Assembly (NCBI RefSeq): GCF_020447265.1
Contig: NZ_JAJADR010000005.1
Location: forward strand, 1 to 64,000
Length of the DNA stretch: 64,000 nucleotides
Direction of reading: 5' to 3'
DNA from: Hymenobacter lucidus
GTDB taxonomy: Bacteria > Bacteroidota > Bacteroidia > Cytophagales > Hymenobacteraceae
The position numbers and the translations under genes are program-made. Under the pieces are notes generated by a model. The model was not told the DNA's origin, did no database searches, and saw nothing but the letters and a program-made list of their open reading frames with translations. Positions 1-64,000 of this stretch are shown one piece after another. Each line of letters opens with the position of its first letter. Positions within the stretch are counted from its first letter, which is position 1.

Positions 1-959
1 CTGGTGGCTACGTTGGGATGATCAGGGCCAAAGCTGGCTTCATTGATGGCCAATGCCCGACGCATCAGCGGTTCGGCTTCAGCCAGTCGGTTTGTCACCT
101 TAAGGAGTAAAGCGAGGTAGTTAAGGCTAGTCGCCATACTGGGATGATCAGGGCCAGTTACCTTCTCCGTCAGGGTCAAGGCCCGTATCAACAATGATTC
201 AGCTTCCTGAAAAAGGCTGCTTTCCTGTAGGCGAGTGGCGATTTCCCACAACTGCTTAACTTCGCCCAATACAGCATCATCTGAGACTACGGTTAGCTGC
301 TCGTAATTGGCGAGGTTAAGCGGGCTGGTATCTTGCCGAGCTTTCTTTTCCCTAGCTTTCAACTGCTGGTAGTCAATCTCCTGTAGCCAGCGTAACGCCT
401 CAGTCAGGGCCACATCTTCACCAAACACAGATAGATGAGCCCCGCAACGGGGTGATGACAGATATACCTTGTCGTGTTCAGTATCGCCGCCGGTAAATCG
501 CCGAAATGGGCCGAAGCCGGCTGAGAACCAGCCTTTAGAAGTGCTACTCCAGACGAACTTATCTGGAGTTATCTTACCACTTTCGTCCCCTATTGCCTCC
601 ACTAGTGGGGTACCACCCCGCAGCCCACTAAGCGAGTGGGAGGATTGGAGCAACACCTTCGCAGTTAGCTTGCGGGTCTTGCCAAGTCTCGTAGTGAAGT
701 CATGTTGTTTGTCGGCCTCCAGAAGCACCTCCACAAATCCCTTCTTCTCACCCTTGCGCAGCCACTCCGCAAAGTTTGGATGCGCGGCTCGCACCTCGTT
801 CGGCCCGATCAGGCCCAGCGAAATAGCCCGGATCAGGGTTGACTTCCCCGCGCCGTTGTCGCCGATGATGACGTGCCAGCCAGCGGGGTTTTCAGGAAAG
901 ATCATCTCGAAGTGCTTTAGCCCCCGGATGTTCGCAATGGTCAGCTTCTGTAAATACAT
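1..959 (-). CDS. ABC/SMC-type ATPase N-lobe joined to TPR repeats, partial (runs off left edge)
   Basis: The reverse strand is open from the ATG at 957-959 to the window edge, giving about 319 residues with no stop. Residues 33-41 are a Walker A loop (GDNGAGKST) in the context of a RecF/SMC/OLD-like ATPase amino-terminal lobe. From about residue 235 the sequence becomes tandem tetratricopeptide repeats of the 42-residue kinesin-light-chain type, with the unit ending GPDHP seen twice (also visible as a DNA repeat). No ABC signature, Walker B or carboxy-terminal ATPase lobe appears before the TPRs, so either the lobes are split by the repeats or only half an ATPase is present. Such proteins may act as peptide-sensing or nucleic-acid ATPases, but the role here is unknown. 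The gene points away from the neighbouring regulator. Confidence 0.85.
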   Translation of the reverse strand, partial: MYLQKLTIANIRGLKHFEMIFPENPAGWHVIIGDNGAGKSTLIRAISLGLIGPNEVRAAHPNFAEWLRKGEKKGFVEVLLEADKQHDFTTRLGKTRKLTAKVLLQSSHSLSGLRGGTPLVEAIGDESGKITPDKFVWSSTSKGWFSAGFGPFRRFTGGDTEHDKVYLSSPRCGAHLSVFGEDVALTEALRWLQEIDYQQLKAREKKARQDTSPLNLANYEQLTVVSDDAVLGEVKQLWEIATRLQESSLFQEAESLLIRALTLTEKVTGPDHPSMATSLNYLALLLKVTNRLAEAEPLMRRALAINEASFGPDHPNVAT

Positions 960-1067
960 ACTCAGTGGCCTACAGCCCAAATTAAGAGGCGCAAAGTAAG
1001 CAATCTGCCCTACTCGTTACAGTATGTTATGCAGCCTGCATACAGCTAGTACAAGTCGTTCAACGAC

Positions 1068-1090
1068 GAGACGCAAGTATGCGTCTCTAC
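1068..1090. repeat. Palindromic dispersed repeat, copy 1
   Basis: The 20-bp core GAGACGCAAGTATGCGTCTC is a near-perfect palindrome. The 23 bases 1068-1090 recur exactly, inverted, at 30037-30059 and with one mismatch at 30121-30143. It lies in the 141-bp gap between the ATPase-TPR gene and the end of the XRE gene, and could be a REP-like element or act as a terminator hairpin. Confidence 0.75.
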
Positions 1091-1100
1091 ACGCGGGTGG

Positions 1101-1658
1101 CTATGCTCCTGCTTTCTCAGCCAGGTACCCGGCCAGCGCGGCGGCCTCGGCCTGCAGGCCGGCCAGGCGGGCCGCCAGCAGCCGGTGCAGCGCCGGGCTG
1201 CCCTCCCCTTCCAGCGCCGCTTCGGCCTCGGCCGTGGTAGCGCCCAGCCAGAGCCTATGCCGCACGGCCTCTTCAGCAGGCAGTGAAGCCAGCAGCTTGG
1301 GCGCGGCCCGCAGCCAGTCGGTGGCCCGGCTGGCCCGCGCCTGCCCCCGCTCCAGCCGCCGCGTGAGCTGCCGGATTTCGTAGGCCACCGCCGCCGCCCG
1401 GGCCCGTAGCGGAGCCGCTTCGGCCGCAGTCAGTAGGTCCAGGGGCGCCGGTGGGCCGGGCGGGGGCAGTGCCTGCGCCAGCCACGACAAAATTATGCCG
1501 CCCGAAGGTGGCAATACCCGCTGCCCAGCTTCTATCTTCGTGACCAAGTGGCGGGATACGCCCAGGGCCCCGGCCAGCTGCTGCTGGGTGAGCCCTAGCC
1601 CGGCCCGGATAAGGGCCAGGTAGTGCGGAACGGTAGTAGTGCGCAGCGGACGGGCCAT
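1101..1658 (-). CDS. XRE-family helix-turn-helix regulator
   Basis: This 185-residue protein carries a Cro/CI-type helix-turn-helix at residues about 12-60 (LTQQQLAGALGVSRHLVTKI core). The rest is Ala/Leu/Arg-rich and helical, possibly a dimerisation region; no enzymatic motif is seen. The ATG at 1658 is chosen because the HTH starts soon after it and the operator cluster lies just upstream. Four copies of AAGGAGACAA-type boxes at 1667-1749, two of them inverted around a candidate -7 box, suggest autoregulation. The target beyond itself may be the divergent three-gene cassette starting at 1965, about 300 bp away, but that is inference. Confidence 0.85.
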   Translation of the reverse strand: MARPLRTTTVPHYLALIRAGLGLTQQQLAGALGVSRHLVTKIEAGQRVLPPSGGIILSWLAQALPPPGPPAPLDLLTAAEAAPLRARAAAVAYEIRQLTRRLERGQARASRATDWLRAAPKLLASLPAEEAVRHRLWLGATTAEAEAALEGEGSPALHRLLAARLAGLQAEAAALAGYLAEKAGA

Positions 1659-1666
1659 AACGGCGG

Positions 1667-1749
1667 TTGTCTCCTTAATTTTGGTTTTCGACAGTAAGGA
1701 GACAAACGTACTGTCTCCTTATTTCTTTCTTACGTGAATAAGGAGACAA
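1667..1749 (-). promoter_or_regulatory. Operator cluster and candidate promoter of the XRE gene
   Basis: Copies of the box AAGGAGACA(A/G) occur at 1667-1676 (inverted), 1696-1705 (direct), 1711-1720 (inverted) and 1740-1749 (direct). The middle two form a perfect inverted repeat with 9-bp arms and a 7-bp spacer (1696-1720). This overlaps CAAACGTA at 1703-1710, which read on the minus strand is TACGTTTG and matches the Bacteroidota -7 element TAnnTTTG. No clear -33 TTG was found. The arrangement fits a repressor that blocks its own promoter. Confidence 0.65.
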
Positions 1750-1964
1750 CGTATAGCAAGTCGGGCCGTACAGTCTGGTTGTTTCCTGGATCTGCTATGA
1801 TTAACGGGGAAAAGCCAGAGTATTTTCCTTATTCTGCTTTCCTGGACGTGCTGCACCCGCCCCTATGCAAGCGGGCCGGCTTTAGCAGATGTGTTCCAAC
1901 ATAGGAGGCTAAGAATATTTGTGTCAACCTCGTAACATTGCAGGTACTACCTTTTCCCACTGCC

Positions 1965-2630
1965 ATGCCTGAACCGGATAACCTCGGCCACAAGATTCTG
2001 AGCTTCTTCATCAAAGACGCCGAGCCGCCCCGCCCCGGCGCGGTACCCGGCAACGCCCCGACCCTTGGCGCAGGCCCCGCGTCCTCCCCGCCTCCGCCGC
2101 CCACCGGCCAGCACGACAGCAAGTTTGCCGAGCACCTGGCCAACGTGCTGGCCAAGAACAACCCGGCCGGGCCTGACTACTTCGAGTTCCGCGAAACGCT
2201 GCGTAGCCTCTCCAGCCTGGGACTAAGCGAGGAAAAGCAGTTTCAGGCGGCCTGGGCCAGCTTTAAGGCCATGGGCGGCGCTGCTAACGTGGGCACCCTG
2301 ACGTCCACCGGGCAGCACTACCTCACCGTGCTGGGGGCCGACCGTGACGCCTTTGCCAAGAGCGTAGACGATGCCATCGGCGAGCGGGTAGGCGGGCTGC
2401 AGAAGGAGCAGCAGCAGCTACAGGCCGACAACGAAGCCCTGGCCCGGCAGCTGGCCGAGATTCAGCAGAAGCAGGCGGCCAACAACACCCGACTGGCGGC
2501 CATCGGCGGCGAAATAACCGAGCAGAGCGGCCGCCTCCAGCAAAACCGCCAGAACTACGAGGCCACCTACGCTCATTTCACCCAGCAGATCAAAGACGAC
2601 CTGGCCAAGATAACGCAGTACCTGCGGTAG
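1965..2630 (+). CDS. Coiled-coil protein, first gene of an unfamiliar three-gene cassette
   Basis: About 221 residues from the ATG at 1965; the longer frame begins with a TTG at 1938, which is less likely. After a Pro/Ala-rich amino-terminal stretch there is a compact helical region (about residues 45-130), then a long coiled coil with heptad Leu/Gln/Glu spacing (about 135-220). There is no signal peptide or membrane segment, so it should be cytoplasmic. I do not recognise a family. It is followed 137 bp later by a membrane coiled-coil gene and then a membrane-tethered Ppx-like gene, all on one strand and closed by a terminator at 4944-4976, so the three probably work together. It could be a scaffold or adaptor. 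Confidence 0.8.
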   Translation: MPEPDNLGHKILSFFIKDAEPPRPGAVPGNAPTLGAGPASSPPPPPTGQHDSKFAEHLANVLAKNNPAGPDYFEFRETLRSLSSLGLSEEKQFQAAWASFKAMGGAANVGTLTSTGQHYLTVLGADRDAFAKSVDDAIGERVGGLQKEQQQLQADNEALARQLAEIQQKQAANNTRLAAIGGEITEQSGRLQQNRQNYEATYAHFTQQIKDDLAKITQYLR

Positions 2631-2632
2631 TG

Positions 2633-2766
2633 GTGAAGTTGTGAGTTTGTGAAATTAGTGTTCAATCCGCGCAAGTAGCGCCACTGGAATAACAATTCAC
2701 AACTTCACCATTTCACAACCTCTCCTTTCCACCCCACAACTTCACCATTTCACAACTTCACCTTTC
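2633..2766. repeat. Intergenic repeat cluster inside the cassette
   Basis: The gap holds several copies of a CACAACTTCACCATTTCACAAC-like unit, the longest shared stretch being about 15 bases, and an inverted copy (GTGAAGTTGTGA) near 2633. It can fold into a hairpin across the gap. It may be a dispersed intergenic element or affect relative expression of the genes on either side. Confidence 0.5.
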
Positions 2767-2767
2767 C

Positions 2768-3790
2768 ATGGCAACTCCTGATTTTTCGCAGCTCGGCGGC
2801 TCTACCGAGGCCGAGCGACGCTCCTTCTGGTCGAGGCCCGAGGGAATACTGGGCCTGGTGGTGCTGGCCGGGCTGGCTGGTACGGGCCTGTTCTACTTCA
2901 ACGAAATCGTCAAGTTTCTCATTGAAGTAGCCACCAACACCCTGCACCTGGCATTTCTGCTGGGCGGTATTGCGCTGCTCGTGTTCCTGTTTACCAGCCG
3001 CGACATTCGCACGGGGCTGTTCTTTCTCTTCAAGACGCTGATGCGCAAGATTACCGGGCTTATCATCCAGCTCGACCCCATTGCCATCCTCAAGATCTAC
3101 ATCGAAGACCTGAAGGAAAAGCGCCAGAAGATGCAGGGCCAGATTGATACCCTGGCCGGGCAGATGGTGAAGCTGAACAAGAAGATCAACGAGAACAACG
3201 AGGAAATCAAACAGAAATTTGCCGAAGCCAACAAGGCCACCAGCATGGCTGCCAAGCCTGGCATGAAGGAAGCCGCCCAGCTGGCTACCATCGAAGGGGC
3301 GGGCCTGCAGCAGATGAACGAGAAGCTGCTGCCGCTGCAGCGCAACATCAAGATGGTGCTGGCTTTCATGGAAAAGGTGAATACCAGCGCCGACTACATC
3401 ATCAAGGAAACCGAAATCAAGGTCCGCCTCAAGGAGGTGGAGTACAAGATGGTGAAAGAAAGCTCCAACGCCTTGCGTACTGCCGTGAGTATCTTCAAGG
3501 GCGACCCGGACAAGAAGTTCTACTTCGACGAGTCGATGGAATACATTCAGGACGACATGAGCCAGAAGCTGGGCGAAATGAAGCGGGCCATGGATATGTC
3601 GATGGACTTCATCAATTCCGTGGACGTGCAGAACGGCGTGCTCTCTGACAAGGGCGAGGCCATGCTACAGGCCTACAACCAGGGCGACTTCAAGCTCGTG
3701 ACCCTCGACCCCCGGCCCGAAGTGCCGGCCCCGAGCAGCTCGGAGCCGTACCCAGCCAAAGACGCCGGCTACCGTGACCTGCTAAATTAG
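2768..3790 (+). CDS. Membrane-anchored PspA-like coiled-coil protein
   Basis: 340 residues. Two hydrophobic segments at about 27-45 and 56-76 are followed by a short amphipathic stretch and a long charged helical region (about 100-310). The segment beginning LDPIAILKIYIEDLKEKRQ resembles the start of the first long helix of PspA/Vipp1 proteins (a DP pair followed by alternating acidic and basic residues), but classical PspA has no transmembrane helices, so this is a distant analogy. A membrane-remodelling or membrane-stress role is possible. It sits between a cytoplasmic coiled-coil gene and a membrane-anchored Ppx-like gene. No known family was recognised with certainty. Confidence 0.8.
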   Translation: MATPDFSQLGGSTEAERRSFWSRPEGILGLVVLAGLAGTGLFYFNEIVKFLIEVATNTLHLAFLLGGIALLVFLFTSRDIRTGLFFLFKTLMRKITGLIIQLDPIAILKIYIEDLKEKRQKMQGQIDTLAGQMVKLNKKINENNEEIKQKFAEANKATSMAAKPGMKEAAQLATIEGAGLQQMNEKLLPLQRNIKMVLAFMEKVNTSADYIIKETEIKVRLKEVEYKMVKESSNALRTAVSIFKGDPDKKFYFDESMEYIQDDMSQKLGEMKRAMDMSMDFINSVDVQNGVLSDKGEAMLQAYNQGDFKLVTLDPRPEVPAPSSSEPYPAKDAGYRDLLN

Positions 3791-3896
3791 AGTGGCATGC
3801 TGCCCTTAAGAACGCTATGTCGAACACAGTCAGACAGGACGGTCCTACAGCTCATTAACTTCAACGACAACCCTTAACTCCCTAACTCCTTTCTTC

Positions 3897-4922
3897 ATGC
3901 AGCGCATCACTCTTGCCGGCCGGCTGATTATCACCCTCGTGGTGGTGGCCGCCGTGTACTTTGGCTTCCGCTACTTCGCGGGCAATAAGGCCACCACTCC
4001 GGCCACTACCACCGCGCCGGCCTCACCGGGCGCGGCACCGGGCACCGGCGCGGGTTCCGACTACTCAACCACGGAGCCCGGCGCATCTACCACCGGCACA
4101 GCTGCCACCACCGCTCCGGCGTTCAACTACGAAGCGCCGGCCCCGGTAAACGGCAAGCTGAAAGGCGTGGTAGAGCTGGGGGCCAGCGGCTTCAACTCCT
4201 TCATTGTCCGCATCGACAAAGACCGGAACTGGAAGCTGGAAAAAGCTGAGTTTGGCAATAGCCTGGTGATGGAGAATATGTCGTCCGACGATGACGTACG
4301 CAAGGGCCTGAAGGCCTACATCGGCCAGATGCTGGACTACGGCGTGGGTGGCCGCGACATTCACTTTGTGGTGAGTTCCGGGGCTCTTAAGGCCTCGGGC
4401 ACGGCCAAGATTATCAAGGCCCTGAAAAGCCTGAATTACGTGGTAAACACCGTAACGCCCGAAAAGGAAGGCATCCTGGGCCTGCGCTCAGTGCTGCCGG
4501 CTTCTTTTGCCGATAAGTCGTTCGTGACGGACATCGGCTCGGGCAACACCAAGATTACGTGGATGAGCGGCGGCGCGCCCAAGTCGGTGGAAACCTACGG
4601 CGCCAAATACTTCCAGGACAACGTGGATGATGCCACCGTAGCTACCGACGTGAAGGCCAAAGCCCAGCAGGTGCCCGAAAACCTGCGCCAGACCTGCTTT
4701 ATCATCGGCGGCGTGCCGTTTGAAATGGCCAAGAAGGTGCGCAACGGCAAGGAGCGCTACACCGTGCTGCAAGCCGCCGACACTTACCAGCTCGACAACG
4801 CCAAGTCGAAAGCCGGCCTCAATATCTATAAGTCCATTGCCGAAGCCACCGGCTGCAAGCAGTTCGTCTTCGACTGGGATGCCAACTTCACCATTGGCTA
4901 CCTGCTCACGCTGCCGCAGTAA
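3897..4922 (+). CDS. Membrane-anchored Ppx/GppA-like (actin-fold) protein
   Basis: 341 residues. One transmembrane helix (about residues 7-27) is followed by a Thr/Ala/Pro/Gly-rich linker (about 30-80) and a globular domain. That domain shows exopolyphosphatase-like landmarks of the actin/Hsp70/sugar-kinase fold: a first phosphate loop (VELGASGFNSFIVRID, near 91), a VSSGAL segment in the place of Ppx ATSALR, a TPEKEG segment in the place of the catalytic SGEEEA, a second phosphate loop (TDIGSGNTKITW) and a Gly-Gly adenosine-side motif (FIIGGVPF). The key acidic residues are only partly kept, so activity is uncertain. The linker suggests a domain held off the membrane; which side is unclear from the flanking charges. 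A degraded copy of its last codons plus terminator lies at 9056-9156. Confidence 0.75.
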   Translation: MQRITLAGRLIITLVVVAAVYFGFRYFAGNKATTPATTTAPASPGAAPGTGAGSDYSTTEPGASTTGTAATTAPAFNYEAPAPVNGKLKGVVELGASGFNSFIVRIDKDRNWKLEKAEFGNSLVMENMSSDDDVRKGLKAYIGQMLDYGVGGRDIHFVVSSGALKASGTAKIIKALKSLNYVVNTVTPEKEGILGLRSVLPASFADKSFVTDIGSGNTKITWMSGGAPKSVETYGAKYFQDNVDDATVATDVKAKAQQVPENLRQTCFIIGGVPFEMAKKVRNGKERYTVLQAADTYQLDNAKSKAGLNIYKSIAEATGCKQFVFDWDANFTIGYLLTLPQ

Positions 4923-4943
4923 GTGCGGGTAATGAGTTTGAGT

Positions 4944-4976
4944 AAAAAAGGCGGGGCGCAGGCTCCGCCTTTTTTT
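4944..4976 (+). terminator. Rho-independent terminator of the three-gene cassette
   Basis: A GC-rich hairpin (AAGGCGGggcgcaggctCCGCCTT) is preceded by A-run and followed by a T-run. The same hairpin recurs almost exactly at 9125-9156. Confidence 0.85.
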
Positions 4977-5236
4977 GTGTTGCGGCCGGCCAATGGCGAG
5001 ACCATTGATAGCAACCACGTAGAGGCGCCATTACCACCTAGCCTTACCAGCTTGCCAACGTGGCGTGAGAACCCGGCTCCCCGGCTCACCGCGTTGCGGC
5101 CACAGGCCGGCATCTCCCGTTTTCGGGGATGTTCTTATCTTTACTGCCAGCTGGTTAGGCCAGAAGGAACACTACATCAGGCACCCGCCGGATTACCTCA
5201 ACTTCTTCCCGCAACCAAGCCGCCGACGTGTGATGT

Positions 5237-5968
5237 ATGCCGACACCCTCCTCCCTTATTCCCGCCAATGACCCGCAGCGCCTGCAGGCACTGGCACCTT
5301 ACCTGACGCTAGGCAGTGAGCCCGACGCGGTGTTTGACGACATCGTGCGGCTGACGGCGAAGCTTTTTCAGGTGCCTATTGCCCTGGTGTCGCTGGTGGA
5401 AGAAGGCAGCGTCTGGTTTAAGGCCAACTATGGCTTGCCGGGAGCAGTGCGGGTAAATCGGGAGCAAAGCATCTGCTCGGTGGCCGTCCTGCACGAAGAC
5501 ACGACGATATACGAGGATCTGCGGCGGAAGCCCTGCCACCTGACCGACCCGAAGGTGGCCGAAGCCCTGGAGCTGCGGTTTTACGCCGGGCACCCACTGC
5601 GGACGGCAGAAGGCCTGCAAATTGGCGCCTTGTGCGTGATTGACCGGCAGCCCCGCACCCTCTCGGCCGTCGAACAGGGGCGGCTGCGGGCCCTGGCCGG
5701 GCTGGTGATGAAAATGCTGGATCTGCGCCAGCTACTGCACCAGCACCCGGAGCAGGCCCAGGCCGTCTGGACCCTGCTCTACAGTGAGTTGGATGACTTG
5801 CTGACCCGTATCGGCACGCTGACCCAGCTGGCCCGCTGGGAAGAGTCGCCGAATACCTCCGACGGGCAGGCTTACCAGCGCTCCATCGATGAGGAGGCAG
5901 AAGTCGTTATCTGGCTGCTGGAACAGCACACGGCCGACGCGCTGGCCGCCCTACGGCCGGCTAGCTAA
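5237..5968 (+). CDS. GAF-domain sensor protein
   Basis: 243 residues with no signal peptide. The GAF domain spans about residues 27-165, with the typical order: variable-loop strand FQVPIALVSLVEEGSVWFKA, the S-I-C-S segment REQSICSVAVLHEDT, the Y-A-G-H-P-L stretch, and the LCVIDRQPR strand. The tail (about 170-240) is helical and lacks histidine-kinase or cyclase motifs, so this is a stand-alone cytoplasmic signal sensor whose output partner is unknown. It precedes the STAS-like gene array, which would suit a signalling role. Confidence 0.85.
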   Translation: MPTPSSLIPANDPQRLQALAPYLTLGSEPDAVFDDIVRLTAKLFQVPIALVSLVEEGSVWFKANYGLPGAVRVNREQSICSVAVLHEDTTIYEDLRRKPCHLTDPKVAEALELRFYAGHPLRTAEGLQIGALCVIDRQPRTLSAVEQGRLRALAGLVMKMLDLRQLLHQHPEQAQAVWTLLYSELDDLLTRIGTLTQLARWEESPNTSDGQAYQRSIDEEAEVVIWLLEQHTADALAALRPAS

Positions 5969-6018
5969 GCTGGCGGGCCGCTCTCGGCTACTCCGGGCCG
6001 CAGGCCGCTCCCATCGGC

Positions 6019-6375
6019 TTACTCTTCGCCTCCGCTCAGCGAGGTCAACGCCGGTAGAGCCGGCAGCTGCAGGGGCTGCTGCTGGGCTATTCGCTCCAGC
6101 ACGGCCAGGGCTTGCTCCGTTTCCTGGTACTGCTGCTCCCAGCTCGGCGCCGGGAAGGGCACCCGAGCTATCAGCCGGCGAAAACTCTGCGAAAAGTCGT
6201 GCTGCAGCTCTTTGGGCAGCTTTTGTACTTGCTTGTCGGGAATGCTCTGCAGCAGGCGAACCAACTCGCGCCGGATGGCCAGCAGCACACTGAGGCCAAA
6301 GGTATCAGAAGAGTCACTGGCCTCCAGCTCCCGGCGCAGCTGGGTTAGGCGGATATCAAATAGCGTGTTCATCAT
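6019..6375 (-). CDS. Small helical hypothetical protein
   Basis: 118 residues (Met-Met start at 6375/6372). The composition is balanced and amphipathic, rich in Leu, Gln, Glu and Arg, with no membrane segment, which looks more like a real small helical protein than the overlapping frames on the other strand. No family recognised. It is convergent with the GAF gene and divergent from the first STAS-like gene, so it would be a single-gene unit. Confidence 0.55.
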   Translation of the reverse strand: MMNTLFDIRLTQLRRELEASDSSDTFGLSVLLAIRRELVRLLQSIPDKQVQKLPKELQHDFSQSFRRLIARVPFPAPSWEQQYQETEQALAVLERIAQQQPLQLPALPALTSLSGGEE

Positions 6376-6508
6376 AGCAGTAGTTGGGCATGCCTACGGC
6401 TTGGTACGCCGTCAGGTTTTTCCCGTAAGAGCAATAGCCCCTATGGTTTCCCCTGCGCTGCAAACACCCGGCTCTTGCTCAGATAGTATTTTTCTGCTGA
6501 GAGGTAGT

Positions 6509-6973
6509 ATGTTTGCCGCCCGTAAAATTCCCGCTCCCTACCTGCTGCTTCCTATGCTTCTGCTGTCCGGACTACCCATTTACTACCAGAATGCCATTGG
6601 CCGGCTCTACGAGCATCCGGATGGGTACGTCGTAGTCGATTATAACGCCGGCAGCCGCCTGAAGCCCGACTACGTGGCCTTCTTGCAGCACCTGGAGCAC
6701 CTGCTCAAACGCCGGGGCTGGAACAAGATGCTGGCCAACCAGCGCCTGATGGCCCCTTTCACGGAAGAAGAGCGGGGCTGGATTCGGGGCCAGTGGCTGA
6801 CTGTGAGCCACGCGGTGCAGCGCGAAATGGTGGCCGCCGTGCTCTTGCCCGAGGATGTATTTGCCCGCCTGGCTATTAGCTCCCTGATGCAGGATGCCCG
6901 GGAAGGGGCACTTGTGTACCGGGTTTTCAACGACGCGCAGGTAGCAGCCGCCTGGCTACGTCAGGTGCAGTAG
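6509..6973 (+). CDS. STAS-like small protein, array member 1
   Basis: About 154 residues from the ATG at 6509; an internal ATG at 6554 is possible, and the much longer open frame back to 6212 has no good start. It has the alternating strand/helix pattern of the STAS/SpoIIAA-like group that often acts as a phospho-switch or lipid-binding module. The segment YYQNAIGRLYEHPDGYVVVDY matches the translated remnant at 8843-9021, and the carboxy end (VFNDAQVAAAWLRQ) matches the end pattern of the four following paralogues. No catalytic motif is seen. First of five tandem genes on the same strand. Confidence 0.75.
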   Translation: MFAARKIPAPYLLLPMLLLSGLPIYYQNAIGRLYEHPDGYVVVDYNAGSRLKPDYVAFLQHLEHLLKRRGWNKMLANQRLMAPFTEEERGWIRGQWLTVSHAVQREMVAAVLLPEDVFARLAISSLMQDAREGALVYRVFNDAQVAAAWLRQVQ

Positions 6974-7039
6974 GCCCGGCTCCTCTTCAGCAACTCTACC
7001 CGGCGGGCTACGTTGTAGCTTTCCACCCTGCTCTTGCTC

Positions 7040-7444
7040 ATGTCTGTTCTTGCCTCCTACCCCACGCTGGTGCTGCACTTGCACCAAGGGGCCCGCAATG
7101 CCCTGGAAACAGAATGGCTCGGCTACGCGAGTAGCGCCGACTTTCGCCGTTTTATTGCGGCCGCAATAGACCTGGCCCGGGAACACCACGTTACGGCCTG
7201 GATAGCCAACGACCAGCTGCTGGGTGCCGTGCGCCCCAAAGACCTGGCCTGGGTTGGCAAGGAGGTGCTGCCCGCGTTAGTGGTGCTCGGCGTCGTCCGC
7301 TTTGCCCGGCTGGAAGCCGAGCAGACCCTTAACCGCCTGCTCATCGGCAACCTGTACCAGGATACCACTCCCGAGCTTCCGTTTCAAACGCGCACCTTTA
7401 CCGACGTGCAGCAGGCTCGCGCCTGGGCGGTAGAAGAGTCATAG
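7040..7444 (+). CDS. STAS-like small protein, array member 2
   Basis: About 134 residues from the ATG at 7040 (a TTG six bases earlier is also open). Pattern: amino-terminal strands, a segment WIANDQLLGAVRPKDLAWV that corresponds to the ND-x-R-x-x-x-G-x-W motif of the paralogues, and a carboxy-terminal helix TDVQQARAWAVE. It is the most diverged of the array. Cytoplasmic, no known partner. The 66-bp gap after member 1 and the same strand suggest co-transcription. Confidence 0.75.
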   Translation: MSVLASYPTLVLHLHQGARNALETEWLGYASSADFRRFIAAAIDLAREHHVTAWIANDQLLGAVRPKDLAWVGKEVLPALVVLGVVRFARLEAEQTLNRLLIGNLYQDTTPELPFQTRTFTDVQQARAWAVEES

Positions 7445-7514
7445 CCAGCAGATGCGGCATATTCCAACTGCTGCTCGCTTGGGCAGCACCTCTTTAACGT
7501 ATACACTACCCCCG

Positions 7515-7916
7515 ATGCTAGAATTGAAATCGTCCCTGGGCAAGGTTTTTATGACTATCGAAACGGACCTTGACAACCGCTGGATCTGGGTTACGTGGCA
7601 GGGCTACCTGACGGCGGCCAACATTCAGGCAGGAGCCCACGCCTACACCACTGCCCTGGCCCAAGCTGGTTTTTCGTGCGTGCTGAACGATACGCGCCTG
7701 GTGCGCGGCCCCTGGGGTCATTCCATGGACTGGGTTATCAACGAGTGGGCCCCCAACGCGGCCAAGGCCGGCCTGCGCCACTTTGCTATGATTACCACCC
7801 CTGAGTCTCTGGCCGAGGGCTCGGCTACGGAGTTTTACTCGCAGCTGACGGCATTTCAGGCTCGCGTCTTCGACAGCCTAGAAGAGGCCCAACACTGGCT
7901 CCGCTCGATCTGCTAG
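7515..7916 (+). CDS. STAS-like small protein, array member 3
   Basis: About 133 residues from the ATG at 7515; an upstream in-frame ATG at 7452 would add 21 residues that have no match in the paralogues. It shows the array consensus: a WIWVTWQGYLT strand, the motif LNDTRLVRGPW, a WVINEWAPNAAKAGLRHFAMI block and the terminal helix SLEEAQHWLRS. It aligns well with member 5, including the spacing of Trp residues. Function unknown. Confidence 0.8.
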   Translation: MLELKSSLGKVFMTIETDLDNRWIWVTWQGYLTAANIQAGAHAYTTALAQAGFSCVLNDTRLVRGPWGHSMDWVINEWAPNAAKAGLRHFAMITTPESLAEGSATEFYSQLTAFQARVFDSLEEAQHWLRSIC

Positions 7917-7954
7917 CCCGGCTTTTTCCCATCTTCTTCTCTTTTCTTTCCTTC

Positions 7955-8353
7955 ATGGCTCTGCGCACCCTCTACGACTCTCCTACCCTGACTATCTCGC
8001 TCGACTACGTCGAGAACTGGCTGCAGCTCGACTGGCACGGCAGTCCCACGGATGCCGAAGTAATGGAAGGGGCCCTGCAGCTGCTGGAGCTGCTGCGCCG
8101 GGAGCGTTGCACCAAGGTGCTCAACGACAACAGCCACATTCACGGGCTCTGGGCCGAGGCGGCGCGCTGGGGCGGCGAGGTATTTTTTCCCCAGCTCTAC
8201 GACGCCGGCTGCCGCTACTTCGCCTGGATTCACTCGCCCGAGCGCTACAGCCAGCTTTCGGCCGAACTAGCCGTGCAGCACACCTCGGCCGGCATCGTGT
8301 TTCTTACCTTTAGCAGCCCGGCCTCCGCCACCGAATGGCTGCGCCGGATGTAG
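7955..8353 (+). CDS. STAS-like small protein, array member 4
   Basis: 132 residues. It shares the array pattern: WLQLDWHGSPTDAEVMEGA, then VLNDNSHIHGLW, then a block ending in GCRYFAWIHSPE, and the terminal helix SSPASATEWLRRM. The LND segment is the most conserved part of the family. The 38-bp gap after member 3 fits a polycistronic message. No membrane or signal sequence. Confidence 0.8.
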   Translation: MALRTLYDSPTLTISLDYVENWLQLDWHGSPTDAEVMEGALQLLELLRRERCTKVLNDNSHIHGLWAEAARWGGEVFFPQLYDAGCRYFAWIHSPERYSQLSAELAVQHTSAGIVFLTFSSPASATEWLRRM

Positions 8354-8402
8354 CTAGCTACCCTTATCTGCCTCATCTATTTGCTTCTTTTATCTGCCCG
8401 GA

Positions 8403-8840
8403 ATGATTACAACTCTCACCAACTCATTTGATAAACCTTACCTGTCGCTGGAGTGGGACCAGGCCAACGGCTGGATTTACAACCGTTGGCAAGGCATGCT
8501 CTCGACGGAGAATGTCATAAAAGGCTGCGAGCAAGTGTTGGCGCTGATGCAGCAAACCAAGTGCGTGTATCTGCTCAATGACAACCGGGAGGTAACCGGC
8601 TCGTGGAACCAAGCCAACGAGTGGATAGCTCAGGAATGGATGCCTCGCGCGCTGGCCTTGGACCTGCGCCGCTTTGCCCACGTGCTGGCCCCGGGCGTTT
8701 TCGGTCAAACGTCGGCTGAGCAGATGCTGGAGCAGGTCAAAAACCGGTTTCAGATGGTGCTGTTTCACGATTTCACCGAAGCACAACGCTGGCTGCGTGA
8801 GGAGCAGCGGGCCAATTCCCCCAATAACCTATCCTCATAG
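8403..8840 (+). CDS. STAS-like small protein, array member 5
   Basis: 145 residues. Consensus blocks: WIYNRWQGMLSTENVIKGC, YLLNDNREVTGSWNQANEW, ALDLRRFAHVLAPG, and the carboxy helix FTEAQRWLREEQ. The tail after that helix is a short polar extension absent from the others. The remnant of a further paralogue begins three bases after its stop codon. Confidence 0.8.
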   Translation: MITTLTNSFDKPYLSLEWDQANGWIYNRWQGMLSTENVIKGCEQVLALMQQTKCVYLLNDNREVTGSWNQANEWIAQEWMPRALALDLRRFAHVLAPGVFGQTSAEQMLEQVKNRFQMVLFHDFTEAQRWLREEQRANSPNNLSS

Positions 8841-8842
8841 GC

Positions 8843-9021
8843 CTGCTGGCTCCTGGAAGCCGCCTGTATTTTGAAAACGCCGTGGGGCGCGTGCTCGAAC
8901 ACCCGATGGCTATGCCCTGATTCAGTATCATAGCGGTCCGCAGGAAATGACTCTGCTGCAAGCCTTTCTGACCCACACCGGCCAGCTGCTGCTGCAGCTT
9001 GAGCGGCGTAACGCCGCCTGA
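8843..9021 (+). pseudogene. Frameshifted remnant of a sixth STAS-like paralogue
   Basis: Translating from 8843 gives RLYFENAVGRVLEHP, then the match continues one base out of frame from 8905 with DGYALIQYHSGPQEM and LLQAFLTHTGQLLLQ, ending at a stop at 9019-9021. This is the amino-terminal half of array member 1 (YYQNAIGRLYEHPDGYVVVDY). One base lost near 8905 and the missing second half mark it as a pseudogene. Confidence 0.75.
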
Positions 9022-9055
9022 TTCGGCAGCTGCCGACTGCACGCCGCTCATTTCC

Positions 9056-9103
9056 GACGGGGACGCCAACTTCACTATTGGCTCTTTGCTCACCTTGCTC
9101 CAG
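9056..9103 (+). pseudogene. Duplicated tail of the Ppx-like gene
   Basis: The 48 bases encode DGDANFTIGSLLTLLQ, matching the last residues of the gene ending at 4922 (DWDANFTIGYLLTLPQ). The stop codon is lost (CAG TCA instead of CAG TAA). The terminator downstream is also duplicated, so tail and terminator were copied together. Confidence 0.75.
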
Positions 9104-9124
9104 TCAAGGGCGGGTTGGTTTAAG

Positions 9125-9156
9125 GAAAAAGGCGGGGCGCAGGCTCCGCCTTTTTT
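9125..9156 (+). terminator. Rho-independent terminator, copy of the one at 4944-4976
   Basis: The hairpin GGCGGGGCGCAGGCTCCGCC is identical to that at 4951-4970, between an A-run and a T-run. It can end transcription from the STAS-like array. Confidence 0.85.
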
Positions 9157-9241
9157 GCATCAGGACAGGCTTACGCATCATTTATCAGCTCACGGTCTGT
9201 ATCGTCAGAGCCCTGCAGGAGGTCACCACGGGGCTCTGCCC

Positions 9242-9982
9242 CTACGGCGACTTAGGGTCAATAAAGCCGCGGAAGGCTTTGCGGTAGGATTCGCTCACGG
9301 GCAGAAACCGGCTGCCAATCTGCACCTTGTCTTTGAACACGGCGTCGATGCCTTCTAGACTCACAATGTAGGAGTGGTGAATACGGACGAAGTGCGTGGC
9401 CGGCAGCTGCTGCTCCAGCGTCTTGAGGCGCTGCAAGCTCACGATGCGCTGCTGCCGGGTATGGATGGCCACGTAGTCTTTCAGGCCCTCCACAAAGAGG
9501 ATGTCAGCCTGTCGTATCTTGACCAGGCGGGTGCCATCCTTCACGAACAGAAACGGCGACGGTTCAGTCGGAGCGGGCCCAGCGGCGGGCGGCGCAGCCA
9601 CAAGAGCCGGAACCGGGGCGGCGCCAGGCAGCCGCCGAGCCTGGGCCTTGTGCACGGCCCGCAGAAACCGTTCCAGCGTGATGGGCTTGAGCAAGTAGTC
9701 GACCACGTCGAGGTCGTAGCTTTCCAGGGCGTACTCGGAGTAGGCCGTGGTCAGAATCACCAGGGGCTGGCGCGGCAGAACCTTAAGCAACGCCAGACCG
9801 GTCAGTTCGGGCATCTGCACATCGAGCAGCAGCAGGTCGATGGGGTGGCTGCTGAGCTCCTGCAAGGCGGCCAGGGGACTGGCGCAGGCGGCGTGCAGCG
9901 TCAGAAACGGTACTTTCTCCACGTAGTCGGCCAGCAGCCTGCGGGCCATCGGCTCATCGTCCACAATCAGGCAGCGCAGCAT
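9242..9982 (-). CDS. LytTR-type response regulator
   Basis: 246 residues. Receiver domain at about 1-118: acidic pocket DDE (8-10), phospho-acceptor Asp in LLLLDVQMPELTG (near 54), conserved Thr in VILTTAYSEYALES and Lys in YLLKPIT. An Ala/Pro-rich linker leads to a LytTR DNA-binding domain (about 145-240) with the FVRIHHSYIVSL signature. Its start overlaps the stop of the kinase gene by the TGATG arrangement, so the two are translationally coupled and form a two-component system. The target is unknown. Confidence 0.93.
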   Translation of the reverse strand: MLRCLIVDDEPMARRLLADYVEKVPFLTLHAACASPLAALQELSSHPIDLLLLDVQMPELTGLALLKVLPRQPLVILTTAYSEYALESYDLDVVDYLLKPITLERFLRAVHKAQARRLPGAAPVPALVAAPPAAGPAPTEPSPFLFVKDGTRLVKIRQADILFVEGLKDYVAIHTRQQRIVSLQRLKTLEQQLPATHFVRIHHSYIVSLEGIDAVFKDKVQIGSRFLPVSESYRKAFRGFIDPKSP

Positions 9983-11004
9983 CAGGTCAGAGTTAAGGTA
10001 AGGTGGACGCAGTATTCACTGGGGCTGTCGTCTACTAGCAGCGCGTGGCGGCCGGGGTAGTGCAGGGCCAGGCGCCGGTGCAAGTTTTGCAGGCCCGTAC
10101 CCACGGTGGCCGGCCCCGGGGCGGGGTGCGGCGGCTGACCGTTGGCCACGGTGCACACGCACTCTGCGCCTTGCAGCCGGATGAGCACCGTAACCCAGGC
10201 CGTAGGGTCGGTGGTGCTTACGCCGTGCTTGAAGGCATTTTCCAGGAAGGTAATCAGCAGCAGCGGGGCAATACGCATGCCCTCGACTTGGCCATCCACC
10301 ACGAATTGCACCGGAATCGGAGCGTTGAGGCGCAGCTTTTCCAGGCTGATGTAGTTCTGCATGTACTCTATTTCCTGGCTCAGAGCCACGGTAGCATGGT
10401 TCGACTCGTAAATCATGTAGCGCATCATCTGGGCCAGTTTGGCCACCACCTCCGGCGTGTTCGGCGACTGGGTGTAGGCCAGGTAGTAGAGGTTGTTGAG
10501 CGTGTTGAAGAGAAAGTGCGGGTTAATCTGAGCTTTGAGCAGCTTGAGTTCGGCCGTCAATTGCTCGTTTTCCAGGGCTTTGGTGCGGGCATCGAGGGCA
10601 AACCAGCCCACCACAAAGTGCAGCATGCTCAGGAAGGCCACGATAAACAAGGTGCCCACCACCACCGACAGCACGAAGGCCCCCGACTCCATGTAGCTCT
10701 GCTGCATCTGGCCCACCGCCAGCTGCCGCTGCACCAGCACCCGCAGCGCTACCACCAGGGCAAAGGGGGCGGCCAGCTCCAGCAGGTAGCGCCCGAGCTG
10801 CTGCCGCCGCAGTCCCCGGGGCAGCAGATAGAAGAAGTTGAGGTAACCGATGAGCAAGTTGCTGACCAGCGGCACCAGCGAGTTGGCCAACGCCAGCCGC
10901 CAGCCCGCTTCCCGGCTGATCTGATAAAAGTAAAACGAAAAGTAAACGCCCCAGAACGAGAGGTGCAGCAGCAGCACCCGGTGGCGGCGAAGAAGCCCGA
11001 GCAT
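9982..11004 (-). CDS. LytS-type sensor histidine kinase
   Basis: About 340 residues from the ATG at 11004, which places the first membrane helix right after the start; the open frame extends back to 11151 through sequence with no membrane or domain character. About four transmembrane helices occupy residues 8-155. The His_kinase domain has the phospho-acceptor in AQINPHFLFNTLNNLYYLA, followed by an HATPase region with LLLITFLENAFKHG and a short G-box TVGTGLQNLHRRL. Partner of the overlapping LytTR regulator. Confidence 0.92.
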   Translation of the reverse strand: MLGLLRRHRVLLLHLSFWGVYFSFYFYQISREAGWRLALANSLVPLVSNLLIGYLNFFYLLPRGLRRQQLGRYLLELAAPFALVVALRVLVQRQLAVGQMQQSYMESGAFVLSVVVGTLFIVAFLSMLHFVVGWFALDARTKALENEQLTAELKLLKAQINPHFLFNTLNNLYYLAYTQSPNTPEVVAKLAQMMRYMIYESNHATVALSQEIEYMQNYISLEKLRLNAPIPVQFVVDGQVEGMRIAPLLLITFLENAFKHGVSTTDPTAWVTVLIRLQGAECVCTVANGQPPHPAPGPATVGTGLQNLHRRLALHYPGRHALLVDDSPSEYCVHLTLTLT

Positions 11005-11262
11005 GGCAGTAGTGGCAGATGGGCCCCCAAGATACCCGCCGCGTAGCGGGCAAGCTGCACGCCCCGCCGGATTTTCGACCGTTGCGGCCTTTCCCTCGAC
11101 CCTTTGCCCAGAAATAGCCATCCAGTCCGGGGCCGGCCAATGGTTGAGCAAAGCCCGGTAAGGGTCGAATAAGCCGCCCTAACGGTCGAGTAGCGTGGGG
11201 CAAGCCGCCGGCGCCGGGCGTATTTGGCGGCAGTCTTTTTTCCTCACCTTACTCTGCACGCT

Positions 11263-12006
11263 ATGAAACTTCCCGGCTTACTGCTGGCCCTGGGCCTGAC
11301 GGGTACCGCACGCGCCCAATCACCCTCTGCGCCTACCGACACGCTGCTGCTCACCCCAAGCCACAGCGTCGACGGGCAACTGATCCGGCCCTTCGCGGCC
11401 CGCTACACGATGCTGATGCGCCACCAGGGCCAGGAAAAGCCGGTCGGCAGCGTGGCTACTTCGTATGAATACCTCTCCCGGTCGGGGCAGGAAATAGGGC
11501 TCAAACGGTCCGTCATTACCTTTCCCAGCGGCGCTATCATCGACAGCGGCACCGTGGACCGCCGCACCCTCTACCCTCGCGCGCACCGCTCCCACCAGCC
11601 CAACGGCCGCACGCTGGCTCTGGACTTTGCCGGCTCCCACGTCACGGGCTTCAACCAGGTGGGTGCCCAGCGCACCGCCGTCGACCTGACCACCTCGGCC
11701 GCCCTGTTCGATTCCTTTTCGGCCGACTTGGTGGTGCTGGCGCTGCCGCTGCGGGCCGGGCAAGCCTTTAAGTTTGCGCAGTACGTGTACGAGAAGGGCG
11801 GCCCGGAATGGGTGCGGGGCCGCATCGTGGGCGCCCAGCCCCTGCCCGCCCCCGACGGCAAGACCAGCCGGCCGGCCTGGGTGGTCCAAACTTTCGGCGC
11901 TGACAAAAGCACCGTCACCTACTGGCTTGACCCTTCGACCCGTCAGCTGCTCCAGATTGAGTTCGTGCGGACCGGCCGGGAGCTGATTATGCGGCAGGCG
12001 GAGTGA
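11263..12006 (+). CDS. Secreted protein, DUF3108-like
   Basis: 247 residues from the ATG at 11263 (the frame is open to 11224 but the signal peptide starts at 11263). A cleavable signal peptide covers about residues 1-19 (ending ARAQ). The rest is predicted mostly beta strand, ending in WVVQTF...TVTYWLDPSTRQLLQIEF, a pattern seen in DUF3108-type periplasmic proteins. Role unknown. Divergent from the two-component system, so it could be one of its targets, and followed by its own terminator. Confidence 0.75.
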   Translation: MKLPGLLLALGLTGTARAQSPSAPTDTLLLTPSHSVDGQLIRPFAARYTMLMRHQGQEKPVGSVATSYEYLSRSGQEIGLKRSVITFPSGAIIDSGTVDRRTLYPRAHRSHQPNGRTLALDFAGSHVTGFNQVGAQRTAVDLTTSAALFDSFSADLVVLALPLRAGQAFKFAQYVYEKGGPEWVRGRIVGAQPLPAPDGKTSRPAWVVQTFGADKSTVTYWLDPSTRQLLQIEFVRTGRELIMRQAE

Positions 12007-12012
12007 GCTGTC

Positions 12013-12051
12013 AAGCAAAACGGGCGGGGCTAGGCTTCGCCTGTTTTGCTT
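12013..12051 (+). terminator. Terminator hairpin
   Basis: An imperfect stem, AAGCAAAAC at the left arm and GTTTTGCTT at the right, encloses a GC-rich core just after the stop of the DUF3108-like gene. Confidence 0.65.
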
Positions 12052-12163
12052 AAGGCTGTAAACGGATTTAATACCCAACATTGCTTTTTATATAGTTACT
12101 ACCTCAACCGTATATCCTCCTTTTTCTATACCTTCCCGCGTCCATTTTCTTCCCCCTATCCTT

Positions 12164-15100
12164 ATGCTTACCCGCCGCTTATCTCGCCTGCCTTTGCTGG
12201 TGTTGCTGTTATTGCTATGCGCCTGCTCCAAGTCGGGCTCCGATGGTGCCAGCCCCGACGGCGAGGAAATTAGCCCCTATCAGAACATCGTCTTCACCTT
12301 CGACGAACCCGTGGGCGAAGGCCGCGTGAGCCGCTGGGATACGCTGCAGTACGTGGAGTTTGAGCCAGCCGTGCGCGGCAAGTTCAAGTGGACCAGTGAC
12401 CGGGAGCTGACCTTCTCCCCTTCCGAGCCGTTTCGGCCTGCTACGTCGTTTCAGGCCCAGTGGCGGTCGGTGGCTTTGGAAGCCCTGAAGCTCAAGAAGG
12501 AGCCCGCCCTGAGCAAAACCAAGTTTCACACCCCCGGTCTGCAGATGCACGAGCCCCAGCTGTTCTGGAGCCAGAGCCGACGCGTGGCGGGCACAGCCGA
12601 GATGCGCGCCAACCTGCTCTTCAATTACGCCGTGAAGCCGGGCGATATTCAGCCCCTGCTCAAAGTGACGCAGGACGGCAAACCAATAGCCTTCGAAGTG
12701 GTATCGGCTGAGGCCGATAGCATCGTGGGCGTGGCCCTCACCCAGGACGTGCGCCCCGGCTCCCCCGTGACGCTGGAGCTGGCGCCCGGCCTGCGTGCCG
12801 TGGGCTCCGATAAAGCTACCAGCCAGCCCCTGACGGCCCAGGTAGCCGTGCCCGACCAGCAAACCCTGCTCGTGCGCGAAGTGGTAGCTTCCATCGTGGA
12901 AGGCGACCCGGTTATTACAGTACTGACCAACCAACCTGTATCGGCCACCGAAATTCCAGCCCTGCTGACCATTGAGCCGGCCGGGGATTACTCAGTGGAG
13001 GCCCTGGAAAGCGGCTTCGTGCTCAAGGGCGGCTTCGATGTTGACAAGACTTACCAGATCAGCCTGCGCAGCGGCCTGCGCGGCACGCTGGGCGGGCAGT
13101 TGGCCGAGCCCTTCACCCAAACAGCTTCGTTTGTGGATGAGCGGCCCAGCCTGAGCTTCGCCAACGGCGACAAGGCCATGTACCTCGACGCGCTGGGCAC
13201 CCGCAACCTGGGCGTGCGCATCGCCGAAATCGAGAAGGTGCAGGTGACCATTGCCAAAGTCTACGCCAACAACATTCAGCAGCTGCTGCGCGGCGGCCAG
13301 CAGTACGGCTACGATTACGACGAGGACGGCGGCGAAGAGGAAGGTGACGGGGGCGAGTACGAAAACAAGTCGTACAACTACTACGACGTGGAGCAACTGG
13401 GCAACGTGCTGACCGAGCGCACCTACACCGTGGCCGGTATGCCCAAGGAAAATGGCATGCGCCTGCTCAATCTAAGTTTCAAAGACCTGGAGTTCACCGG
13501 GCCCATGAAGGGGCTCTACGTGATAAAAGTGCAGGACACCGAGCGGCAGTGGCTGCAGGTCAGCAAGCTGGTATCGGTGTCGGATATCGGCCTGATTGTG
13601 AAGCAGGGCAAGGCCGGCCGCACGCTGGTATTCGCCAACTCCATTCGCAGTGCCTCCCCTCTCGGTGGGGTAAACGTGCGCTTCGTCAGCTCCAATAACC
13701 AGGTTATCAGCAGCGCTACGACCAACGGCGCGGGCGTGGCAGTCTTCGACAGCACCGCCGCTACCAGCCGCTTCCGCCTGACGATGGTGACGGCCCAGCG
13801 CGAGTCAGACTTCACCTTTCTGAACTTGCCCACGAGCCGGGTTGAAACCTCGCGCTTCGATGTGGGCGGCCTGCAAAGCAATGCCGCCCGCTACCAGGCT
13901 TTCCTCTACGGCGACCGGGACCTGTACCGCCCGGGCGACACGATTCAAACCAACACCGTGGTGCGCACCGAGGGCTGGCAGGCCCCGCCGGCCGGGTTGC
14001 CGGTGAAAATCCGACTGCTGCTGCCCACCGGCAAAGAATACGCCAGCCTGCGCAAGAAGCTTTCGGCCGACGGCGCATTTGAGTCGCGCTTTATTCTGCC
14101 GCCCGCCGTCATGACCGGCCTCTACACCTTGGAAGTGCTGACCGGCAACGACGTGCTGCTGGCCTCACGCACCGTGTCGGTGGAGGAATTCATTCCCGAC
14201 CGCCTCAAGATAACGGTGAAAGCTGCCCCGGCCGTGGTGAAGCCTGGCGAGGCAGTCACGGCCAGCATTACGGCTCTGAACCTGTTTGGCCCACCCGCCG
14301 CCGACCGGAAGTTCGAGGTGGAATTTTCGCTCAAAGCCAAAACTTTCAGCCCCAAGAATTACCCCAACTACTCGTTCAGCATCAGCTCGGGCGAAAACAA
14401 GCGCCGCAACTACTACGAGGAAGAAAACACGTCCATTTCCGACCGTTTCGAGAAAACCACCCGCGAAGGCACCACCGACGCGGCCGGCAAAGGCACGGCC
14501 ACCTACGACGTGCCCGACTACACCGACCTGGGCACCCTTGAAGGCGCGGCCTTCGCCACGGTGTTCGACGAAAGCGGCCGGCCCGTAAACCGCCTGGCGA
14601 CCTTTGAGGTGCAAACCCAGCCGGTAATGTTCGGGGTGCAGGATATTCCCGAGCTAGTGAACACGCGACAGGTGCTGCCGCTGCGCTTCGTGGCCCTCAC
14701 GCCCAAAGGTCAGCCCGCCAGCGCCACTGCCGAAATTAAAGTGGTGCGCCTGCTGTGGGAAACCGTGATTGAGCGCCAGGGGGGCCGCTACACCTACACT
14801 TCCCAGAAGCGCGAGCAGGCCATCCTGACCCAGAACCGCACCATTGGCACCGAAACCAGCCTCGACTTCACCCCGGCTTCGTCGGGGGAGTACGAGGTGC
14901 GCGTGGCCCGGCCGGGCGCGGCTACCTACGTGGCCAGCCGCTTCTACGCCTACGGCTACGGCGATACGCAGAGCAATTCCTTCGAGGTGAACAACGAGGG
15001 CGAAGTCACGATTGAGGCCGACAAGGAGAAGTACCAGCCCGGCGAAACGGCCAAGCTGCTGCTCAAAACGCCCTTCCCCGGCCGCGTGCTGGTTACGGTG

Positions 15101-17674
15101 GAGCGCGACAAGGTGCTCGACCATTTCTACGTGACGACCGACGAGAAGTCGGCGCGGGTAAGCATCCCGATTCGGGCGGGCCACGTGCCCAACATCTACG
15201 TGACGGCCACCGCCATCCGCGAAATTACCGACAACCGCCTGCCGCTCACCGTGGCCCGGGGCTTCATGCCGCTGACGGTGGAAAAGCCCGGTACCAAGCT
15301 GCCCGTGGCCCTGAAAGTAGCCGCCCAGAGCCGCTCCCAGACCTGGCAGACCATCGAGGCCAGCACCGCGCCGGGCGCTTCGGTCACTTTCGCGGTGGTC
15401 GATGAGGGCATTCTGCAGATGAAGGACTACCGCACGCCAGACCCCTACGGCTACTTCTACCAGAAGCGCGCCCTGGAAGTGCAGGCCTACGACGTGTACC
15501 CCTTCCTGCTGCCCGAACTGGGCACCAGCAGCGTGGGCGGCGACGGGGCCGACCTCTCGCGCCGCACCACGCCCGTGCCCTCGCGCCGGGTGCAGCTGCT
15601 GGCCAAGTGGAGCGGCGTGCTGCGGGCCGATGCCAATGGCAAAGTGCGCTACAAAGTGCGCATCCCGCAGTTTAGCGGGGCCGTGCGCGTGATGGCCGTG
15701 GCTTACAAGGGCGACGCTTTCGGCTCGGCCGAGCAAACCATGCGCATCGCCGACCCGGTGGTTATCAGCACCAGCCTCCCCCGCTTCCTCAGCCCCGGCG
15801 ACACGATTGACGTGCCCGTAACGCTGACGAATACGACGGGGAAGGAAACAGTAGTTATGGTAAAGAAAACGCTGACAGGGCCTCTTAAATCTGCTGAGCC
15901 ATTGATGCAAGATGGATCTTCTGGCTACAAAGCGGAGCCAGTATCATATGGTGTTAAGATTCCAGCAAATACAGAACGTCGGATTGTTTTTCATGTGAAA
16001 GCCCAGCCTTCTATTGGCAACGGCAGCATTACAATTACAGCCACTAGTTCAGCCAGCAAAGAAACCTTCACCGAAACAATCGAAATACCCGTGCGGCCGG
16101 CTTCGCCGCTGCAAAAGGTAACCGGCTCAGGTGTGGTGAAAGGCGGCAGCGCACAGGCGTTGAACCTGAAGACCGACTTCATCCCGGCCACGCTGCGCAG
16201 CCAGCTGGTGGTGAGCCGCTCGCCGATGACGGAGTTTGCCAAGGATCTGCGCTACCTGTTGCAGTACCCCTACGGCTGTCTGGAGCAAACCGTGTCGGCG
16301 GCTTTCCCGCAGCTCTACTACGGTGATTTGACCGCCACGTTGGGCCAGAAAACCGGCAAGCAAGCCAAGGGCACGCGCTTCAACCCCAACTACAACGTGC
16401 AGGAAGCCATCCGCAAAATTGAGTCCCAGCAGCTTTACAACGGCAGCCTGAGCTACTGGCCCGGCGGCGACTACGACAACTGGTGGGCCACCACCTACGC
16501 CGCCCACTTCCTGCTGGAAGCACAGCGTGCCGGCTTCGAGGTAAACAAGAGTACGCTCGACAAGACCCTGCAATACCTGCAGGCTCGCACCCGCAAGCGC
16601 GAAACCGAGGAGTACGACTACTTCGACGTGAGCAGTATTGCCCGCCGCAAGGTCATTGCCAAAAAGGAAATTGCTTACTCGGTGTACGTGCTGGCCCTGG
16701 CCGGCCGCCAGGATGCCGTGGCCCTGAACTACTACAAAGCCAACCGCCAGCTGCTGGCCCAAGATTCGCGCTTCCTGCTGGCCGCCGCCCAGGCCGTGGG
16801 CGGCAACCAAGCCGGCTTCCGCGACCTGCTGCCCACTACCTTCAGTGAAACCGCCGCCCACCGTGCCTTCGACGGCTCGTTCTACTCCCCCATCCGCGAC
16901 CAGGCTCTGGAGCTGAGCGCCCTACTAGAAGCCGACCCCGGCAATGCCCTCGTGCCCAAGCTCACCCGCCAGCTCAGCCGGCAGGTGAAGTCGGCACGCT
17001 GGCTGAACACCCAGGAGCGCGCCTTCTCACTGCTGGCCCTGGGCAAAGTAGCCCGCCAGAATGCCGGCAGCACCGTAACGGCCACGCTGCTGGCCGATGC
17101 CCAGGAAATCGGCAAGTTCTCAGGCAAAGACCTGACGGTAAACAACGTGGCCAACCGCAAAGTAGCGCTACGCACCACCGGCACCGGCAGCCTCTACTAC
17201 TTCTGGGAAACCGAGGGCGTGTCGCCGCTGAATACGGTGCGGCAGGAAGACAGCTTCCTGAAAGTGCGCCGCGAATTCCTCGACCGTAACGGTAACCCCG
17301 TAGGCTCGCCCAACTTCCGGCAAAACGACCTAGTGGTGGTCCGCATCACGATTCAGGCGGCCGATGCGGCCGGCTCCGTGCCCAACGTAGCCATTACTGA
17401 TTTGCTGCCCGCCGGCCTGGAAATTGAGAATCCGCGCATCGGGGCCGTGCGCGACATCGACTGGGCCAAGGACGCCGCCACCCCCGACTACCTGGACATG
17501 CGCGACGACCGGATCAACCTGTTTACCACCGTCACCACCGCGCCTAAGTCGTTCTACTACGTGGCCCGGGCCGTATCGAAGGGCACGTTCCGGCTGGGAC
17601 CGGTGAGTGCCGACGCCATGTACAACGCCGAGTACCACAGCTACAACGGGGCCGGCGTGGTGCGGGTGCGGTAA
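12164..17674 (+). CDS. Bacterial alpha-2-macroglobulin lipoprotein with thioester
   Basis: 1836 residues, close to the usual length of large bacterial alpha-2-macroglobulins. The amino terminus is a lipoprotein signal (LLLLLLCAC, lipidated Cys near 20). The order is macroglobulin-like beta domains, an A2M_N/MG2 region (about 470-560), a bait-type region, the A2M domain around 1080-1230, and the thioester motif YGCLEQT with Cys at 1372, followed by the alpha-helical thioester domain. It should trap external proteases in the periplasm. In many bacteria the gene sits beside penicillin-binding protein 1C; here pbpC lies 6 kb downstream. Codons at 15841-16080 are unusually AT-rich (44% GC by count against about 65% nearby) although the frame is intact. 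Confidence 0.93.
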   Translation: MLTRRLSRLPLLVLLLLLCACSKSGSDGASPDGEEISPYQNIVFTFDEPVGEGRVSRWDTLQYVEFEPAVRGKFKWTSDRELTFSPSEPFRPATSFQAQWRSVALEALKLKKEPALSKTKFHTPGLQMHEPQLFWSQSRRVAGTAEMRANLLFNYAVKPGDIQPLLKVTQDGKPIAFEVVSAEADSIVGVALTQDVRPGSPVTLELAPGLRAVGSDKATSQPLTAQVAVPDQQTLLVREVVASIVEGDPVITVLTNQPVSATEIPALLTIEPAGDYSVEALESGFVLKGGFDVDKTYQISLRSGLRGTLGGQLAEPFTQTASFVDERPSLSFANGDKAMYLDALGTRNLGVRIAEIEKVQVTIAKVYANNIQQLLRGGQQYGYDYDEDGGEEEGDGGEYENKSYNYYDVEQLGNVLTERTYTVAGMPKENGMRLLNLSFKDLEFTGPMKGLYVIKVQDTERQWLQVSKLVSVSDIGLIVKQGKAGRTLVFANSIRSASPLGGVNVRFVSSNNQVISSATTNGAGVAVFDSTAATSRFRLTMVTAQRESDFTFLNLPTSRVETSRFDVGGLQSNAARYQAFLYGDRDLYRPGDTIQTNTVVRTEGWQAPPAGLPVKIRLLLPTGKEYASLRKKLSADGAFESRFILPPAVMTGLYTLEVLTGNDVLLASRTVSVEEFIPDRLKITVKAAPAVVKPGEAVTASITALNLFGPPAADRKFEVEFSLKAKTFSPKNYPNYSFSISSGENKRRNYYEEENTSISDRFEKTTREGTTDAAGKGTATYDVPDYTDLGTLEGAAFATVFDESGRPVNRLATFEVQTQPVMFGVQDIPELVNTRQVLPLRFVALTPKGQPASATAEIKVVRLLWETVIERQGGRYTYTSQKREQAILTQNRTIGTETSLDFTPASSGEYEVRVARPGAATYVASRFYAYGYGDTQSNSFEVNNEGEVTIEADKEKYQPGETAKLLLKTPFPGRVLVTVERDKVLDHFYVTTDEKSARVSIPIRAGHVPNIYVTATAIREITDNRLPLTVARGFMPLTVEKPGTKLPVALKVAAQSRSQTWQTIEASTAPGASVTFAVVDEGILQMKDYRTPDPYGYFYQKRALEVQAYDVYPFLLPELGTSSVGGDGADLSRRTTPVPSRRVQLLAKWSGVLRADANGKVRYKVRIPQFSGAVRVMAVAYKGDAFGSAEQTMRIADPVVISTSLPRFLSPGDTIDVPVTLTNTTGKETVVMVKKTLTGPLKSAEPLMQDGSSGYKAEPVSYGVKIPANTERRIVFHVKAQPSIGNGSITITATSSASKETFTETIEIPVRPASPLQKVTGSGVVKGGSAQALNLKTDFIPATLRSQLVVSRSPMTEFAKDLRYLLQYPYGCLEQTVSAAFPQLYYGDLTATLGQKTGKQAKGTRFNPNYNVQEAIRKIESQQLYNGSLSYWPGGDYDNWWATTYAAHFLLEAQRAGFEVNKSTLDKTLQYLQARTRKRETEEYDYFDVSSIARRKVIAKKEIAYSVYVLALAGRQDAVALNYYKANRQLLAQDSRFLLAAAQAVGGNQAGFRDLLPTTFSETAAHRAFDGSFYSPIRDQALELSALLEADPGNALVPKLTRQLSRQVKSARWLNTQERAFSLLALGKVARQNAGSTVTATLLADAQEIGKFSGKDLTVNNVANRKVALRTTGTGSLYYFWETEGVSPLNTVRQEDSFLKVRREFLDRNGNPVGSPNFRQNDLVVVRITIQAADAAGSVPNVAITDLLPAGLEIENPRIGAVRDIDWAKDAATPDYLDMRDDRINLFTTVTTAPKSFYYVARAVSKGTFRLGPVSADAMYNAEYHSYNGAGVVRVR

Positions 17675-17772
17675 AGCACTCCGGTCGGAGGGTAAACGAG
17701 GTATCCGGCAGGCAATGGCAATTATACGCTATTACCTGCCGGATACCTCGTTTACCCTCCGACCGGAGTGCT
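17675..17772. repeat. Perfect 38-bp inverted repeat after the macroglobulin gene
   Basis: Arms 17675-17712 and 17735-17772 are exact reverse complements around a 22-base loop that itself pairs in part. It begins on the base after the stop codon. No T-run follows, so it is either a strong RNA hairpin that protects or ends the message, or a dispersed palindromic element. Confidence 0.85.
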
Positions 17773-17898
17773 CAATTATAGCCCCGAAGAACGTCTGGTA
17801 GCACAGCTCCGCAATCGAAGCGCCGCCGTTAATGACAGATTACTCGACTTTGGTAACTCCTCATTTGCCAACCCTTTACTGCTTTTGCTGCTTGTACT

Positions 17899-18222
17899 AT
17901 GATTAACCTGCGTGTTGTGTTGATTTCCCTGCTGGTTATGTTTCTGGGTATGGTGTTGTGGATGAGCTACTACTTCTACTTCCGCACCGACGGCCGGGGC
18001 CACGTGCTCAGAGAAGCCGACAGCCCAACTGCCGCCGCCCGCGGCCAGCTACTGCTGGCCCGCGCCGATGCCCTGACCAACCAGCAGAACTACGATAAGG
18101 CCAAAGTTCTGCTCGATTCCCTGCGCGACGCCGATGCCAACCCCGATATGTTCATCAGCACCGATGACCTGGAGCAGCGCTTCGACACGCTACGCACCCG
18201 CCGCTCTCGTGCCAAGAACTGA
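17899..18222 (+). CDS. Small single-pass membrane protein
   Basis: 107 residues. A membrane helix at about 5-27 (VVLISLLVMFLGMVLWMSYYFYF) is followed by a soluble part with a TPR-like helical pair (ARGQLLLARADALTNQQNYDKAKVLLDSL). No family recognised. It is bounded by the long inverted repeat and by a terminator, in the gap between the macroglobulin gene and SusD. Confidence 0.7.
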   Translation: MINLRVVLISLLVMFLGMVLWMSYYFYFRTDGRGHVLREADSPTAAARGQLLLARADALTNQQNYDKAKVLLDSLRDADANPDMFISTDDLEQRFDTLRTRRSRAKN

Positions 18223-18244
18223 TAGTTTAACTGACAGGAAATAA

Positions 18245-18280
18245 AAAAAGGGGTTCCAGTTTTCACTGGAACCCCTTTTT
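18245..18280. terminator. Bidirectional terminator between convergent genes
   Basis: Stem GGGGTTCCAG / CTGGAACCCC with a TTTTCA loop, A-run before and T-run after. It serves the small membrane protein on the plus strand and SusD on the minus strand. Confidence 0.9.
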
Positions 18281-18297
18281 ACTAGCTGCTGAGATGC

Positions 18298-19896
18298 TTA
18301 GTTAGCATCCCACCATACTTTGGTTTGTACATCGCCGGGCACGAGGCCAACGGCCGAAACGTTAGCCGTGTTGCGCGTCAACTCCGAGTCAACGTAAGGC
18401 AAGCGGTTCACGAATTTGCCGGCGCCCAGGATGTTCACGATGGGTGAAGTCAGCGTCGGGTTATTGGTACGACGCTGCTCCGACCAGGCTTCCATGCCGT
18501 TGGTGGCATAGTACGACAACCATTTCTGGGTGCTGATAGCCTTTACTTTATCCTGAACACTGCCAGCTACTGGGAAAGCAACTCGAGTTTGTGCCAGATA
18601 CGTAGCCGTGTTGGCTGCCGTCACGCCATAACGCGTCATGGAAGCAGTTACACCGTTATCATACAGCGTCTTGGCATTCTCAGCAGCCGTAGACCAACCC
18701 CGGGCAGCGGCTTCTGAGCGCAGGAACAAGCTCTCCTCGTAGGTCAGCAGCAGCGTGGGCCGCGACTTGGCCGCTGCGTCGGTAGCAGCAATACCAGCGT
18801 AGGTGCTGCCGGCAGCGCCAGAGTTGCTGAAAGCCTGACCGATGAAGAACGTACCGGGGAAAGAGTACCGAATCGAGTTCGGAGCAGTGGCCACGGGCGT
18901 GGTAGGCGTAATGAAGTTGTTGGCATACACGTTGCGGCCCGGCTCCACGAAGATCAGGTTGAGCTCCGGAGTCTTCAGATCAGCATCCAGGAAATACACG
19001 GGCAAGCGTGGATCGTTGGTGCTGGTCATGATGGTACCGACGGTAGTGCTGCCAGCCAGGTTGTTCTGCAGACGGAAGTTCGCCTGGTAGAATGGGTTTT
19101 CCGAGTTAGCAACGGTGCCGTTGTTGAACTGGAAGCTTTCCCCGCTCCGCATGAACAGCGCTGTTGCATCCGCGTTGCGAGCATACAGTTCTTTGATGCC
19201 TGCTGCCGCGCCAGCCGGATCCACTTCGCTGGTCCGCATGTACAGACGCAGCTTCAGCGTGTTGGCCAACCGGATCCATTTGCCCATGTTCGCTTCGTTG
19301 CCAGCCTGGTAGTTCAGGTCGGAAGTAGCTGGGAAACGGCCCTGCTGCTTGTTGATGTCGTTGATGGCATCGTCGAGCAGCAGCTGCAGGTTCTTATAGA
19401 TATCCTGCTGCTTGTCGTATTTGGGCGTAGTGTTAATGCCCGTCAGAGCTTCCGAGTAGGGCAGGTCGCCGTAGGCATCGGTCAGCACCTGAAAGGTGTG
19501 GGCCTTCAGGATTTTGGCAATACCCACCATGCGGAATTCGCTGGCGGGCGTGCCCTGCTCGATTACGTTCTGGAAATCCTGCAACGCGCCGGCGTACAGG
19601 TTCTGGAACTGACGGCCGTCGAAGGTGCTGGAAGGAATGTTGTACTGGTCGTAGCTGCGGTATTGGTTAGCACCGGAAGGAATGCCCATGTGCTGAGCCA
19701 ATATCTGACCCATGATATTGAACTGACCACCTACCACGAAGCTTACGAAAGCCTGGCCCGAGGGCAGCACTTGGACGATATCCGCAGTGCTGGGGTTGTT
19801 GGGGTCGGTATTGATGTCGAAAATGTCTTTTTCGCAAGCTGTGGTACTCAAGAGAAGCCCCAGCAATGCAATAGACCGTATGTTTTTGAATTTCAT
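18298..19896 (-). CDS. SusD/RagB-family outer-membrane lipoprotein
   Basis: 532 residues. Lipoprotein signal with lipobox STTAC and Cys at about 21, followed by the EKDIFDINTDPNNP opening typical of the SusD-like subgroup. The TPR-rich fold is suggested by the long helical middle part and the FQVLTDAYGDLPYSEAL segment near 140. It binds nutrient at the cell surface as the lid of the SusC channel encoded just upstream (19-bp gap). The substrate cannot be read from the sequence; no glycosidase or peptidase is beside it. Confidence 0.93.
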   Translation of the reverse strand: MKFKNIRSIALLGLLLSTTACEKDIFDINTDPNNPSTADIVQVLPSGQAFVSFVVGGQFNIMGQILAQHMGIPSGANQYRSYDQYNIPSSTFDGRQFQNLYAGALQDFQNVIEQGTPASEFRMVGIAKILKAHTFQVLTDAYGDLPYSEALTGINTTPKYDKQQDIYKNLQLLLDDAINDINKQQGRFPATSDLNYQAGNEANMGKWIRLANTLKLRLYMRTSEVDPAGAAAGIKELYARNADATALFMRSGESFQFNNGTVANSENPFYQANFRLQNNLAGSTTVGTIMTSTNDPRLPVYFLDADLKTPELNLIFVEPGRNVYANNFITPTTPVATAPNSIRYSFPGTFFIGQAFSNSGAAGSTYAGIAATDAAAKSRPTLLLTYEESLFLRSEAAARGWSTAAENAKTLYDNGVTASMTRYGVTAANTATYLAQTRVAFPVAGSVQDKVKAISTQKWLSYYATNGMEAWSEQRRTNNPTLTSPIVNILGAGKFVNRLPYVDSELTRNTANVSAVGLVPGDVQTKVWWDAN

Positions 19897-19915
19897 CGGT
19901 TGATGTTAATAAAAA

Positions 19916-22900
19916 TTACAGGGTCAGTTTCAGGCTGGCACCAAACGAGCGAGTCGATGGGTAAGCGAAGAACTCATATCCCTGGCTGTTACCCGAGCCG
20001 AACGAGCTTACTTCCGGATCCATGTGCTTCTGCGACTTAGGCGTCCATATAGCCAGGTTACGGCCGATGAGCGAGAACTGAATGCCGGTCAGCTTAGCTT
20101 TGCTTACCAAGTTGGCAGGCAAGCTATAGCTCAAGCTGGCTTCACGGAATTTCACGAAAGAGGCATCAAACAGCGAATTTTCGTTGATGTTCGAAACCTG
20201 CGACCAGTAAGCATAGCCACCGTCGGCCTTAACCGTGGTGTTAGGCGTGAAAGTTCCGTCGGCGTTGCGCAGTACCGAGTTGGGGTAGATGAAGGGCTGA
20301 CGGTCATTGGCCGTCGTTTCTTCCAGCGTACCGGCGAAGTAGCCAGTGGTGATAGTCTGCGAGTAGAACTTACCGCCCTGCTTGGTATCAAACAGCACGT
20401 TCAGAGCCAGGCCCTTGTAGGCCAGTGTGGTCGACAAGCCAGCCAGGTAATCGGGCTGGATGCTGCCCAGCGACGTCAGTTTAGGATCGGCGAGGGGGAA
20501 ACCAGTCGTAGGGCTTACTACTACGCGGCCTTCGGGGTCACGCAGCATCTTGGAGCCGAAGAAGCTCTGGTAAGGCTGGCCAACGCGAGCTTCCAGGGAA
20601 GGAGCGCTCAAACCACCCAAACCGATGTTTGGCGTATTGCCAGTCACGGCCGTTACCTCGTTGCGGTTGCGAGTGTAGGTCATGTTTACATCCCAGGTGA
20701 AACCGTTTTTCAGCTCGATAGGACGCAGGTTCAGCGCTACCTCGATGCCTTTGTTCTCCATCGAACCAGCGTTGTTGAACTGCGACGTGAAGCCCGAAGT
20801 GGTCGAAACTGGTACGGCTACGATGATGTCTTTGCTCACCGAGTTGTAGTAGGTGAAATCAAGGCCGATGCGGTTTTTGAGGAAACGTACCTCAGTACCT
20901 ACTTCGTACGCAGTGGTCAACTCCGACTTCAGGTTAGGGTTGCCCAGCGTGTTGCCTACCCGGAAGCCGGGGATGGTGTTGTTGAAGGGGAACAAGTACT
21001 GGTCGCTGAAGCCACCATCTACCGACGATTTGGTAAACACGGGCAGAATCGAGTAAGGAGGAGCCGACTTACCTACCGAGGCAATGTTGGCGCGCAGCTT
21101 ACCGAAGGTGATGACGTCACTTGGCAGCTTGAAGGCCTCCGTGAAGACGAAGCCTACGTTGGCGCTGGGGTAGAAGAACGAACGGTTAGCCTTGGGCAGA
21201 GTCGAAGACCAGTCGTTACGGCCGGTGAGGCCCAGGAACAGGTAGTCACGGAACGAAAGCTGTACGTCAGCATACGCACCCATCAGGCGGGTCAGCGTTT
21301 CGGTTTTAGCTACTACTACTGGGGCAGCCGAGTTGCTCAGGTCATAGAAACCACCGATTACCAGACCGTTGGCGTCCATGTTGTTACGCTCAAATGCCTG
21401 CTGCTGGTAGTTGCCGCCGAGTACACCTTTGATGGTGAAGTTCTCGTTGATTTCCTTCGTAACGTTCACCAACAGGTCGGTCGTTGCGTTGCGGCCGTAG
21501 AGCACGTCCTCAATGTAGCGGCCGGCCAAGTTGTTGATAGTACCCTGGGCAATCGTCTGACGACGACGGTCGGAGTAGAAGTCTACACCCTGACGCAGGG
21601 TGATGTTCAGCCACGACAAGGGGTCGTAGCTAAGCGTACCTGCACCCAGAACGCGGTCCACGTTGTCGGTCAGCAGGTTGTTTTCGAGCAGGAAGTAAGG
21701 GTTGTTCCGGAAGCCGTTCAGATAGTAACCCGTCAGGTTGTAGCGCGGGTCGTTGAAGTTCTTTTGATCCGTGATTTCAAAGTCACGGGGCGTGTTCACA
21801 ATCGTCTGGATAATGTTGGCCCGCGACTGACCCTGGATACCACGGTCACCACCCGACTTTACGTAGGTAACGGTACCGTTGGTAGTCAAGCGGTTGAACA
21901 AGCGCGTGCCGCCGCTCAAGGCTACCGACGTACGCTTGTAGTTGGTGTTGGGAACAATCGAGCTCGTGCGCACATCCGACAGGGAGATGTAGTAGTTCGA
22001 CGCCTCGTTGGAGCCGGCGAAAGAAACCGAGTTGTTGAAGGTTTTGCCCGTTTCGAAGAAGTCGCGCACGTTGTTCGGGCGGGCTTCCAGCTTAATGGAG
22101 TCAGCAGGCTCGTTGGCGTTGAGACGCAAACCGATGGTGTGCCAGTCGGCTACGTTCTGGCCCATGATTTTTGGACCCCAGCTAACGTTGTTGTCGGCAA
22201 AATACTCACCGTCCGAACCGCTACCGTAGGTGTTCTGGAAGTTGGGCAGGCGGTTTACGCGGTCAAAAGTAACCGAGCTGTTCACCGAAATCTGCGAGCC
22301 TTTCGTGCCCTTGCCTTGCTTGGTAGTGATGATGATAGCACCCGAAGCGGCACGTGCACCGTAGAGGGCAGCAGCAGCCGGGCCTTTCAGCACCGTAATA
22401 GATTCTACGTTGTTGGGGTCGATATCACCGGCCCGGTTTGGCAAGTCAACACCGTTGTTCAGGTCGCCACCCGAACCAGTCGAGCTGTTCACGGCGCTGT
22501 TGCTGATAACGATACCGTCAACTACATAGATAGGCTGGTTGTCGCCCGTGAACGACTGCGCGCCACGAATTACGACGCGCGTAGCGCCGCCGGCCGAGCC
22601 CGAAGCACCCGTAATCTGCACACCGGCTACGCGGCCTTGCAGCGAGCGAACCAAGTTGGATTCGCTGGCGCGGGTAATTTCTTTGTTTTCGAGCGTCTGC
22701 ACGGCATAGCCCAGCGACTTCCGCTCGCGCTCAATACCCAAAGCAGTTACGACAACTTCGCTCAACTGCTTAGAGTCCACTACCAGGCCAATGTTTATTT
22801 GGCTCTCGGTACCGATAGGGCGTTCTATTGAGACAAACCCAATAGAGCTAAAGGTTAGAGTACCGCCATCGGCAGGCACACTTAAGGTATACGTACCATC

Positions 22901-23071
22901 AGCGTTGGTCGATATTCCATTAGATGTACCCTTTAGCAATACCGTTACCCCAGGTATTCCTTCGCCAGTCTGGCGGTCTGTTACCCGCCCGGAAACACTC
23001 CGGTTCTGGGCTGTCACCTGCTGCAACAAGGTGAGCATGAGCAGAAAGCTCACGAATAATATTTTTTTCAT
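19916..23071 (-). CDS. SusC/RagA-family TonB-dependent transporter
   Basis: About 1051 residues from the ATG at 23071; 14 further codons are open upstream but precede the signal peptide (MKKILFVSFLLMLTLLQQVTA). Then follow a carboxypeptidase-D-like beta domain (about 23-110), the SusC-type box SEVVVTALGIERERKSLGYAVQ, the TonB plug with the VDGIVISNS stretch, and a 22-strand barrel ending in an aromatic/Leu terminus (SLKLTL). Forms an uptake complex with the SusD gene downstream. Base composition is a little lower in GC than the neighbouring housekeeping-style genes. Confidence 0.95.
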   Translation of the reverse strand: MKKILFVSFLLMLTLLQQVTAQNRSVSGRVTDRQTGEGIPGVTVLLKGTSNGISTNADGTYTLSVPADGGTLTFSSIGFVSIERPIGTESQINIGLVVDSKQLSEVVVTALGIERERKSLGYAVQTLENKEITRASESNLVRSLQGRVAGVQITGASGSAGGATRVVIRGAQSFTGDNQPIYVVDGIVISNSAVNSSTGSGGDLNNGVDLPNRAGDIDPNNVESITVLKGPAAAALYGARAASGAIIITTKQGKGTKGSQISVNSSVTFDRVNRLPNFQNTYGSGSDGEYFADNNVSWGPKIMGQNVADWHTIGLRLNANEPADSIKLEARPNNVRDFFETGKTFNNSVSFAGSNEASNYYISLSDVRTSSIVPNTNYKRTSVALSGGTRLFNRLTTNGTVTYVKSGGDRGIQGQSRANIIQTIVNTPRDFEITDQKNFNDPRYNLTGYYLNGFRNNPYFLLENNLLTDNVDRVLGAGTLSYDPLSWLNITLRQGVDFYSDRRRQTIAQGTINNLAGRYIEDVLYGRNATTDLLVNVTKEINENFTIKGVLGGNYQQQAFERNNMDANGLVIGGFYDLSNSAAPVVVAKTETLTRLMGAYADVQLSFRDYLFLGLTGRNDWSSTLPKANRSFFYPSANVGFVFTEAFKLPSDVITFGKLRANIASVGKSAPPYSILPVFTKSSVDGGFSDQYLFPFNNTIPGFRVGNTLGNPNLKSELTTAYEVGTEVRFLKNRIGLDFTYYNSVSKDIIVAVPVSTTSGFTSQFNNAGSMENKGIEVALNLRPIELKNGFTWDVNMTYTRNRNEVTAVTGNTPNIGLGGLSAPSLEARVGQPYQSFFGSKMLRDPEGRVVVSPTTGFPLADPKLTSLGSIQPDYLAGLSTTLAYKGLALNVLFDTKQGGKFYSQTITTGYFAGTLEETTANDRQPFIYPNSVLRNADGTFTPNTTVKADGGYAYWSQVSNINENSLFDASFVKFREASLSYSLPANLVSKAKLTGIQFSLIGRNLAIWTPKSQKHMDPEVSSFGSGNSQGYEFFAYPSTRSFGASLKLTL

Positions 23072-23913
23072 TGAAGAAAAAAAAGGTGAAAAGAGATGGA
23101 AACGAAACCACAATTTACACCTAAGACTCAGTGCTCACAAACTAATTCTGCTAATCATTTCTGTTGGACGCAGGAATACTGTAAAAATCTAGATTCATAG
23201 TAGAATACTTAATATTAAAAACGGGGTATTTCTACCGCAAACACTTCACTTATCAAATATTCGAGGGCGATACTACTGCCTTTTTACTATCAACTTCTGA
23301 AAAGCCCCCAGATTGCTCGCAGAGAGTCTTTTTGAGTATTTTACTGCTTAATTATCCTAAGCTTTCAACTCGCCTGTTCGAATTAATAAATCATTAAACC
23401 AATTATTATTAGCACAATTCACATTATACACCATCATTTTTACTTCCCTGACTACGCGTTTGCTCATACATATTCGCAAAAACAGTTATTGCTGCCTGAA
23501 AAAGCTAAATAAAAGCAGGTTTAAATTCGCAATCAACTATATACAACAGAGTTATGACCCGCTCTATTGTCTCAATCAGATTTTTCTGCGCAATGCTGAC
23601 CCCTATTCCAGGCCATCCCGGTGCTAAGGGCTTATACCTTTGATCTGAAAGGGGGTGTAGCTTACGAGCCAGGAAAACCCAACCGCCGGCCGTCAGCAGA
23701 AAGCGGCTTTGTAGTTGCCGATGTTGCCCGCGGCAAAACAAAGAGGCAGTTTTTTTACCGCATTGCCGCAATGAGAGTACGCTACCCTGTCACGGCTCAG
23801 AACCAGATTGTGCCGTGCCCAAGCTACCCAGATAAAGAAGCACCAACACTTTCGGCCGCGTATCTTGCCAACTCTGCCGGACGCAACTTGTCCGGCTTGT
23901 TGATAACAGGTGC
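23072..23913. other. 842-bp intergenic region between divergent susC and pbpC
   Basis: The left part (to about 23560) is AT-rich, as expected for promoters; the right part is GC-rich. A TACCTTTG (TAnnTTTG) at 23635-23642 could be a -7 element for pbpC, but no TTG stands at the right distance. Two frames of 88 and 98 codons cross here without domain character, so I do not call genes. Confidence 0.5.
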
Positions 23914-26271
23914 ATGAAACGCGCAGCTAAGGTTCTGCTTCCCCTCCTGGTACTCGCCGTTCTTGGCTGGGGCCTCGACCAGCTATTTCCTGTACCACCG
24001 CCGCCGCAGTACTCGCCCATTGTGCTGGCCGCCGATGGCTCGGTGCTACACGCCTTTCTGAACCCGACCCAGAAATGGCGCATGAAAACCGAGCTGCGCG
24101 AAATTACGCCGGCCCTGCGCAACACTATTATAGAGAAGGAAGACCGGTATTTCTATTATCACTTCGGCGTCAATCCACTGGCTATTCTCAAAGCGGCCGG
24201 CCGCAACCTGACGGGTACGGGCCGTACTACCGGGGCCAGCACTATTACAATGCAGGTAGCCCGCCTGCTGGAACCCAAAGAACGCACAGTAGGTAACAAG
24301 CTGCTGGAAATGCTGCGGGCCGTGCAATTGGAAGCACACTACAGCAAGGCCGAAATTCTGCAACTCTACCTGAACCTGGTACCCTACGGTGGCAACATTG
24401 AAGGCGTGAAATCGGCCGCCCTGCTCTACTTTCAGCAGCCGCCCGACTACCTCTCCCTAGCTCAGACCGTGACGCTGGCCATCATTCCGAACCGGCCGCG
24501 GGGCTTGGTGCTGGGCCGCCACAATGAGGCTATCCGGCAGGAGCGCAACCGGTGGCTGCGGCGCTTCGGACAGCAGGGTCTGTTTCCGAAGCAAGATATT
24601 GAAGATGCCCTGCTGGAGCCGCTGGACGCGCAGCGCCATGCAGCCCCGGCGCTGGCGCCCCACCTGGCGCGGCGGCTGGTGCGGCAGTTTCCGGGCCAGG
24701 CCAGCGTGGCCTCCACGTTGCAGCGCGGCAAGCAGGCCAAAGCTGAAGACCTGACCCGTAACTACGTGCGCCGCCTCCACGAATTGGGTATCAGCAATGC
24801 TGCCGTACTGGTAATCAACAACCGCACCCGGGCCGTGGAAGCCTACGTAGGCTCCGCCGATTTTCGGGATGCGGCCAATAAGGGGCAGAACGACGGCGTG
24901 CAGGCCATCCGCTCACCCGGCAGCACGCTCAAGCCGTTTCTGTACGCCTTGGCGTTGGACAAAGGCCTCGTGACACCTAAGCTGCTGCTGCCCGATGTAC
25001 CCACCAACTTCGGGGGCTACCAGCCTGAGAACTTCGACAAACGCTGTAATGGCGAAATACCCCTGGACCGTGCTTTGGCCTACTCGCTCAACATTCCGGC
25101 CGTCCGCACCCTCAATGAGCTGGGTGTGCCCGTTTTCACGGCTAAGTTGCGGGAAGCCGGCTTTCGGACGGTAGCTAGAAGCGCCCCGCGCCTGGGACTG
25201 AGCACGATTCTGGGCGGCTGCGGCGCTACTCTGGAAGAACTTACCAACCTGTATGTGACGCTGGCCAACGGCGGCGGGTATGCGCCGCTGCGCTTCGCTA
25301 GGAGGAATGAAGAACTGAGGATTGCGCAGGAGGCCCGCGCTGGCAATCGGAAGCAAACCCAGCCGACCAAACCAATTCAGAATTCGCAGCTATTCTCCCC
25401 TGCCGCCGCCTTTCTTATTACCGATATTCTGGCCCAGCTTACCCGGCCCGATTTACCGGTGGGCTATGAAACCAGCATCCGGCTACCCAAAATTGCCTGG
25501 AAAACCGGCACCAGTTACGGCCGCCGCGACGCCTGGAGCATCGGCTATAATAAGGAGTACACCATCGGAGTGTGGGTCGGCAACTTCAGCGGGCAGGGTA
25601 GCCCCGCCCTCACCGGCTCCGATATTGCCACGCCTTTGCTCTTCGACCTGTTCAATACGCTGGCCTACAACTCGCCCAACAACTGGTTTCAGCCCCCAGC
25701 TACCCTCGATTTTCGGCTGGTGTGCGCCGAGAGTGGCCGCCCACCCGGCGAAAATTGCCCCAACCAGCTCATCGACTACTTCCTGCCCGGTGTGTCGCCC
25801 AGTCTGCGCTGCCAGCACCAGAAGGAAGTGCTGCTCTCGGCCGATGGGCAGTATGTGTACTGCCGCGCCTGCGCGCCGGCGGCCGGCTACCGACGCGAGC
25901 TATATCCCAATCTGCTGCCGGAAGTAGCCTCTTTTAAGGAAGCCCAGGGCCTGCCCTACCGTCGGCTGCCGGCCCACAACCCGGCGTGCCAGCTTGTGCG
26001 CGGCGGCCGGGAAAAAGCGCCCAGCATTACTTCACCCCTAGCTAATACCGAGTACGTGCTCAACAAAGGCGAGCAGCAGCAACTCCTGCTCAGCTGCGCC
26101 ACCGACAACGAGGTACGGCAGGTGTCGTGGTACGTGAATGACCAGTTTCTGCGCACGGCGGCAGCTACCGAGCGGGTGTTTTTCCGTCCGCCGGCCGGCA
26201 CACTGAAGATATCCTGCGCCGATGACCACGGCCGCAACACCAATATTCAGGTGGTGGTGAGTGAAATGTAA
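23914..26271 (+). CDS. pbpC: Penicillin-binding protein 1C
   Basis: 785 residues. One membrane helix (about 6-25), a glycosyltransferase-51 domain (about 45-220) with the catalytic EKEDRYFYYHFGVNP motif and TGASTITMQVAR, then a transpeptidase domain with SxxK at S337-K340 (GSTLKPF) and KTGTS near 535, and a carboxy-terminal BiPBP_C beta domain (about 690-785). It polymerises and may cross-link peptidoglycan in the periplasm. In many bacteria pbpC is adjacent to the alpha-2-macroglobulin gene, which fits repair of damage together with protease trapping. Confidence 0.95.
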   Translation: MKRAAKVLLPLLVLAVLGWGLDQLFPVPPPPQYSPIVLAADGSVLHAFLNPTQKWRMKTELREITPALRNTIIEKEDRYFYYHFGVNPLAILKAAGRNLTGTGRTTGASTITMQVARLLEPKERTVGNKLLEMLRAVQLEAHYSKAEILQLYLNLVPYGGNIEGVKSAALLYFQQPPDYLSLAQTVTLAIIPNRPRGLVLGRHNEAIRQERNRWLRRFGQQGLFPKQDIEDALLEPLDAQRHAAPALAPHLARRLVRQFPGQASVASTLQRGKQAKAEDLTRNYVRRLHELGISNAAVLVINNRTRAVEAYVGSADFRDAANKGQNDGVQAIRSPGSTLKPFLYALALDKGLVTPKLLLPDVPTNFGGYQPENFDKRCNGEIPLDRALAYSLNIPAVRTLNELGVPVFTAKLREAGFRTVARSAPRLGLSTILGGCGATLEELTNLYVTLANGGGYAPLRFARRNEELRIAQEARAGNRKQTQPTKPIQNSQLFSPAAAFLITDILAQLTRPDLPVGYETSIRLPKIAWKTGTSYGRRDAWSIGYNKEYTIGVWVGNFSGQGSPALTGSDIATPLLFDLFNTLAYNSPNNWFQPPATLDFRLVCAESGRPPGENCPNQLIDYFLPGVSPSLRCQHQKEVLLSADGQYVYCRACAPAAGYRRELYPNLLPEVASFKEAQGLPYRRLPAHNPACQLVRGGREKAPSITSPLANTEYVLNKGEQQQLLLSCATDNEVRQVSWYVNDQFLRTAAATERVFFRPPAGTLKISCADDHGRNTNIQVVVSEM

Positions 26272-26474
26272 AAAACTGCTGTTACGACGCCCAATCCACT
26301 TTTTTGACACTCACTAAAGCACCTGTTGGAATTTACTCCATTACTTTAAGTTATAGTAACAGAATAGTTATTTTACCTATATCCTCAACCACCCCTCATT
26401 AAATTCACAACACATTGCATTTCAACTGATTGATTACAAAAATTATTAAACACCAGTATCTGATTTCACTATAA

Positions 26475-26507
26475 TTTGCAATTATAAAATTTCTGCTACT
26501 ACATTTG
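26475..26507 (+). promoter_or_regulatory. Bacteroidota promoter of the sulfur locus
   Basis: TTTG at 26475-26478 and TACATTTG at 26500-26507 match the Bacteroidota -33 and -7 elements (TTTG and TAnnTTTG) with a 21-bp spacer. Transcription would begin near 26515, about 20 bases before the riboswitch. Confidence 0.8.
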
Positions 26508-26535
26508 CAGTATCAATTCTTTACCCATCAAAGGA

Positions 26536-26635
26536 TTGTTTTTATACAGAGGCGTGGAGAGACAGGCTCGACGAAACGCCGGCAACCCCCAGTGATGAGC
26601 TGGAACGGTGCCAAGTCCTGACCATATAAAAACAA
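26536..26635 (+). promoter_or_regulatory. SAM-I-type (S-box) riboswitch
   Basis: The closing stem P1 is an exact 11-bp pair: TTGTTTTTATA (26536-26546) with TATAAAAACAA (26625-26635). Inside are the S-box landmarks in order: AGAGGCGTGGAGAGAC, GAAACGCCGGCAACC, and GGTGCCAAGTCC. It precedes sulfate assimilation genes, a fitting context for S-adenosylmethionine repression. The GTG start of the Cys-rich reading frame is only 8 bases after P1, so ligand-stabilised P1 would pair the A-rich stretch in the position of that ribosome binding region. This switch could therefore control leader translation rather than form a classical terminator. Confidence 0.88.
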
Positions 26636-26642
26636 CGACGCC

Positions 26643-26738
26643 GTGAAAACCTTGTCCAACGCCCGCACTGCTTCTCCTACCTTCTTTGCTGTACAGCATG
26701 GATGTTGTGGCATGATGATGTGCTGTCGGTGTTGCTAG
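26643..26738 (+). CDS. Candidate Cys/Met-rich leader peptide of the sulfur locus
   Basis: A 31-codon frame from GTG at 26643 to TAG at 26736. It starts V/M-K-T-L and ends HGCCGMMMCCRCC: six Cys and three Met codons among the last eleven residues. No Shine-Dalgarno is present, as usual in this phylum; an A-rich stretch precedes the start. Such a run of the pathway's end products is the hallmark of an attenuation leader in which ribosome stalling reports charged tRNA-Cys and tRNA-Met. It lies between the SAM riboswitch and cysH. A second mini-ORF with the same K-T-L opening and three Cys lies at 33069. The alternative is a chance frame; the codon run makes this less likely. Confidence 0.65.
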   Translation: MKTLSNARTASPTFFAVQHGCCGMMMCCRCC

Positions 26739-26774
26739 CTGCTCACGCCCCCTGCTTTTCCTGCCGTGCCCCAA

Positions 26775-26836
26775 GGCCTTAGCTAGCTAAGGCCCATTGT
26801 CGCACACACCTTTTCCGACTACCGCAGGATAGTCGG
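26775..26836 (+). promoter_or_regulatory. Candidate attenuator hairpins before cysH
   Basis: GGCCTTAGCTAGCTAAGGCC at 26775-26794 is a perfect palindrome. The stop-codon region of the leader contains GCTAGCT (26734-26740), complementary to AGCTAGC at 26781-26787, so a stalled ribosome could favour a different fold. A second stem, CCGACTA / TAGTCGG, lies at 26815-26836. No T-run follows, so a Rho-dependent or translational mechanism is more likely than intrinsic termination. Confidence 0.45.
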
Positions 26837-26920
26837 CCCGCTGCGCCGCAACCTGCCTGCGCCCGGGCCCTTCGCACAGCCGGCATTTTCTCCTGAGAAA
26901 AGCCACATCCTCTTTCCATC

Positions 26921-27682
26921 ATGCAAGTAGCCTCTGAGGCGCTGGTCTACGACTTGCGCCAGCAGCTCGCCGGGCTTCCCGCCGTCGAGCTGCTGGCCAC
27001 CATAGCGGCGCAGTTTCCCGATCAGGCCGTTTTTTCGACTTCCTTCGGCCTCGAAGACCAGATTATCACGCACCTGATTTTCGAGCATAATCTGCCGATT
27101 AAAGTCTTTACCCTCGACACGGCCCGCAACTTCCAGGAAACCTACTCCACCTGGAATAAGACGCTGCTGCGCTACGGCAAAGCCATTGAGCCCTACTTCC
27201 CAGTACAGGCCAGCGTGGAAGAGTTGCTGCTCACCAAAGGGCCCAACAGCTTCTACGACAGCGTGGATAACCGCAAGGAATGCTGCGGCATCCGGAAGGT
27301 AGAGCCGCTGAACCGGGCCTTAAAGGGTCAGCAGGCGTGGTTTACCGGCATCCGGGCCGAGCAGTCGGCCAACCGCCAGGACATGCACGCGGTGGAATGG
27401 GACGCAGGCCACCAGCTCATCAAGTTTCACCCGCTCTTCGACTGGACTTTTGAGCAGTGCTGGGCTTTCGTGCACGAGCACAGCATTCCCTTCAACCCGC
27501 TGCACCAGCAGGGTTTCGTGAGCATCGGCTGCGCGCCCTGCACCCGGGCCATCAAGGCCGGCGAGGATTTCCGGGCCGGGCGCTGGTGGTGGGAAGATCA
27601 GTCGGCCAAGGAATGTGGGCTGCACAGCACCCACAACGGCCCCGACCCCGTGGTCGAGCCAGTCAACGCTTCCACTCTGTAG
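26921..27682 (+). CDS. cysH: Phosphoadenylyl/adenylyl-sulfate reductase, APS type
   Basis: 253 residues. PAPS_reduct (PP-loop-like) fold with STSFGLEDQIITHL near 40. The iron-sulfur pattern C121-C122 (KECCGIRK) and C204-x-x-C207 (GCAPC) marks the class that reduces adenylyl sulfate directly using a [4Fe-4S] cluster, and the catalytic Cys is C232 in ECGLH. The product is sulfite plus AMP. No APS kinase (cysC) was found in the locus and CysN has no kinase extension, which agrees with APS as substrate. First structural gene after the double leader. Confidence 0.95.
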   Translation: MQVASEALVYDLRQQLAGLPAVELLATIAAQFPDQAVFSTSFGLEDQIITHLIFEHNLPIKVFTLDTARNFQETYSTWNKTLLRYGKAIEPYFPVQASVEELLLTKGPNSFYDSVDNRKECCGIRKVEPLNRALKGQQAWFTGIRAEQSANRQDMHAVEWDAGHQLIKFHPLFDWTFEQCWAFVHEHSIPFNPLHQQGFVSIGCAPCTRAIKAGEDFRAGRWWWEDQSAKECGLHSTHNGPDPVVEPVNASTL

Positions 27683-27744
27683 CATACCTCCATCCATATT
27701 CAGCGGGCAATCGGGCCTGCCGCGGCAATTTAGATTTCCATAGC

Positions 27745-28656
27745 ATGAGTACTCCTCACTTCGATTACCTCGACCGGCTGGAAGCCGAAGCCATTCATAT
27801 TCTGCGGGAAGTAGCGGGCCAGTTTGAGCGGCCGGCGCTGCTGTTTTCGGGCGGCAAAGATTCCATCGTGCTGACGCGCCTAGCCGAAAAAGCCTTCCGC
27901 CCCGGCCGCTTCCCCTTCCCGCTGGTCCACGTCGATACCGGCCACAACTTCCCCGAGGTCCTAGCTTTCCGGGATAAGCTGGCCGCCGAGCTGGGCGAAA
28001 AGCTCATCGTACGCAGCGTGGAGGATACTATTAAGCGGCAGCGGCTACGGGAGCCGGGCGGCAAGTTTCCGAGCCGCAACCCGCTGCAGACCTATACTTT
28101 GCTCGAAACCATCGAGGAATTTCAGTTCGATGCCTGCATCGGCGGAGCGCGGCGCGACGAGGAGAAGGCCCGGGCTAAGGAGCGCATCTTCTCGGTGCGC
28201 GACGAATTCGGCCAGTGGGACCCCAAACGCCAGCGGCCCGAGCTCTGGAACGTGTATAACGGCCGCATTCAGCGGGGCGAAAACGTGCGCGTATTCCCGA
28301 TTTCCAACTGGACCGAGCTCGACGTGTGGCGCTACATTCAGCGCGAGAATATTCCGCTGCCCAGTATCTACTTCGGCCACCCGCGCACCTGCGTGGTGCT
28401 GCCCAGCGGCCAGCTGTTGGGCCTCAATGAGCACCTGCGCCTCGATGAAACCGACGAAATAGTGGAGCGTCAGGTACGCTTCCGCACCGTGGGCGACTCG
28501 ACCTGCACCGCCGCCGTGGAAAGCGACGCGGCCACCATCGACGATATCATTGCCGACCTGCTGCTGGCCAAAGTCAGTGAGCGGGGCGCTACCCGCCTCG
28601 ACGACAACATCTCCGAGGCCGGCATGGAAGACCGCAAACGCAACGGCTATTTCTAA
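27745..28656 (+). CDS. cysD: Sulfate adenylyltransferase subunit 2
   Basis: 303 residues from the ATG at 27745; the frame is open further upstream but overlaps cysH. It has the PP-loop motif LLFSGGKDSIV near residue 34 and the CysD-typical GGARRDEEKARAKERIFS and IGGAR segments. With CysN it forms ATP sulfurylase, making APS from sulfate and ATP. It ends RKRNGYF, the usual CysD tail, then a repeat-filled gap leads to cysN. Confidence 0.96.
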   Translation: MSTPHFDYLDRLEAEAIHILREVAGQFERPALLFSGGKDSIVLTRLAEKAFRPGRFPFPLVHVDTGHNFPEVLAFRDKLAAELGEKLIVRSVEDTIKRQRLREPGGKFPSRNPLQTYTLLETIEEFQFDACIGGARRDEEKARAKERIFSVRDEFGQWDPKRQRPELWNVYNGRIQRGENVRVFPISNWTELDVWRYIQRENIPLPSIYFGHPRTCVVLPSGQLLGLNEHLRLDETDEIVERQVRFRTVGDSTCTAAVESDAATIDDIIADLLLAKVSERGATRLDDNISEAGMEDRKRNGYF

Positions 28657-28659
28657 CCA

Positions 28660-28747
28660 GTTAGTTGTCAGTTGCTAGTTGTCGGTTGTCAGATTTTCCA
28701 TCTGGCCGACAACTAGCAACTGACAACTAGCAACTGACAACTAACCT
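28660..28747. repeat. Inverted and tandem repeat between cysD and cysN
   Basis: Units of TAGTTGTCAGTTGC and the reverse complement GCAACTGACAACTA fill the gap, three on the right arm, two on the left, around a short loop near 28698. The transcript would fold into a long hairpin immediately before the cysN start, which might lower coupling between the two subunits. Confidence 0.75.
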
Positions 28748-28748
28748 C

Positions 28749-30026
28749 ATGGACCTTCTCCGATTTATCACCTGCGGCAGCGTCGACGATGGCAAAAGCA
28801 CGCTCATCGGCCGTTTGCTCTACGATTCTGACTCCGTTTCCTTGGACGTGCTGGCGGCGCTGGAAAACCGGCCCACCGTGCATGGTACCGTGGACCTGGC
28901 CTTGCTGACCGACGGCCTGCGCGCCGAGCGGGAACAGGGCATTACCATCGACGTGGCGTACAAGTATTTCACCACGCCGCGCCGCAAATTCATTATCACC
29001 GACGCGCCCGGCCACGTGCAGTATACCCGCAACATGGTCACGGGCGCTTCGACGGCCGACCTGGCCATTGTGCTCGTAGATGCGCGGCAGGGCGTGGTAG
29101 AGCAGACGCGCCGCCACTCGCTCATTGCCTCGCTCGTGGGCATCCGGCATTTCGTGCTGGCCGTGAATAAAATGGACCTGGTGGGCAACGACGAAATGGT
29201 GTTCGACCAGATTGTGGCCGACTACGCCGCCGTGGCCGACCAGCTCAAGCTGCCCCACGTCACGGCCATTCCGCTGAGCGCCCTGCTCGGCGACAACATC
29301 GTGACGCGCTCCAAAAACCTAGGCTGGTACACGGGCCCAAGCCTGCTGGAACATCTGGAAAGCGTACCGGCCTTTGAGGAAGCAACCATTGCCGACGCCC
29401 GCTTTCAGGTGCAGTATGTAATCCGGCCCCAGACCGACGACTACCCCGATTACCGCGGCTACGCCGGCCGCATCCAGAGCGGCACCTACCGCCGTGGCGA
29501 CCGGGTCCACATCTTGCCCAGCGGCCAGGAATCGGTGATTGAGGCCATTGAGGTAAACCAGCAGGAAGTGGAAAGCGCCGCCGCGCCCCAGGCCGTGGTC
29601 ATTCGCCTCGCCGACGACGTGGACATCAGCCGCGGCAATTCTATCGTGCCCGTGGGCAGCCAGATTCACGTGGCTAAGGAGCTGGAAGCCACGATTTGCT
29701 GGATGGACGAGCGGCCCCTGTGGCCCGGCCGCAAGCTGCTGGTGCAGCACCACTCGGCGGTGGTAAAGGCCGTTGTGTCGGCCATTGTATACAAAGTGAA
29801 CGTGCGCACCTACGGCCGGGCCGCTACTGAATCGGCCCAGCTGAACGACATCGTGGGCATCCGCCTGAAAACCGCTTCTCCCCTAGTCGTGGATTCTTAC
29901 CAACAGAACCGCGCTACCGGCTCCTTTATCCTAGTGGACGAACTGAGCGGCGACACGCTGGCCGCCGGCATGGTGGATGCCATGCAGAACAGCTTCGTGC
30001 CCGAGCCGCTGGGCTTCACGATTTAG
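28749..30026 (+). CDS. cysN: Sulfate adenylyltransferase subunit 1 (GTPase)
   Basis: 425 residues, an EF-Tu-like GTPase: G1 GSVDDGKST (10-18), G3 DAPGH (85-89), G4 NKMD (140-143), then two beta-barrel domains. It couples GTP hydrolysis to APS formation by CysD. There is no APS-kinase extension (bifunctional CysNC proteins are about 630 residues), consistent with a direct APS reductase. Confidence 0.96.
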   Translation: MDLLRFITCGSVDDGKSTLIGRLLYDSDSVSLDVLAALENRPTVHGTVDLALLTDGLRAEREQGITIDVAYKYFTTPRRKFIITDAPGHVQYTRNMVTGASTADLAIVLVDARQGVVEQTRRHSLIASLVGIRHFVLAVNKMDLVGNDEMVFDQIVADYAAVADQLKLPHVTAIPLSALLGDNIVTRSKNLGWYTGPSLLEHLESVPAFEEATIADARFQVQYVIRPQTDDYPDYRGYAGRIQSGTYRRGDRVHILPSGQESVIEAIEVNQQEVESAAAPQAVVIRLADDVDISRGNSIVPVGSQIHVAKELEATICWMDERPLWPGRKLLVQHHSAVVKAVVSAIVYKVNVRTYGRAATESAQLNDIVGIRLKTASPLVVDSYQQNRATGSFILVDELSGDTLAAGMVDAMQNSFVPEPLGFTI

Positions 30027-30036
30027 TTGAACGGTT

Positions 30037-30143
30037 GTAGAGACGCATACTTGCGTCTCCCGCCAGAACTATCGTCGCCTGACCACGAGTCACGCCTGAC
30101 CAACAACATCAGCAACGATTGAGACGCAACTATGCGTCTCTAC
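30037..30143. repeat. Paired palindromic repeats (copies 2 and 3)
   Basis: 30037-30059 is the exact reverse complement of 1068-1090; 30121-30143 is the same element in direct orientation with one mismatch. The two outward copies enclose about 60 bases and could pair with each other, as in paired REP elements. The second copy overlaps an ATG at 30132 that would otherwise look like a start for the next gene. Confidence 0.75.
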
Positions 30144-30155
30144 ACATCCAACGCC

Positions 30156-30947
30156 ATGTCCAACTTCCAACCTTCCGCACCCCGCCTGACCGTGCTCGGC
30201 GCGGGGCCCGGCGACCCGGAACTCTTCACGCTGAAAGGTGTGCGGGTGCTGGGCGAAGCCGACGTGGTGCTTTACGACGCACTGGCCAACAACGACCTGC
30301 TAAGCTACGTGCGCCCCGAAGCCCGGCAGGTATTCGTGGGCAAGCGGCGGGGCATGCGCAGCTACTCCCAGGACGAAATCAACGGCCTCATCGTGGACTA
30401 CGCCCGGCGCTACGGCCACGTCGTGCGGCTCAAGGGCGGCGACCCGTTCGTGTTTGGCCGGGGCCGCGAAGAAATGCTTTACGCCGAACAGCACGGCCTG
30501 CTGACTGACTATGTGCCGGGCATCAGCAGCGCAGTGGCTGCGACCGGCAGCGTGGGAATTCCAGTGACGCACCGCGGCGCCAGTGAAGGCTTCCAGGTCA
30601 TCACGGCGACTACGGCCACCGGCGGCCTGTCGGCGGCCGTGACTGAGGCAGCCCGCTCGCGCACCACTACCGTCATCCTGATGGGGCTGAGCCAGCTAGG
30701 GCGCATCGTGGAAATCTTCGGCCAGCACGGGCAAAGTGAGGTACCGGCCGCCATTATCCAGAACGGGACGCTGCCTGAGGCCCGGCTCGTGACGGGCTCG
30801 GTGGCCCAGCTGCCGGCCCGCGCCGCCGCGGCCAGCATCGGGGCCCCGGCCATCATCATCATCGGGGAAGTGGCGCGTCTGGCTCACGCCAGCGCGGCTG
30901 GGCCGGCAGTGTTTTCCGAGCTACTTTCCTACGCAGAGGTGGCTTGA
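30156..30947 (+). CDS. cobA: Uroporphyrinogen-III C-methyltransferase
   Basis: 263 residues from the ATG at 30156, chosen over 30132 because that one lies inside the palindromic repeat. SAM-dependent tetrapyrrole methylase fold: VLGAGPGDPEL (13-23), GGDPFVFGRG near 92, YVPGISSAVAATGSVGIPVTHR. It makes precorrin-2, the first step to siroheme, the cofactor of the sulfite reductase encoded downstream. The next step is supplied by the dehydrogenase half of the gene at 38863. Confidence 0.95.
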   Translation: MSNFQPSAPRLTVLGAGPGDPELFTLKGVRVLGEADVVLYDALANNDLLSYVRPEARQVFVGKRRGMRSYSQDEINGLIVDYARRYGHVVRLKGGDPFVFGRGREEMLYAEQHGLLTDYVPGISSAVAATGSVGIPVTHRGASEGFQVITATTATGGLSAAVTEAARSRTTTVILMGLSQLGRIVEIFGQHGQSEVPAAIIQNGTLPEARLVTGSVAQLPARAAAASIGAPAIIIIGEVARLAHASAAGPAVFSELLSYAEVA

Positions 30948-30953
30948 TTTCGC

Positions 30954-31062
30954 CTGTCATTCGTCGGCTGTCATCTTGAATGCAGCGAAGCGGAATGAAA
31001 CAAACGACTCGTGCCAGCGAGGTAAAGTTCTTCGCAAGTGTACGCCAGATGAGGGATGACAG
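30954..31062. repeat. Weak inverted repeat before cysJ
   Basis: CTGTCAT at 30954 and ATGACAG at 31056 close an imperfect fold, with a second GGCTGTCATCT copy at 30967. Probably a dispersed intergenic element. Confidence 0.35.
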
Positions 31063-31123
31063 ACGCGGGGCAACGTCAGCCTCCCACCCTCTTACCCGCC
31101 TACCTTCCTAAACTCCATTAGCC

Positions 31124-32956
31124 ATGAGCCTTCTTTCCCAAAACCAAGCGCTGCCCCTGGGCCTCGACGATACGACGTTGCAGCGCCTGACCACGGGCCT
31201 CTCCGACCAGCAGCTCATCTGGCTGAGCGGCTACTTCTACGGCCGCACCTCGGCGGGTCGCAGTGAGGTGCAACAGGCCGTTCAAGGCGCGACGCAAGCG
31301 CAGCCGGCTGCCCCAGCCGCCGCTGCCAAGCTCACCATTCTCTACGGCTCCCAAACTGGCAACAGCAAGAAGGTAGCCCAGCAAACCGCTGAGAAAGCCA
31401 AGCAGCGCGGCGTGCAGGTAACGGTGCAGGATGTGAACGACTACGCTACCCGCGCCCTCAAAACCGAGCAGCAGTTGCTGTTGGTGGTGAGCACGCAAGG
31501 CGAGGGCGAGCCGCCGGTAGCCGCTGAGGAGCTGCACCAGTTTCTGCTCAGCAACCGCGCCCCCCAACTGCCCGACCTGCGCTACTCGGTGCTGGCGCTA
31601 GGCGACAAAAGCTACGTACAGTTCTGCCAGACCGGCCGGGAATTTGACGAGCGCCTGGCCGAGCTCGGGGCCCAGCGCCTGCTGGAGCGCGTGGAGTGCG
31701 ACGTCGATTACCAGGAAGCTGCCCAGACCTGGGCCGACCGAGTCCTGGAAGTTATTGCCGCCGAAGCCAATACTGGCCATGCTGGCGGCTCTGGCAGTCA
31801 GGCTACGGCCGCCGAAACCCTGACCGCACCGGCTCCGGCGCAATACTCCCACCACAACCCATTTGAGGCGACGGTGCTGGAAAAGATTCAGCTCAACGGC
31901 CGCGGCTCCAGCAAGGAAACCTACCACATCGAGCTGTCCCTGGCCGATTCGGGGCTGCACTACGAGCCCGGCGACGCGCTGTCGGTGGTGCCGCGCAACG
32001 GTGAGGCGCTGGTGGCCGAGGTGCTGCAAACGGCCCGGCTCGACGGCACAGCCCCCATTCAGCTCTCCGGGGTCGAATTTGAGCTGGGCACGGCCCTTAC
32101 CCAGAAGCTGGAGCTGTCGGTGCTCACGCGCGACGTGCTGGAGCGCTACGCTGCCACGGCCCCGCAGCACAAGCAACTCGCGGAAATCGTGACGGATATT
32201 CCGCAGCTGCAGCGCTACGTGTACGGCCGCGACGTGGCAGATTTGCTCCGCGAATTCCCCGCCGAGTTGTCGGCGGAGCAGCTGGCGGCGGTGCTGCGGC
32301 CGTTGCCGGCCCGGGCCTATTCCATTGCTAGCAGCTTACTCGTTCACCCCGATGAGGTTCACCTCACGGTGGGCGCGGTGCGCTACGCGGCCCATGGCCG
32401 CACCAAGCACGGCGTGTGCTCGTCGCACCTGGCCGATCGACTCGACATTGACCACACCGCTCGCGTGTTTGTGGAGCGCAACGAGTATTTCAAGCTACCC
32501 CAGGATGCGGCTACCGACATCATCATGGTGGGTGCGGGCACCGGCGTGGCCCCGTTTCGGGCCTTCGTGGAGGAGCGGGTGGAACTGGGCGCTGAGGGCC
32601 GCAACTGGCTCTTCTTTGGCAACCCCAACTTCACCACCGACTTCCTCTACCAAACCGAGTGGCTCCAGCACCTCAAGCGCGGCACGCTGCGCCACCTCGA
32701 CGTGGCCTTCTCGCGCGACCAGGCTGAGAAAATCTATGTGCAGCACCGCCTGCTCGAAAAATCCCGCGACGTGTATGGCTGGCTCGAAAACGGGGCCCAC
32801 TTCTACGTCTGCGGCGACAAGGCCCGCCTGGGCTCGGCCATTCAGGAAGCGCTGAAGCAAGTGGTGCAGCGCGAGGCTGGCTGCTCGGCCGAGGACGCCG
32901 CCGATTACCTGCGCGCCCTCAAAAAGCAGCGCCGCTACCTGGAGGATGTGTACTAA
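31124..32956 (+). CDS. cysJ: NADPH-sulfite reductase flavoprotein subunit
   Basis: 610 residues, matching the roughly 600 of known CysJ. A helical amino-terminal part (1-65), a flavodoxin domain from about 69 (ILYGSQTGNS binds FMN), a FAD-binding domain with RAYSIASS near 395, and an NADPH domain with MVGAGTGVAPFRAF near 467 and a terminal aromatic-containing LEDVY. It passes electrons from NADPH to CysI. It is separated from cysI by the TonB and DUF2490 genes. Confidence 0.95.
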   Translation: MSLLSQNQALPLGLDDTTLQRLTTGLSDQQLIWLSGYFYGRTSAGRSEVQQAVQGATQAQPAAPAAAAKLTILYGSQTGNSKKVAQQTAEKAKQRGVQVTVQDVNDYATRALKTEQQLLLVVSTQGEGEPPVAAEELHQFLLSNRAPQLPDLRYSVLALGDKSYVQFCQTGREFDERLAELGAQRLLERVECDVDYQEAAQTWADRVLEVIAAEANTGHAGGSGSQATAAETLTAPAPAQYSHHNPFEATVLEKIQLNGRGSSKETYHIELSLADSGLHYEPGDALSVVPRNGEALVAEVLQTARLDGTAPIQLSGVEFELGTALTQKLELSVLTRDVLERYAATAPQHKQLAEIVTDIPQLQRYVYGRDVADLLREFPAELSAEQLAAVLRPLPARAYSIASSLLVHPDEVHLTVGAVRYAAHGRTKHGVCSSHLADRLDIDHTARVFVERNEYFKLPQDAATDIIMVGAGTGVAPFRAFVEERVELGAEGRNWLFFGNPNFTTDFLYQTEWLQHLKRGTLRHLDVAFSRDQAEKIYVQHRLLEKSRDVYGWLENGAHFYVCGDKARLGSAIQEALKQVVQREAGCSAEDAADYLRALKKQRRYLEDVY

Positions 32957-32986
32957 CCGCCAGAAACGATGGAGCCCCAGGGGCTA

Positions 32987-33008
32987 ACTTTTTGCCCCCT
33001 CAAAAAGT
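32987..33008 (+). promoter_or_regulatory. Stem-loop after cysJ
   Basis: A perfect 8-bp stem, ACTTTTTG / CAAAAAGT, with a CCCCCT loop, 30 bases after the cysJ stop. It may be a weak terminator dividing the locus, so the second Cys mini-ORF could belong to a new transcript, though no promoter was recognised. Confidence 0.4.
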
Positions 33009-33068
33009 CAACCCCTCCTGCTGCCTTGCTCCCCTTTGCCTTCCTCACCGCACTCCCTTTCCTCCGCT

Positions 33069-33113
33069 ATGAAAACCCTGGGTTGCCTGAATCGATGTTG
33101 TAGCCGCGCCTAA
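33069..33113 (+). CDS. Second candidate Cys leader peptide
   Basis: A 14-codon frame MKTLGCLNRCCSRA ending in TAA. It opens with the same M-K-T-L as the leader at 26643 and contains three Cys codons, two adjacent. It is followed within 4 bases by a strong hairpin and then a pyrimidine-rich tract before the TonB receptor gene. This layout fits Cys-dependent attenuation. Short length leaves real doubt. Confidence 0.5.
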   Translation: MKTLGCLNRCCSRA

Positions 33114-33116
33114 AAA

Positions 33117-33148
33117 CCGGGCGGACCGCTCTACGCGGACCGCCCCGG
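33117..33148 (+). terminator. Attenuator-like hairpin before the TonB gene
   Basis: Left arm CCGGGCGGACCGC pairs with GCGGACCGCCCCGG through about 12 bp with one A-A mismatch and one bulge, loop TCTAC. The downstream tract CTGCTTCTTCTTTTC is pyrimidine-rich but not a pure T-run. Confidence 0.55.
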
Positions 33149-33185
33149 CTACCTGCTTCTTCTTTTCAACCCTGCTTTTCCAATC

Positions 33186-36125
33186 ATGAGAAAAATAGTT
33201 ACGACATCTATCCTGGCACCCATTTTCGCGGCGGCCAGCATTGCCCCGGCTCTGGCCCAGGATGATATAATTGCCATCAGCGGCGTGGTGCACGAAACCG
33301 GCACCAACCAGCCCCTACCCGGCGTGAGCATCAGCGTGAAAAACGGCACGACCGGCGTGCTGAGCGACGCCAACGGCAAGTTTGCACTGAAGTCGAAGCT
33401 CAAGTTTCCCTTTACCCTCGTCTTCAACATGCTGGGCTACGACGCCAAGGAAGTCGAAATAGTGAGTGCGACCAGTCCGCTGTCGGTGTCGATGTCGTCG
33501 CGGGCCTTGCTCACGAACGAGGTGGTAGTGTCGGCTTCGCGGGTGGAGGAAAGCCGGCTCCGCTCGCCGGTGGCCATTGAGAAACTCGACATCCGGGCCA
33601 TCAAAGAAACGCCCGCGCCGAGCTTCTACGACGCGCTGGAAAACGTGAAGGGCGTGCAGATGACGACCAGCAGCCTCACCTTCAAGGTGCCCAACACCCG
33701 CGGCTTCAACATTCCCAACAACTTCCGCTTCATGCAGCTCGTGGATGGCGTAGACATGCAGGCCGCCACACTGGGCGTGCCGCTTGGCAACGCCATTGGG
33801 CCCACGGAGCTCGATATTGCCAGCGTGGAAATCACGCCCGGCGCGGCTTCGGCCCTGTATGGCATGAATGCCATCAACGGCATGGCCAACCTGACGACCA
33901 AGAGCCCTTTCACCTACCAGGGCCTGAGTGTGTACCAGAAAGTGGGCGTGAACCACGTGGACGGCATCGACCGGGACCCGAGCGCGCTGACCGAAACGGC
34001 CGTGCGCTGGGCCCAGGTGCTGGGCGCCTCGCAGCGCTGGGCATATAAGGTAAACGGCAGCTTTCTGCGCGGCACCGACTGGCTGGCCAACACCCAGATT
34101 GACCAGAACCCGCAGAGCGCCTCATCGGCCAACCCGCGCTTCTCTGAGCTCAGCGGCGAGCAGAACCCCGCCGCCGACCTCTGGAACCGCTACGGCGACG
34201 ACAACGCCGGCAACGTGGCCATTACCATTCCCTACAACGGCCGGACCGAAACCTTCAACGTGCGCCGCACCGGCTACTACGAGCGGGACCTGACAAACCC
34301 CATCGTGCGCAATGCCAAGGTGGACGCCAGCCTACACTACAAGCTGACCGATAAGCTGGAGCTGAGCTACGGCTACCGCTTCGGGCTGATGGACGGCGTG
34401 TTTCAGCGCGGCAACAAGATTCAGCTCGACGGCGTGACGGTGCAAAACCACAAGGTGGAGCTCAAGGGTCAGGACTTTACGGCCCGTGCCTACATGCTCA
34501 TCGAAGACACCGGCGACTCCTACAACCTCAACCCGCTGGCCCTGAATATGGATTTGCAGAACGGCGCGACCAGCACCACTAACGTGGCCGGCACCGGCAC
34601 GGGCTGGGGCGACAAGTTCCGGGCTGCGCTGCTGAGCCAATTGAACGGCGGCGCTTCCCTGGCCGACGCCATGCAGCAGGCCCGCGTGGCTGCCGACGCC
34701 GGCCGGGCCGTGCCCGGCACCGCCGCCTTTAATGACCTCAAGAACCAGATTGTAAAAACCAACAACTGGGACAGCGGCGTGAACGTGAAGGGTGCCCCCG
34801 TGCCCGGCGGCGCGGCCCTCACCCAGCGCAGCCACACCTACCACACCGAGGCCATCTGGAATCTGGGGCAGCGCATCAAGTTTGCCGACGTGCTCGTTGG
34901 CGCCGACTCCCGCCTCTACGAGGTCATTCCGGACGGCAACAATTTCGTGGATTTCAGCAAGCCTCTGGCCGAGCGCACCCAGGCCGGTGGCAACAACCAG
35001 TACTACAAGAAAGTGGGCGGCTTCGTGCAGGCCAGTCGGGAGCTGTTCAGCAACCGCCTCAAGCTGACCGCCTCGCTGCGGGCCGACTATAACCCCGAGT
35101 TTAACCCCAAGCTCAACCCGCGGGTGGCGGCCGTGTACACGCTGGCAGCCAAGCACAACTTCCGGGCTTCATATCAGAACGGCTGGCGCTTCCCGTCGCT
35201 GTTTGAGGCTCTGTCGTTCGTGAATAACGGCAACGTGCGCCGCGTGGGCGGCCTGGCCCGCGTGAACGAAGGCCTCAACTACCTCGACAACTCCTACACC
35301 CTGGCCTCGATTTCGACCTTCAACGCGGCCGTTAACCAGGCCGTAGCTGCTGACAACAGCAGCAGCACTACCGACCAGAAACGCACCCGCGCCGCGCTGG
35401 CCAACCGCGACCTGCTGCAAGTAGGCAACCTGCCCACCGAGCAGCCCGAGCAGATCAACGCTTACGAGGTGGGCTACCGTAGCGTGCTGTTCGACAACCG
35501 CGTGTCCGTCGATGCCGACGCGTACTATAATGTGTACTCCGGCTTCCTGGGCCAGGTGGAAGTGAGCGTGCCCAAAAACGCGGCCGGCCAGCAGGTGCAG
35601 GTGGGAACGGATGATGCCGTGCTGGCCGCCCTGACCAGCAACCGCAGCGCCCGCCAGGACCGGTACCGCGTGTACACCAACGCCCTGAACAAGTACCGCA
35701 GCTACGGCTCCACGCTGGGCCTCACCTACAACTTCTTCCAGAAGTTCACCGTGGGTGGCAACGTGAGCTACAACGACATCCGGGCCAATACGCAGTCCGA
35801 CATCTTCGTGACGGGCTTCAACACGCCGAAGTGGGCCACCAACCTGAATTTCGGCAACCGCGAAGTGGTGCGCAACCTGGGCTTCAACGTGGTGTGGCGC
35901 CGCCAAAGCTCCTTCCTCTGGGAAAGCCCATTGGCCAACGGCCAGGTGCCCACCTACCAAACCGTGGACGCGCAGGTCAACGTGCGAATTCCTAACCTGA
36001 AAACGACCATCAAAGTAGGCGGGGCCAACCTGCTCAACAACCGCTACATCCAGTACGCCGCCGGCCCCACGATTGGCGGTTTGTACTACGTGGCCCTAAC
36101 GTTTGACAACACGGTAATCCGGTAG
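33186..36125 (+). CDS. TonB-dependent receptor of the sulfur locus
   Basis: 979 residues. A signal peptide ends near 25 (APALAQ), a carboxypeptidase-like beta domain follows (about 30-115, GVSISVKNGTTGVLSDANGKF), then the plug (about 120-245, with LRSPVAIEKLDI, RGFNIPNNFRFMQLVDGVDM, SALYGMNAINGMANL) and a barrel to an aromatic-rich end (YYVALTFDNTVIR). It is not a SusC type and has no SusD partner. Being inside the sulfate assimilation cluster, behind a Cys mini-ORF, it probably imports a sulfur compound such as a sulfonate or sulfate ester, but the substrate cannot be read from the sequence. Confidence 0.92.
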   Translation: MRKIVTTSILAPIFAAASIAPALAQDDIIAISGVVHETGTNQPLPGVSISVKNGTTGVLSDANGKFALKSKLKFPFTLVFNMLGYDAKEVEIVSATSPLSVSMSSRALLTNEVVVSASRVEESRLRSPVAIEKLDIRAIKETPAPSFYDALENVKGVQMTTSSLTFKVPNTRGFNIPNNFRFMQLVDGVDMQAATLGVPLGNAIGPTELDIASVEITPGAASALYGMNAINGMANLTTKSPFTYQGLSVYQKVGVNHVDGIDRDPSALTETAVRWAQVLGASQRWAYKVNGSFLRGTDWLANTQIDQNPQSASSANPRFSELSGEQNPAADLWNRYGDDNAGNVAITIPYNGRTETFNVRRTGYYERDLTNPIVRNAKVDASLHYKLTDKLELSYGYRFGLMDGVFQRGNKIQLDGVTVQNHKVELKGQDFTARAYMLIEDTGDSYNLNPLALNMDLQNGATSTTNVAGTGTGWGDKFRAALLSQLNGGASLADAMQQARVAADAGRAVPGTAAFNDLKNQIVKTNNWDSGVNVKGAPVPGGAALTQRSHTYHTEAIWNLGQRIKFADVLVGADSRLYEVIPDGNNFVDFSKPLAERTQAGGNNQYYKKVGGFVQASRELFSNRLKLTASLRADYNPEFNPKLNPRVAAVYTLAAKHNFRASYQNGWRFPSLFEALSFVNNGNVRRVGGLARVNEGLNYLDNSYTLASISTFNAAVNQAVAADNSSSTTDQKRTRAALANRDLLQVGNLPTEQPEQINAYEVGYRSVLFDNRVSVDADAYYNVYSGFLGQVEVSVPKNAAGQQVQVGTDDAVLAALTSNRSARQDRYRVYTNALNKYRSYGSTLGLTYNFFQKFTVGGNVSYNDIRANTQSDIFVTGFNTPKWATNLNFGNREVVRNLGFNVVWRRQSSFLWESPLANGQVPTYQTVDAQVNVRIPNLKTTIKVGGANLLNNRYIQYAAGPTIGGLYYVALTFDNTVIR

Positions 36126-36132
36126 AAAGGAA

Positions 36133-36268
36133 CTCCCCTCCTTAGATAAGGAGGGGTGCCCGAAGAGCGGGGTGGTTGACCGCCGTTGAACGACTCTTTA
36201 GCACTAACTCTAGCAAGTCGTTCTGGTGTGGTCAACCACCCCTAGCCCCTCCTTATCTAAGGAGGGAA
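36133..36268. repeat. Long inverted repeat between the TonB and DUF2490 genes
   Basis: The outer arms CCCTCCTTAGATAAGGAGGG and CCCCTCCTTATCTAAGGAGG are palindromes themselves, and inner arms GGGGTGGTTGAC / GTCAACCACCCC also pair, giving a nested cruciform of about 130 bp with a spacer rich in ACTCT. It has the form of a small non-autonomous mobile element (MITE-like). Confidence 0.75.
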
Positions 36269-36299
36269 ACTAGGATTCTAACTCTAGCCAACTTCTTTC

Positions 36300-37082
36300 A
36301 TGAAACGCTTGCCCCTGCTAACCATCCTCCTGTTCCTGCTCGCCGCCTCACCGCTGCGCGCCCAGAAAGAGTATGTGCAGGAGCGGCAAACCTGGCTGGG
36401 CGTATTTAACCAGACGCGCTTTTCCCAGCGCTGGGGTTCCTGGACCGACCTGCACCTGCGCCTGCACGACCAGTTTGTGCAAGAGCCTTTCCAGAGCGTG
36501 GCCCGGTTCGGCCTCACGTACTATCTCACCGACGACGTGCGCCTGACCGGCGGCTACGCCTACGTGCACCACTTCCCCGACGGGGCCCGCACCATCGGGC
36601 AGGCCGAGCACCGGCCCTGGCAGCAGGTGCAGTGGTTTACCAAGTTCCCCAAGGCCCGACTGATGCAGTGGGTGCGGCTGGAGGAACGGTTCCGCCGCAC
36701 GATTCGCAGCAACGAGCAACTCGACGAATTTGACTTCAACTACCGCACCCGCTACAACGCGGCCCTGTTTCTGCCGCTGAGCAAGCGCGGGTTTGAGCCG
36801 GGCGGGGTGCAGTTTCTGTTGAACAACGAGGTGATGATGAATTTCGGCAAGGAAATCCGCCTCAACTACTTCGACCAGAACCGCCTGTTTGCCGGCCTGG
36901 TGTACCAGCTCAACAAGCACGCCCAGCTGCAGGGCGGCTACATGCATCTGTTTCAGCAGCTGCCGGCCGGCAATGTGTACCGCAACCAGCACACCATCCG
37001 GCTTTTCTACTTCCACAATTTCGATTTGCGGCCCGCCGTGGCGGCAGCTCCCACCCCATCTTCCGTAATTCCCCAACCGTAA
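36300..37082 (+). CDS. DUF2490-like outer-membrane beta-barrel protein
   Basis: 260 residues. Signal peptide about 1-21 (ending LRAQ), then alternating amphipathic strands with many aromatic residues, as in DUF2490 proteins, small outer-membrane barrels of unknown function. The QTRFSQRWGSWTDLHLRLHDQF and YHMHLFQQ-like segments fit. Its stop overlaps the cysI start (TAATG), so it is translationally coupled to sulfite reductase, which points to a role in sulfur uptake or envelope adaptation linked to the upstream TonB receptor. Confidence 0.75.
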   Translation: MKRLPLLTILLFLLAASPLRAQKEYVQERQTWLGVFNQTRFSQRWGSWTDLHLRLHDQFVQEPFQSVARFGLTYYLTDDVRLTGGYAYVHHFPDGARTIGQAEHRPWQQVQWFTKFPKARLMQWVRLEERFRRTIRSNEQLDEFDFNYRTRYNAALFLPLSKRGFEPGGVQFLLNNEVMMNFGKEIRLNYFDQNRLFAGLVYQLNKHAQLQGGYMHLFQQLPAGNVYRNQHTIRLFYFHNFDLRPAVAAAPTPSSVIPQP

Positions 37083-38797
37083 TGGCTGAGACTATAAAGC
37101 TTTCTGAAGTCGAGCACGTCAAGGACGGCAGCAACTACCTGCGCGGCACCATCGACGACAGCCTGCAAAACCGCGTGACCGGGGCCCTGAACCCCGACGA
37201 CACCCACCTGATCAAGTTTCACGGCTCCTACCAGCAAACCGACCGGGACCTGGAAAGTGAGCGGAAGCGCCAGAAACTCGAGCCGCTCTACTCCTTCATG
37301 ATTCGGGTGCGGGTGCCCGGCGGCGTGGCCTCGGCCGACCAGTGGCAGCGCATGGATGCCTTGAGCGACGCCTACGCCAACGGCACGCTCAAGCTTACCA
37401 CTCGCCAGACCTTCCAGCTCCACGGCGTGCTCAAGCGCGACTTGCAACAGACCATTGCCGGCTTCAACCAGGTGCTCATGGACAGTATTGCGGGCTGCGG
37501 CGACGTGAACCGCAACGTGATGTGCAGCTCCAACCCGCGGGAATCGGAGCTGCACCGGCAGGTGTACGAGGCCTCGGTAGCCATCAGCAACCACCTCACG
37601 CCCCGCACCACGGCCTACTGGGACTTGTGGCTGAACGGCGAATCGACCTACTCCAGCGCCATCAACGAGGGGGAGCAGGAAGATTTCGAGCCGATTTACG
37701 GCAAAACTTACCTGCCCCGCAAGTTCAAAATTGCCCTGGCCGTGCCGCCCACCAACGACGCCGACGTGTTTGCCAACGACATCGGCCTAGTTGCCATTGA
37801 GCAAGACGGGCAGCTGCTGGGCTTCAACGTAGCCATCGGTGGCGGCATGGGCATGACGTTCGGGATGCCCGAAACCTACCCGCGCCTGGCCGACGTCATC
37901 GGCTTCGTGCCGGCAGCTAATGTGGTGGACGTGTGCGAGAAAGTGCTGACCATTCAGCGTGACTGGGGCAACCGCGAAAACCGCAAGTTCAGCCGCCTCA
38001 AGTACACGATTGATAGAGTTGGCCTCGACACGTTCGTGGCCGAGCTGCACCAGCGTCTGGGCTACGAGTTGGCACCGGCTAAGCCCTACCGCTTCGAAAC
38101 CTCGGGGGATGCTTTTGGCTGGAGCGGCGGCCCGGACGGCAAAGCGCACGTGACGCTGTTTATCGAGGGCGGCCGGGTGTACGACAAGCCGGGCTACTTG
38201 CTCAAAACGGCGCTGCGCGAAATTGCCGGCTTCCACACCGGCGAGTTTCGCCTGACCGGCAACCAGAACCTGACCATTGCCAACGTCAACCCCAAACACC
38301 GCCAGCAGCTCCAGGCTATTCTGGAAACGCATGGCGTGTGGAACCGCACCGAGAAGCAGACTGCGCTGCGCCTTAACTCCCTGGCCTGCGTTGCGTTAAA
38401 CACTTGTTCCCTGGCATTTGCGGAAGCAGAGCGCTACCTTCCGCAGCTGCTCGACCGGCTCGATGCTGTCATTCGGGCCAACGACCTGACCGACGACGGT
38501 ATCCTGATCCGGATGACAGGCTGCCCCAACGGCTGCGTCCGGCCCTACCTGGCCGAAATCGGACTGGTGGGCAAAGCTATTGGCCGTTATAACCTATACT
38601 TGGGCGCCAACCACGCCGGGGAGCGACTCAACAAGCTCTACCGCGAGATGCTCGACGAAGACGGAATCCTGCGGGAGCTTACGCCCCTGCTCGAAGCCTA
38701 CGCCGCTGAGCGTGAGCCCGCCGAGCGTTTCGGCGACTTCGTCGTCCGCCGCGGCATCGTGGCCGCTACCACCCACGGGCAGAACTTCCACGCCTAG
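37082..38797 (+). CDS. cysI: Assimilatory sulfite reductase hemoprotein subunit
   Basis: 571 residues, nearly the same as E. coli CysI (570). Two nitrite/sulfite reductase ferredoxin-like half domains and two siroheme/iron-sulfur domains. The [4Fe-4S]/siroheme ligands are C436 and C442 (ACVALNTCSLA) and C481 and C485 (GCPNGC). It reduces sulfite to sulfide with electrons from CysJ. The start overlaps the preceding stop codon by one base. Confidence 0.95.
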   Translation: MAETIKLSEVEHVKDGSNYLRGTIDDSLQNRVTGALNPDDTHLIKFHGSYQQTDRDLESERKRQKLEPLYSFMIRVRVPGGVASADQWQRMDALSDAYANGTLKLTTRQTFQLHGVLKRDLQQTIAGFNQVLMDSIAGCGDVNRNVMCSSNPRESELHRQVYEASVAISNHLTPRTTAYWDLWLNGESTYSSAINEGEQEDFEPIYGKTYLPRKFKIALAVPPTNDADVFANDIGLVAIEQDGQLLGFNVAIGGGMGMTFGMPETYPRLADVIGFVPAANVVDVCEKVLTIQRDWGNRENRKFSRLKYTIDRVGLDTFVAELHQRLGYELAPAKPYRFETSGDAFGWSGGPDGKAHVTLFIEGGRVYDKPGYLLKTALREIAGFHTGEFRLTGNQNLTIANVNPKHRQQLQAILETHGVWNRTEKQTALRLNSLACVALNTCSLAFAEAERYLPQLLDRLDAVIRANDLTDDGILIRMTGCPNGCVRPYLAEIGLVGKAIGRYNLYLGANHAGERLNKLYREMLDEDGILRELTPLLEAYAAEREPAERFGDFVVRRGIVAATTHGQNFHA

Positions 38798-38862
38798 CCC
38801 CGGGTTCTTTCTGCTCCCCGCTCCTGCTGCCTGCCTTTCTTTCGTCCGCCAATCACCTTTCC

Positions 38863-40392
38863 ATGACCTCTTCGCCCCTTCCTTCCGAAGTAGCCTTGCC
38901 GCCGCTGGCTCCGCTTGCGGCCGCCGAGCCGACGGGCAACAACCTGTTTCCCATCTTCCTGAAGCTGGAAAAGTTTCGGGTGCTGGTAGTGGGTGGCGGC
39001 GCCGTGGGCCTGGAAAAGCTGGCCGCCATTTTGGGCAATAGCCCGGCCACGGCCGTGACTGTCGTGAGTGAGACGTTTCTGCCTGGCATTCTGCTGCTGG
39101 CCGAGCAGCACCCGCAGCTGCAGCTGCGCTACCACGCCTACACCCACGTCGATCTGGTGGGCCACGACATCGTGTTTGTGGCCACCGACAACCCGGTGCT
39201 CAACCGCGGCATCAAGGCCCACGCCGCCGACCTGGGCCTGCTCTGCAACGTGGCCGACACGCCCGACGAATGCGACTTTTACCTGGGCTCCATTGTGCAG
39301 AAAGGAGACCTGAAAATTGCTATTTCCACCAACGGCAAGTCGCCCACGGTGGCCAAGCGCCTGCGCACGGTGCTGGCCGACGCCTTGCCCAACGAGCTGC
39401 AGGAAGTGTTGCAGCACATGACCATCATCCGGGGCAAGCTGGCCGGCGACTTTGCCAACAAGGTGAAGTCGCTGAATGCCGTGACGGCCGAGCTGGCTGG
39501 CGGGCCGGCCTACGAGTCGCCGGCGGCGGCGCGGTGGCGCAAGATTGCCACAGGCACGCTGCTGGCTTTTGCGGCCATGCTGGTTTTTAATATCCTGTCG
39601 TATTACGTTACCTGGAACCAGGTGTGGGGGGTGGCCTCCAATGCCCGGATGTTCTACATCTTCGTGGCCATCGGTTTCGGGGCCCAGATTGTGGATGGGC
39701 TCCTGGGCATGGGCTACGGCGTGGTGACGGCCATCAGCCTGATGAGTATCAATATTTCGCCGGCGGCGGTGAGTGCCAGCATTCATACCGCCGAAATGTT
39801 TGCCAGCGGGGCCTCGGGCTACCACCACTACCGCTTCGGCAACGTGAACAAGAAGCTGTTCAAAGTGCTGCTGATTCCGGGCGTGCTCGGGGCCATTACG
39901 GGCGCATATCTACTGTCCCGCTTCGGCGAAACCTACGGGGCCTACGTGAAACCGTTTCTGGCCGTATACCTGCTGCTGCTGGGCTTGCGCATTCTGACCA
40001 AAGCCTTCAGCAAGCCCGGCAAAGCCCGTACTAAGCACAAGAAACTGGGGCTATTGGCGGCGGCCGGCGGCTTCCTCGACTCGTTTGGCGGGGGCGGCTG
40101 GGGTCCGCTCGTCACCAGCACCCTTATTGCCGGGGGCCGCACGCCGCAGTACGTCATCGGCTCGGTCAGCGTCACCGAGTTCTTCGTCACGTTTGCCAGC
40201 GCCGTCACCTTTTTTGCCACTATCGGCATCACCCACTGGCAGATTATCCTGGGCCTAGTGGTGGGGGGCGTGGCCGCCGCGCCATTTGCCGCCCGCCTGG
40301 CCGGCCGTATTCCCACCCGCTGGATGTTCGTGGGCGTGGGCCTGATGGTAATCGTGTGGAGCTTGTGGGCCCTGCGCAAGTTGTTTATGTAG
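38863..40392 (+). CDS. Fusion: siroheme-synthesis dehydrogenase (Met8/CysG-N-like) + TauE/SafE permease
   Basis: 509 residues in two parts. Residues about 28-215 match the precorrin-2 dehydrogenase/ferrochelatase domain: GGGAVGLEK (44-52) nucleotide loop, VADTPDECDFYLGS, and ISTNGKSPTVAKRLR. From about 222 a hydrophobic half with about seven or eight helices matches the TSUP (TauE/SafE) permease family (LGMGYGVVTAISL, FASGASGYHHYRFGN, GGGGWGPLVTSTLI, IGSVSVTEFFVTF). One polypeptide therefore carries both siroheme synthesis and a likely sulfite/sulfate/sulfonate permease. Fits the locus: its heme product serves CysI. Confidence 0.9.
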   Translation: MTSSPLPSEVALPPLAPLAAAEPTGNNLFPIFLKLEKFRVLVVGGGAVGLEKLAAILGNSPATAVTVVSETFLPGILLLAEQHPQLQLRYHAYTHVDLVGHDIVFVATDNPVLNRGIKAHAADLGLLCNVADTPDECDFYLGSIVQKGDLKIAISTNGKSPTVAKRLRTVLADALPNELQEVLQHMTIIRGKLAGDFANKVKSLNAVTAELAGGPAYESPAAARWRKIATGTLLAFAAMLVFNILSYYVTWNQVWGVASNARMFYIFVAIGFGAQIVDGLLGMGYGVVTAISLMSINISPAAVSASIHTAEMFASGASGYHHYRFGNVNKKLFKVLLIPGVLGAITGAYLLSRFGETYGAYVKPFLAVYLLLLGLRILTKAFSKPGKARTKHKKLGLLAAAGGFLDSFGGGGWGPLVTSTLIAGGRTPQYVIGSVSVTEFFVTFASAVTFFATIGITHWQIILGLVVGGVAAAPFAARLAGRIPTRWMFVGVGLMVIVWSLWALRKLFM

Positions 40393-40397
40393 GCCGG

Positions 40398-42677
40398 CTA
40401 CTCCTCCTCGACCACCGGAAACCAGATGCTGACGGTAGTGCCCTCCCCGACTACGGAGCGTACTTCGGTGGTACCGTTGAAGAGCTTTACCCGGTCCTGA
40501 ATGGTTTTCAGGCCGATACCTTTGCCGCTGCTCTGCTGCGAGTTGAAGCCCCGGCCGTTGTCGTGGGCCACTACCCGCACCGCCTTGGGCTCCAGCGTGA
40601 GCACCATTCGGCCCTGGGTGGCCTGGGCGTGCTTCACAATGTTGTTGATGAGTTCCTGCACCAGCCGGTAGATAGCCAGCTCCAGGTACCTATCGAGCTT
40701 GGGGCCACTGCCGACCACCTGACACTGAATGCGCACGGTCCCGTGGCTCATGTGCCGACACACATCCTCGATGGCCGCCGCTAGGCCAAAATCCTGCAGC
40801 GTGGTCGGAATCAGCTCGTGCGAGATGGTGCGGGTGGCCTTAATGGCTTCCGATAGAAACACTCCGGCCTGCCGCGTGGCCTCAGTTACACGCTGGGTGT
40901 TGTTGCGGCCGGGCTCCACCACAATCTGCTCGAGCTGGAGCTTGGTGGCGTAGAGCACCTGGCCCAACCCGTTGTGCAGGCTCTCGGCAATGCGCTGCCG
41001 CTCTACTTCCTGGGCTTCCAGCACGGCATTGAGCAGGTGCTTCTGCTGGGAAAGTTGCAGATGCAGGTGCTCCTTTTCGAGGCGCTTGATGTCGGTAATT
41101 TCGCGGCCAATAGCCAGCACGCTCCGTACCGTGCCTTCTTCCGACACCTCGGGCACCAGCCGGGAGTAGAAGTGCTTGGTACCAGTGGGCGTTTCGGCCG
41201 AGTTGTAATGGTCGTGGGCCATGCCGCTGCTGAGCACCAGACGCAGCTTGTCCATCCAGGGGCGGGCCACTTCCTCGGGGTGCTGCATGTCCAGGTTGGT
41301 TTTGCCTACCAAAGCCGCCAGGGGCTGGTGCATGCGCTGGCAAAAGGCGCCGTTGGCAAAGCGCAGGCGCAGGTCCTGGTCCCAGCGCGTGATAAGGTCC
41401 GGGGTGTTTTCCACCAGCGTCTGAAACTGGCTGGCACTGGCGCGTAGCTCTTTCTCGGCCTGCTGCATTTCCGTGACGTCCTGCACCGTGCCGTAGAGCT
41501 TCACCACGCTGCCCGCCGGGTTGTACTGCACCTCGGTGCGCGTTTCGACCACGCGCTCCGTGCCGTCGTGGCACCGGATGCGGTGCACCAGCTGGAAGCC
41601 CCGCGGCGGACCGGCCGGGTGCAAAAGCTCCCGAAAAGCTCTTTCATCCGCCGGGGCCAGGAAGCCGAGCATGTCTTCCACCGTTAGGGCCTGGCTCTGG
41701 GGCTCCAGGCCGTGGATGCGGTAGAGCTCATCGGTCCAGTACACACGGCCACTGGCTATGTCGGCCTCAAAGCTGCCGATGTGCCCAATAGCCTGCGACT
41801 CTTTCAGCCGCTGGTGCTCCAGCCGCAGCCGCTCGCGCGTTTCCTGCACCTCCTGCACGTCGTAGAGCAGTACGATGAGGCCCTCGGCCGTGGGCGTGGC
41901 CGACATATACACCCACCGGCCCAGCGTACTGCACACGTACTCAGCTTCGGCCCGCTGCCCGCTGCTGAAGGCCTGCTGAATGATTTGCTGGCTTTCCGGG
42001 CTTACCTGCAGGACCGTCGTCTGCCAGATATTCTGCCCCAGCATATCGGCCTTGCTGACTTGCAGCAGTTGTTCGGCCCGGCGGTTGAGGTACGTAAACT
42101 CGCCGGCCGCGCTCAACTCTAGGTAGGCCTCACCAATGGCGTCCAGAATGGCATTGGCTTTCTGCAGGCGCTGCACCAGCAGGTGGTTTTCCTGCATCAG
42201 GGTTCGGCTCACGTCTACCTCCCGGCTCAGGTCGTCGATGCGGTGGCCCTGCTGCACCAGCTCGGTCATGTCGCTCACTTTGTTGATGATGAGCTGCACC
42301 GTGCCGTCGCCCCCCAGCACCGGCGAATTCTCCACGCTCCAGTATTTTTCCTCGAAGCTGCTTTCCCCGGGCCGCCGCACGTCGTAGCGCTGAATGGGCA
42401 GCTGATCGGGTTGGGCCGTGGCTAGTACCCGCTGAAAGGAGGCGTGCAGCTGCTGCTTGCTGACTACCGAGGGCTCATCGGGGTTTTCGGGAAATACCTC
42501 GTATATCGACCGGCCCACCATTTCGGCGCGCACTGTGTGCGTGGCCGCCAGGTAGGCATCCGTGGCCGTCAGTACCAGTAGATCCGGCGTCAGAATAAGG
42601 TAACGGTCAGGCAGGGTTTCATAAGCCCGCAACACTTCGGCACTGAGGAAAACTGGGAGAGGAGAGGCAGCAGGCAT
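40398..42677 (-). CDS. PAS-domain sensor histidine kinase (NarX/DegS-type)
   Basis: 759 residues, no membrane segment. Several PAS domains in tandem (about 20-130, 170-260, 310-390, 415-530), including a PAS with WSVENSPVLGGDGTVQ, a PAS/PAC with VYWTDELYRIHGLEPQSQ, and RWDQDLRLRFANGAF. A HisKA_3 dimerisation helix follows with H568 in RIAESLHNGLGQVLYATKL, then HATPase_c (about 660-755, VAHDNGRGFNSQQSSGKGIGLKTIQDRV). No response regulator is adjacent. Convergent with the sulfur locus end, 5 bp away. Confidence 0.93.
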   Translation of the reverse strand: MPAASPLPVFLSAEVLRAYETLPDRYLILTPDLLVLTATDAYLAATHTVRAEMVGRSIYEVFPENPDEPSVVSKQQLHASFQRVLATAQPDQLPIQRYDVRRPGESSFEEKYWSVENSPVLGGDGTVQLIINKVSDMTELVQQGHRIDDLSREVDVSRTLMQENHLLVQRLQKANAILDAIGEAYLELSAAGEFTYLNRRAEQLLQVSKADMLGQNIWQTTVLQVSPESQQIIQQAFSSGQRAEAEYVCSTLGRWVYMSATPTAEGLIVLLYDVQEVQETRERLRLEHQRLKESQAIGHIGSFEADIASGRVYWTDELYRIHGLEPQSQALTVEDMLGFLAPADERAFRELLHPAGPPRGFQLVHRIRCHDGTERVVETRTEVQYNPAGSVVKLYGTVQDVTEMQQAEKELRASASQFQTLVENTPDLITRWDQDLRLRFANGAFCQRMHQPLAALVGKTNLDMQHPEEVARPWMDKLRLVLSSGMAHDHYNSAETPTGTKHFYSRLVPEVSEEGTVRSVLAIGREITDIKRLEKEHLHLQLSQQKHLLNAVLEAQEVERQRIAESLHNGLGQVLYATKLQLEQIVVEPGRNNTQRVTEATRQAGVFLSEAIKATRTISHELIPTTLQDFGLAAAIEDVCRHMSHGTVRIQCQVVGSGPKLDRYLELAIYRLVQELINNIVKHAQATQGRMVLTLEPKAVRVVAHDNGRGFNSQQSSGKGIGLKTIQDRVKLFNGTTEVRSVVGEGTTVSIWFPVVEEE

Positions 42678-43133
42678 TACTTCGGCGGAGCGGCGGAAAT
42701 AAGAGGTTCAGGAGAGACATATCTACGGACTCCGGGCCAAGTTGGGTGGGCCCCGCCGGCGCCGGCGTGCAACCTGCGGCCCCACGGCCCGACTTTGCCA
42801 GCGCACGGGTGCCCTTGGTAGTAGCCGTGTGCTGGCCCGTCGGAGGTCATAACTTTTTGCCGCCACTTTGGTTTAACAAGCTTGTGGCCGGAGTTGCTTC
42901 CCGCACCGGCCCTACGGCGGCAAAACGTGCCCGCCGCCTTTTCCGGCCCCAAACACCCCGTAGCGCAGCCCCAGCCGCGTCTGCTGGTGGCCGGTTCCGC
43001 TCTATCTTACCCACCTGCCTGGCACCCACCCGGCCGGGACCTACCATTTACTCGTGCTATTCTGCCGCCTCCACGCGGTGGTTCAGGTACTTATGCGGCT
43101 GCTTTCCGTTGGGAGCGGCCAGGTTTTCCTGCT
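42678..43133. other. 456-bp intergenic region between divergent kinase and efflux operon
   Basis: GC-rich, with no good promoter motif and no convincing short gene. Frames crossing it are chance products of composition. Promoters for both divergent units should lie here. Confidence 0.5.
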
Positions 43134-44483
43134 ATGAAAAAAAACAAACAGGCTTTGGGGGCCTTGCTGGCCCTGCTGTTGCTTTCTCCCTGGCTGGCGT
43201 TGGCCCAGCCCTCTGCCCCGCCCACCAACGGCGAATACACCTTGGAAGAGTGCCTGCAGTTTGCCATCCAGAACCAGCCCCTGCTGCGCCAGGCGCGCAT
43301 CGATGAGGAAACCAACGAGGCCAACATCCGCATTGGGCTGAGCAGCTGGCTGCCTCAATTGTCGCTGAATGCCACGGGCCAGCACTACTTTCAGCTGCCC
43401 TACACTGTGTTTCCCAACGCTGAGGGCGTGAACGTGCCGCGCCAGATCGGGCTGCAAAACACCTCCACCATCGGCTTGGCTGCCACCCAGGCCATCTACA
43501 ACAACGATGTGCGGCTGGCTTTGCGCAGCTCCCGGCCTTCGCGCCAGCTCTACCAGCAAAACAGCACCGACGTGCGCATCGACGTGGTGAGCAACGTGAG
43601 CAAGGCCTTCTACGACGTGCTGCTCTCCCAGCGCCAGCTCGACGTGCTCAGCGAGGATATTGTGCGGCTTCAGCGCAGCCTGCGCGACGCCAAGGCCCGC
43701 TACGACGTGGGCATCGTGGATAAAATCGACTACAAGCAGGCTGAAATCCTGCTCAATAACTCCATCGTAGCCCGCAAGCAGGCCGTGGAGGCCATCAAGT
43801 CCAAATCGGCCTACCTGAAGGAGCTCATGGGCCTGGCCGGCGCCCAGCCGCTGGCCCTGCAGTACGACACGCTCCAGCTCATGCGCGACGCCGTGGTAGA
43901 CACCACCGTGGCCGTGGACCCCGCCAACCGCATCGAGCTGCAGCGGCTTCAGACGCAAAAAGCGCTGCAGGAAGCCCAGATCAGCTACTACCGCTGGGGC
44001 TTTCTGCCGTCGTTGTCGGCCTTCGGCAACTACAACGCGGCCTTCCAGAACAACAACTTCGGGGACCTGTATAACCAGCGCTTCCCCAGCTCCTACGCCG
44101 GCCTGCAGCTGAGCTTGCCCATCTTCCAGGGTACGCGTCGCCTGCAAAACCTGCGCCGGGTGCGCCTCGGAGACCAGCGCATCGACCAGGATATCGTGGC
44201 AGCCCGTAACCGGGTGAACACCGAGTTTGAGCAGGCCCTGGCTTCTTACAAAGGCTACTACGTCGATTACCTCATCGGGCAGCGCAATCTGGCCTTGTCG
44301 AAGGAAGTGTACTCGGTGGTAAACCTGCAGTACCGGGAAGGCATCAAAACCTACCTCGACGTGATTGTGGCCCAGACGACGCTGCGCACCGCCCAGCTCA
44401 ACTACTACAGCGCCCTGTTTCAGGTATTGAGCAGCAAAGTAGACCTGCTCCGCGCCCAGGGCAGCCTGCCGATTCAGTACTAG
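43134..44483 (+). CDS. TolC-family outer-membrane efflux protein
   Basis: 449 residues from the ATG at 43134, which starts a signal peptide (KQALGALLALLLLSPWLALA). The open frame back to 42882 lacks such features. Two OEP domains (about 35-225 and 240-440) with the typical helix repeats (LEECLQFAIQNQPLLRQARIDEE, SKAFYDVLLSQRQLDVLSEDI). The exit duct for the RND pump formed with the two downstream genes, all same strand. Confidence 0.92.
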   Translation: MKKNKQALGALLALLLLSPWLALAQPSAPPTNGEYTLEECLQFAIQNQPLLRQARIDEETNEANIRIGLSSWLPQLSLNATGQHYFQLPYTVFPNAEGVNVPRQIGLQNTSTIGLAATQAIYNNDVRLALRSSRPSRQLYQQNSTDVRIDVVSNVSKAFYDVLLSQRQLDVLSEDIVRLQRSLRDAKARYDVGIVDKIDYKQAEILLNNSIVARKQAVEAIKSKSAYLKELMGLAGAQPLALQYDTLQLMRDAVVDTTVAVDPANRIELQRLQTQKALQEAQISYYRWGFLPSLSAFGNYNAAFQNNNFGDLYNQRFPSSYAGLQLSLPIFQGTRRLQNLRRVRLGDQRIDQDIVAARNRVNTEFEQALASYKGYYVDYLIGQRNLALSKEVYSVVNLQYREGIKTYLDVIVAQTTLRTAQLNYYSALFQVLSSKVDLLRAQGSLPIQY

Positions 44484-44487
44484 TGCA

Positions 44488-44581
44488 TGAGGGTGTGAGG
44501 GTAGGCGGGTGTGAGTTTAAAATAGGTCGAAGGGCAAACAGGATAACCTCCTACCCTCACACCCGCCTACCCTCACGCCCT
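44488..44581. repeat. Inverted repeat between tolC-like and MFP genes
   Basis: GAGGGTGTGAGGGTAGGCGGG near 44488 pairs with CACACCCGCCTACCCTCACG near 44556, around a loop of about 40 bases. A message hairpin is expected between the first two genes of the operon. Confidence 0.7.
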
Positions 44582-44614
44582 CTTACCTCCTACCCGCCTA
44601 CCCTTCTACCCATT

Positions 44615-45763
44615 ATGAATAAGAATTTTCTCGCCCTAGCCTACGCCACCGGCCTGCTTTCCTTCACCGGCTGCGGCAATAAAGAGGCCGACAAAGCCGC
44701 CGCGCCCCCGCCGGCTACACCCGTGACGCTGGTAGCGGCCCGCACCACTGACGCGGTATATTACGACGAGTATCCGGCCACGGTGGTGGCCATCAACAAC
44801 GTGGAGCTGCGCAGCCAAGTGGCCGGCTTCATCACCGGCATCTTCTTCAAGGATGGCGACGTGGTGCAGAAGGGCAAGACCCTCTATGAAATAGACCGGC
44901 GCAAATACGAAGCCGCTTACCAGCAGGCCCTGGCCGGATTGAGCAGCACCCGCGCCGTGGTGCAGAACGCCAAGGTAAACCTGGACCGCTACCAGCGCCT
45001 GGCCCAGCAGGATGCCATTGCCAAACAGATTGTGGATAACGCCGCCACCACCTACGCCACCGCCCAGAGCCAGGTAGCAGTGGCCCAGGCCAGCGTAGAT
45101 GCCGCCCGCACCGACTTGAGCTACTCGCTCATCAAAGCCCCTTTCACGGGCCAGATCGGTATTTCGCAGGTGCGGCTGGGGGCCCAGGTTAGCCCTGGCT
45201 CCACGCTGCTCAACACCATCAGCGGCGACGACCCGATGGGCGTCGACTTTGTGGTGACGGAAGGCGACCTGGCCCGCTTCGTGGAGCTGCAGCGCCAGGC
45301 CGCCAGCAAAAGCGACTCTACCTTCCGCCTGGAGCTGCCCGATGGCACGCGCTACACCCAGCCGGGCCGCATCCTGGCCATCGACCGGGGCGTGAACCAG
45401 CAAACCGGCACGGTACAGGTGCGGGTGCAGTTTCCGAACTCCCAGCGCCAGCTCAAAGACGGGATGAGCGCCGTGCTGCGGGTACTCAACCGGCAGTCGG
45501 GCCGCCGCATCGTGGTACCCTACAAAGCCGTGGTGGAGCAGATGGGTGAAAACTTCGTGTTCGTGGCCGGCGACAGCAGCAAGGCCCGGCAGCGCAAGGT
45601 GCAGCTCGGCCCCCGCCTGCGCGACCAGATCGTGATTATGGACGGCATTAAGGATGGTGACCAGGTAGTAACCGAAGGTCTGAACCGCCTGCGCGACGGG
45701 GGGCCAATCCAGACCGGTGCACCGGCCGCCGCTGGTGGCCCCGGCACGGCTGCGGCCAAGTAG
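44615..45763 (+). CDS. RND efflux periplasmic adaptor (membrane fusion protein)
   Basis: About 382 residues from the ATG at 44615; the 44 codons before it lie in the repeat. Lipoprotein signal with lipobox FTGC (Cys near 21). AcrA-like order: beta-barrel/lipoyl halves around a coiled-coil hairpin (ALAGLSSTRAVVQNAKVNLDRYQRLAQQ), GQIGISQVRLGAQVSPGS, and a carboxy membrane-proximal domain. Links the RND pump to the TolC-like duct. Confidence 0.93.
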   Translation: MNKNFLALAYATGLLSFTGCGNKEADKAAAPPPATPVTLVAARTTDAVYYDEYPATVVAINNVELRSQVAGFITGIFFKDGDVVQKGKTLYEIDRRKYEAAYQQALAGLSSTRAVVQNAKVNLDRYQRLAQQDAIAKQIVDNAATTYATAQSQVAVAQASVDAARTDLSYSLIKAPFTGQIGISQVRLGAQVSPGSTLLNTISGDDPMGVDFVVTEGDLARFVELQRQAASKSDSTFRLELPDGTRYTQPGRILAIDRGVNQQTGTVQVRVQFPNSQRQLKDGMSAVLRVLNRQSGRRIVVPYKAVVEQMGENFVFVAGDSSKARQRKVQLGPRLRDQIVIMDGIKDGDQVVTEGLNRLRDGGPIQTGAPAAAGGPGTAAAK

Positions 45764-45772
45764 GCTATTAGC

Positions 45773-45848
45773 ATTGTCCTCAGAGAGAAAAAAATCTACG
45801 GAGACAATAGCCATTGTCCTCACAGATTCTTTTTTCTCTGAGGACAAT
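45773..45848. repeat. Inverted repeat before the RND gene
   Basis: ATTGTCCTCAGAGAGAAAAA and TTTTTCTCTGAGGACAAT pair around a loop with a second GACAATAG/CCATTGTC pair. It separates the adaptor and pump genes. Confidence 0.75.
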
Positions 45849-45952
45849 GGCCATCGGGGCCTTCCCTGCCATGTCAATCAACCCGGGCCGACAACCAACG
45901 GCTTGTTTTCCAGGAATTAGGCTGCCCCCTTGGCAGCCATTAGCTATCCACA

Positions 45953-48900
45953 ATGATTGCAGAAACCTTTATTCGGCGCCCCGTCACGGCCATCGTCACC
46001 TCCCTGGTGATAGTGCTGGTGGGGGTGCTGGCCATCCTGAACCTGCCCGTGGGGCAGTATCCGGAAATTACGCCGCCCACGGTGTCGGTGAGTGGCACTT
46101 ACACTGGCGCCGACGCCCAGACCGTGGAGCAGACCGTGGCCACGCCCGTGGAAGTGCAGGTGAACGGCACCCCGGGCATGACTTACCTGCAAAGCAACAG
46201 CACCAGCAACGGGCAGATGAGCATGACGGTGAACTTCGAAGTGGGTACCGACATCAATATTGCCGCCCTCGACGTGCAGAACCGCGTGGGCATTGCCCAG
46301 CCCACGCTGCCGCAGGAAGTGCAGCGCCTGGGCCTGGTGGTGCGCAAGCGGAACCCCAGCATTCTGATGCTGGTAGCGCTGTATGCGCCCAAAGGCAGCC
46401 ACAACACCACGTTTCTCGACAACTATGCCAACGTGTTTATCAAGGACGCGCTGCTGCGCACCAAGGGCGTGGGCGACATCGTGAGCCGGGCCGACGACTT
46501 CTCGATGCGCGTGTGGCTCAACCCCGACAAGCTCAGCCAGCTCGGCGTAACGGCCCAGGAGGTAACGGCCGCCATTCAGGAGCAGAATGCCCAGATTGCG
46601 GCCGGCTCCATTGGCGCGCCGCCTGCCCAGACCGGACAGACGTTTGAGTACATCGTGTTTGTGAAAGGCCGCCTGACGACCACCGAGGAGTTCGGCAACA
46701 TCATCATCAAAACCCGGCCCGACGACGGCTCGGTGGTGTACCTCAAAGACGTGGCTCGCGTGGAGCTGGGCAAATTCAACTACGCCTCCAACTCCTTCGT
46801 GGACGGCAAGCGGGCCGCCTACCTGCTCGTGTACCAGGCGCCCGGGGCTAACGCCCTGGAGACGTTTGAGAACGTGAACAACACGATGGCCCAGCTCAAA
46901 AAGCAGTTTCCCGTGGACCTCGACTACGTGGTGCCCTTCGAGGCCGCCACGGTGGTGAAAGTATCCATCGAGGAAGTGCTGCACACGCTGGTAGAGGCCC
47001 TGCTGCTGGTAATCGTGGTGGTGTACCTGTTTTTGCAAAGCTGGCGCTCTACGCTTATTCCAGTGCTGGCCATTCCGGTATCCATTGTGGGTACCTTCCT
47101 GTTCTTTATTCCGCTGGGCTTCACCATCAACACGCTCACCATGTTCGGCTTCGTGCTGGCCATCGGTATCGTGGTCGATGATGCCATTGTGGTGGTGGAA
47201 GCCGTGGAGCACAACATGAACGAGCGGGGCCTCTCGCCGCTGGAAGCCACACTGGCAGCTATGCGCGAGATTTCCGCGCCCGTTATTGCCATTGCCCTCA
47301 TTCTGGCGGCCGTGTTTGTGCCCGTGGGCTTTATTCCCGGCATCACGGGCCGGCTTTACCAGCAGTTTGCCATTACCATTGCCATTTCGGTCTTGATTTC
47401 GGCCTTTGTGGCCCTCTCGCTCACCCCGGCGCTGTGCGTGCTGCTGCTCAAGCCCCACAAGCGCGACGAGAATTCGACCGGCATCGACAAGTTCTTCTAC
47501 AAGTTCAACACCTGGTTTGACAAGGTAACCGGCAAGTACGGCAACGGCGTGCAGCGCGGCATCAAGCACTCCCGCTTCGTGGTCGTGATTTTGCTCTGCA
47601 TCGTGGCCGGCACGGGGCTGCTGTTCAAGAACAAGGCTTCGGGCTTTATCCCCACTGAAGACGAAGGCCGCCTCATCGTAACCTTCAACCTGCCCGAAGC
47701 CTCGTCGACGGAGCGCACCGTAAGCACGCTCCACGAAATTATGAAGGAGCTGGGTCAGGTGAAGGGCATTCGGCACTACGCCGGCCTGGGTGGCCTGAAC
47801 GCGGTAAACTTCTCGTCCAAGTCGAACAGCGGTACCGTATTCTGCCAGCTGCAGCCCTGGGAGGAGCGCAAAAGCAAGGAAGAGCAGCTCCAGGGCCTCA
47901 TTGCCACCGTAACCCAGCGCCTGAGTCGCCTGAAGGAAGCCAACATCGTGGTCATTTCGCCGCCCGCCATTCCGGGTCTGGGCAACACCGGCGGCTTCTC
48001 GTTTGTGCTCCAGGAGCGCGAGGCCGGCGGCGACATCCGCAACTTCGACGCCCAGCTCCAGAGCTTCCTGGGGGCACTGCGCAAGCGACCCGAAATTGCG
48101 GCACCCTTCTCGTTTTTCACCGCCAACACGCCCGGCTATCAGCTCACCATCGACCGGGAGAAAGCCAAGAAGCTCGGCGTGTCCATCTCCGACATCGGTA
48201 CGGCGCTGCGCACCTATCTGGGCTCGGCCTACGTGAACGACTTCACCGTGTACGGCCGCAACTTCCGCGTTGTGACCCAGGCCGACAGCATGTACCGCGG
48301 CGACATTAGCAACCTGGGCCAGTACTACGTGCGCAACTCCTCGGGCGGCATGGTGCCACTCAGCACGCTCACCAGTTACAAGCGCACCGAGTCGGCCCCG
48401 CTCATTTCGCACTACAACCTGTTCCGCTCGGCCGAAATCAACGGCAATGCCGCCCCCGGCTACTCCTCCGGCGACGCCATCAATGCCCTGAAGGAAACCG
48501 CCGCCCAGAGCTTGCCCCAGGGCTACGGCTACGAATTCTCGGGCCTGAGCCGCGAGGAGCAGCTGGCCGGCGGCCAGACGGTGTACATCTTCGCCTTGTC
48601 CATCGTGTTCGTGTTCCTGTTTCTGGCCGCGCTGTATGAGAGCTGGTCGGTGCCTTTTTCGGTGCTGCTCTCGGTGCCGGTGGGCGCGTTCGGGGCTATT
48701 CTGGCCCTCACGTTTCTGCCCAAGCTTACCAACAACGTCTACGCCCAGATCGGCTTGATTACGCTCATCGGTTTGTCGGCCAAAAACGCCATTCTGATCA
48801 TCGAATTCGCCAAGGAGCGGGTTGATAAAGGCATGCCGCTGGTAGACGCTACCCTGGAAGCCGTGCGCCTGCGCCTGCGGCCCATCGTAATGACCTCGCT

Positions 48901-49165
48901 GGCCTTTATTCTGGGCGTATTGCCGCTGGTATTTGCCTCCGGCGCCGGCGCCCAGAGCCGGCAAACCATCGGCTGGACGGTGCTGGGCGGCATGCTCTCG
49001 GCCACGCTGCTGGCTATCTTCATCGTGCCGGTGCTTTATGTGCTCATCACCCGCTTTGCCTACGGCAAGGAAAAGCTGGCTGAGCTGGAAGCCAACTACC
49101 AGCCCGACGAGGAGCACGGTGGCCCCGCCGGCGAAGGTGAGCTTCCGGCTCCCAGCCCAGCGTAA
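45953..49165 (+). CDS. Hydrophobe/amphiphile efflux RND pump (HAE1 family)
   Basis: 1070 residues, the usual AcrB length. First helix after IAETFIRRPVTAIVTSLVIVLVGVLAI, two large periplasmic loops, twelve membrane helices, and the charged proton-relay pair in GIVVDDAIVVVEAVE. The RND signature GSAKNAILIIEFAK-like segment (GLSAKNAILIIEFAKERV) lies near 943. Exports hydrophobic compounds with the two preceding gene products. Its non-coding strand is also open for 1057 codons, which is a chance effect. Confidence 0.95.
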   Translation: MIAETFIRRPVTAIVTSLVIVLVGVLAILNLPVGQYPEITPPTVSVSGTYTGADAQTVEQTVATPVEVQVNGTPGMTYLQSNSTSNGQMSMTVNFEVGTDINIAALDVQNRVGIAQPTLPQEVQRLGLVVRKRNPSILMLVALYAPKGSHNTTFLDNYANVFIKDALLRTKGVGDIVSRADDFSMRVWLNPDKLSQLGVTAQEVTAAIQEQNAQIAAGSIGAPPAQTGQTFEYIVFVKGRLTTTEEFGNIIIKTRPDDGSVVYLKDVARVELGKFNYASNSFVDGKRAAYLLVYQAPGANALETFENVNNTMAQLKKQFPVDLDYVVPFEAATVVKVSIEEVLHTLVEALLLVIVVVYLFLQSWRSTLIPVLAIPVSIVGTFLFFIPLGFTINTLTMFGFVLAIGIVVDDAIVVVEAVEHNMNERGLSPLEATLAAMREISAPVIAIALILAAVFVPVGFIPGITGRLYQQFAITIAISVLISAFVALSLTPALCVLLLKPHKRDENSTGIDKFFYKFNTWFDKVTGKYGNGVQRGIKHSRFVVVILLCIVAGTGLLFKNKASGFIPTEDEGRLIVTFNLPEASSTERTVSTLHEIMKELGQVKGIRHYAGLGGLNAVNFSSKSNSGTVFCQLQPWEERKSKEEQLQGLIATVTQRLSRLKEANIVVISPPAIPGLGNTGGFSFVLQEREAGGDIRNFDAQLQSFLGALRKRPEIAAPFSFFTANTPGYQLTIDREKAKKLGVSISDIGTALRTYLGSAYVNDFTVYGRNFRVVTQADSMYRGDISNLGQYYVRNSSGGMVPLSTLTSYKRTESAPLISHYNLFRSAEINGNAAPGYSSGDAINALKETAAQSLPQGYGYEFSGLSREEQLAGGQTVYIFALSIVFVFLFLAALYESWSVPFSVLLSVPVGAFGAILALTFLPKLTNNVYAQIGLITLIGLSAKNAILIIEFAKERVDKGMPLVDATLEAVRLRLRPIVMTSLAFILGVLPLVFASGAGAQSRQTIGWTVLGGMLSATLLAIFIVPVLYVLITRFAYGKEKLAELEANYQPDEEHGGPAGEGELPAPSPA

Positions 49166-49176
49166 TTAAGGAACGT

Positions 49177-49269
49177 CATGTCGAGCAGCGCGAGACATCT
49201 CGCGTGCATTGGTAGTCATCAATAGCATTGCAACGTCAGTACGCGAGATGTCTCGCGCTGCTCGACATG
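49177..49269. repeat. 29-bp perfect inverted repeat
   Basis: Arms 49177-49205 (beginning CATGTCGAGCAGCGCGAGAC) and 49241-49269 are exact reverse complements around 35 bases. It lies 12 bp after the RND stop. The sequence type is common between genes in this phylum as far as I know, and may act as a message-end hairpin. Confidence 0.8.
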
Positions 49270-49303
49270 ATGGTCTTTCCTCTTCCCTGAATAGTACTTC
49301 CTG

Positions 49304-49906
49304 ATGCCCGACACTCCCAAAACTGCCTTACCCACTCCCACCCAGTTCGACGCCCTCATCCGCGCCCGGCGCAGCATCCAGCCCATCCAGTTTGAGCCCG
49401 GCCGCGTGGTGCCCGACGAAATAGTGCAGCAGCTGCTGGAAAACGCCAACTGGGCCCCCACCCACAAGCGTACCGAACCCTGGCGCTTCGTGGTCTTTAG
49501 GGGCGCGGGCCTGGGCAAGCTGGCCGAGTTTCAATCCAACCTCTACCGGCAGCAGGCCGGGGAGTTTGTGGACGAGAAGAAGGCCCAGAAGTTGGCTACC
49601 AATCCGCTGCTGGCTTCCCACGTCATTGCCATCGGCATGAAGCGCCACCACGTGCTGCCCGAAATCGAGGAAGTAGAAGCCGTGGCCTGCGCCGTGCAAA
49701 ACCTGCACCTCTCGGCCGTAGCCCACGGCCTGGGCGGCTACTGGGGCTCGGGCGGCATTACCTACCTGGAAGAAGCCAAGCCCTTCTTCGGCCTGGGCCC
49801 GGAGGATAAGCTGCTCGGCTTTTTCTACCTGGGCTACGTGCAGCAGCAGCCCGGCCGCAACCTGCGCAAGCCTATCGAGGAGAAAGTAACCTGGGTGATG
49901 GAGTAA
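49304..49906 (+). CDS. Nitroreductase-family FMN enzyme
   Basis: 200 residues. The FMN phosphate site RARRSI (about 19-24) opens the fold, followed by LLENANWAPTHKRTEPWRFVVF and the GLGGYWGSGGITYL segment near 146 with the conserved Gly cluster, and LLGFFYLGYVQ. It matches the YdjA-like subgroup. It reduces nitro or quinone compounds with NAD(P)H; the natural substrate is unknown. A terminator follows. Confidence 0.9.
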   Translation: MPDTPKTALPTPTQFDALIRARRSIQPIQFEPGRVVPDEIVQQLLENANWAPTHKRTEPWRFVVFRGAGLGKLAEFQSNLYRQQAGEFVDEKKAQKLATNPLLASHVIAIGMKRHHVLPEIEEVEAVACAVQNLHLSAVAHGLGGYWGSGGITYLEEAKPFFGLGPEDKLLGFFYLGYVQQQPGRNLRKPIEEKVTWVME

Positions 49907-49922
49907 GTCCCGGCAATACAAT

Positions 49923-49956
49923 AAAAAAAAAGCCCGCTGCGTGCAGCGGGCTTTTT
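49923..49956. terminator. Bidirectional terminator
   Basis: Stem AGCCCGCTGC / GCAGCGGGCT (49931-49952) with an A-run on one side and TTTTT on the other. Serves the nitroreductase gene and the minus-strand remnant. Confidence 0.9.
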
Positions 49957-49977
49957 CGTGCGGTCAGTGGCCGGTGT

Positions 49978-50148
49978 TTACTGCACCATAAGGCGGGCCG
50001 TGTGCTGGCCGGCACGCACCAGATACAGCCCGGCGCGCATTTCCTGCCAATCCAGCTGTTTGGTACCGGCCGCTGGGCCACAAACCGGGTAAGCACAATC
50101 GGCACAGTCGGGGCCGGGCCTGTTGCACCGCCGCGCATTTCTGCTCAT
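49978..50148 (-). pseudogene. Remnant of a type IX secretion sorting domain
   Basis: A 56-codon minus-strand frame ends AAGTKQLDWQEM-RAGLYLVRAGQH-TARLMVQ. That tail has the pattern of a type A carboxy-terminal sorting domain (a G-Y/L-Y-x-V-R strand followed by a short strand with a basic residue and V-x-Q at the end). The upstream part lacks a signal peptide and any cargo domain, so it looks like the surviving end of a deleted secreted protein. Confidence 0.55.
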
Positions 50149-50261
50149 CTTTCAAGCACTTACCGCTATCCTATCCGCCTGGCCCGGGCCCCCTTATACA
50201 CCGCGCTTACCCCCGCTCCGGTCACTCGTCTTATTCTCTTATTTCTTCCTTTTTCCCCGTT

Positions 50262-50900
50262 ATGTACGACGAACGGTACGACAACCATTTCCGGCGCCTC
50301 ACTGCCTCGCGCGACACGCTGGCCGCCTTTGCCGACTTTACCCTCGACCAGTACCGCCAGGGCCTAAGCGGACGCACCACCGGTGGCGGGCAGCGCCAGA
50401 GCGGCACCCAAACCGAGGACCAGGCCTTCGAGAGCCTCAAAAAACTGGTGCAGGCCACCGACCGGAAGCTGCTGCAGCCCCGCTTCTACGACCACCCCGC
50501 CGAGAAGGCCCTGTTTTACCCCGATAAGCTGGGCGGCCTTACCCAGGCACCCAAGACCAAGCGCCTCACCCGCTTCACGGCCTACGTGCAGCAGCTCGAA
50601 GACCACCCCGACGCGGGCCTGCAAGCCGCCGGAGCCCAGGTGAAAGCCCTGCTCGTGGCCTATACCGCCGCCACGGCCATCAAAAACCAGGGGAGCAAGG
50701 CCGTGAAGGACACCGTTTCGGCCCTCGGCTCCGATGCGCTGGCCCTGGCCGATGCGCTGTGGGACGTACACTGCGCCGCCCTCTACGTGCACCGCCGGGA
50801 CCCCGCCAAAGCCCCCACGTACTTTGCCTACAATCTGTTGCCCAACCCTAACCCGGCCCGGCAACGGGCCAAAAGGGCCGCCGCTGTTGTTGCCGGATAG
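50262..50900 (+). CDS. Hypothetical helical protein
   Basis: 212 residues, mostly helical and rich in Ala, Leu, Lys and Gln, no signal peptide or membrane helix. The amino-terminal half holds FESLKKLVQATDRKLLQPRFYDHPAEKALFYPDKLGG, the carboxy half ALGSDALALADALWDVHCAALYV. I do not recognise a family. The stop codon TAG lies at the start of the 42-bp repeat array, whose first unit shares the GATAG context, so the array may have grown from the end of this gene. Confidence 0.7.
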   Translation: MYDERYDNHFRRLTASRDTLAAFADFTLDQYRQGLSGRTTGGGQRQSGTQTEDQAFESLKKLVQATDRKLLQPRFYDHPAEKALFYPDKLGGLTQAPKTKRLTRFTAYVQQLEDHPDAGLQAAGAQVKALLVAYTAATAIKNQGSKAVKDTVSALGSDALALADALWDVHCAALYVHRRDPAKAPTYFAYNLLPNPNPARQRAKRAAAVVAG

Positions 50901-50911
50901 CAACGAGCCTA

Positions 50912-51094
50912 TTGCCACCAGTGGCAATTACCTACGAGCCTCATCGGACAGCCTTGCCACCGGTGGCAAAAGCCTGCGAGGCTCGTTTGATAGAGTTGCC
51001 ACCGGTGGCAATGGCCTGCAAGGCTCCTTGGATAGCCTTGCCACCAGTGGCAATGGCTTGCGAGGGTCATAGCAGAGCTTTGCCACCAGTGGCA
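50912..51094. repeat. Tandem 42-bp repeat with palindromic 16-bp core, five copies
   Basis: The core TTGCCACC(A/G)GTGGCAA occurs at 50912, 50954, 50996, 51038 and 51079 (the last with one change), at intervals of 42, 42, 42 and 41 bp. The 25-26-bp spacers are similar to each other (CCTGCGAGGCTC... GATAG), so this is a tandem repeat, not a CRISPR array. Each core can form a short hairpin or a dimeric protein site. The last interval of 41 bp breaks any continuous reading frame. Confidence 0.85.
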
Positions 51095-51198
51095 GTAAGC
51101 AACTACAATACTACGGTCCACTGCGCGGTGTGTTGAATGCCCAATTGTGCGGGTGGCGCGCACGTCTTACGAAGTGGAACTTTGCGAGACTCTACTAT

Positions 51199-51231
51199 AA
51201 AGCCCCGCTGGCATCAGGCCGGCGGGGCTTT
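51199..51231 (+). terminator. Terminator hairpin
   Basis: AAGCCCCGC pairs with GCGGGGCTT around GGCATCAGGCCG, A-rich before and TTTG after. It follows the repeat array and precedes the SWIM gene. Confidence 0.75.
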
Positions 51232-51413
51232 GTTGCGCATTGGCGAAGTATGTTCTTACGGGCGGTTACCTTACCCGGCTTTCCGGCTAAGCCGGTTGCC
51301 TTTACTAATACAAATAGCAGAATCGATAGCCATTCAACCCAACTTTTTGCTAAAAAAGTTAGTATATATCAACAAAAGATGCGTACTTAGAACCCGAATC
51401 CAACGCCTTTGCC

Positions 51414-52754
51414 ATGTCTGACTTTGCGTATGCCTATGCCCGCCCCTCCGCCCTGGAAGCCCGTCCGGAGGGTAACGCCCTGCTGCTGTCCGCGTTTGCG
51501 GAAGAGCAAACCACTACCGACTCGTCCTGCTTTTTCTGGGGCCGCCTGCGCGACTCGTGGCTGGCAGCCCGGGGGCTAAGCACCTTAGCAAAGGTGGTGG
51601 CCTCGCGCTTCGTGCCCCAGAGTGCCGCCCTGCGCGACCCGATCGTGACGGCCGGGGCCGGGCAGCTGCGCTTCGAGGCCTTCTCGTCGTGCAACGGCGT
51701 GTATGCCCGCCTCGATTTGAACTCGGAGGCCCTCGACGGCGAGTTTCTGAGCAGCGGCACCACCAACGTGGACTTCAACGAGCCGATGGTGAATGCCCTG
51801 GCCCGCATTGCCCGCACCGAGCCGGTTATCCTGTCGGTGGGCGAAAAGGAAGTGACGCTGGAGCGGGCCGCCGGCAAGGTGACGGAGCGCAAAGTGGCCC
51901 TGCCCGAACGCTGGATCAAGGGGCTGACCAGCGTGCAGGCCTACCTGGCCCTGATGGAGGAAAAGCTGCGCCTCACCCGCGTGCAGGCCGTGCAATTGGT
52001 GCAGAGCTTGCCGGCCGGTACCGCCAAAGCCGACTATTTCCTGGTGCTGCGCGGCCCGCGGCCCAGCTTTGCGCCGGTGGGCAGCCCGGGCGCGGTGCGG
52101 GTGGGCGGCGTGCACCGGCTACGGCTGCTGGAAGGCCTGCTGCCACTGTGCGAGGCCGTGCGCGTGTTTGCCACGCCCGACGGGCAGGCCTCGGCTTTCG
52201 TGCTGGAGCTGGGCGGCGGGCAGCGGTTTCTGCTGGCGCTGTCGGCCGATGTATGGCGGGGCTTTTCGGGGGAAGGCAACCAGCTCGACACGCTGATGGA
52301 AGAGCTGCCGGCCGAGTGGGTAGCCGGGGCCAACCGGCTGTTTCAGGGCAACGAGGTGTTTAACCCCAGCCTGTTTGCTCTCGAAAACAGCCTAGCCCCC
52401 GATACCGTGGACCGGCTCTGCGCCAGCCTCTCGGCCATGGGCCTGCTGGGTTTCGATTTGGCCGACAACCAGCACTTCTACCGCCGCCTACCCTTCAAAT
52501 TGGGCCGCATCCTGAGTTTGAACCCGCGTCTGAAGAACGCCCGGGCCCTGCTTGAAGCCGCCGACGACGTGCAGCTGGTGGGCGTGGGCGCGGCCGGGTG
52601 CACCGAGGCCCGGGTGCGAGGCACCGGCGTGTGGCACACCGTGCTAGTGGGCGGCCCCGAGAAGCCGCGCTGCACCTGCCCGTGGTTTAGCGGACACCAG
52701 GGTCAGCGCGGGCCCTGCAAGCACATCCTGGCCGCCCAGATGCGCTTTGCTTAG
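51414..52754 (+). CDS. SWIM zinc-finger protein
   Basis: 446 residues with no signal peptide. The SWIM motif is at the carboxy end (CTCPWFSGHQG...CKHILAAQ: C-x-C, then about a dozen residues, C-x-H, around 420-440) and should bind zinc and possibly DNA or protein. The rest is mixed alpha/beta with no recognised domain. It stands 70 bp before a very large DUF6493-like gene on the same strand, a pairing I have seen named in other bacteria (Streptomyces), and may be one system. Confidence 0.88.
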   Translation: MSDFAYAYARPSALEARPEGNALLLSAFAEEQTTTDSSCFFWGRLRDSWLAARGLSTLAKVVASRFVPQSAALRDPIVTAGAGQLRFEAFSSCNGVYARLDLNSEALDGEFLSSGTTNVDFNEPMVNALARIARTEPVILSVGEKEVTLERAAGKVTERKVALPERWIKGLTSVQAYLALMEEKLRLTRVQAVQLVQSLPAGTAKADYFLVLRGPRPSFAPVGSPGAVRVGGVHRLRLLEGLLPLCEAVRVFATPDGQASAFVLELGGGQRFLLALSADVWRGFSGEGNQLDTLMEELPAEWVAGANRLFQGNEVFNPSLFALENSLAPDTVDRLCASLSAMGLLGFDLADNQHFYRRLPFKLGRILSLNPRLKNARALLEAADDVQLVGVGAAGCTEARVRGTGVWHTVLVGGPEKPRCTCPWFSGHQGQRGPCKHILAAQMRFA

Positions 52755-52824
52755 CCCCGGCCGGGCTGCCTTGCGGCTCTATTTCTATTGCTTACTTAGT
52801 TGATTGGTACCTGACTTACTGCTT

Positions 52825-55800
52825 ATGTCCGCCGTTGAAACCTTCGAGCGTATCATCCGCCACCAAAGCTCTAAAGAGCTGGTTCCCTTCCTGCTGGAGT
52901 TGCCCAAAGCCGACGTGATACCCGTGCGCCACCACACCGTGAAGCTCAAAAAGGAGCTGGAGGCCGTGGTGCAGCTCAAGGCCAACACCTGGGGCAGCCG
53001 CATTACCCAGCCGCAGAGCATGATGCTGTTTTTGAGCGGCCTGCGCACCTTTTCCCGCAAGGAAGCCTTGAACAATAACTTCATGGGCTGGTGGGCCGAC
53101 CTGACCAAGGAGCCATACTTCTGGCAGATCCTGGAGCATACCCGCCCCGACTGGACCCTCGACTGGCTGCAACGGTGGTCGAGCGGCAACCAGTGGTATC
53201 GGCCCAGCTACCGGCTGCTGCGCCAGCTCGAAGACCGGCAGCTGATTCCCTACGACGCCAAGCTGTTCAGCGCCTCGGTGCCCGGCGTGCTGTCTGATAT
53301 CTGCCAGCCGCTGTGTGAGGTAGAGCCCGTGCCGGCCCAGGCGGGCAAGGTAGTAGCCCGGGAGCTGAGCCTCGACCCGGTACTGCTCACCCGGGACTTT
53401 CCGCTGGTCTTCGACTTCGATTCGAGCATCGACTTCCAAAATGGCAGCGTGCAGCTCACGATGGACAAGAAGCGGTGGAAATCGAAGGAGCCCCTTAACT
53501 GGCAGACTTGGGAAAAGATGCACCCGCGCCAGCTCATTACCTGGCTCGACATCATCGGGGACTTGGCTGAGACGGGCCACCTCGACCGGGCCGACCTGCT
53601 CACGCGCAGCCTGCTGGCCTTGCGCCGCGACTTCCGCCGCCCGCTGCTGACGTGGTTTAAGAACGTGTTTCTGACCCTGAAGCCCACGGCGGCCGAGCGG
53701 CTGGCGCGGCAGAGCGAGCTGGTGGAGCTGCTGGCTCACCCGCTGCCACTGGTCGTCAACTTCGCCCTCGACCAACTCAAAGACCTCTGGGCCCACTCCG
53801 ACTTCACGCCCGCGCCCCTGCTGCTCTACGCCGAGGGCCTGATGACGCGCCAGGACCTCAAAACCGCCTTACGAGCCCTACTCGGCGCCTTCGACAAGCT
53901 CCTGAAGCGCGAACCGACCCTGGCCCCGACCCTGGCCCGGCTGGCATCGTCGGGCCTGGCCAACGCCGATGCCGGCGTGCAGGAGCGAGCTGCCAAGCTG
54001 CTGGCCGGCATCCTGGGCGCGAAGAAGCCCGTGCTGACCAGTGACGAAGCTACCGAAGTGACAGACACCATCGGCCTCTATGCCGACCTGTTAACGGCCG
54101 CCGCCCGCACCACGCTCACGCCCTTCCTGGCCGTGGCCCCGGCCGCCGAGTTCGGAGAAGGAGGCACGGCTTCGGCTTATGCGCCGCTGAATGGGTTTGC
54201 GCCCGATATTTCTCGGGCTACGGCCATCGAGCCGGTGCAGGACTGGCACGAGCTGCTATTTCTGACCGGGCAAGTGGTGCAGCACTACGAGCCGGCCGCC
54301 GTGGAGCGGTGGCTGGATGGGCTGCTGCGCCTGCACGGACAGTTTCCGGCGGGCTACGCCCAACAGTTGCGCCCCTACGTGCAGCAGGCTTTGCCCTGGG
54401 AGCTAAAAGGCAAAACCGAGGCCGAAGTTACCGACATCCTGTTCCGTTACAGCTTCGACAACAGCCGCAACGGTCAGCAACAAATGCTGCTGGCGCTGCT
54501 GATGAGCTGGGTGCTGGGCTTTGCGCAAGCCAAGTTGCCGGAGGTGGTGCTGGTGAGCAAGCACTACAACAGCCCCGACCCGCTGCTGCACTTGGAAAAG
54601 CAGCGCCTGACGGTGGTGGAAGCCCGGCTCCGGGAGGCTGCTTCACCCCTACCGCTGCTGAGCACGCCTAGCCATGCCCCGCACTGGGTGGCCCCCTCGG
54701 TACTGCTAGGCAAGCTGCTGACCTACGAAGCCGCCGGCCACACCCCCGACCCCGCCGACCTGGCTCTGGCCCTGGCCCGTACGGCCTGGCAGGCCGAAAA
54801 CGACGCGGCTACGGCCCGCCAGCTACTGCCCCAGGTTCAGCACCCGGAGCTGAGCAAGCTCCTGAGCTGGTTGCTGGCCCCCGCCGACGCCGTGCTGCCT
54901 TTAACTGTGCCGGCCGTGGCGGGTAAGTCACTGGTACAAGTGGTGGCCAAAACCATTACTCGGCTTAGCCCCTTCCGGCAGCCCGCCGCCGTTGGGCCGC
55001 TCACCGAGGCCTGGCCCTGGCTCTGGGCGGTGGCCGCCCGCACCCGCCAGCCTAACGGAACTGTCGCCGAGTTGCGCGTCCTGGCCGATTATCCGGGCCT
55101 GGCCGAGCCGTGGAGCCCCGGGTGGCAGTTTGAGCAGAAGTCGAACACCTACGAGCAAAGCTGGAACAAGGAAAAGCCGGTGGTGACCTACACCTGGCAG
55201 GAGCTGTGCGTGGTGCCCGAACACCCGGGCCAGACGCCGCCCTCCCCACTGCTGCTGTACTCCCTGCACGCCCGCCTGCCCCAGAACAAACGGTCGTATC
55301 TGTGGTCGTTGCTACCCGATCTGTCGTTTCTGCTCACGCTGCTGCCCAACAACCCTGCTCCCCTGCACTGGCACCTGGTGCGCAGCGCCTTCAATACCGA
55401 CAACAGTGGCTCCGAAAGCCGCGACGCCATGCAGAAGTTTCTGCACCCGCTATTGGCTCCCGGGCCCCGGTTCGACGAGAGTACCACGTTGCTGTTTGCC
55501 CTGGGCCTGGTTCACTACGCGCCCATGTGCCGGGCGCTGGCCCTGGAAGTGCTGCTGTCGTCCATCGATACTGCTCGGTTGGAACCCGCGGCCCTGGGCG
55601 ACGCGCTGGGCCAACTGCTGGCCGCCGAGTATGCGCCTGTGCAGCGCCTCACCGATGTTCTGGCTCAGGCCCGCGCCATTAGTCCCACTACCGATGATGC
55701 CTTGCGCCAGCTGCTCGATGCGCTACTGCCCGGGCTGCCCGCCGTGCCGCTGCGCAACACCCGCAAGCTCATTGAGGCCTACGCCGATTTGCAAGGCCGC

Positions 55801-55899
55801 ACCCGCCAGCCCGTGCCGGCGGCCGTACAGCAGCAGCTGCGCCAGTGGAGCAGCTCGGCCACGCTGAAAAAGGCGGCGGCAAGCTTGGTAAGCGCGTAA
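52825..55899 (+). CDS. Giant DUF6493-like helical-repeat protein
   Basis: 1024 residues from the ATG at 52825 (the frame could begin at a TTG at 52804). Cytoplasmic. It is built from many Leu/Ala-rich helix pairs resembling HEAT/ARM-like repeats, including LVVNFALDQLKDLWAHSDF, and no catalytic motif is visible. The amino-terminal TFERIIRHQSSKELVPFLLELP part fits my memory of DUF6493 proteins, which occur near SWIM proteins in several phyla. Function unknown; a large scaffold is likely. Family assignment is from memory. Confidence 0.65.
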   Translation: MSAVETFERIIRHQSSKELVPFLLELPKADVIPVRHHTVKLKKELEAVVQLKANTWGSRITQPQSMMLFLSGLRTFSRKEALNNNFMGWWADLTKEPYFWQILEHTRPDWTLDWLQRWSSGNQWYRPSYRLLRQLEDRQLIPYDAKLFSASVPGVLSDICQPLCEVEPVPAQAGKVVARELSLDPVLLTRDFPLVFDFDSSIDFQNGSVQLTMDKKRWKSKEPLNWQTWEKMHPRQLITWLDIIGDLAETGHLDRADLLTRSLLALRRDFRRPLLTWFKNVFLTLKPTAAERLARQSELVELLAHPLPLVVNFALDQLKDLWAHSDFTPAPLLLYAEGLMTRQDLKTALRALLGAFDKLLKREPTLAPTLARLASSGLANADAGVQERAAKLLAGILGAKKPVLTSDEATEVTDTIGLYADLLTAAARTTLTPFLAVAPAAEFGEGGTASAYAPLNGFAPDISRATAIEPVQDWHELLFLTGQVVQHYEPAAVERWLDGLLRLHGQFPAGYAQQLRPYVQQALPWELKGKTEAEVTDILFRYSFDNSRNGQQQMLLALLMSWVLGFAQAKLPEVVLVSKHYNSPDPLLHLEKQRLTVVEARLREAASPLPLLSTPSHAPHWVAPSVLLGKLLTYEAAGHTPDPADLALALARTAWQAENDAATARQLLPQVQHPELSKLLSWLLAPADAVLPLTVPAVAGKSLVQVVAKTITRLSPFRQPAAVGPLTEAWPWLWAVAARTRQPNGTVAELRVLADYPGLAEPWSPGWQFEQKSNTYEQSWNKEKPVVTYTWQELCVVPEHPGQTPPSPLLLYSLHARLPQNKRSYLWSLLPDLSFLLTLLPNNPAPLHWHLVRSAFNTDNSGSESRDAMQKFLHPLLAPGPRFDESTTLLFALGLVHYAPMCRALALEVLLSSIDTARLEPAALGDALGQLLAAEYAPVQRLTDVLAQARAISPTTDDALRQLLDALLPGLPAVPLRNTRKLIEAYADLQGRTRQPVPAAVQQQLRQWSSSATLKKAAASLVSA

Positions 55900-55953
55900 G
55901 AAAGCCCGCAACATGTCGTATTTTCCGCTCTCATTTATTTCCCGCGTCAGCAC

Positions 55954-56874
55954 ATGAAAGCGCTTCTTGTCACCGCCCTGCTCGGCATTCTTGGCCACAC
56001 CATGTCTGCTCAAACAATGGTGTCGCTCTACAGCGGTACTATTCCCAACTCCATTGCCACCGATATGCAGGAAACCAGCATCACGCTGGCCAACGGGGGC
56101 GTGCGGGTATCGAATGTGGTGCAGCCCACGCTGCAGGTATTTCGGCCGGCCAAGGAAAAGGCCAACGGTACGGCCGTCGTTATCTGCCCCGGCGGCGGCT
56201 ACGTGCGGCTTTCTATCGATAGTGAGGGCTCCGACGTGGCCAAGCGCCTGACCGAAATGGGCGTAACGGCCTTCGTGCTCAAGTACCGCCTACCCAACGA
56301 CCAGAGTCAGCCCGACAAAACCACCGCCCCGCTCCAAGATGCCCAACAGGCACTACGCCTCGTGCGCCAGAAGGCTGCCGACTACGGCATCAACCCTAAC
56401 CGGGTGGGCCTGATGGGCTTTTCGGCGGGCGGCCACCTGGCCTCCACGGCCGGCACGCACTTCGCCACGCCCGTCGGCGACGGCGCGAAGGACAACACCT
56501 CCGTGCGTCCCGACTTCCTGGTGCTGCTCTATCCCGTCATCAGCTTCACCGACAGTCTGGCCCACGGCGGCTCGCGCGAGCGGCTGCTGGGTGCCACGCC
56601 CACGGCCGCCCAGATCCGGCTGTACTCCAACGAGCAGCAGGTGACGGCCCAAACACCGCCCACGTTTCTGGTACACGCCGCCGACGATAAAACGGTGAAA
56701 GTGCAGAACAGCATCCGCTTCTACGAGGCCTGCCTGCGGGCCGGCGTACCCACGGAAATGCACCTTTACCCCAAAGGCGGCCACGGCTTTGGCCTGAATA
56801 ACAAGACCACGAAAGACAACTGGACCGACCGGCTGCAGAACTGGCTCGATGCCAACGGCTGGCTGGTGAAATAA
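55954..56874 (+). CDS. Secreted alpha/beta-hydrolase esterase
   Basis: 306 residues. Signal peptide about 1-20 (ending MSAQ). Oxyanion-side ICPGGGYVRLS (HGGG-like), nucleophile Ser in GFSAGGHLAS (near 153), Asp in HAADDKTV (near 250), and His in GGHGFGL (near 284). It matches the acetyl-xylan-esterase-like / BD-FAE group of periplasmic or secreted esterases, likely deacetylating plant polysaccharides or peptides; substrate unknown. It stands alone after the SWIM pair. Confidence 0.9.
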   Translation: MKALLVTALLGILGHTMSAQTMVSLYSGTIPNSIATDMQETSITLANGGVRVSNVVQPTLQVFRPAKEKANGTAVVICPGGGYVRLSIDSEGSDVAKRLTEMGVTAFVLKYRLPNDQSQPDKTTAPLQDAQQALRLVRQKAADYGINPNRVGLMGFSAGGHLASTAGTHFATPVGDGAKDNTSVRPDFLVLLYPVISFTDSLAHGGSRERLLGATPTAAQIRLYSNEQQVTAQTPPTFLVHAADDKTVKVQNSIRFYEACLRAGVPTEMHLYPKGGHGFGLNNKTTKDNWTDRLQNWLDANGWLVK

Positions 56875-57000
56875 TGCCCGTAACGGCTGCTAGGCAGCTT
56901 AAACTCCTCAAATTGGCCGCTGCAATCATTGTACAAAATCCCGGTAATTAGCATCTTGTCCGGATACCACTGAGCCAACCTTAGCGCTCCGGCCGCCGTA

Positions 57001-57017
57001 CTGGCACGGTGCTTGCA
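57001..57017 (+). promoter_or_regulatory. Sigma-54-type promoter of the glycine-zipper gene
   Basis: CTGGCACGGTGCTTGCA matches the -24/-12 consensus TGGCACG-N4-TTGCA: GG and GC stand 10 bases apart. It is 54 bases before the gene start, and transcription would begin near 57029. An enhancer-binding activator is expected but none is encoded nearby. Confidence 0.8.
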
Positions 57018-57070
57018 AAACTCCTCTTCACAACTGAAGAAGTGTTTCTGAAACCTTAAAGTACTTAGTC

Positions 57071-57610
57071 ATGAAAAAGGTCAGTTTGATTCTCGCCCTG
57101 GTAATGATGCTCACCGCAGTGTATAGCAACATGGCCCAGGCTCAAAATGGAAAGTGGAGCCCTCAGGCTAAAGGTGCCGTAATTGGTGGCCTTGGCGGTG
57201 CCGCCGCCGGTGCCATCATTCATAAGCGTAACCGCGCCGTGGGTGGCGTGGTAGGTGGTGTAGCTGGTGCCGGCGTGGGTTATGCCATCGGCAAGCGCAC
57301 CGACAACAAGCGCAAGGAAGCCGCCCGCGTGGCTGCCATTGAGCGCGCCAACGCCAACCGCGCCGCCGAAGCTCGTGCCGAGCGGGCTGCCCTGGCCCGT
57401 CGCGTAGATGCCGCCGAAAAGAAAGCCGCTCTGGCTCAGCAACAGCAACAGCAGCAGTACCCGGTAATGGCTAACGGCTTTGCTGCCAACACGCCCATGA
57501 TGCTAACGGCCGCTAACGGCCCTGTAGCCGCCGGCTACCTGCCCAACGAGTCGTATGGCGACCGTAACAAAGCCTATTCGACTTCCGAAGTTCGTCGTAA
57601 GAGCTGGTAA
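57071..57610 (+). CDS. Glycine-zipper envelope protein
   Basis: 179 residues. Signal peptide about 1-24, then a YMGG-like glycine-zipper hairpin (AVIGGLGGAAAGAIIHK and AVGGVVGGVAGAGVGYAIGK, about residues 36-75), then a charged Ala/Arg/Glu helix (about 78-120), a Gln run, and a disordered tail. Such proteins often insert in membranes and are stress-linked. It is headed by a sigma-54 promoter, so it should respond to a specific activator. Confidence 0.88.
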   Translation: MKKVSLILALVMMLTAVYSNMAQAQNGKWSPQAKGAVIGGLGGAAAGAIIHKRNRAVGGVVGGVAGAGVGYAIGKRTDNKRKEAARVAAIERANANRAAEARAERAALARRVDAAEKKAALAQQQQQQQYPVMANGFAANTPMMLTAANGPVAAGYLPNESYGDRNKAYSTSEVRRKSW

Positions 57611-57696
57611 CTCCGGACTTTGCTTAGTTTCGCCGACTCCAGCCCAGTGCCGGAGTCGGCGAAATTGTTTCCATCCCCCACCAAAACCCTCCGTTT

Positions 57697-58164
57697 ATGA
57701 AGTCCCTTCTTTGGATGATGCCCCTGACTGTAGTCCTGGCCTCTTCCTGCACCAAAACGGCCGAAACGCCTGCCACGACCGTTACCGCGCAAACGCTCAA
57801 CCAGCAGTTCATCAGCGCCTGGAACAGTAAAAACGCCATTCAGCTCGATACGCTCTTCGCCGACGACGTACATTTCCTGCAGGGCGAAACCCACTTCCAG
57901 GGCAAATCGGAAGTATCAAACCGCTGGGTGCGCGAAACGATGGGCACTATTTCCAACCTGCGCCTCAACGTAGCCTCCTCCGGCACCGATGCCCAGACGG
58001 CCTACGAAGGCGGCACCTACCAGGTCGACGTCATCCCAACCACGCCGGGCACCCCGATGGGCGTGGGCGAAGGCAACTTCATCCTACTCTGGAAAAAGAA
58101 CCCCAAAGGCGCCTGGAAACTCAGCTACGCCCAGTTGGAAGGCCTGCCGGTGCGGGTGCGGTAG
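57697..58164 (+). CDS. SnoaL/DUF4440-like lipoprotein
   Basis: 155 residues. Lipoprotein signal with lipobox ASSC (Cys near 18). The body (about 33-150) is an NTF2-like fold: ISAWNSKNAIQLDTLFADDVHFLQG, then a W-V-R-E-T segment and strands ending NFILLWKKNPKGAWKLSYAQLEGL. These proteins are often enzymes or binding modules of unknown role; no catalytic residues can be assigned. Followed by a terminator. Confidence 0.82.
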   Translation: MKSLLWMMPLTVVLASSCTKTAETPATTVTAQTLNQQFISAWNSKNAIQLDTLFADDVHFLQGETHFQGKSEVSNRWVRETMGTISNLRLNVASSGTDAQTAYEGGTYQVDVIPTTPGTPMGVGEGNFILLWKKNPKGAWKLSYAQLEGLPVRVR

Positions 58165-58192
58165 CGTTTATACCGAAGTCTTAGCCAGCATG

Positions 58193-58230
58193 AAAAAGCT
58201 GATTCATCTCGTAGATGGATCAGCTTTTTT
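58193..58230 (+). terminator. Rho-independent terminator
   Basis: AAAAAGCTGAT pairs with ATCAGCTTTTTT around a CATC/GATG inner pair, with a T-run at the end. Confidence 0.85.
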
Positions 58231-58381
58231 GATGCCATTTGCAGTCGGTTTTCTGTCGTTACGGTTTAGTTAAGGTTGCTATTCAAGGCAAATAAGACAC
58301 TGGAATAGTGGCGGATAGGAATTCAGGAATGCGTAGCCTAACTTTATATACTTTCTTATTCCTGCTCCTATTCACCGTCTT

Positions 58382-58930
58382 ATGCGAAATCTATTCACCG
58401 GATTATTACTGTTGGGCACCATTGGGTTGATGGAATGTTCTGACAAAACAAAAGAGGCACCAAAGCCTCCTGACCCAGCGGCAGCAGCAAATTATGCAGA
58501 AATAGATGGCAAGCCCTTCGAGGGAGATTCAACCAGGATAAATGCGGTTTTGCTTTTATATAAACCCGGCCACGTTAACACCGACCAGAAAACTGACTAT
58601 CTGATCATCAACATACCTAGCCAGCCGAAGGGTCAGTCTATAGAGTTAGCTAGCTATGACTTTAAGATGAAGCCTGGTAAGATTGTCCACCCTGTTAATA
58701 CTCCTGATACGTTTTTTGATTATACCGGCATTAGTTACGGCAGTTTTGGCACACAACCAGCTGGCTTCCGCACCATTTATTGTAACTCCAACGACTGGAC
58801 CATTGATATTACCGAGTTTGATCAAGTCAGGAAGCGAGTGAAAGGCACCTTTTCGGGCACGTTGTGCAGTGGCACCAAGACGCTAAGTATTACCAAAGGC
58901 CGCTTCAACCTCCCTTATCAGGTACGTTAA
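58382..58930 (+). CDS. Small lipoprotein, low-GC
   Basis: 182 residues. Lipoprotein signal (FTGLLLLGTIGLMEC, Cys near 19), then a beta-rich domain with YAEIDGKPFEGDSTRINAVLLLY and a carboxy half KRVKGTFSGTLCSGTKTLSITKGRFNLPY, reminiscent of DUF6252-type surface lipoproteins. Its GC content (45% in a counted 60-base stretch) is clearly below that of neighbours, pointing to recent acquisition. Function unknown. A strong hairpin follows. Confidence 0.78.
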   Translation: MRNLFTGLLLLGTIGLMECSDKTKEAPKPPDPAAAANYAEIDGKPFEGDSTRINAVLLLYKPGHVNTDQKTDYLIINIPSQPKGQSIELASYDFKMKPGKIVHPVNTPDTFFDYTGISYGSFGTQPAGFRTIYCNSNDWTIDITEFDQVRKRVKGTFSGTLCSGTKTLSITKGRFNLPYQVR

Positions 58931-58946
58931 TATAATAAACTATTGA

Positions 58947-59004
58947 CAGCCTTCAACAGAAAAGGCCCTGACTGTATGGTCAGGGCCTTTTCTGTTGAAG
59001 GCTG
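58947..59004. terminator. Bidirectional terminator, 26-bp perfect stem
   Basis: Arms 58947-58972 (CAGCCTTCAACAGAAAAGGC...) and 58979-59004 are exact reverse complements, loop TGTATG. The stem includes AAAA / TTTT so it can end both the lipoprotein gene and the DUF779 gene. Confidence 0.85.
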
Positions 59005-59038
59005 CATCAATTTTCTGCTTATCAGCTTAGCGCAGTGC

Positions 59039-59449
59039 TTATTCCTGGTCGACCCGCTCCAGGTACTCTTCCCCATCATAGACGGGGGCCATGTTCTGCT
59101 CTTCTTCCTCGGTAAACAGCCGGGAGCGAATCAGAAACCGGACGCCCAGCGGAATTTCCAGCGAAAAGCTCGCGCCCCGGCCCTTCACTACGTCTACCGT
59201 GAGCTGGGTGTGTTTCCAGTACTCAAATTGTGAGGCACTCATGAAAAAGTCGCAGCCGTGAATCTGGCCCAGCCATACGTCGCTGCCGCCGATGCGGAAC
59301 TCGCCTTTGGCAAAGCACATGGGCGAGGACCCGTCGCAGCAGCCACCGCTCTGGTGAAACATCAGCGAGCCGTGCTCGTCGCGCAGCAGGTCAATGGTAG
59401 CTTCGGCGGCGGGCGTTACGAGCACGCGCGGGGTCAGAGAGTTGGCCAT
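59039..59449 (-). CDS. DUF779 protein
   Basis: 136 residues from the ATG at 59449 (MANSLTPRVLVTP); the frame is open to 59479. The conserved DUF779 blocks are present: SGGCCDGSSPMC with a Cys cluster, GQIHGCDFFMSASQFEYWKHTQLTVDVVKGRG, and SLEIPLGVRFLIRSRLFTEEE. DUF779 genes accompany aldehyde dehydrogenases, and the upstream gene here is one. The Cys-rich segment suggests a metal or redox role, but the reaction is unknown. Confidence 0.9.
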   Translation of the reverse strand: MANSLTPRVLVTPAAEATIDLLRDEHGSLMFHQSGGCCDGSSPMCFAKGEFRIGGSDVWLGQIHGCDFFMSASQFEYWKHTQLTVDVVKGRGASFSLEIPLGVRFLIRSRLFTEEEEQNMAPVYDGEEYLERVDQE

Positions 59450-59457
59450 AATATTTT

Positions 59458-59611
59458 GTCGTTGCGAGGCACGAAGCAATCCGTCCTCTGAAATGTAGAA
59501 AGCTTACTTTACCCAAAAAGCCCTTTCCCGTTGAAACGAGAAAGGGTTTTCTGGATAAAGGACGTTGGTCGCTGCGCAGAGGACAAATTGTTTCGCTCCG
59601 CTCGCAATGAC
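59458..59611. repeat. Imperfect inverted repeat between DUF779 and aldehyde dehydrogenase genes
   Basis: GTTGCGAGGCACGAAGCAAT at 59461-59480 and its imperfect reverse complement ATTGTTTCGCTCCGCTCGCAATGAC at 59587-59611, extended by CCGTCCTCTG / CAGAGGAC, enclose a terminator. This looks like a dispersed intergenic element. Confidence 0.65.
59516..59550. terminator. Terminator inside the repeat
   Basis: AAAAGCCCTTTC pairs with GAAAGGGTTTT around CCGTTGAAACGA. It stands between the aldehyde dehydrogenase gene and DUF779, so read-through is probably partial. Confidence 0.7.
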
Positions 59612-59629
59612 ACGCTTCTTTATCAGCTA

Positions 59630-61159
59630 CTAAAAGAAGCCCAGTTTCTGCTGGCTGTAGCTGATGAGCATATTCTTGGTCTGGCGGTAGTGGGCCAGCA
59701 TCATCTTGTGGTTTTCGCGGCCGAAACCCGAGGCTTTGTAGCCGCCGAAGGGCGCGCCGGCGGGGTAATCGTGGTAGCAGTTGACCCACACACGGCCGGC
59801 CTGAATGGCGCGGGGCATCTGGTAGAGCTCGTGCGCATCGCGGCTCCAGAGGCCAGCGCCGAGGCCGTAGAGCGTGTCGTTGGCCAGCTCAATGGCCTCG
59901 TCATTGTCCTTAAACGTTGTCACGGACAGCACCGGGCCGAAGATTTCCTCCTGGAAAATCCGCATTTTGTTGTGGCCCCGGAAGATGGTGGGCTGAATGT
60001 AGTAGCCTTCGGCCAACTCGTCGTGCTCGTGGCTGGTGTGGGCTTCGCCGCCCGTCAGCACCTCGGCACCCTCGGCCTTACCGATTTCCAGGTAGCTCAG
60101 GATTTTCTCGTACTGGTCGTTGCTGGCCTGGGCGCCCATCATGGTGCTAGGGTCGAGGGGGTGGCCGAGCTTAATGGCTTTCACCCGCTCAATGAGGCGG
60201 GGCATAAACTGGTCGTAGATGTCCTCGTGGATGAGCAGGCGCGACGGGCAGGTGCAGATTTCGCCCTGGTTGAGAGCAAACATGGCCGCGCCTTCCAGGC
60301 ACTTATCCAGAAAGTCGTCGTCGGCATCCATCACCGATTTGCAGAAAATGTTGGGCGACTTACCGCCTAGCTCCATGGTCACGGGAATGATGTTTTCGGC
60401 GGCGTACTGCAGAATGAGGCGGCCGGTGGTGGTTTCGCCGGTGAAGGACACTTTCTGCACGCGCTTGTTGGAGGCTAGCGGCTTGCCGGCTTCCAGCCCA
60501 AAGCCGTTCACCACGTTTACCACGCCAGCCGGAATGACGTCCTGAATCAGCTCCATCAGCACCATAATGCTGGCCGGTGTTTGCTCGGCGGGCTTCATCA
60601 CCACGCAGCAGCCGGCGGCCAGGGCCGGGGCCAGCTTCCAGGTGGCCATCAGCAGCGGGAAGTTCCAGGGAATAATCTGGCCCACCACGCCCAGCGGCTC
60701 CTGAATCACGAGCGACAATGTGGTTTCGTTCAGTTCGGTGGCTGAGCCTTCTTCGGCCCGGATGACGCCGGCGAAGTAGCGGAAATGGTCGATGCACAGG
60801 GGCAGGTCGGCGGCCATGGTTTCACGGATGGCCTTGCCGTTTTCCACGGTTTCGGCGGCGGCCAGGTGCTCCAGGTTGGCCTCCATAATGTCGGCAATCT
60901 TGAGTAGCACGTTGCTACGCGTAGTGGCCGAGGCCTTGCTCCAACTCTTGAATGCTTCGTGGGCTGCATCCAGCGCCAGCTCGATATCTTCTTTGGTGCT
61001 ACGCGCCACCTTGCAAAACGCCTTACCGTCGATGGGCGACGGGTTGTCGAAGTATTGGCCTTTCACCGGGGCAACCCATTTACCACCAATGAAGTTGTCG
61101 TAGTGCGATTTGAACTGGGGGCGGGCAACGAGAGTGGTGGGTTTTTCTAACGTTTCCAT
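59630..61159 (-). CDS. NAD-dependent aldehyde dehydrogenase
   Basis: 509 residues, typical of the AldB/ExaC-type family. Key residues: Asn in [26 protein letters not shown] for the general base Glu, catalytic Cys in GEICTCPSR (near 304), and EEIFGPVLS. Oxidises aldehydes, perhaps acetaldehyde, to acids in the cytoplasm. The gene is divergent from an AraC regulator and followed by DUF779, the usual trio for alcohol/aldehyde oxidation. Confidence 0.95.
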
Positions 61160-61294
61160 GAGGTGCGTGTTAAGGAGTGATTACTTACTCACAAGGTAGT
61201 TTCAGAAATTGCCGGAAAAGATGTAGTATTCTCTCAACAAGCTCGGATATAATCGCAAGTTTGATTCGGTGTCTTCGCCTCCCATTTCGCTGCC

Positions 61295-62218
61295 ATGATG
61301 AACCCCAGAATGCTGCCGGCCCTGCACACGCTGAACGACCTCACCACACTGGTAGAGAACCGCACTGTGTACTCGCTCGATGCCTTCGAGCTCAACATCT
61401 TCGAGACGCACCAAATGGCCCGCCGCGTGCCCCTGAGCATGGGCAGCCTGGTGCTGACTACCATGCTGCGGGGCAAAAAAGTGATGCACCTGAGCGGGCA
61501 GCCCGCCTTCGACTACCTGCCCGGTGAGTCGGTGATTGTGGGCGAAGAGCAGCGGATGGAAATTGACTTTCCCGAAGCCACCCTCGACAATCCCACGCAG
61601 TGCCTGGCCGTGGCCATTCCCTCCGATACTATTCGCCACACCGTAGACCTGCTGAACGAGCGGTTCCCGTTGGCCGAGGAGCACACGCCCTGGCACCTCG
61701 ACGCCCACAACAACGCCCACCTGACCAACACGCCTGAGCTGACCGGCACCCTGGAGCGGCTGGTGCATTTGTCGCAGGAAACGCACGCGGCCAAGGATGT
61801 GCTGGCCGGCTTCACGCTGCAGGAGTTGCTGATTCGGCTAATGCAGACCAATGCCCGCCAGCTGATTTTCCACAACTACGCCCAGCACCTCACTTCCCAC
61901 CGCTTCGCCCAAGTGGTGCAGTATATCAAGCGCCACTTCACCGAGCAGATTACCGTGGACAAGCTCAGCGAATTGGCCTGCATGAGCAAGGCCACGTTTT
62001 TCCGGCTCTTCAAGCGCGAGTTTGGCCTGACGCCGGTCGAGTATATTATCCAGGAGCGGCTAGCCGAGGCCAAGCGCCTGCTCCGCAACCCCATTACCAG
62101 CGTCGCCGACGTCTGTTTCCGGGCTGGCTTCAACAACACGGCCTACTTCCAGACCATCTTTAAGAAATACGAGGGTATCACGCCGGGCCTGTATAAAAAG
62201 CAGTGCGCCTTGGGCTAA
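61295..62218 (+). CDS. AraC-family regulator, likely of the aldehyde dehydrogenase
   Basis: 307 residues. AraC_N-like amino-terminal domain (about 25-190) and a carboxy HTH_18 domain with two helix-turn-helix units (KLSELACMSKATFFRLFKREFGLTPVEYI and SVADVCFRAGFNNTAYFQTIFKKYEGITP). Divergent from the dehydrogenase with a 135-bp shared gap, so it should regulate that gene, possibly sensing the aldehyde or alcohol. Confidence 0.92.
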   Translation: MMNPRMLPALHTLNDLTTLVENRTVYSLDAFELNIFETHQMARRVPLSMGSLVLTTMLRGKKVMHLSGQPAFDYLPGESVIVGEEQRMEIDFPEATLDNPTQCLAVAIPSDTIRHTVDLLNERFPLAEEHTPWHLDAHNNAHLTNTPELTGTLERLVHLSQETHAAKDVLAGFTLQELLIRLMQTNARQLIFHNYAQHLTSHRFAQVVQYIKRHFTEQITVDKLSELACMSKATFFRLFKREFGLTPVEYIIQERLAEAKRLLRNPITSVADVCFRAGFNNTAYFQTIFKKYEGITPGLYKKQCALG

Positions 62219-62294
62219 ATACTGGGAGATGCAGCCTTTACGGGCGGAAAGGTTACTTTCGCGCAAAACCATTCCTCTCCCTTTCCTGCATCCT

Positions 62295-64000
62295 GTGAAA
62301 ACAATTCTTACCCTGAGCCTTGGCTTGCTGGCTACCTCCGCCAGCTGGGCCCAGCAAGCCCCCACCCTGACGCCGGTGACCGAGCCTCAGCTCCCCTACC
62401 GTGCCACCGATACCAAAATCAACGCGCTGGTGCACACCAAGCTGGCCGTGGGCTTCGACTACGCCAAGCGCCACCTCAATGGCAAAGCCTGGCTCACGCT
62501 CAAGCCCTACGCTTACGCTACCGACTCGCTTCGCCTTGACGCCAAAGGCTTTGACATCAAGACGGTAGCCCTGGTCGACGGCACTACTCAGCAGCCGCTC
62601 AAGTATGAGTACGCCGACCAGAACAACCTGCGGATTCAGCTGGGCAAGATGATGCCGGCGGGCACGCCCTACACAGTTTATATCGAGTACACGGCCAAGC
62701 CCGACGAGCTGAAAGTGAAAGGCAGCGCGGCCATTACCGACGCCAAAGGCCTGTATTTCATCAACCCCGACAGTGCCGTGAAGGGCAAACCGGTGCAGAT
62801 CTGGACCCAGGGCGAAACGGAAGCTTCCTCGGCCTGGTTTCCGACCATCGACCGGCCCAACCAGAAGGCGACCTCCGAAATCAGCATGACGGTGCCCAGC
62901 AAGTATGTGACGCTGAGCAACGGCAAGCTGGTGAGCCAGACGCCCGCCGGCGCGGGGCTGCGCACCGATACCTGGAAAATGGAATTGCCCCACGCGCCCT
63001 ACCTGTTCATGATGGCTGTGGGCGACTTCAAGGTATACGAAGACAAGTGGCGTGACAAGCCCGTAACGTACTATCTGGAACCCAAGTACGCACCCTTTGC
63101 CAAACAGATTTTCGGCGACACGCCCGAAATGATGGAGTTTTTCTCTAAGAAGCTCGGCGTAGATTACCCCTGGAACAAGTACGCCCAGATTGTGGCCCGC
63201 GACTACGTGAGCGGAGCCATGGAAAACACCACGGCCACGCTGCACGGCGAGTTTCTGCAAATGAATGAGCGGGAGCTACTCGACCGTGAGTATGCCAACA
63301 ACCAGTCGGTTATTGCCCACGAGCTGTTTCACCAGTGGTTTGGCGACTACGTAACGGCCGAAAGCTGGAGCAACCTGACCGTAAACGAGTCGATGGCCGA
63401 CATGAGCGAGGCCCTGTGGGCCGAGTACAAGTACGGCCCCGACGCCGCCGACGCCCACCGTGCCCAGTACATCCGCGCCTACCTCAACAACCCCAATAAC
63501 TACAGCAAAGACCTCGTGCGCTTCCACTATGGCGACAAGGAGGAAATGTTCGACGGCGTGACCTACCAAAAAGGCGGCGCCATTCAGGACATGCTACGCG
63601 CTTACCTCGGCGACGACGTGTACTTTGCCGGCCTGAACCAGTATCTGAAGCAGAATGCCCTCGGCAACGGTGAAGCCCACCAACTGCGGCTGGCCATGGA
63701 AGCTGCCTCGGGCCGCGACCTGAACTGGTTTTATAACCAGTGGTACTACAACGCCGGCCACCCCGAAGTAAGCATTGACTACAGCTGGGACGCGGCTAAA
63801 AAAATGCAGAGCGTGACCATCAAGCAAACCCAGGAAGGCTCCGTGTTTCAGCTGCCCCTGGCCGTGGATGTGTACGTGAATGGCAAAGCCGAGCGCCACA
63901 TGGTGATGATGCGGCAGGCCACCGAAACCTTCCAGTTTGCGACCAGCGCCAAGCCTGAGCTGGTCAACGTGGACGCTACCAAGCGCACGGTATGGATGAA
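62295..64000 (+). CDS. M1-family aminopeptidase, partial (runs off right edge)
   Basis: 568 residues from a GTG start at 62295, cut by the window. Signal peptide MKTILTLSLGLLATSASWAQQ. The GAMEN exopeptidase loop reads GAMENTT, and the zinc site is H342-E343-x-x-H346 with E365 eighteen residues later (HELFHQWF ... NES). The first half is the beta-sandwich domain, then the thermolysin-like catalytic domain. It removes amino-terminal residues from peptides outside the cytoplasm. The GTG start is chosen because it leads straight into the signal peptide. Confidence 0.93.
   Translation, partial: MKTILTLSLGLLATSASWAQQAPTLTPVTEPQLPYRATDTKINALVHTKLAVGFDYAKRHLNGKAWLTLKPYAYATDSLRLDAKGFDIKTVALVDGTTQQPLKYEYADQNNLRIQLGKMMPAGTPYTVYIEYTAKPDELKVKGSAAITDAKGLYFINPDSAVKGKPVQIWTQGETEASSAWFPTIDRPNQKATSEISMTVPSKYVTLSNGKLVSQTPAGAGLRTDTWKMELPHAPYLFMMAVGDFKVYEDKWRDKPVTYYLEPKYAPFAKQIFGDTPEMMEFFSKKLGVDYPWNKYAQIVARDYVSGAMENTTATLHGEFLQMNERELLDREYANNQSVIAHELFHQWFGDYVTAESWSNLTVNESMADMSEALWAEYKYGPDAADAHRAQYIRAYLNNPNNYSKDLVRFHYGDKEEMFDGVTYQKGGAIQDMLRAYLGDDVYFAGLNQYLKQNALGNGEAHQLRLAMEAASGRDLNWFYNQWYYNAGHPEVSIDYSWDAAKKMQSVTIKQTQEGSVFQLPLAVDVYVNGKAERHMVMMRQATETFQFATSAKPELVNVDATKRTVWM

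Follow-up and report, generated by a model that had tools for sequence, protein, structure and literature searches.

Upstream of cysH, at the head of a sulfate-assimilation operon, the window that we analysed (the whole 64-kb stretch of Hymenobacter lucidus DNA) carries a SAM-I riboswitch aptamer directly followed by a short open reading frame (ORF) that ends in a run of cysteine codons. This stacked arrangement, pointed out in the initial annotation of the sequence, was confirmed by an Rfam covariance search, by conservation in the genus and by an excess over shuffled sequences. It probably works as a two-stage RNA gate for sulfur supply, in which SAM would gate translation of the leader, ribosomes would stall on Cys codons and Rho would provide the output. 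The features of the regulatory region are:

26475-26507, + strand: Bacteroidota-type promoter, TTTG (26475-26478), 21 nt, TACATTTG (26500-26507); read from the sequence
26536-26635, + strand: SAM-I riboswitch aptamer with its P1 stem; Rfam RF00162
26624-26642, + strand: A-rich 3' strand of P1 and 7-nt spacer, probable leader initiation region that SAM-held P1 would shut; start-P1 spacing and predicted unpairedness
26643-26738, + strand: leader ORF, GTG start, 31 codons, TAG stop; sequence and open frame across the genus
26646-26702, + strand: N-terminal part of the leader, C-rich and G-poor, candidate Rho-loading stretch if untranslated; C-G excess and low structure
26703-26735, + strand: candidate regulatory codons CCGMMMCCRCC (6 Cys, 3 Met), the last 11 codons; Cys conservation and TGT/TGC exchange
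26739-26920, + strand: intercistronic stretch, 182 nt, with no intrinsic terminator; terminator scan of 26270-27000
26775-26794, + strand: perfect 20-nt palindrome GGCCTTAGCTAGCTAAGGCC (8-bp hairpin), not conserved in sister species; sequence and alignment
26815-26836, + strand: hairpin CCGACTA-CCGCAGGA-TAGTCGG; two compensatory changes

The aptamer was the sole Rfam match at gathering threshold within the window. The RF00162 covariance model matched positions 26539-26632 of the plus strand over its full length (1-108) with 73.5 bits (E 2.5e-15), where the gathering score is 44.4, and at the level of sequence the element thus qualifies as a whole SAM-I aptamer. Its P1 stem is an exact 11-bp helix (26536-26546 pairing with 26625-26635). 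Both the S-box with this stem and the outcome of the covariance search proposed along with it were therefore as anticipated. At 73 of 79 cysH loci of the genus (2 after shuffling), the leader is preceded by a TAnnTTTG box, the sigma-A box of flavobacteria (PMC9723704), mostly at 131-133 nt from the leader ORF; in the window this distance is ~135 nt.

The leader peptide of the window reads VKTLSNARTASPTFFAVQHGCCGMMMCCRCC, and the 31-codon frame with six Cys and three Met among its last eleven codons is as originally described. The leader does lie directly behind the aptamer, with a spacer of 7 nt between P1 and the GTG, the previously given 8 bases counting to the G of the start codon. GTG is a weak start, and in Bacteroidota there is no Shine-Dalgarno site that could serve as a check on initiation. 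In many Hymenobacter leaders, the first two Cys codons overlap with a small helix (ACAGCA/TGTTGT, window ~26690-26714) that could be a pause helix.

The sulfate assimilation genes announced behind the leader were borne out by Pfam domains and gene order, and the predicted genes from cysH on form a sulfate-assimilation operon in the order cysH, cysD, cysN, tetrapyrrole methylase, cysJ-like gene, TonB-dependent receptor, DUF2490 protein, sulfite reductase and sirohaem-synthase/TauE fusion:

26921-27682, + strand: cysH (PAPS/APS reductase); Pfam PF01507
27754-28656, + strand: cysD (sulfate adenylyltransferase subunit 2; PAPS_reduct domain); Pfam PF01507 and gene order
28749-30026, + strand: cysN (sulfate adenylyltransferase GTPase subunit); Pfam PF00009 and gene order
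30132-30947, + strand: tetrapyrrole methylase (SUMT-like, sirohaem branch); Pfam PF00590
31124-32956, + strand: cysJ-like flavoprotein; Pfam PF00258, PF00667 and PF00175
37082-38797, + strand: sulfite reductase haemoprotein (cysI-like); Pfam PF01077 and PF03460

The genes for the TonB-dependent receptor and the DUF2490 protein (window 33186-37082) are situated inside this operon.

Conservation of the leader in Hymenobacter

Our sample of the genus comprised 120 genomes, 81 of them with cysH. A simple motif retrieved the aptamer core upstream of cysH at 76 loci and missed three more (L044-L046), of which L044 was confirmed by Rfam; the Cys leader was open at 79 of the 81 cysH loci. Among the 76 distinct leaders, most non-Cys columns drift, while the first Cys of the block (column 24) is Cys in all 76 and the second and the terminal ones in 71 each, changes at Cys columns being mostly between TGT and TGC. 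The expectation of the initial annotation that the Cys run would be kept while other codons drift thus held, and the absence of a conserved Cys run in homologous leaders, which would have spoken against it, was not what the alignment revealed. Single-nucleotide codon differences between related leaders fell mostly on the third position, and 40% of them were synonymous, versus 27.5% expected without constraint. Judging from these substitution patterns, constraint on the leader is weak overall and strong at Cys. The Cys codons of the leaders are TGT in 334 cases and TGC in 113, versus 2 and 21 in five genes of the window; TGT being rare in those five genes and common in the leaders, the leaders prefer the rare codon.

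The role of Met is secondary. In Hymenobacter it accounts for 13.6% of tail residues, versus 2.8% in the remainder of the leader, yet at other loci roughly one leader in two lacks Met altogether. The double tRNA signal of Cys and Met suggested earlier consequently retains its Cys part, with its conserved codons, and its Met part has lost ground; Met as a universal second codon signal was rejected. A CC-x-M motif is recurrent in Hymenobacter leaders.

In several relatives, one half of the arrangement is lost or degraded. At L049 (genome G006), Rfam finds no aptamer before cysH and the leader is intact, its start now being ATG (a mir-515 match at this locus was far below its gathering score and was ignored). 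L098 (G035) likewise has an intact leader, behind a decayed aptamer of 38.6 bits, under the gathering score. Conversely, L114 and L115, from the near-identical genomes G072 and G071, have an in-frame TAA at leader codon 10 and have kept both cysH and the aptamer (sound in L114, the one checked). The leader, kept without an aptamer, thus seems to have a value of its own, and either half can be lost. These aptamer-less and leader-broken relatives constitute natural controls.

Recurrence at other loci and in other lineages

The genome of the window contains five SAM-I aptamers, four of them with Cys leaders. Besides the one at the cysH locus, the five aptamers precede a gene with a TonB-type receptor start-like product (L002, Cys leader ending ...QGCCGMMCCAVCMPAPGLSC), an amino-acid permease gene (L003, leader ending ...GCCCCC), metY (L005, leader ending ...MCCWKQCCCCC) and metH (L004, aptamer without a Cys leader); the gene names for L002-L005 rest on sequence reading and on similarity among loci. 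Order-wide, the aptamers at metY, metX, cysH and TonB-type loci, and also at a permease, have behind them leaders with uninterrupted runs of 4 to 9 Cys codons and with N-terminal parts that are unrelated; one of these leaders (L217) ends in nine Cys. At least four Cys in the tail were found across the order at 19 of 30 metY and 5 of 5 cysH loci, versus 0 of 24 metH, 0 of 16 CGS and 0 of 3 homoserine dehydrogenase loci, and a frame with such a tail arose in less than 1% of cases in shuffled downstream sequences. Overall, the leader was present before 33 of 46 sulfur-supply genes versus 0 of 45 metH, CGS, HSD or metK genes, with a Fisher p value (2e-14) that is only indicative because the loci are not phylogenetically independent. 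A microsatellite origin of the Cys runs was ruled out, as TGT and TGC are mixed in 22 of 25 runs.

The second element is dispensable in some lineages, since at several metY loci (L136, L139, L153, L192 and L208) the aptamer is followed by a short frame with no Cys run, where the second gate seems to have been lost or never gained. Loci L008, L011, L013, L014, L016, L019 and L024 combine the aptamer with a T-tract terminator and precede genes of ~400 amino acids that match none of the reference classes.

In named genomes, a scan detected the aptamer with a Cys leader in Pontibacter, Mucilaginibacter, Lewinella and other Saprospiraceae, Cesiribacter, Nafulsella and Crocinitomicaceae, with Rfam confirmation of the aptamer for one Mucilaginibacter and for Cesiribacter andamanensis. 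A sample of 70 aptamers from elsewhere in the phylum did not include any with such a leader, so the layout is patchy in Bacteroidota. It is far wider than one operon, spanning several Bacteroidota orders and several gene classes. One record bearing a gammaproteobacterial name (L326, Glaciecola amylolytica THG-3.7) has an aptamer whose score equals the gathering threshold and, behind it, a leader with six Cys like that of the Flavobacteriales locus L275, which may reflect mislabelling or transfer.

A proposed two-stage gate and its alternatives

The start of the leader lies 19-23 nt from a fixed point of P1 in 32 of 36 leader loci, and the distance from the leader stop to cysH is long and variable in the genus (about 127-260 nt). 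This near-fixed spacing on one side and variable distance on the other are what gating of leader initiation by the riboswitch predicts, and the aptamer appears suitably placed to control initiation of the upstream ORF (uORF). In the window, the 3' strand of P1 lies within AUAUAAAAACAA; with the 5' strand of P1 removed, positions -20 to +3 are predicted to be unpaired at 0.76 on average in the genus. SAM-I platforms with a ribosome-binding site on the 3' side of P1 were described by Barrick and Breaker (PMC2258182), and in Bacteroidota, which have no Shine-Dalgarno sites, initiation is governed by mRNA structure and by nucleotides further upstream, among them adenine at -3 (PMC6847099).

In the mechanism that we infer, SAM binding would close P1 and capture the A-rich stretch upstream of the GTG, preventing initiation of the leader, and at low SAM P1 would open and the leader would be translated. 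In a second stage, the ribosome would meet the Cys codons right before the stop and wait there when Cys-tRNA is scarce; since the Cys block closes the frame, a ribosome lacking Cys-tRNA would at the same time occlude the RNA immediately past the stop. The output is the least certain step. C-rich leader and intercistronic RNA, untranslated or cleared of ribosomes, might let Rho terminate transcription, and a ribosome paused at the terminal Cys codons might shield this RNA and allow RNA polymerase to reach cysH. The operon would then be fully on only when SAM and Cys are both low. The weak GTG start, the in-frame stop in L114 and L115 and the metY loci whose short frame has no Cys run speak against this mechanism. 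The central idea of the initial annotation, two sulfur signals in series, is well supported by these comparative data. We also lean towards a more general reading, a two-input RNA logic gate of Bacteroidota that would sense SAM and then Cys-tRNA, and that would act in several orders on sulfur-supply rather than methionine-only genes.

Several observations bear on the output. No terminator-like site was found when 26270-27000 was searched for intrinsic terminators. Compared with shuffled sequences, no excess of structure was detected in the Cys-run region (mean z -0.11) or past the stop (0.02), and the 5' part of the leader has less structure than its shuffled counterparts (mean z of +0.85 across 76 loci). 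The C-G excess is higher in the leader than in the downstream gene at all 34 of 34 leader loci (C minus G per nt of 0.136 in leaders versus -0.005 in non-leader SAM 5' UTRs), a composition only suggestive of Rho loading, as rut sites are not reliably predictable. A rho gene is present. The lack of a terminator and of a structure excess, the C-over-G bias, the low structure and the presence of rho would together favour Rho over a classical attenuator.

Classical or translational attenuation would use the same two sensors, with the position of the leader ribosome switching helices that form a terminator or hide the cysH start. We regard this as a possible but rather unlikely output. The hairpin at 26815-26836 (GACTA-loop-TAGTC) keeps it alive: two compensatory changes preserve it in a subset of the genus of 12 members, including the window and L037-L042, L047, L051, L098, L101 and L116. 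In addition, inspection shows many Hymenobacter leaders in which the helix ACAGCA/UGUUGU overlaps the initial two Cys codons, and, according to a citation in the accessible text of PMC13236596, the Cys uORFs of mycobacteria have been characterised as translation attenuators. Nevertheless, the locus does not display the U-tract terminator hairpin and competing antiterminator of trp-type attenuators; no genus-wide attenuator helix was found in Hymenobacter, nor a shared one at metY loci. The mean z values of about 0 and the long and variable distance from the leader stop to cysH also argue against it. The initial annotation had proposed as output element a palindrome pairing with the stop region of the leader. 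The palindrome is indeed present, and the pairing was rejected, since it is not kept in the alignment of sister species and neither a structure excess nor a terminator accompanies it.

A gate in series also has to be weighed against two independent regulators lying side by side, in which the aptamer would act on transcription and the Cys leader separately, SAM not gating leader translation. The persistence of the leader with a degraded aptamer or none (L098, L049) and the leaderless aptamers before metH and CGS genes would agree with such independence. The tight spacing between P1 and the leader start would not, and no terminator follows the aptamer of the window, whereas CGS loci of the same genus have a hairpin and then a T-tract (GGAAGGGCTTTTTTT); we consider this explanation unlikely. 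It is quite improbable that the peptide itself acts, for instance as a small thiol, metal or redox-active protein: despite the recurring CC-x-M motif in Hymenobacter, different families have unrelated N-terminal parts, their tails contain anything from CC to nine Cys, and both the position and the associated genes agree with a leader that reads codons. A chance open frame is refuted by conservation and recurrence.

Relation to known regulatory systems

Actinobacteria are known to have Cys leaders (PMC1262725; Shell 2015, PMC4633059), and the title of a further study, Canestrari 2020 (Mol Microbiol 114:93, cited in PMC9094748 and PMC13236596), calls the ORFs there leaderless. The mycobacterial ones are likewise short ORFs that precede sulfur genes, have Cys codons close to the stop and lack a terminator hairpin, and Seliverstov et al. 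tentatively proposed Rho for them (PMC1262725). The Hymenobacter leader shares with this set a short ORF, a Cys run beside the stop, a position before sulfur genes and Cys codons conserved across species. It differs in being located behind a SAM aptamer and in another phylum, no riboswitch being described for the mycobacterial leaders in the accessible text of these sources. Because a promoter box and the aptamer lie upstream of the ORF, its transcript is probably not leaderless, and the Hymenobacter leader would work like the mycobacterial set without being classified as one of its members.

Riboswitch-controlled uORFs have been reported in Mycobacterium tuberculosis, Mbox-rv1805A (PMC12810186) and the ppe2 B12 switch (PMC11260477). 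Judging from the accessible parts of these papers, they are similar in that an aptamer gates a small upstream ORF, with Rho-dependent termination in the Mbox case, and differ in that those parts describe no run of codons for a pathway amino acid and, hence, no second nutrient input of this kind. The uORFC-8-2 motif upstream of cysS in Rhodobacterales (PMC8632094) also has tandem conserved Cys codons in a leader but, unlike the window locus, it contains two stems and an intrinsic terminator and no riboswitch. S-box riboswitches with an intrinsic terminator belong to the same aptamer family as that of the window, which lacks the terminator. A flavobacterial transcriptome study refers broadly to attenuation by leader peptides (PMC9723704). 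We found no report of a SAM riboswitch joined to a Cys leader on searching the full texts of an open-access collection, outside which most subscription papers lie, so that priority is unproven. Each half is known elsewhere, and their combination in series and the gene logic appear to be new.

If the proposed gate is correct, it would be a naturally occurring case of a riboswitch connected in series with a ribosome-sensing leader, by which one RNA could balance the demands for cysteine and methionine. The distribution of the sensors would follow this logic, with genes that gain or fix sulfur carrying both and those leading from Cys or homocysteine to Met carrying the SAM sensor alone. Reporters of Cys-tRNA could be made from the leaders, which contain as many as nine Cys codons.
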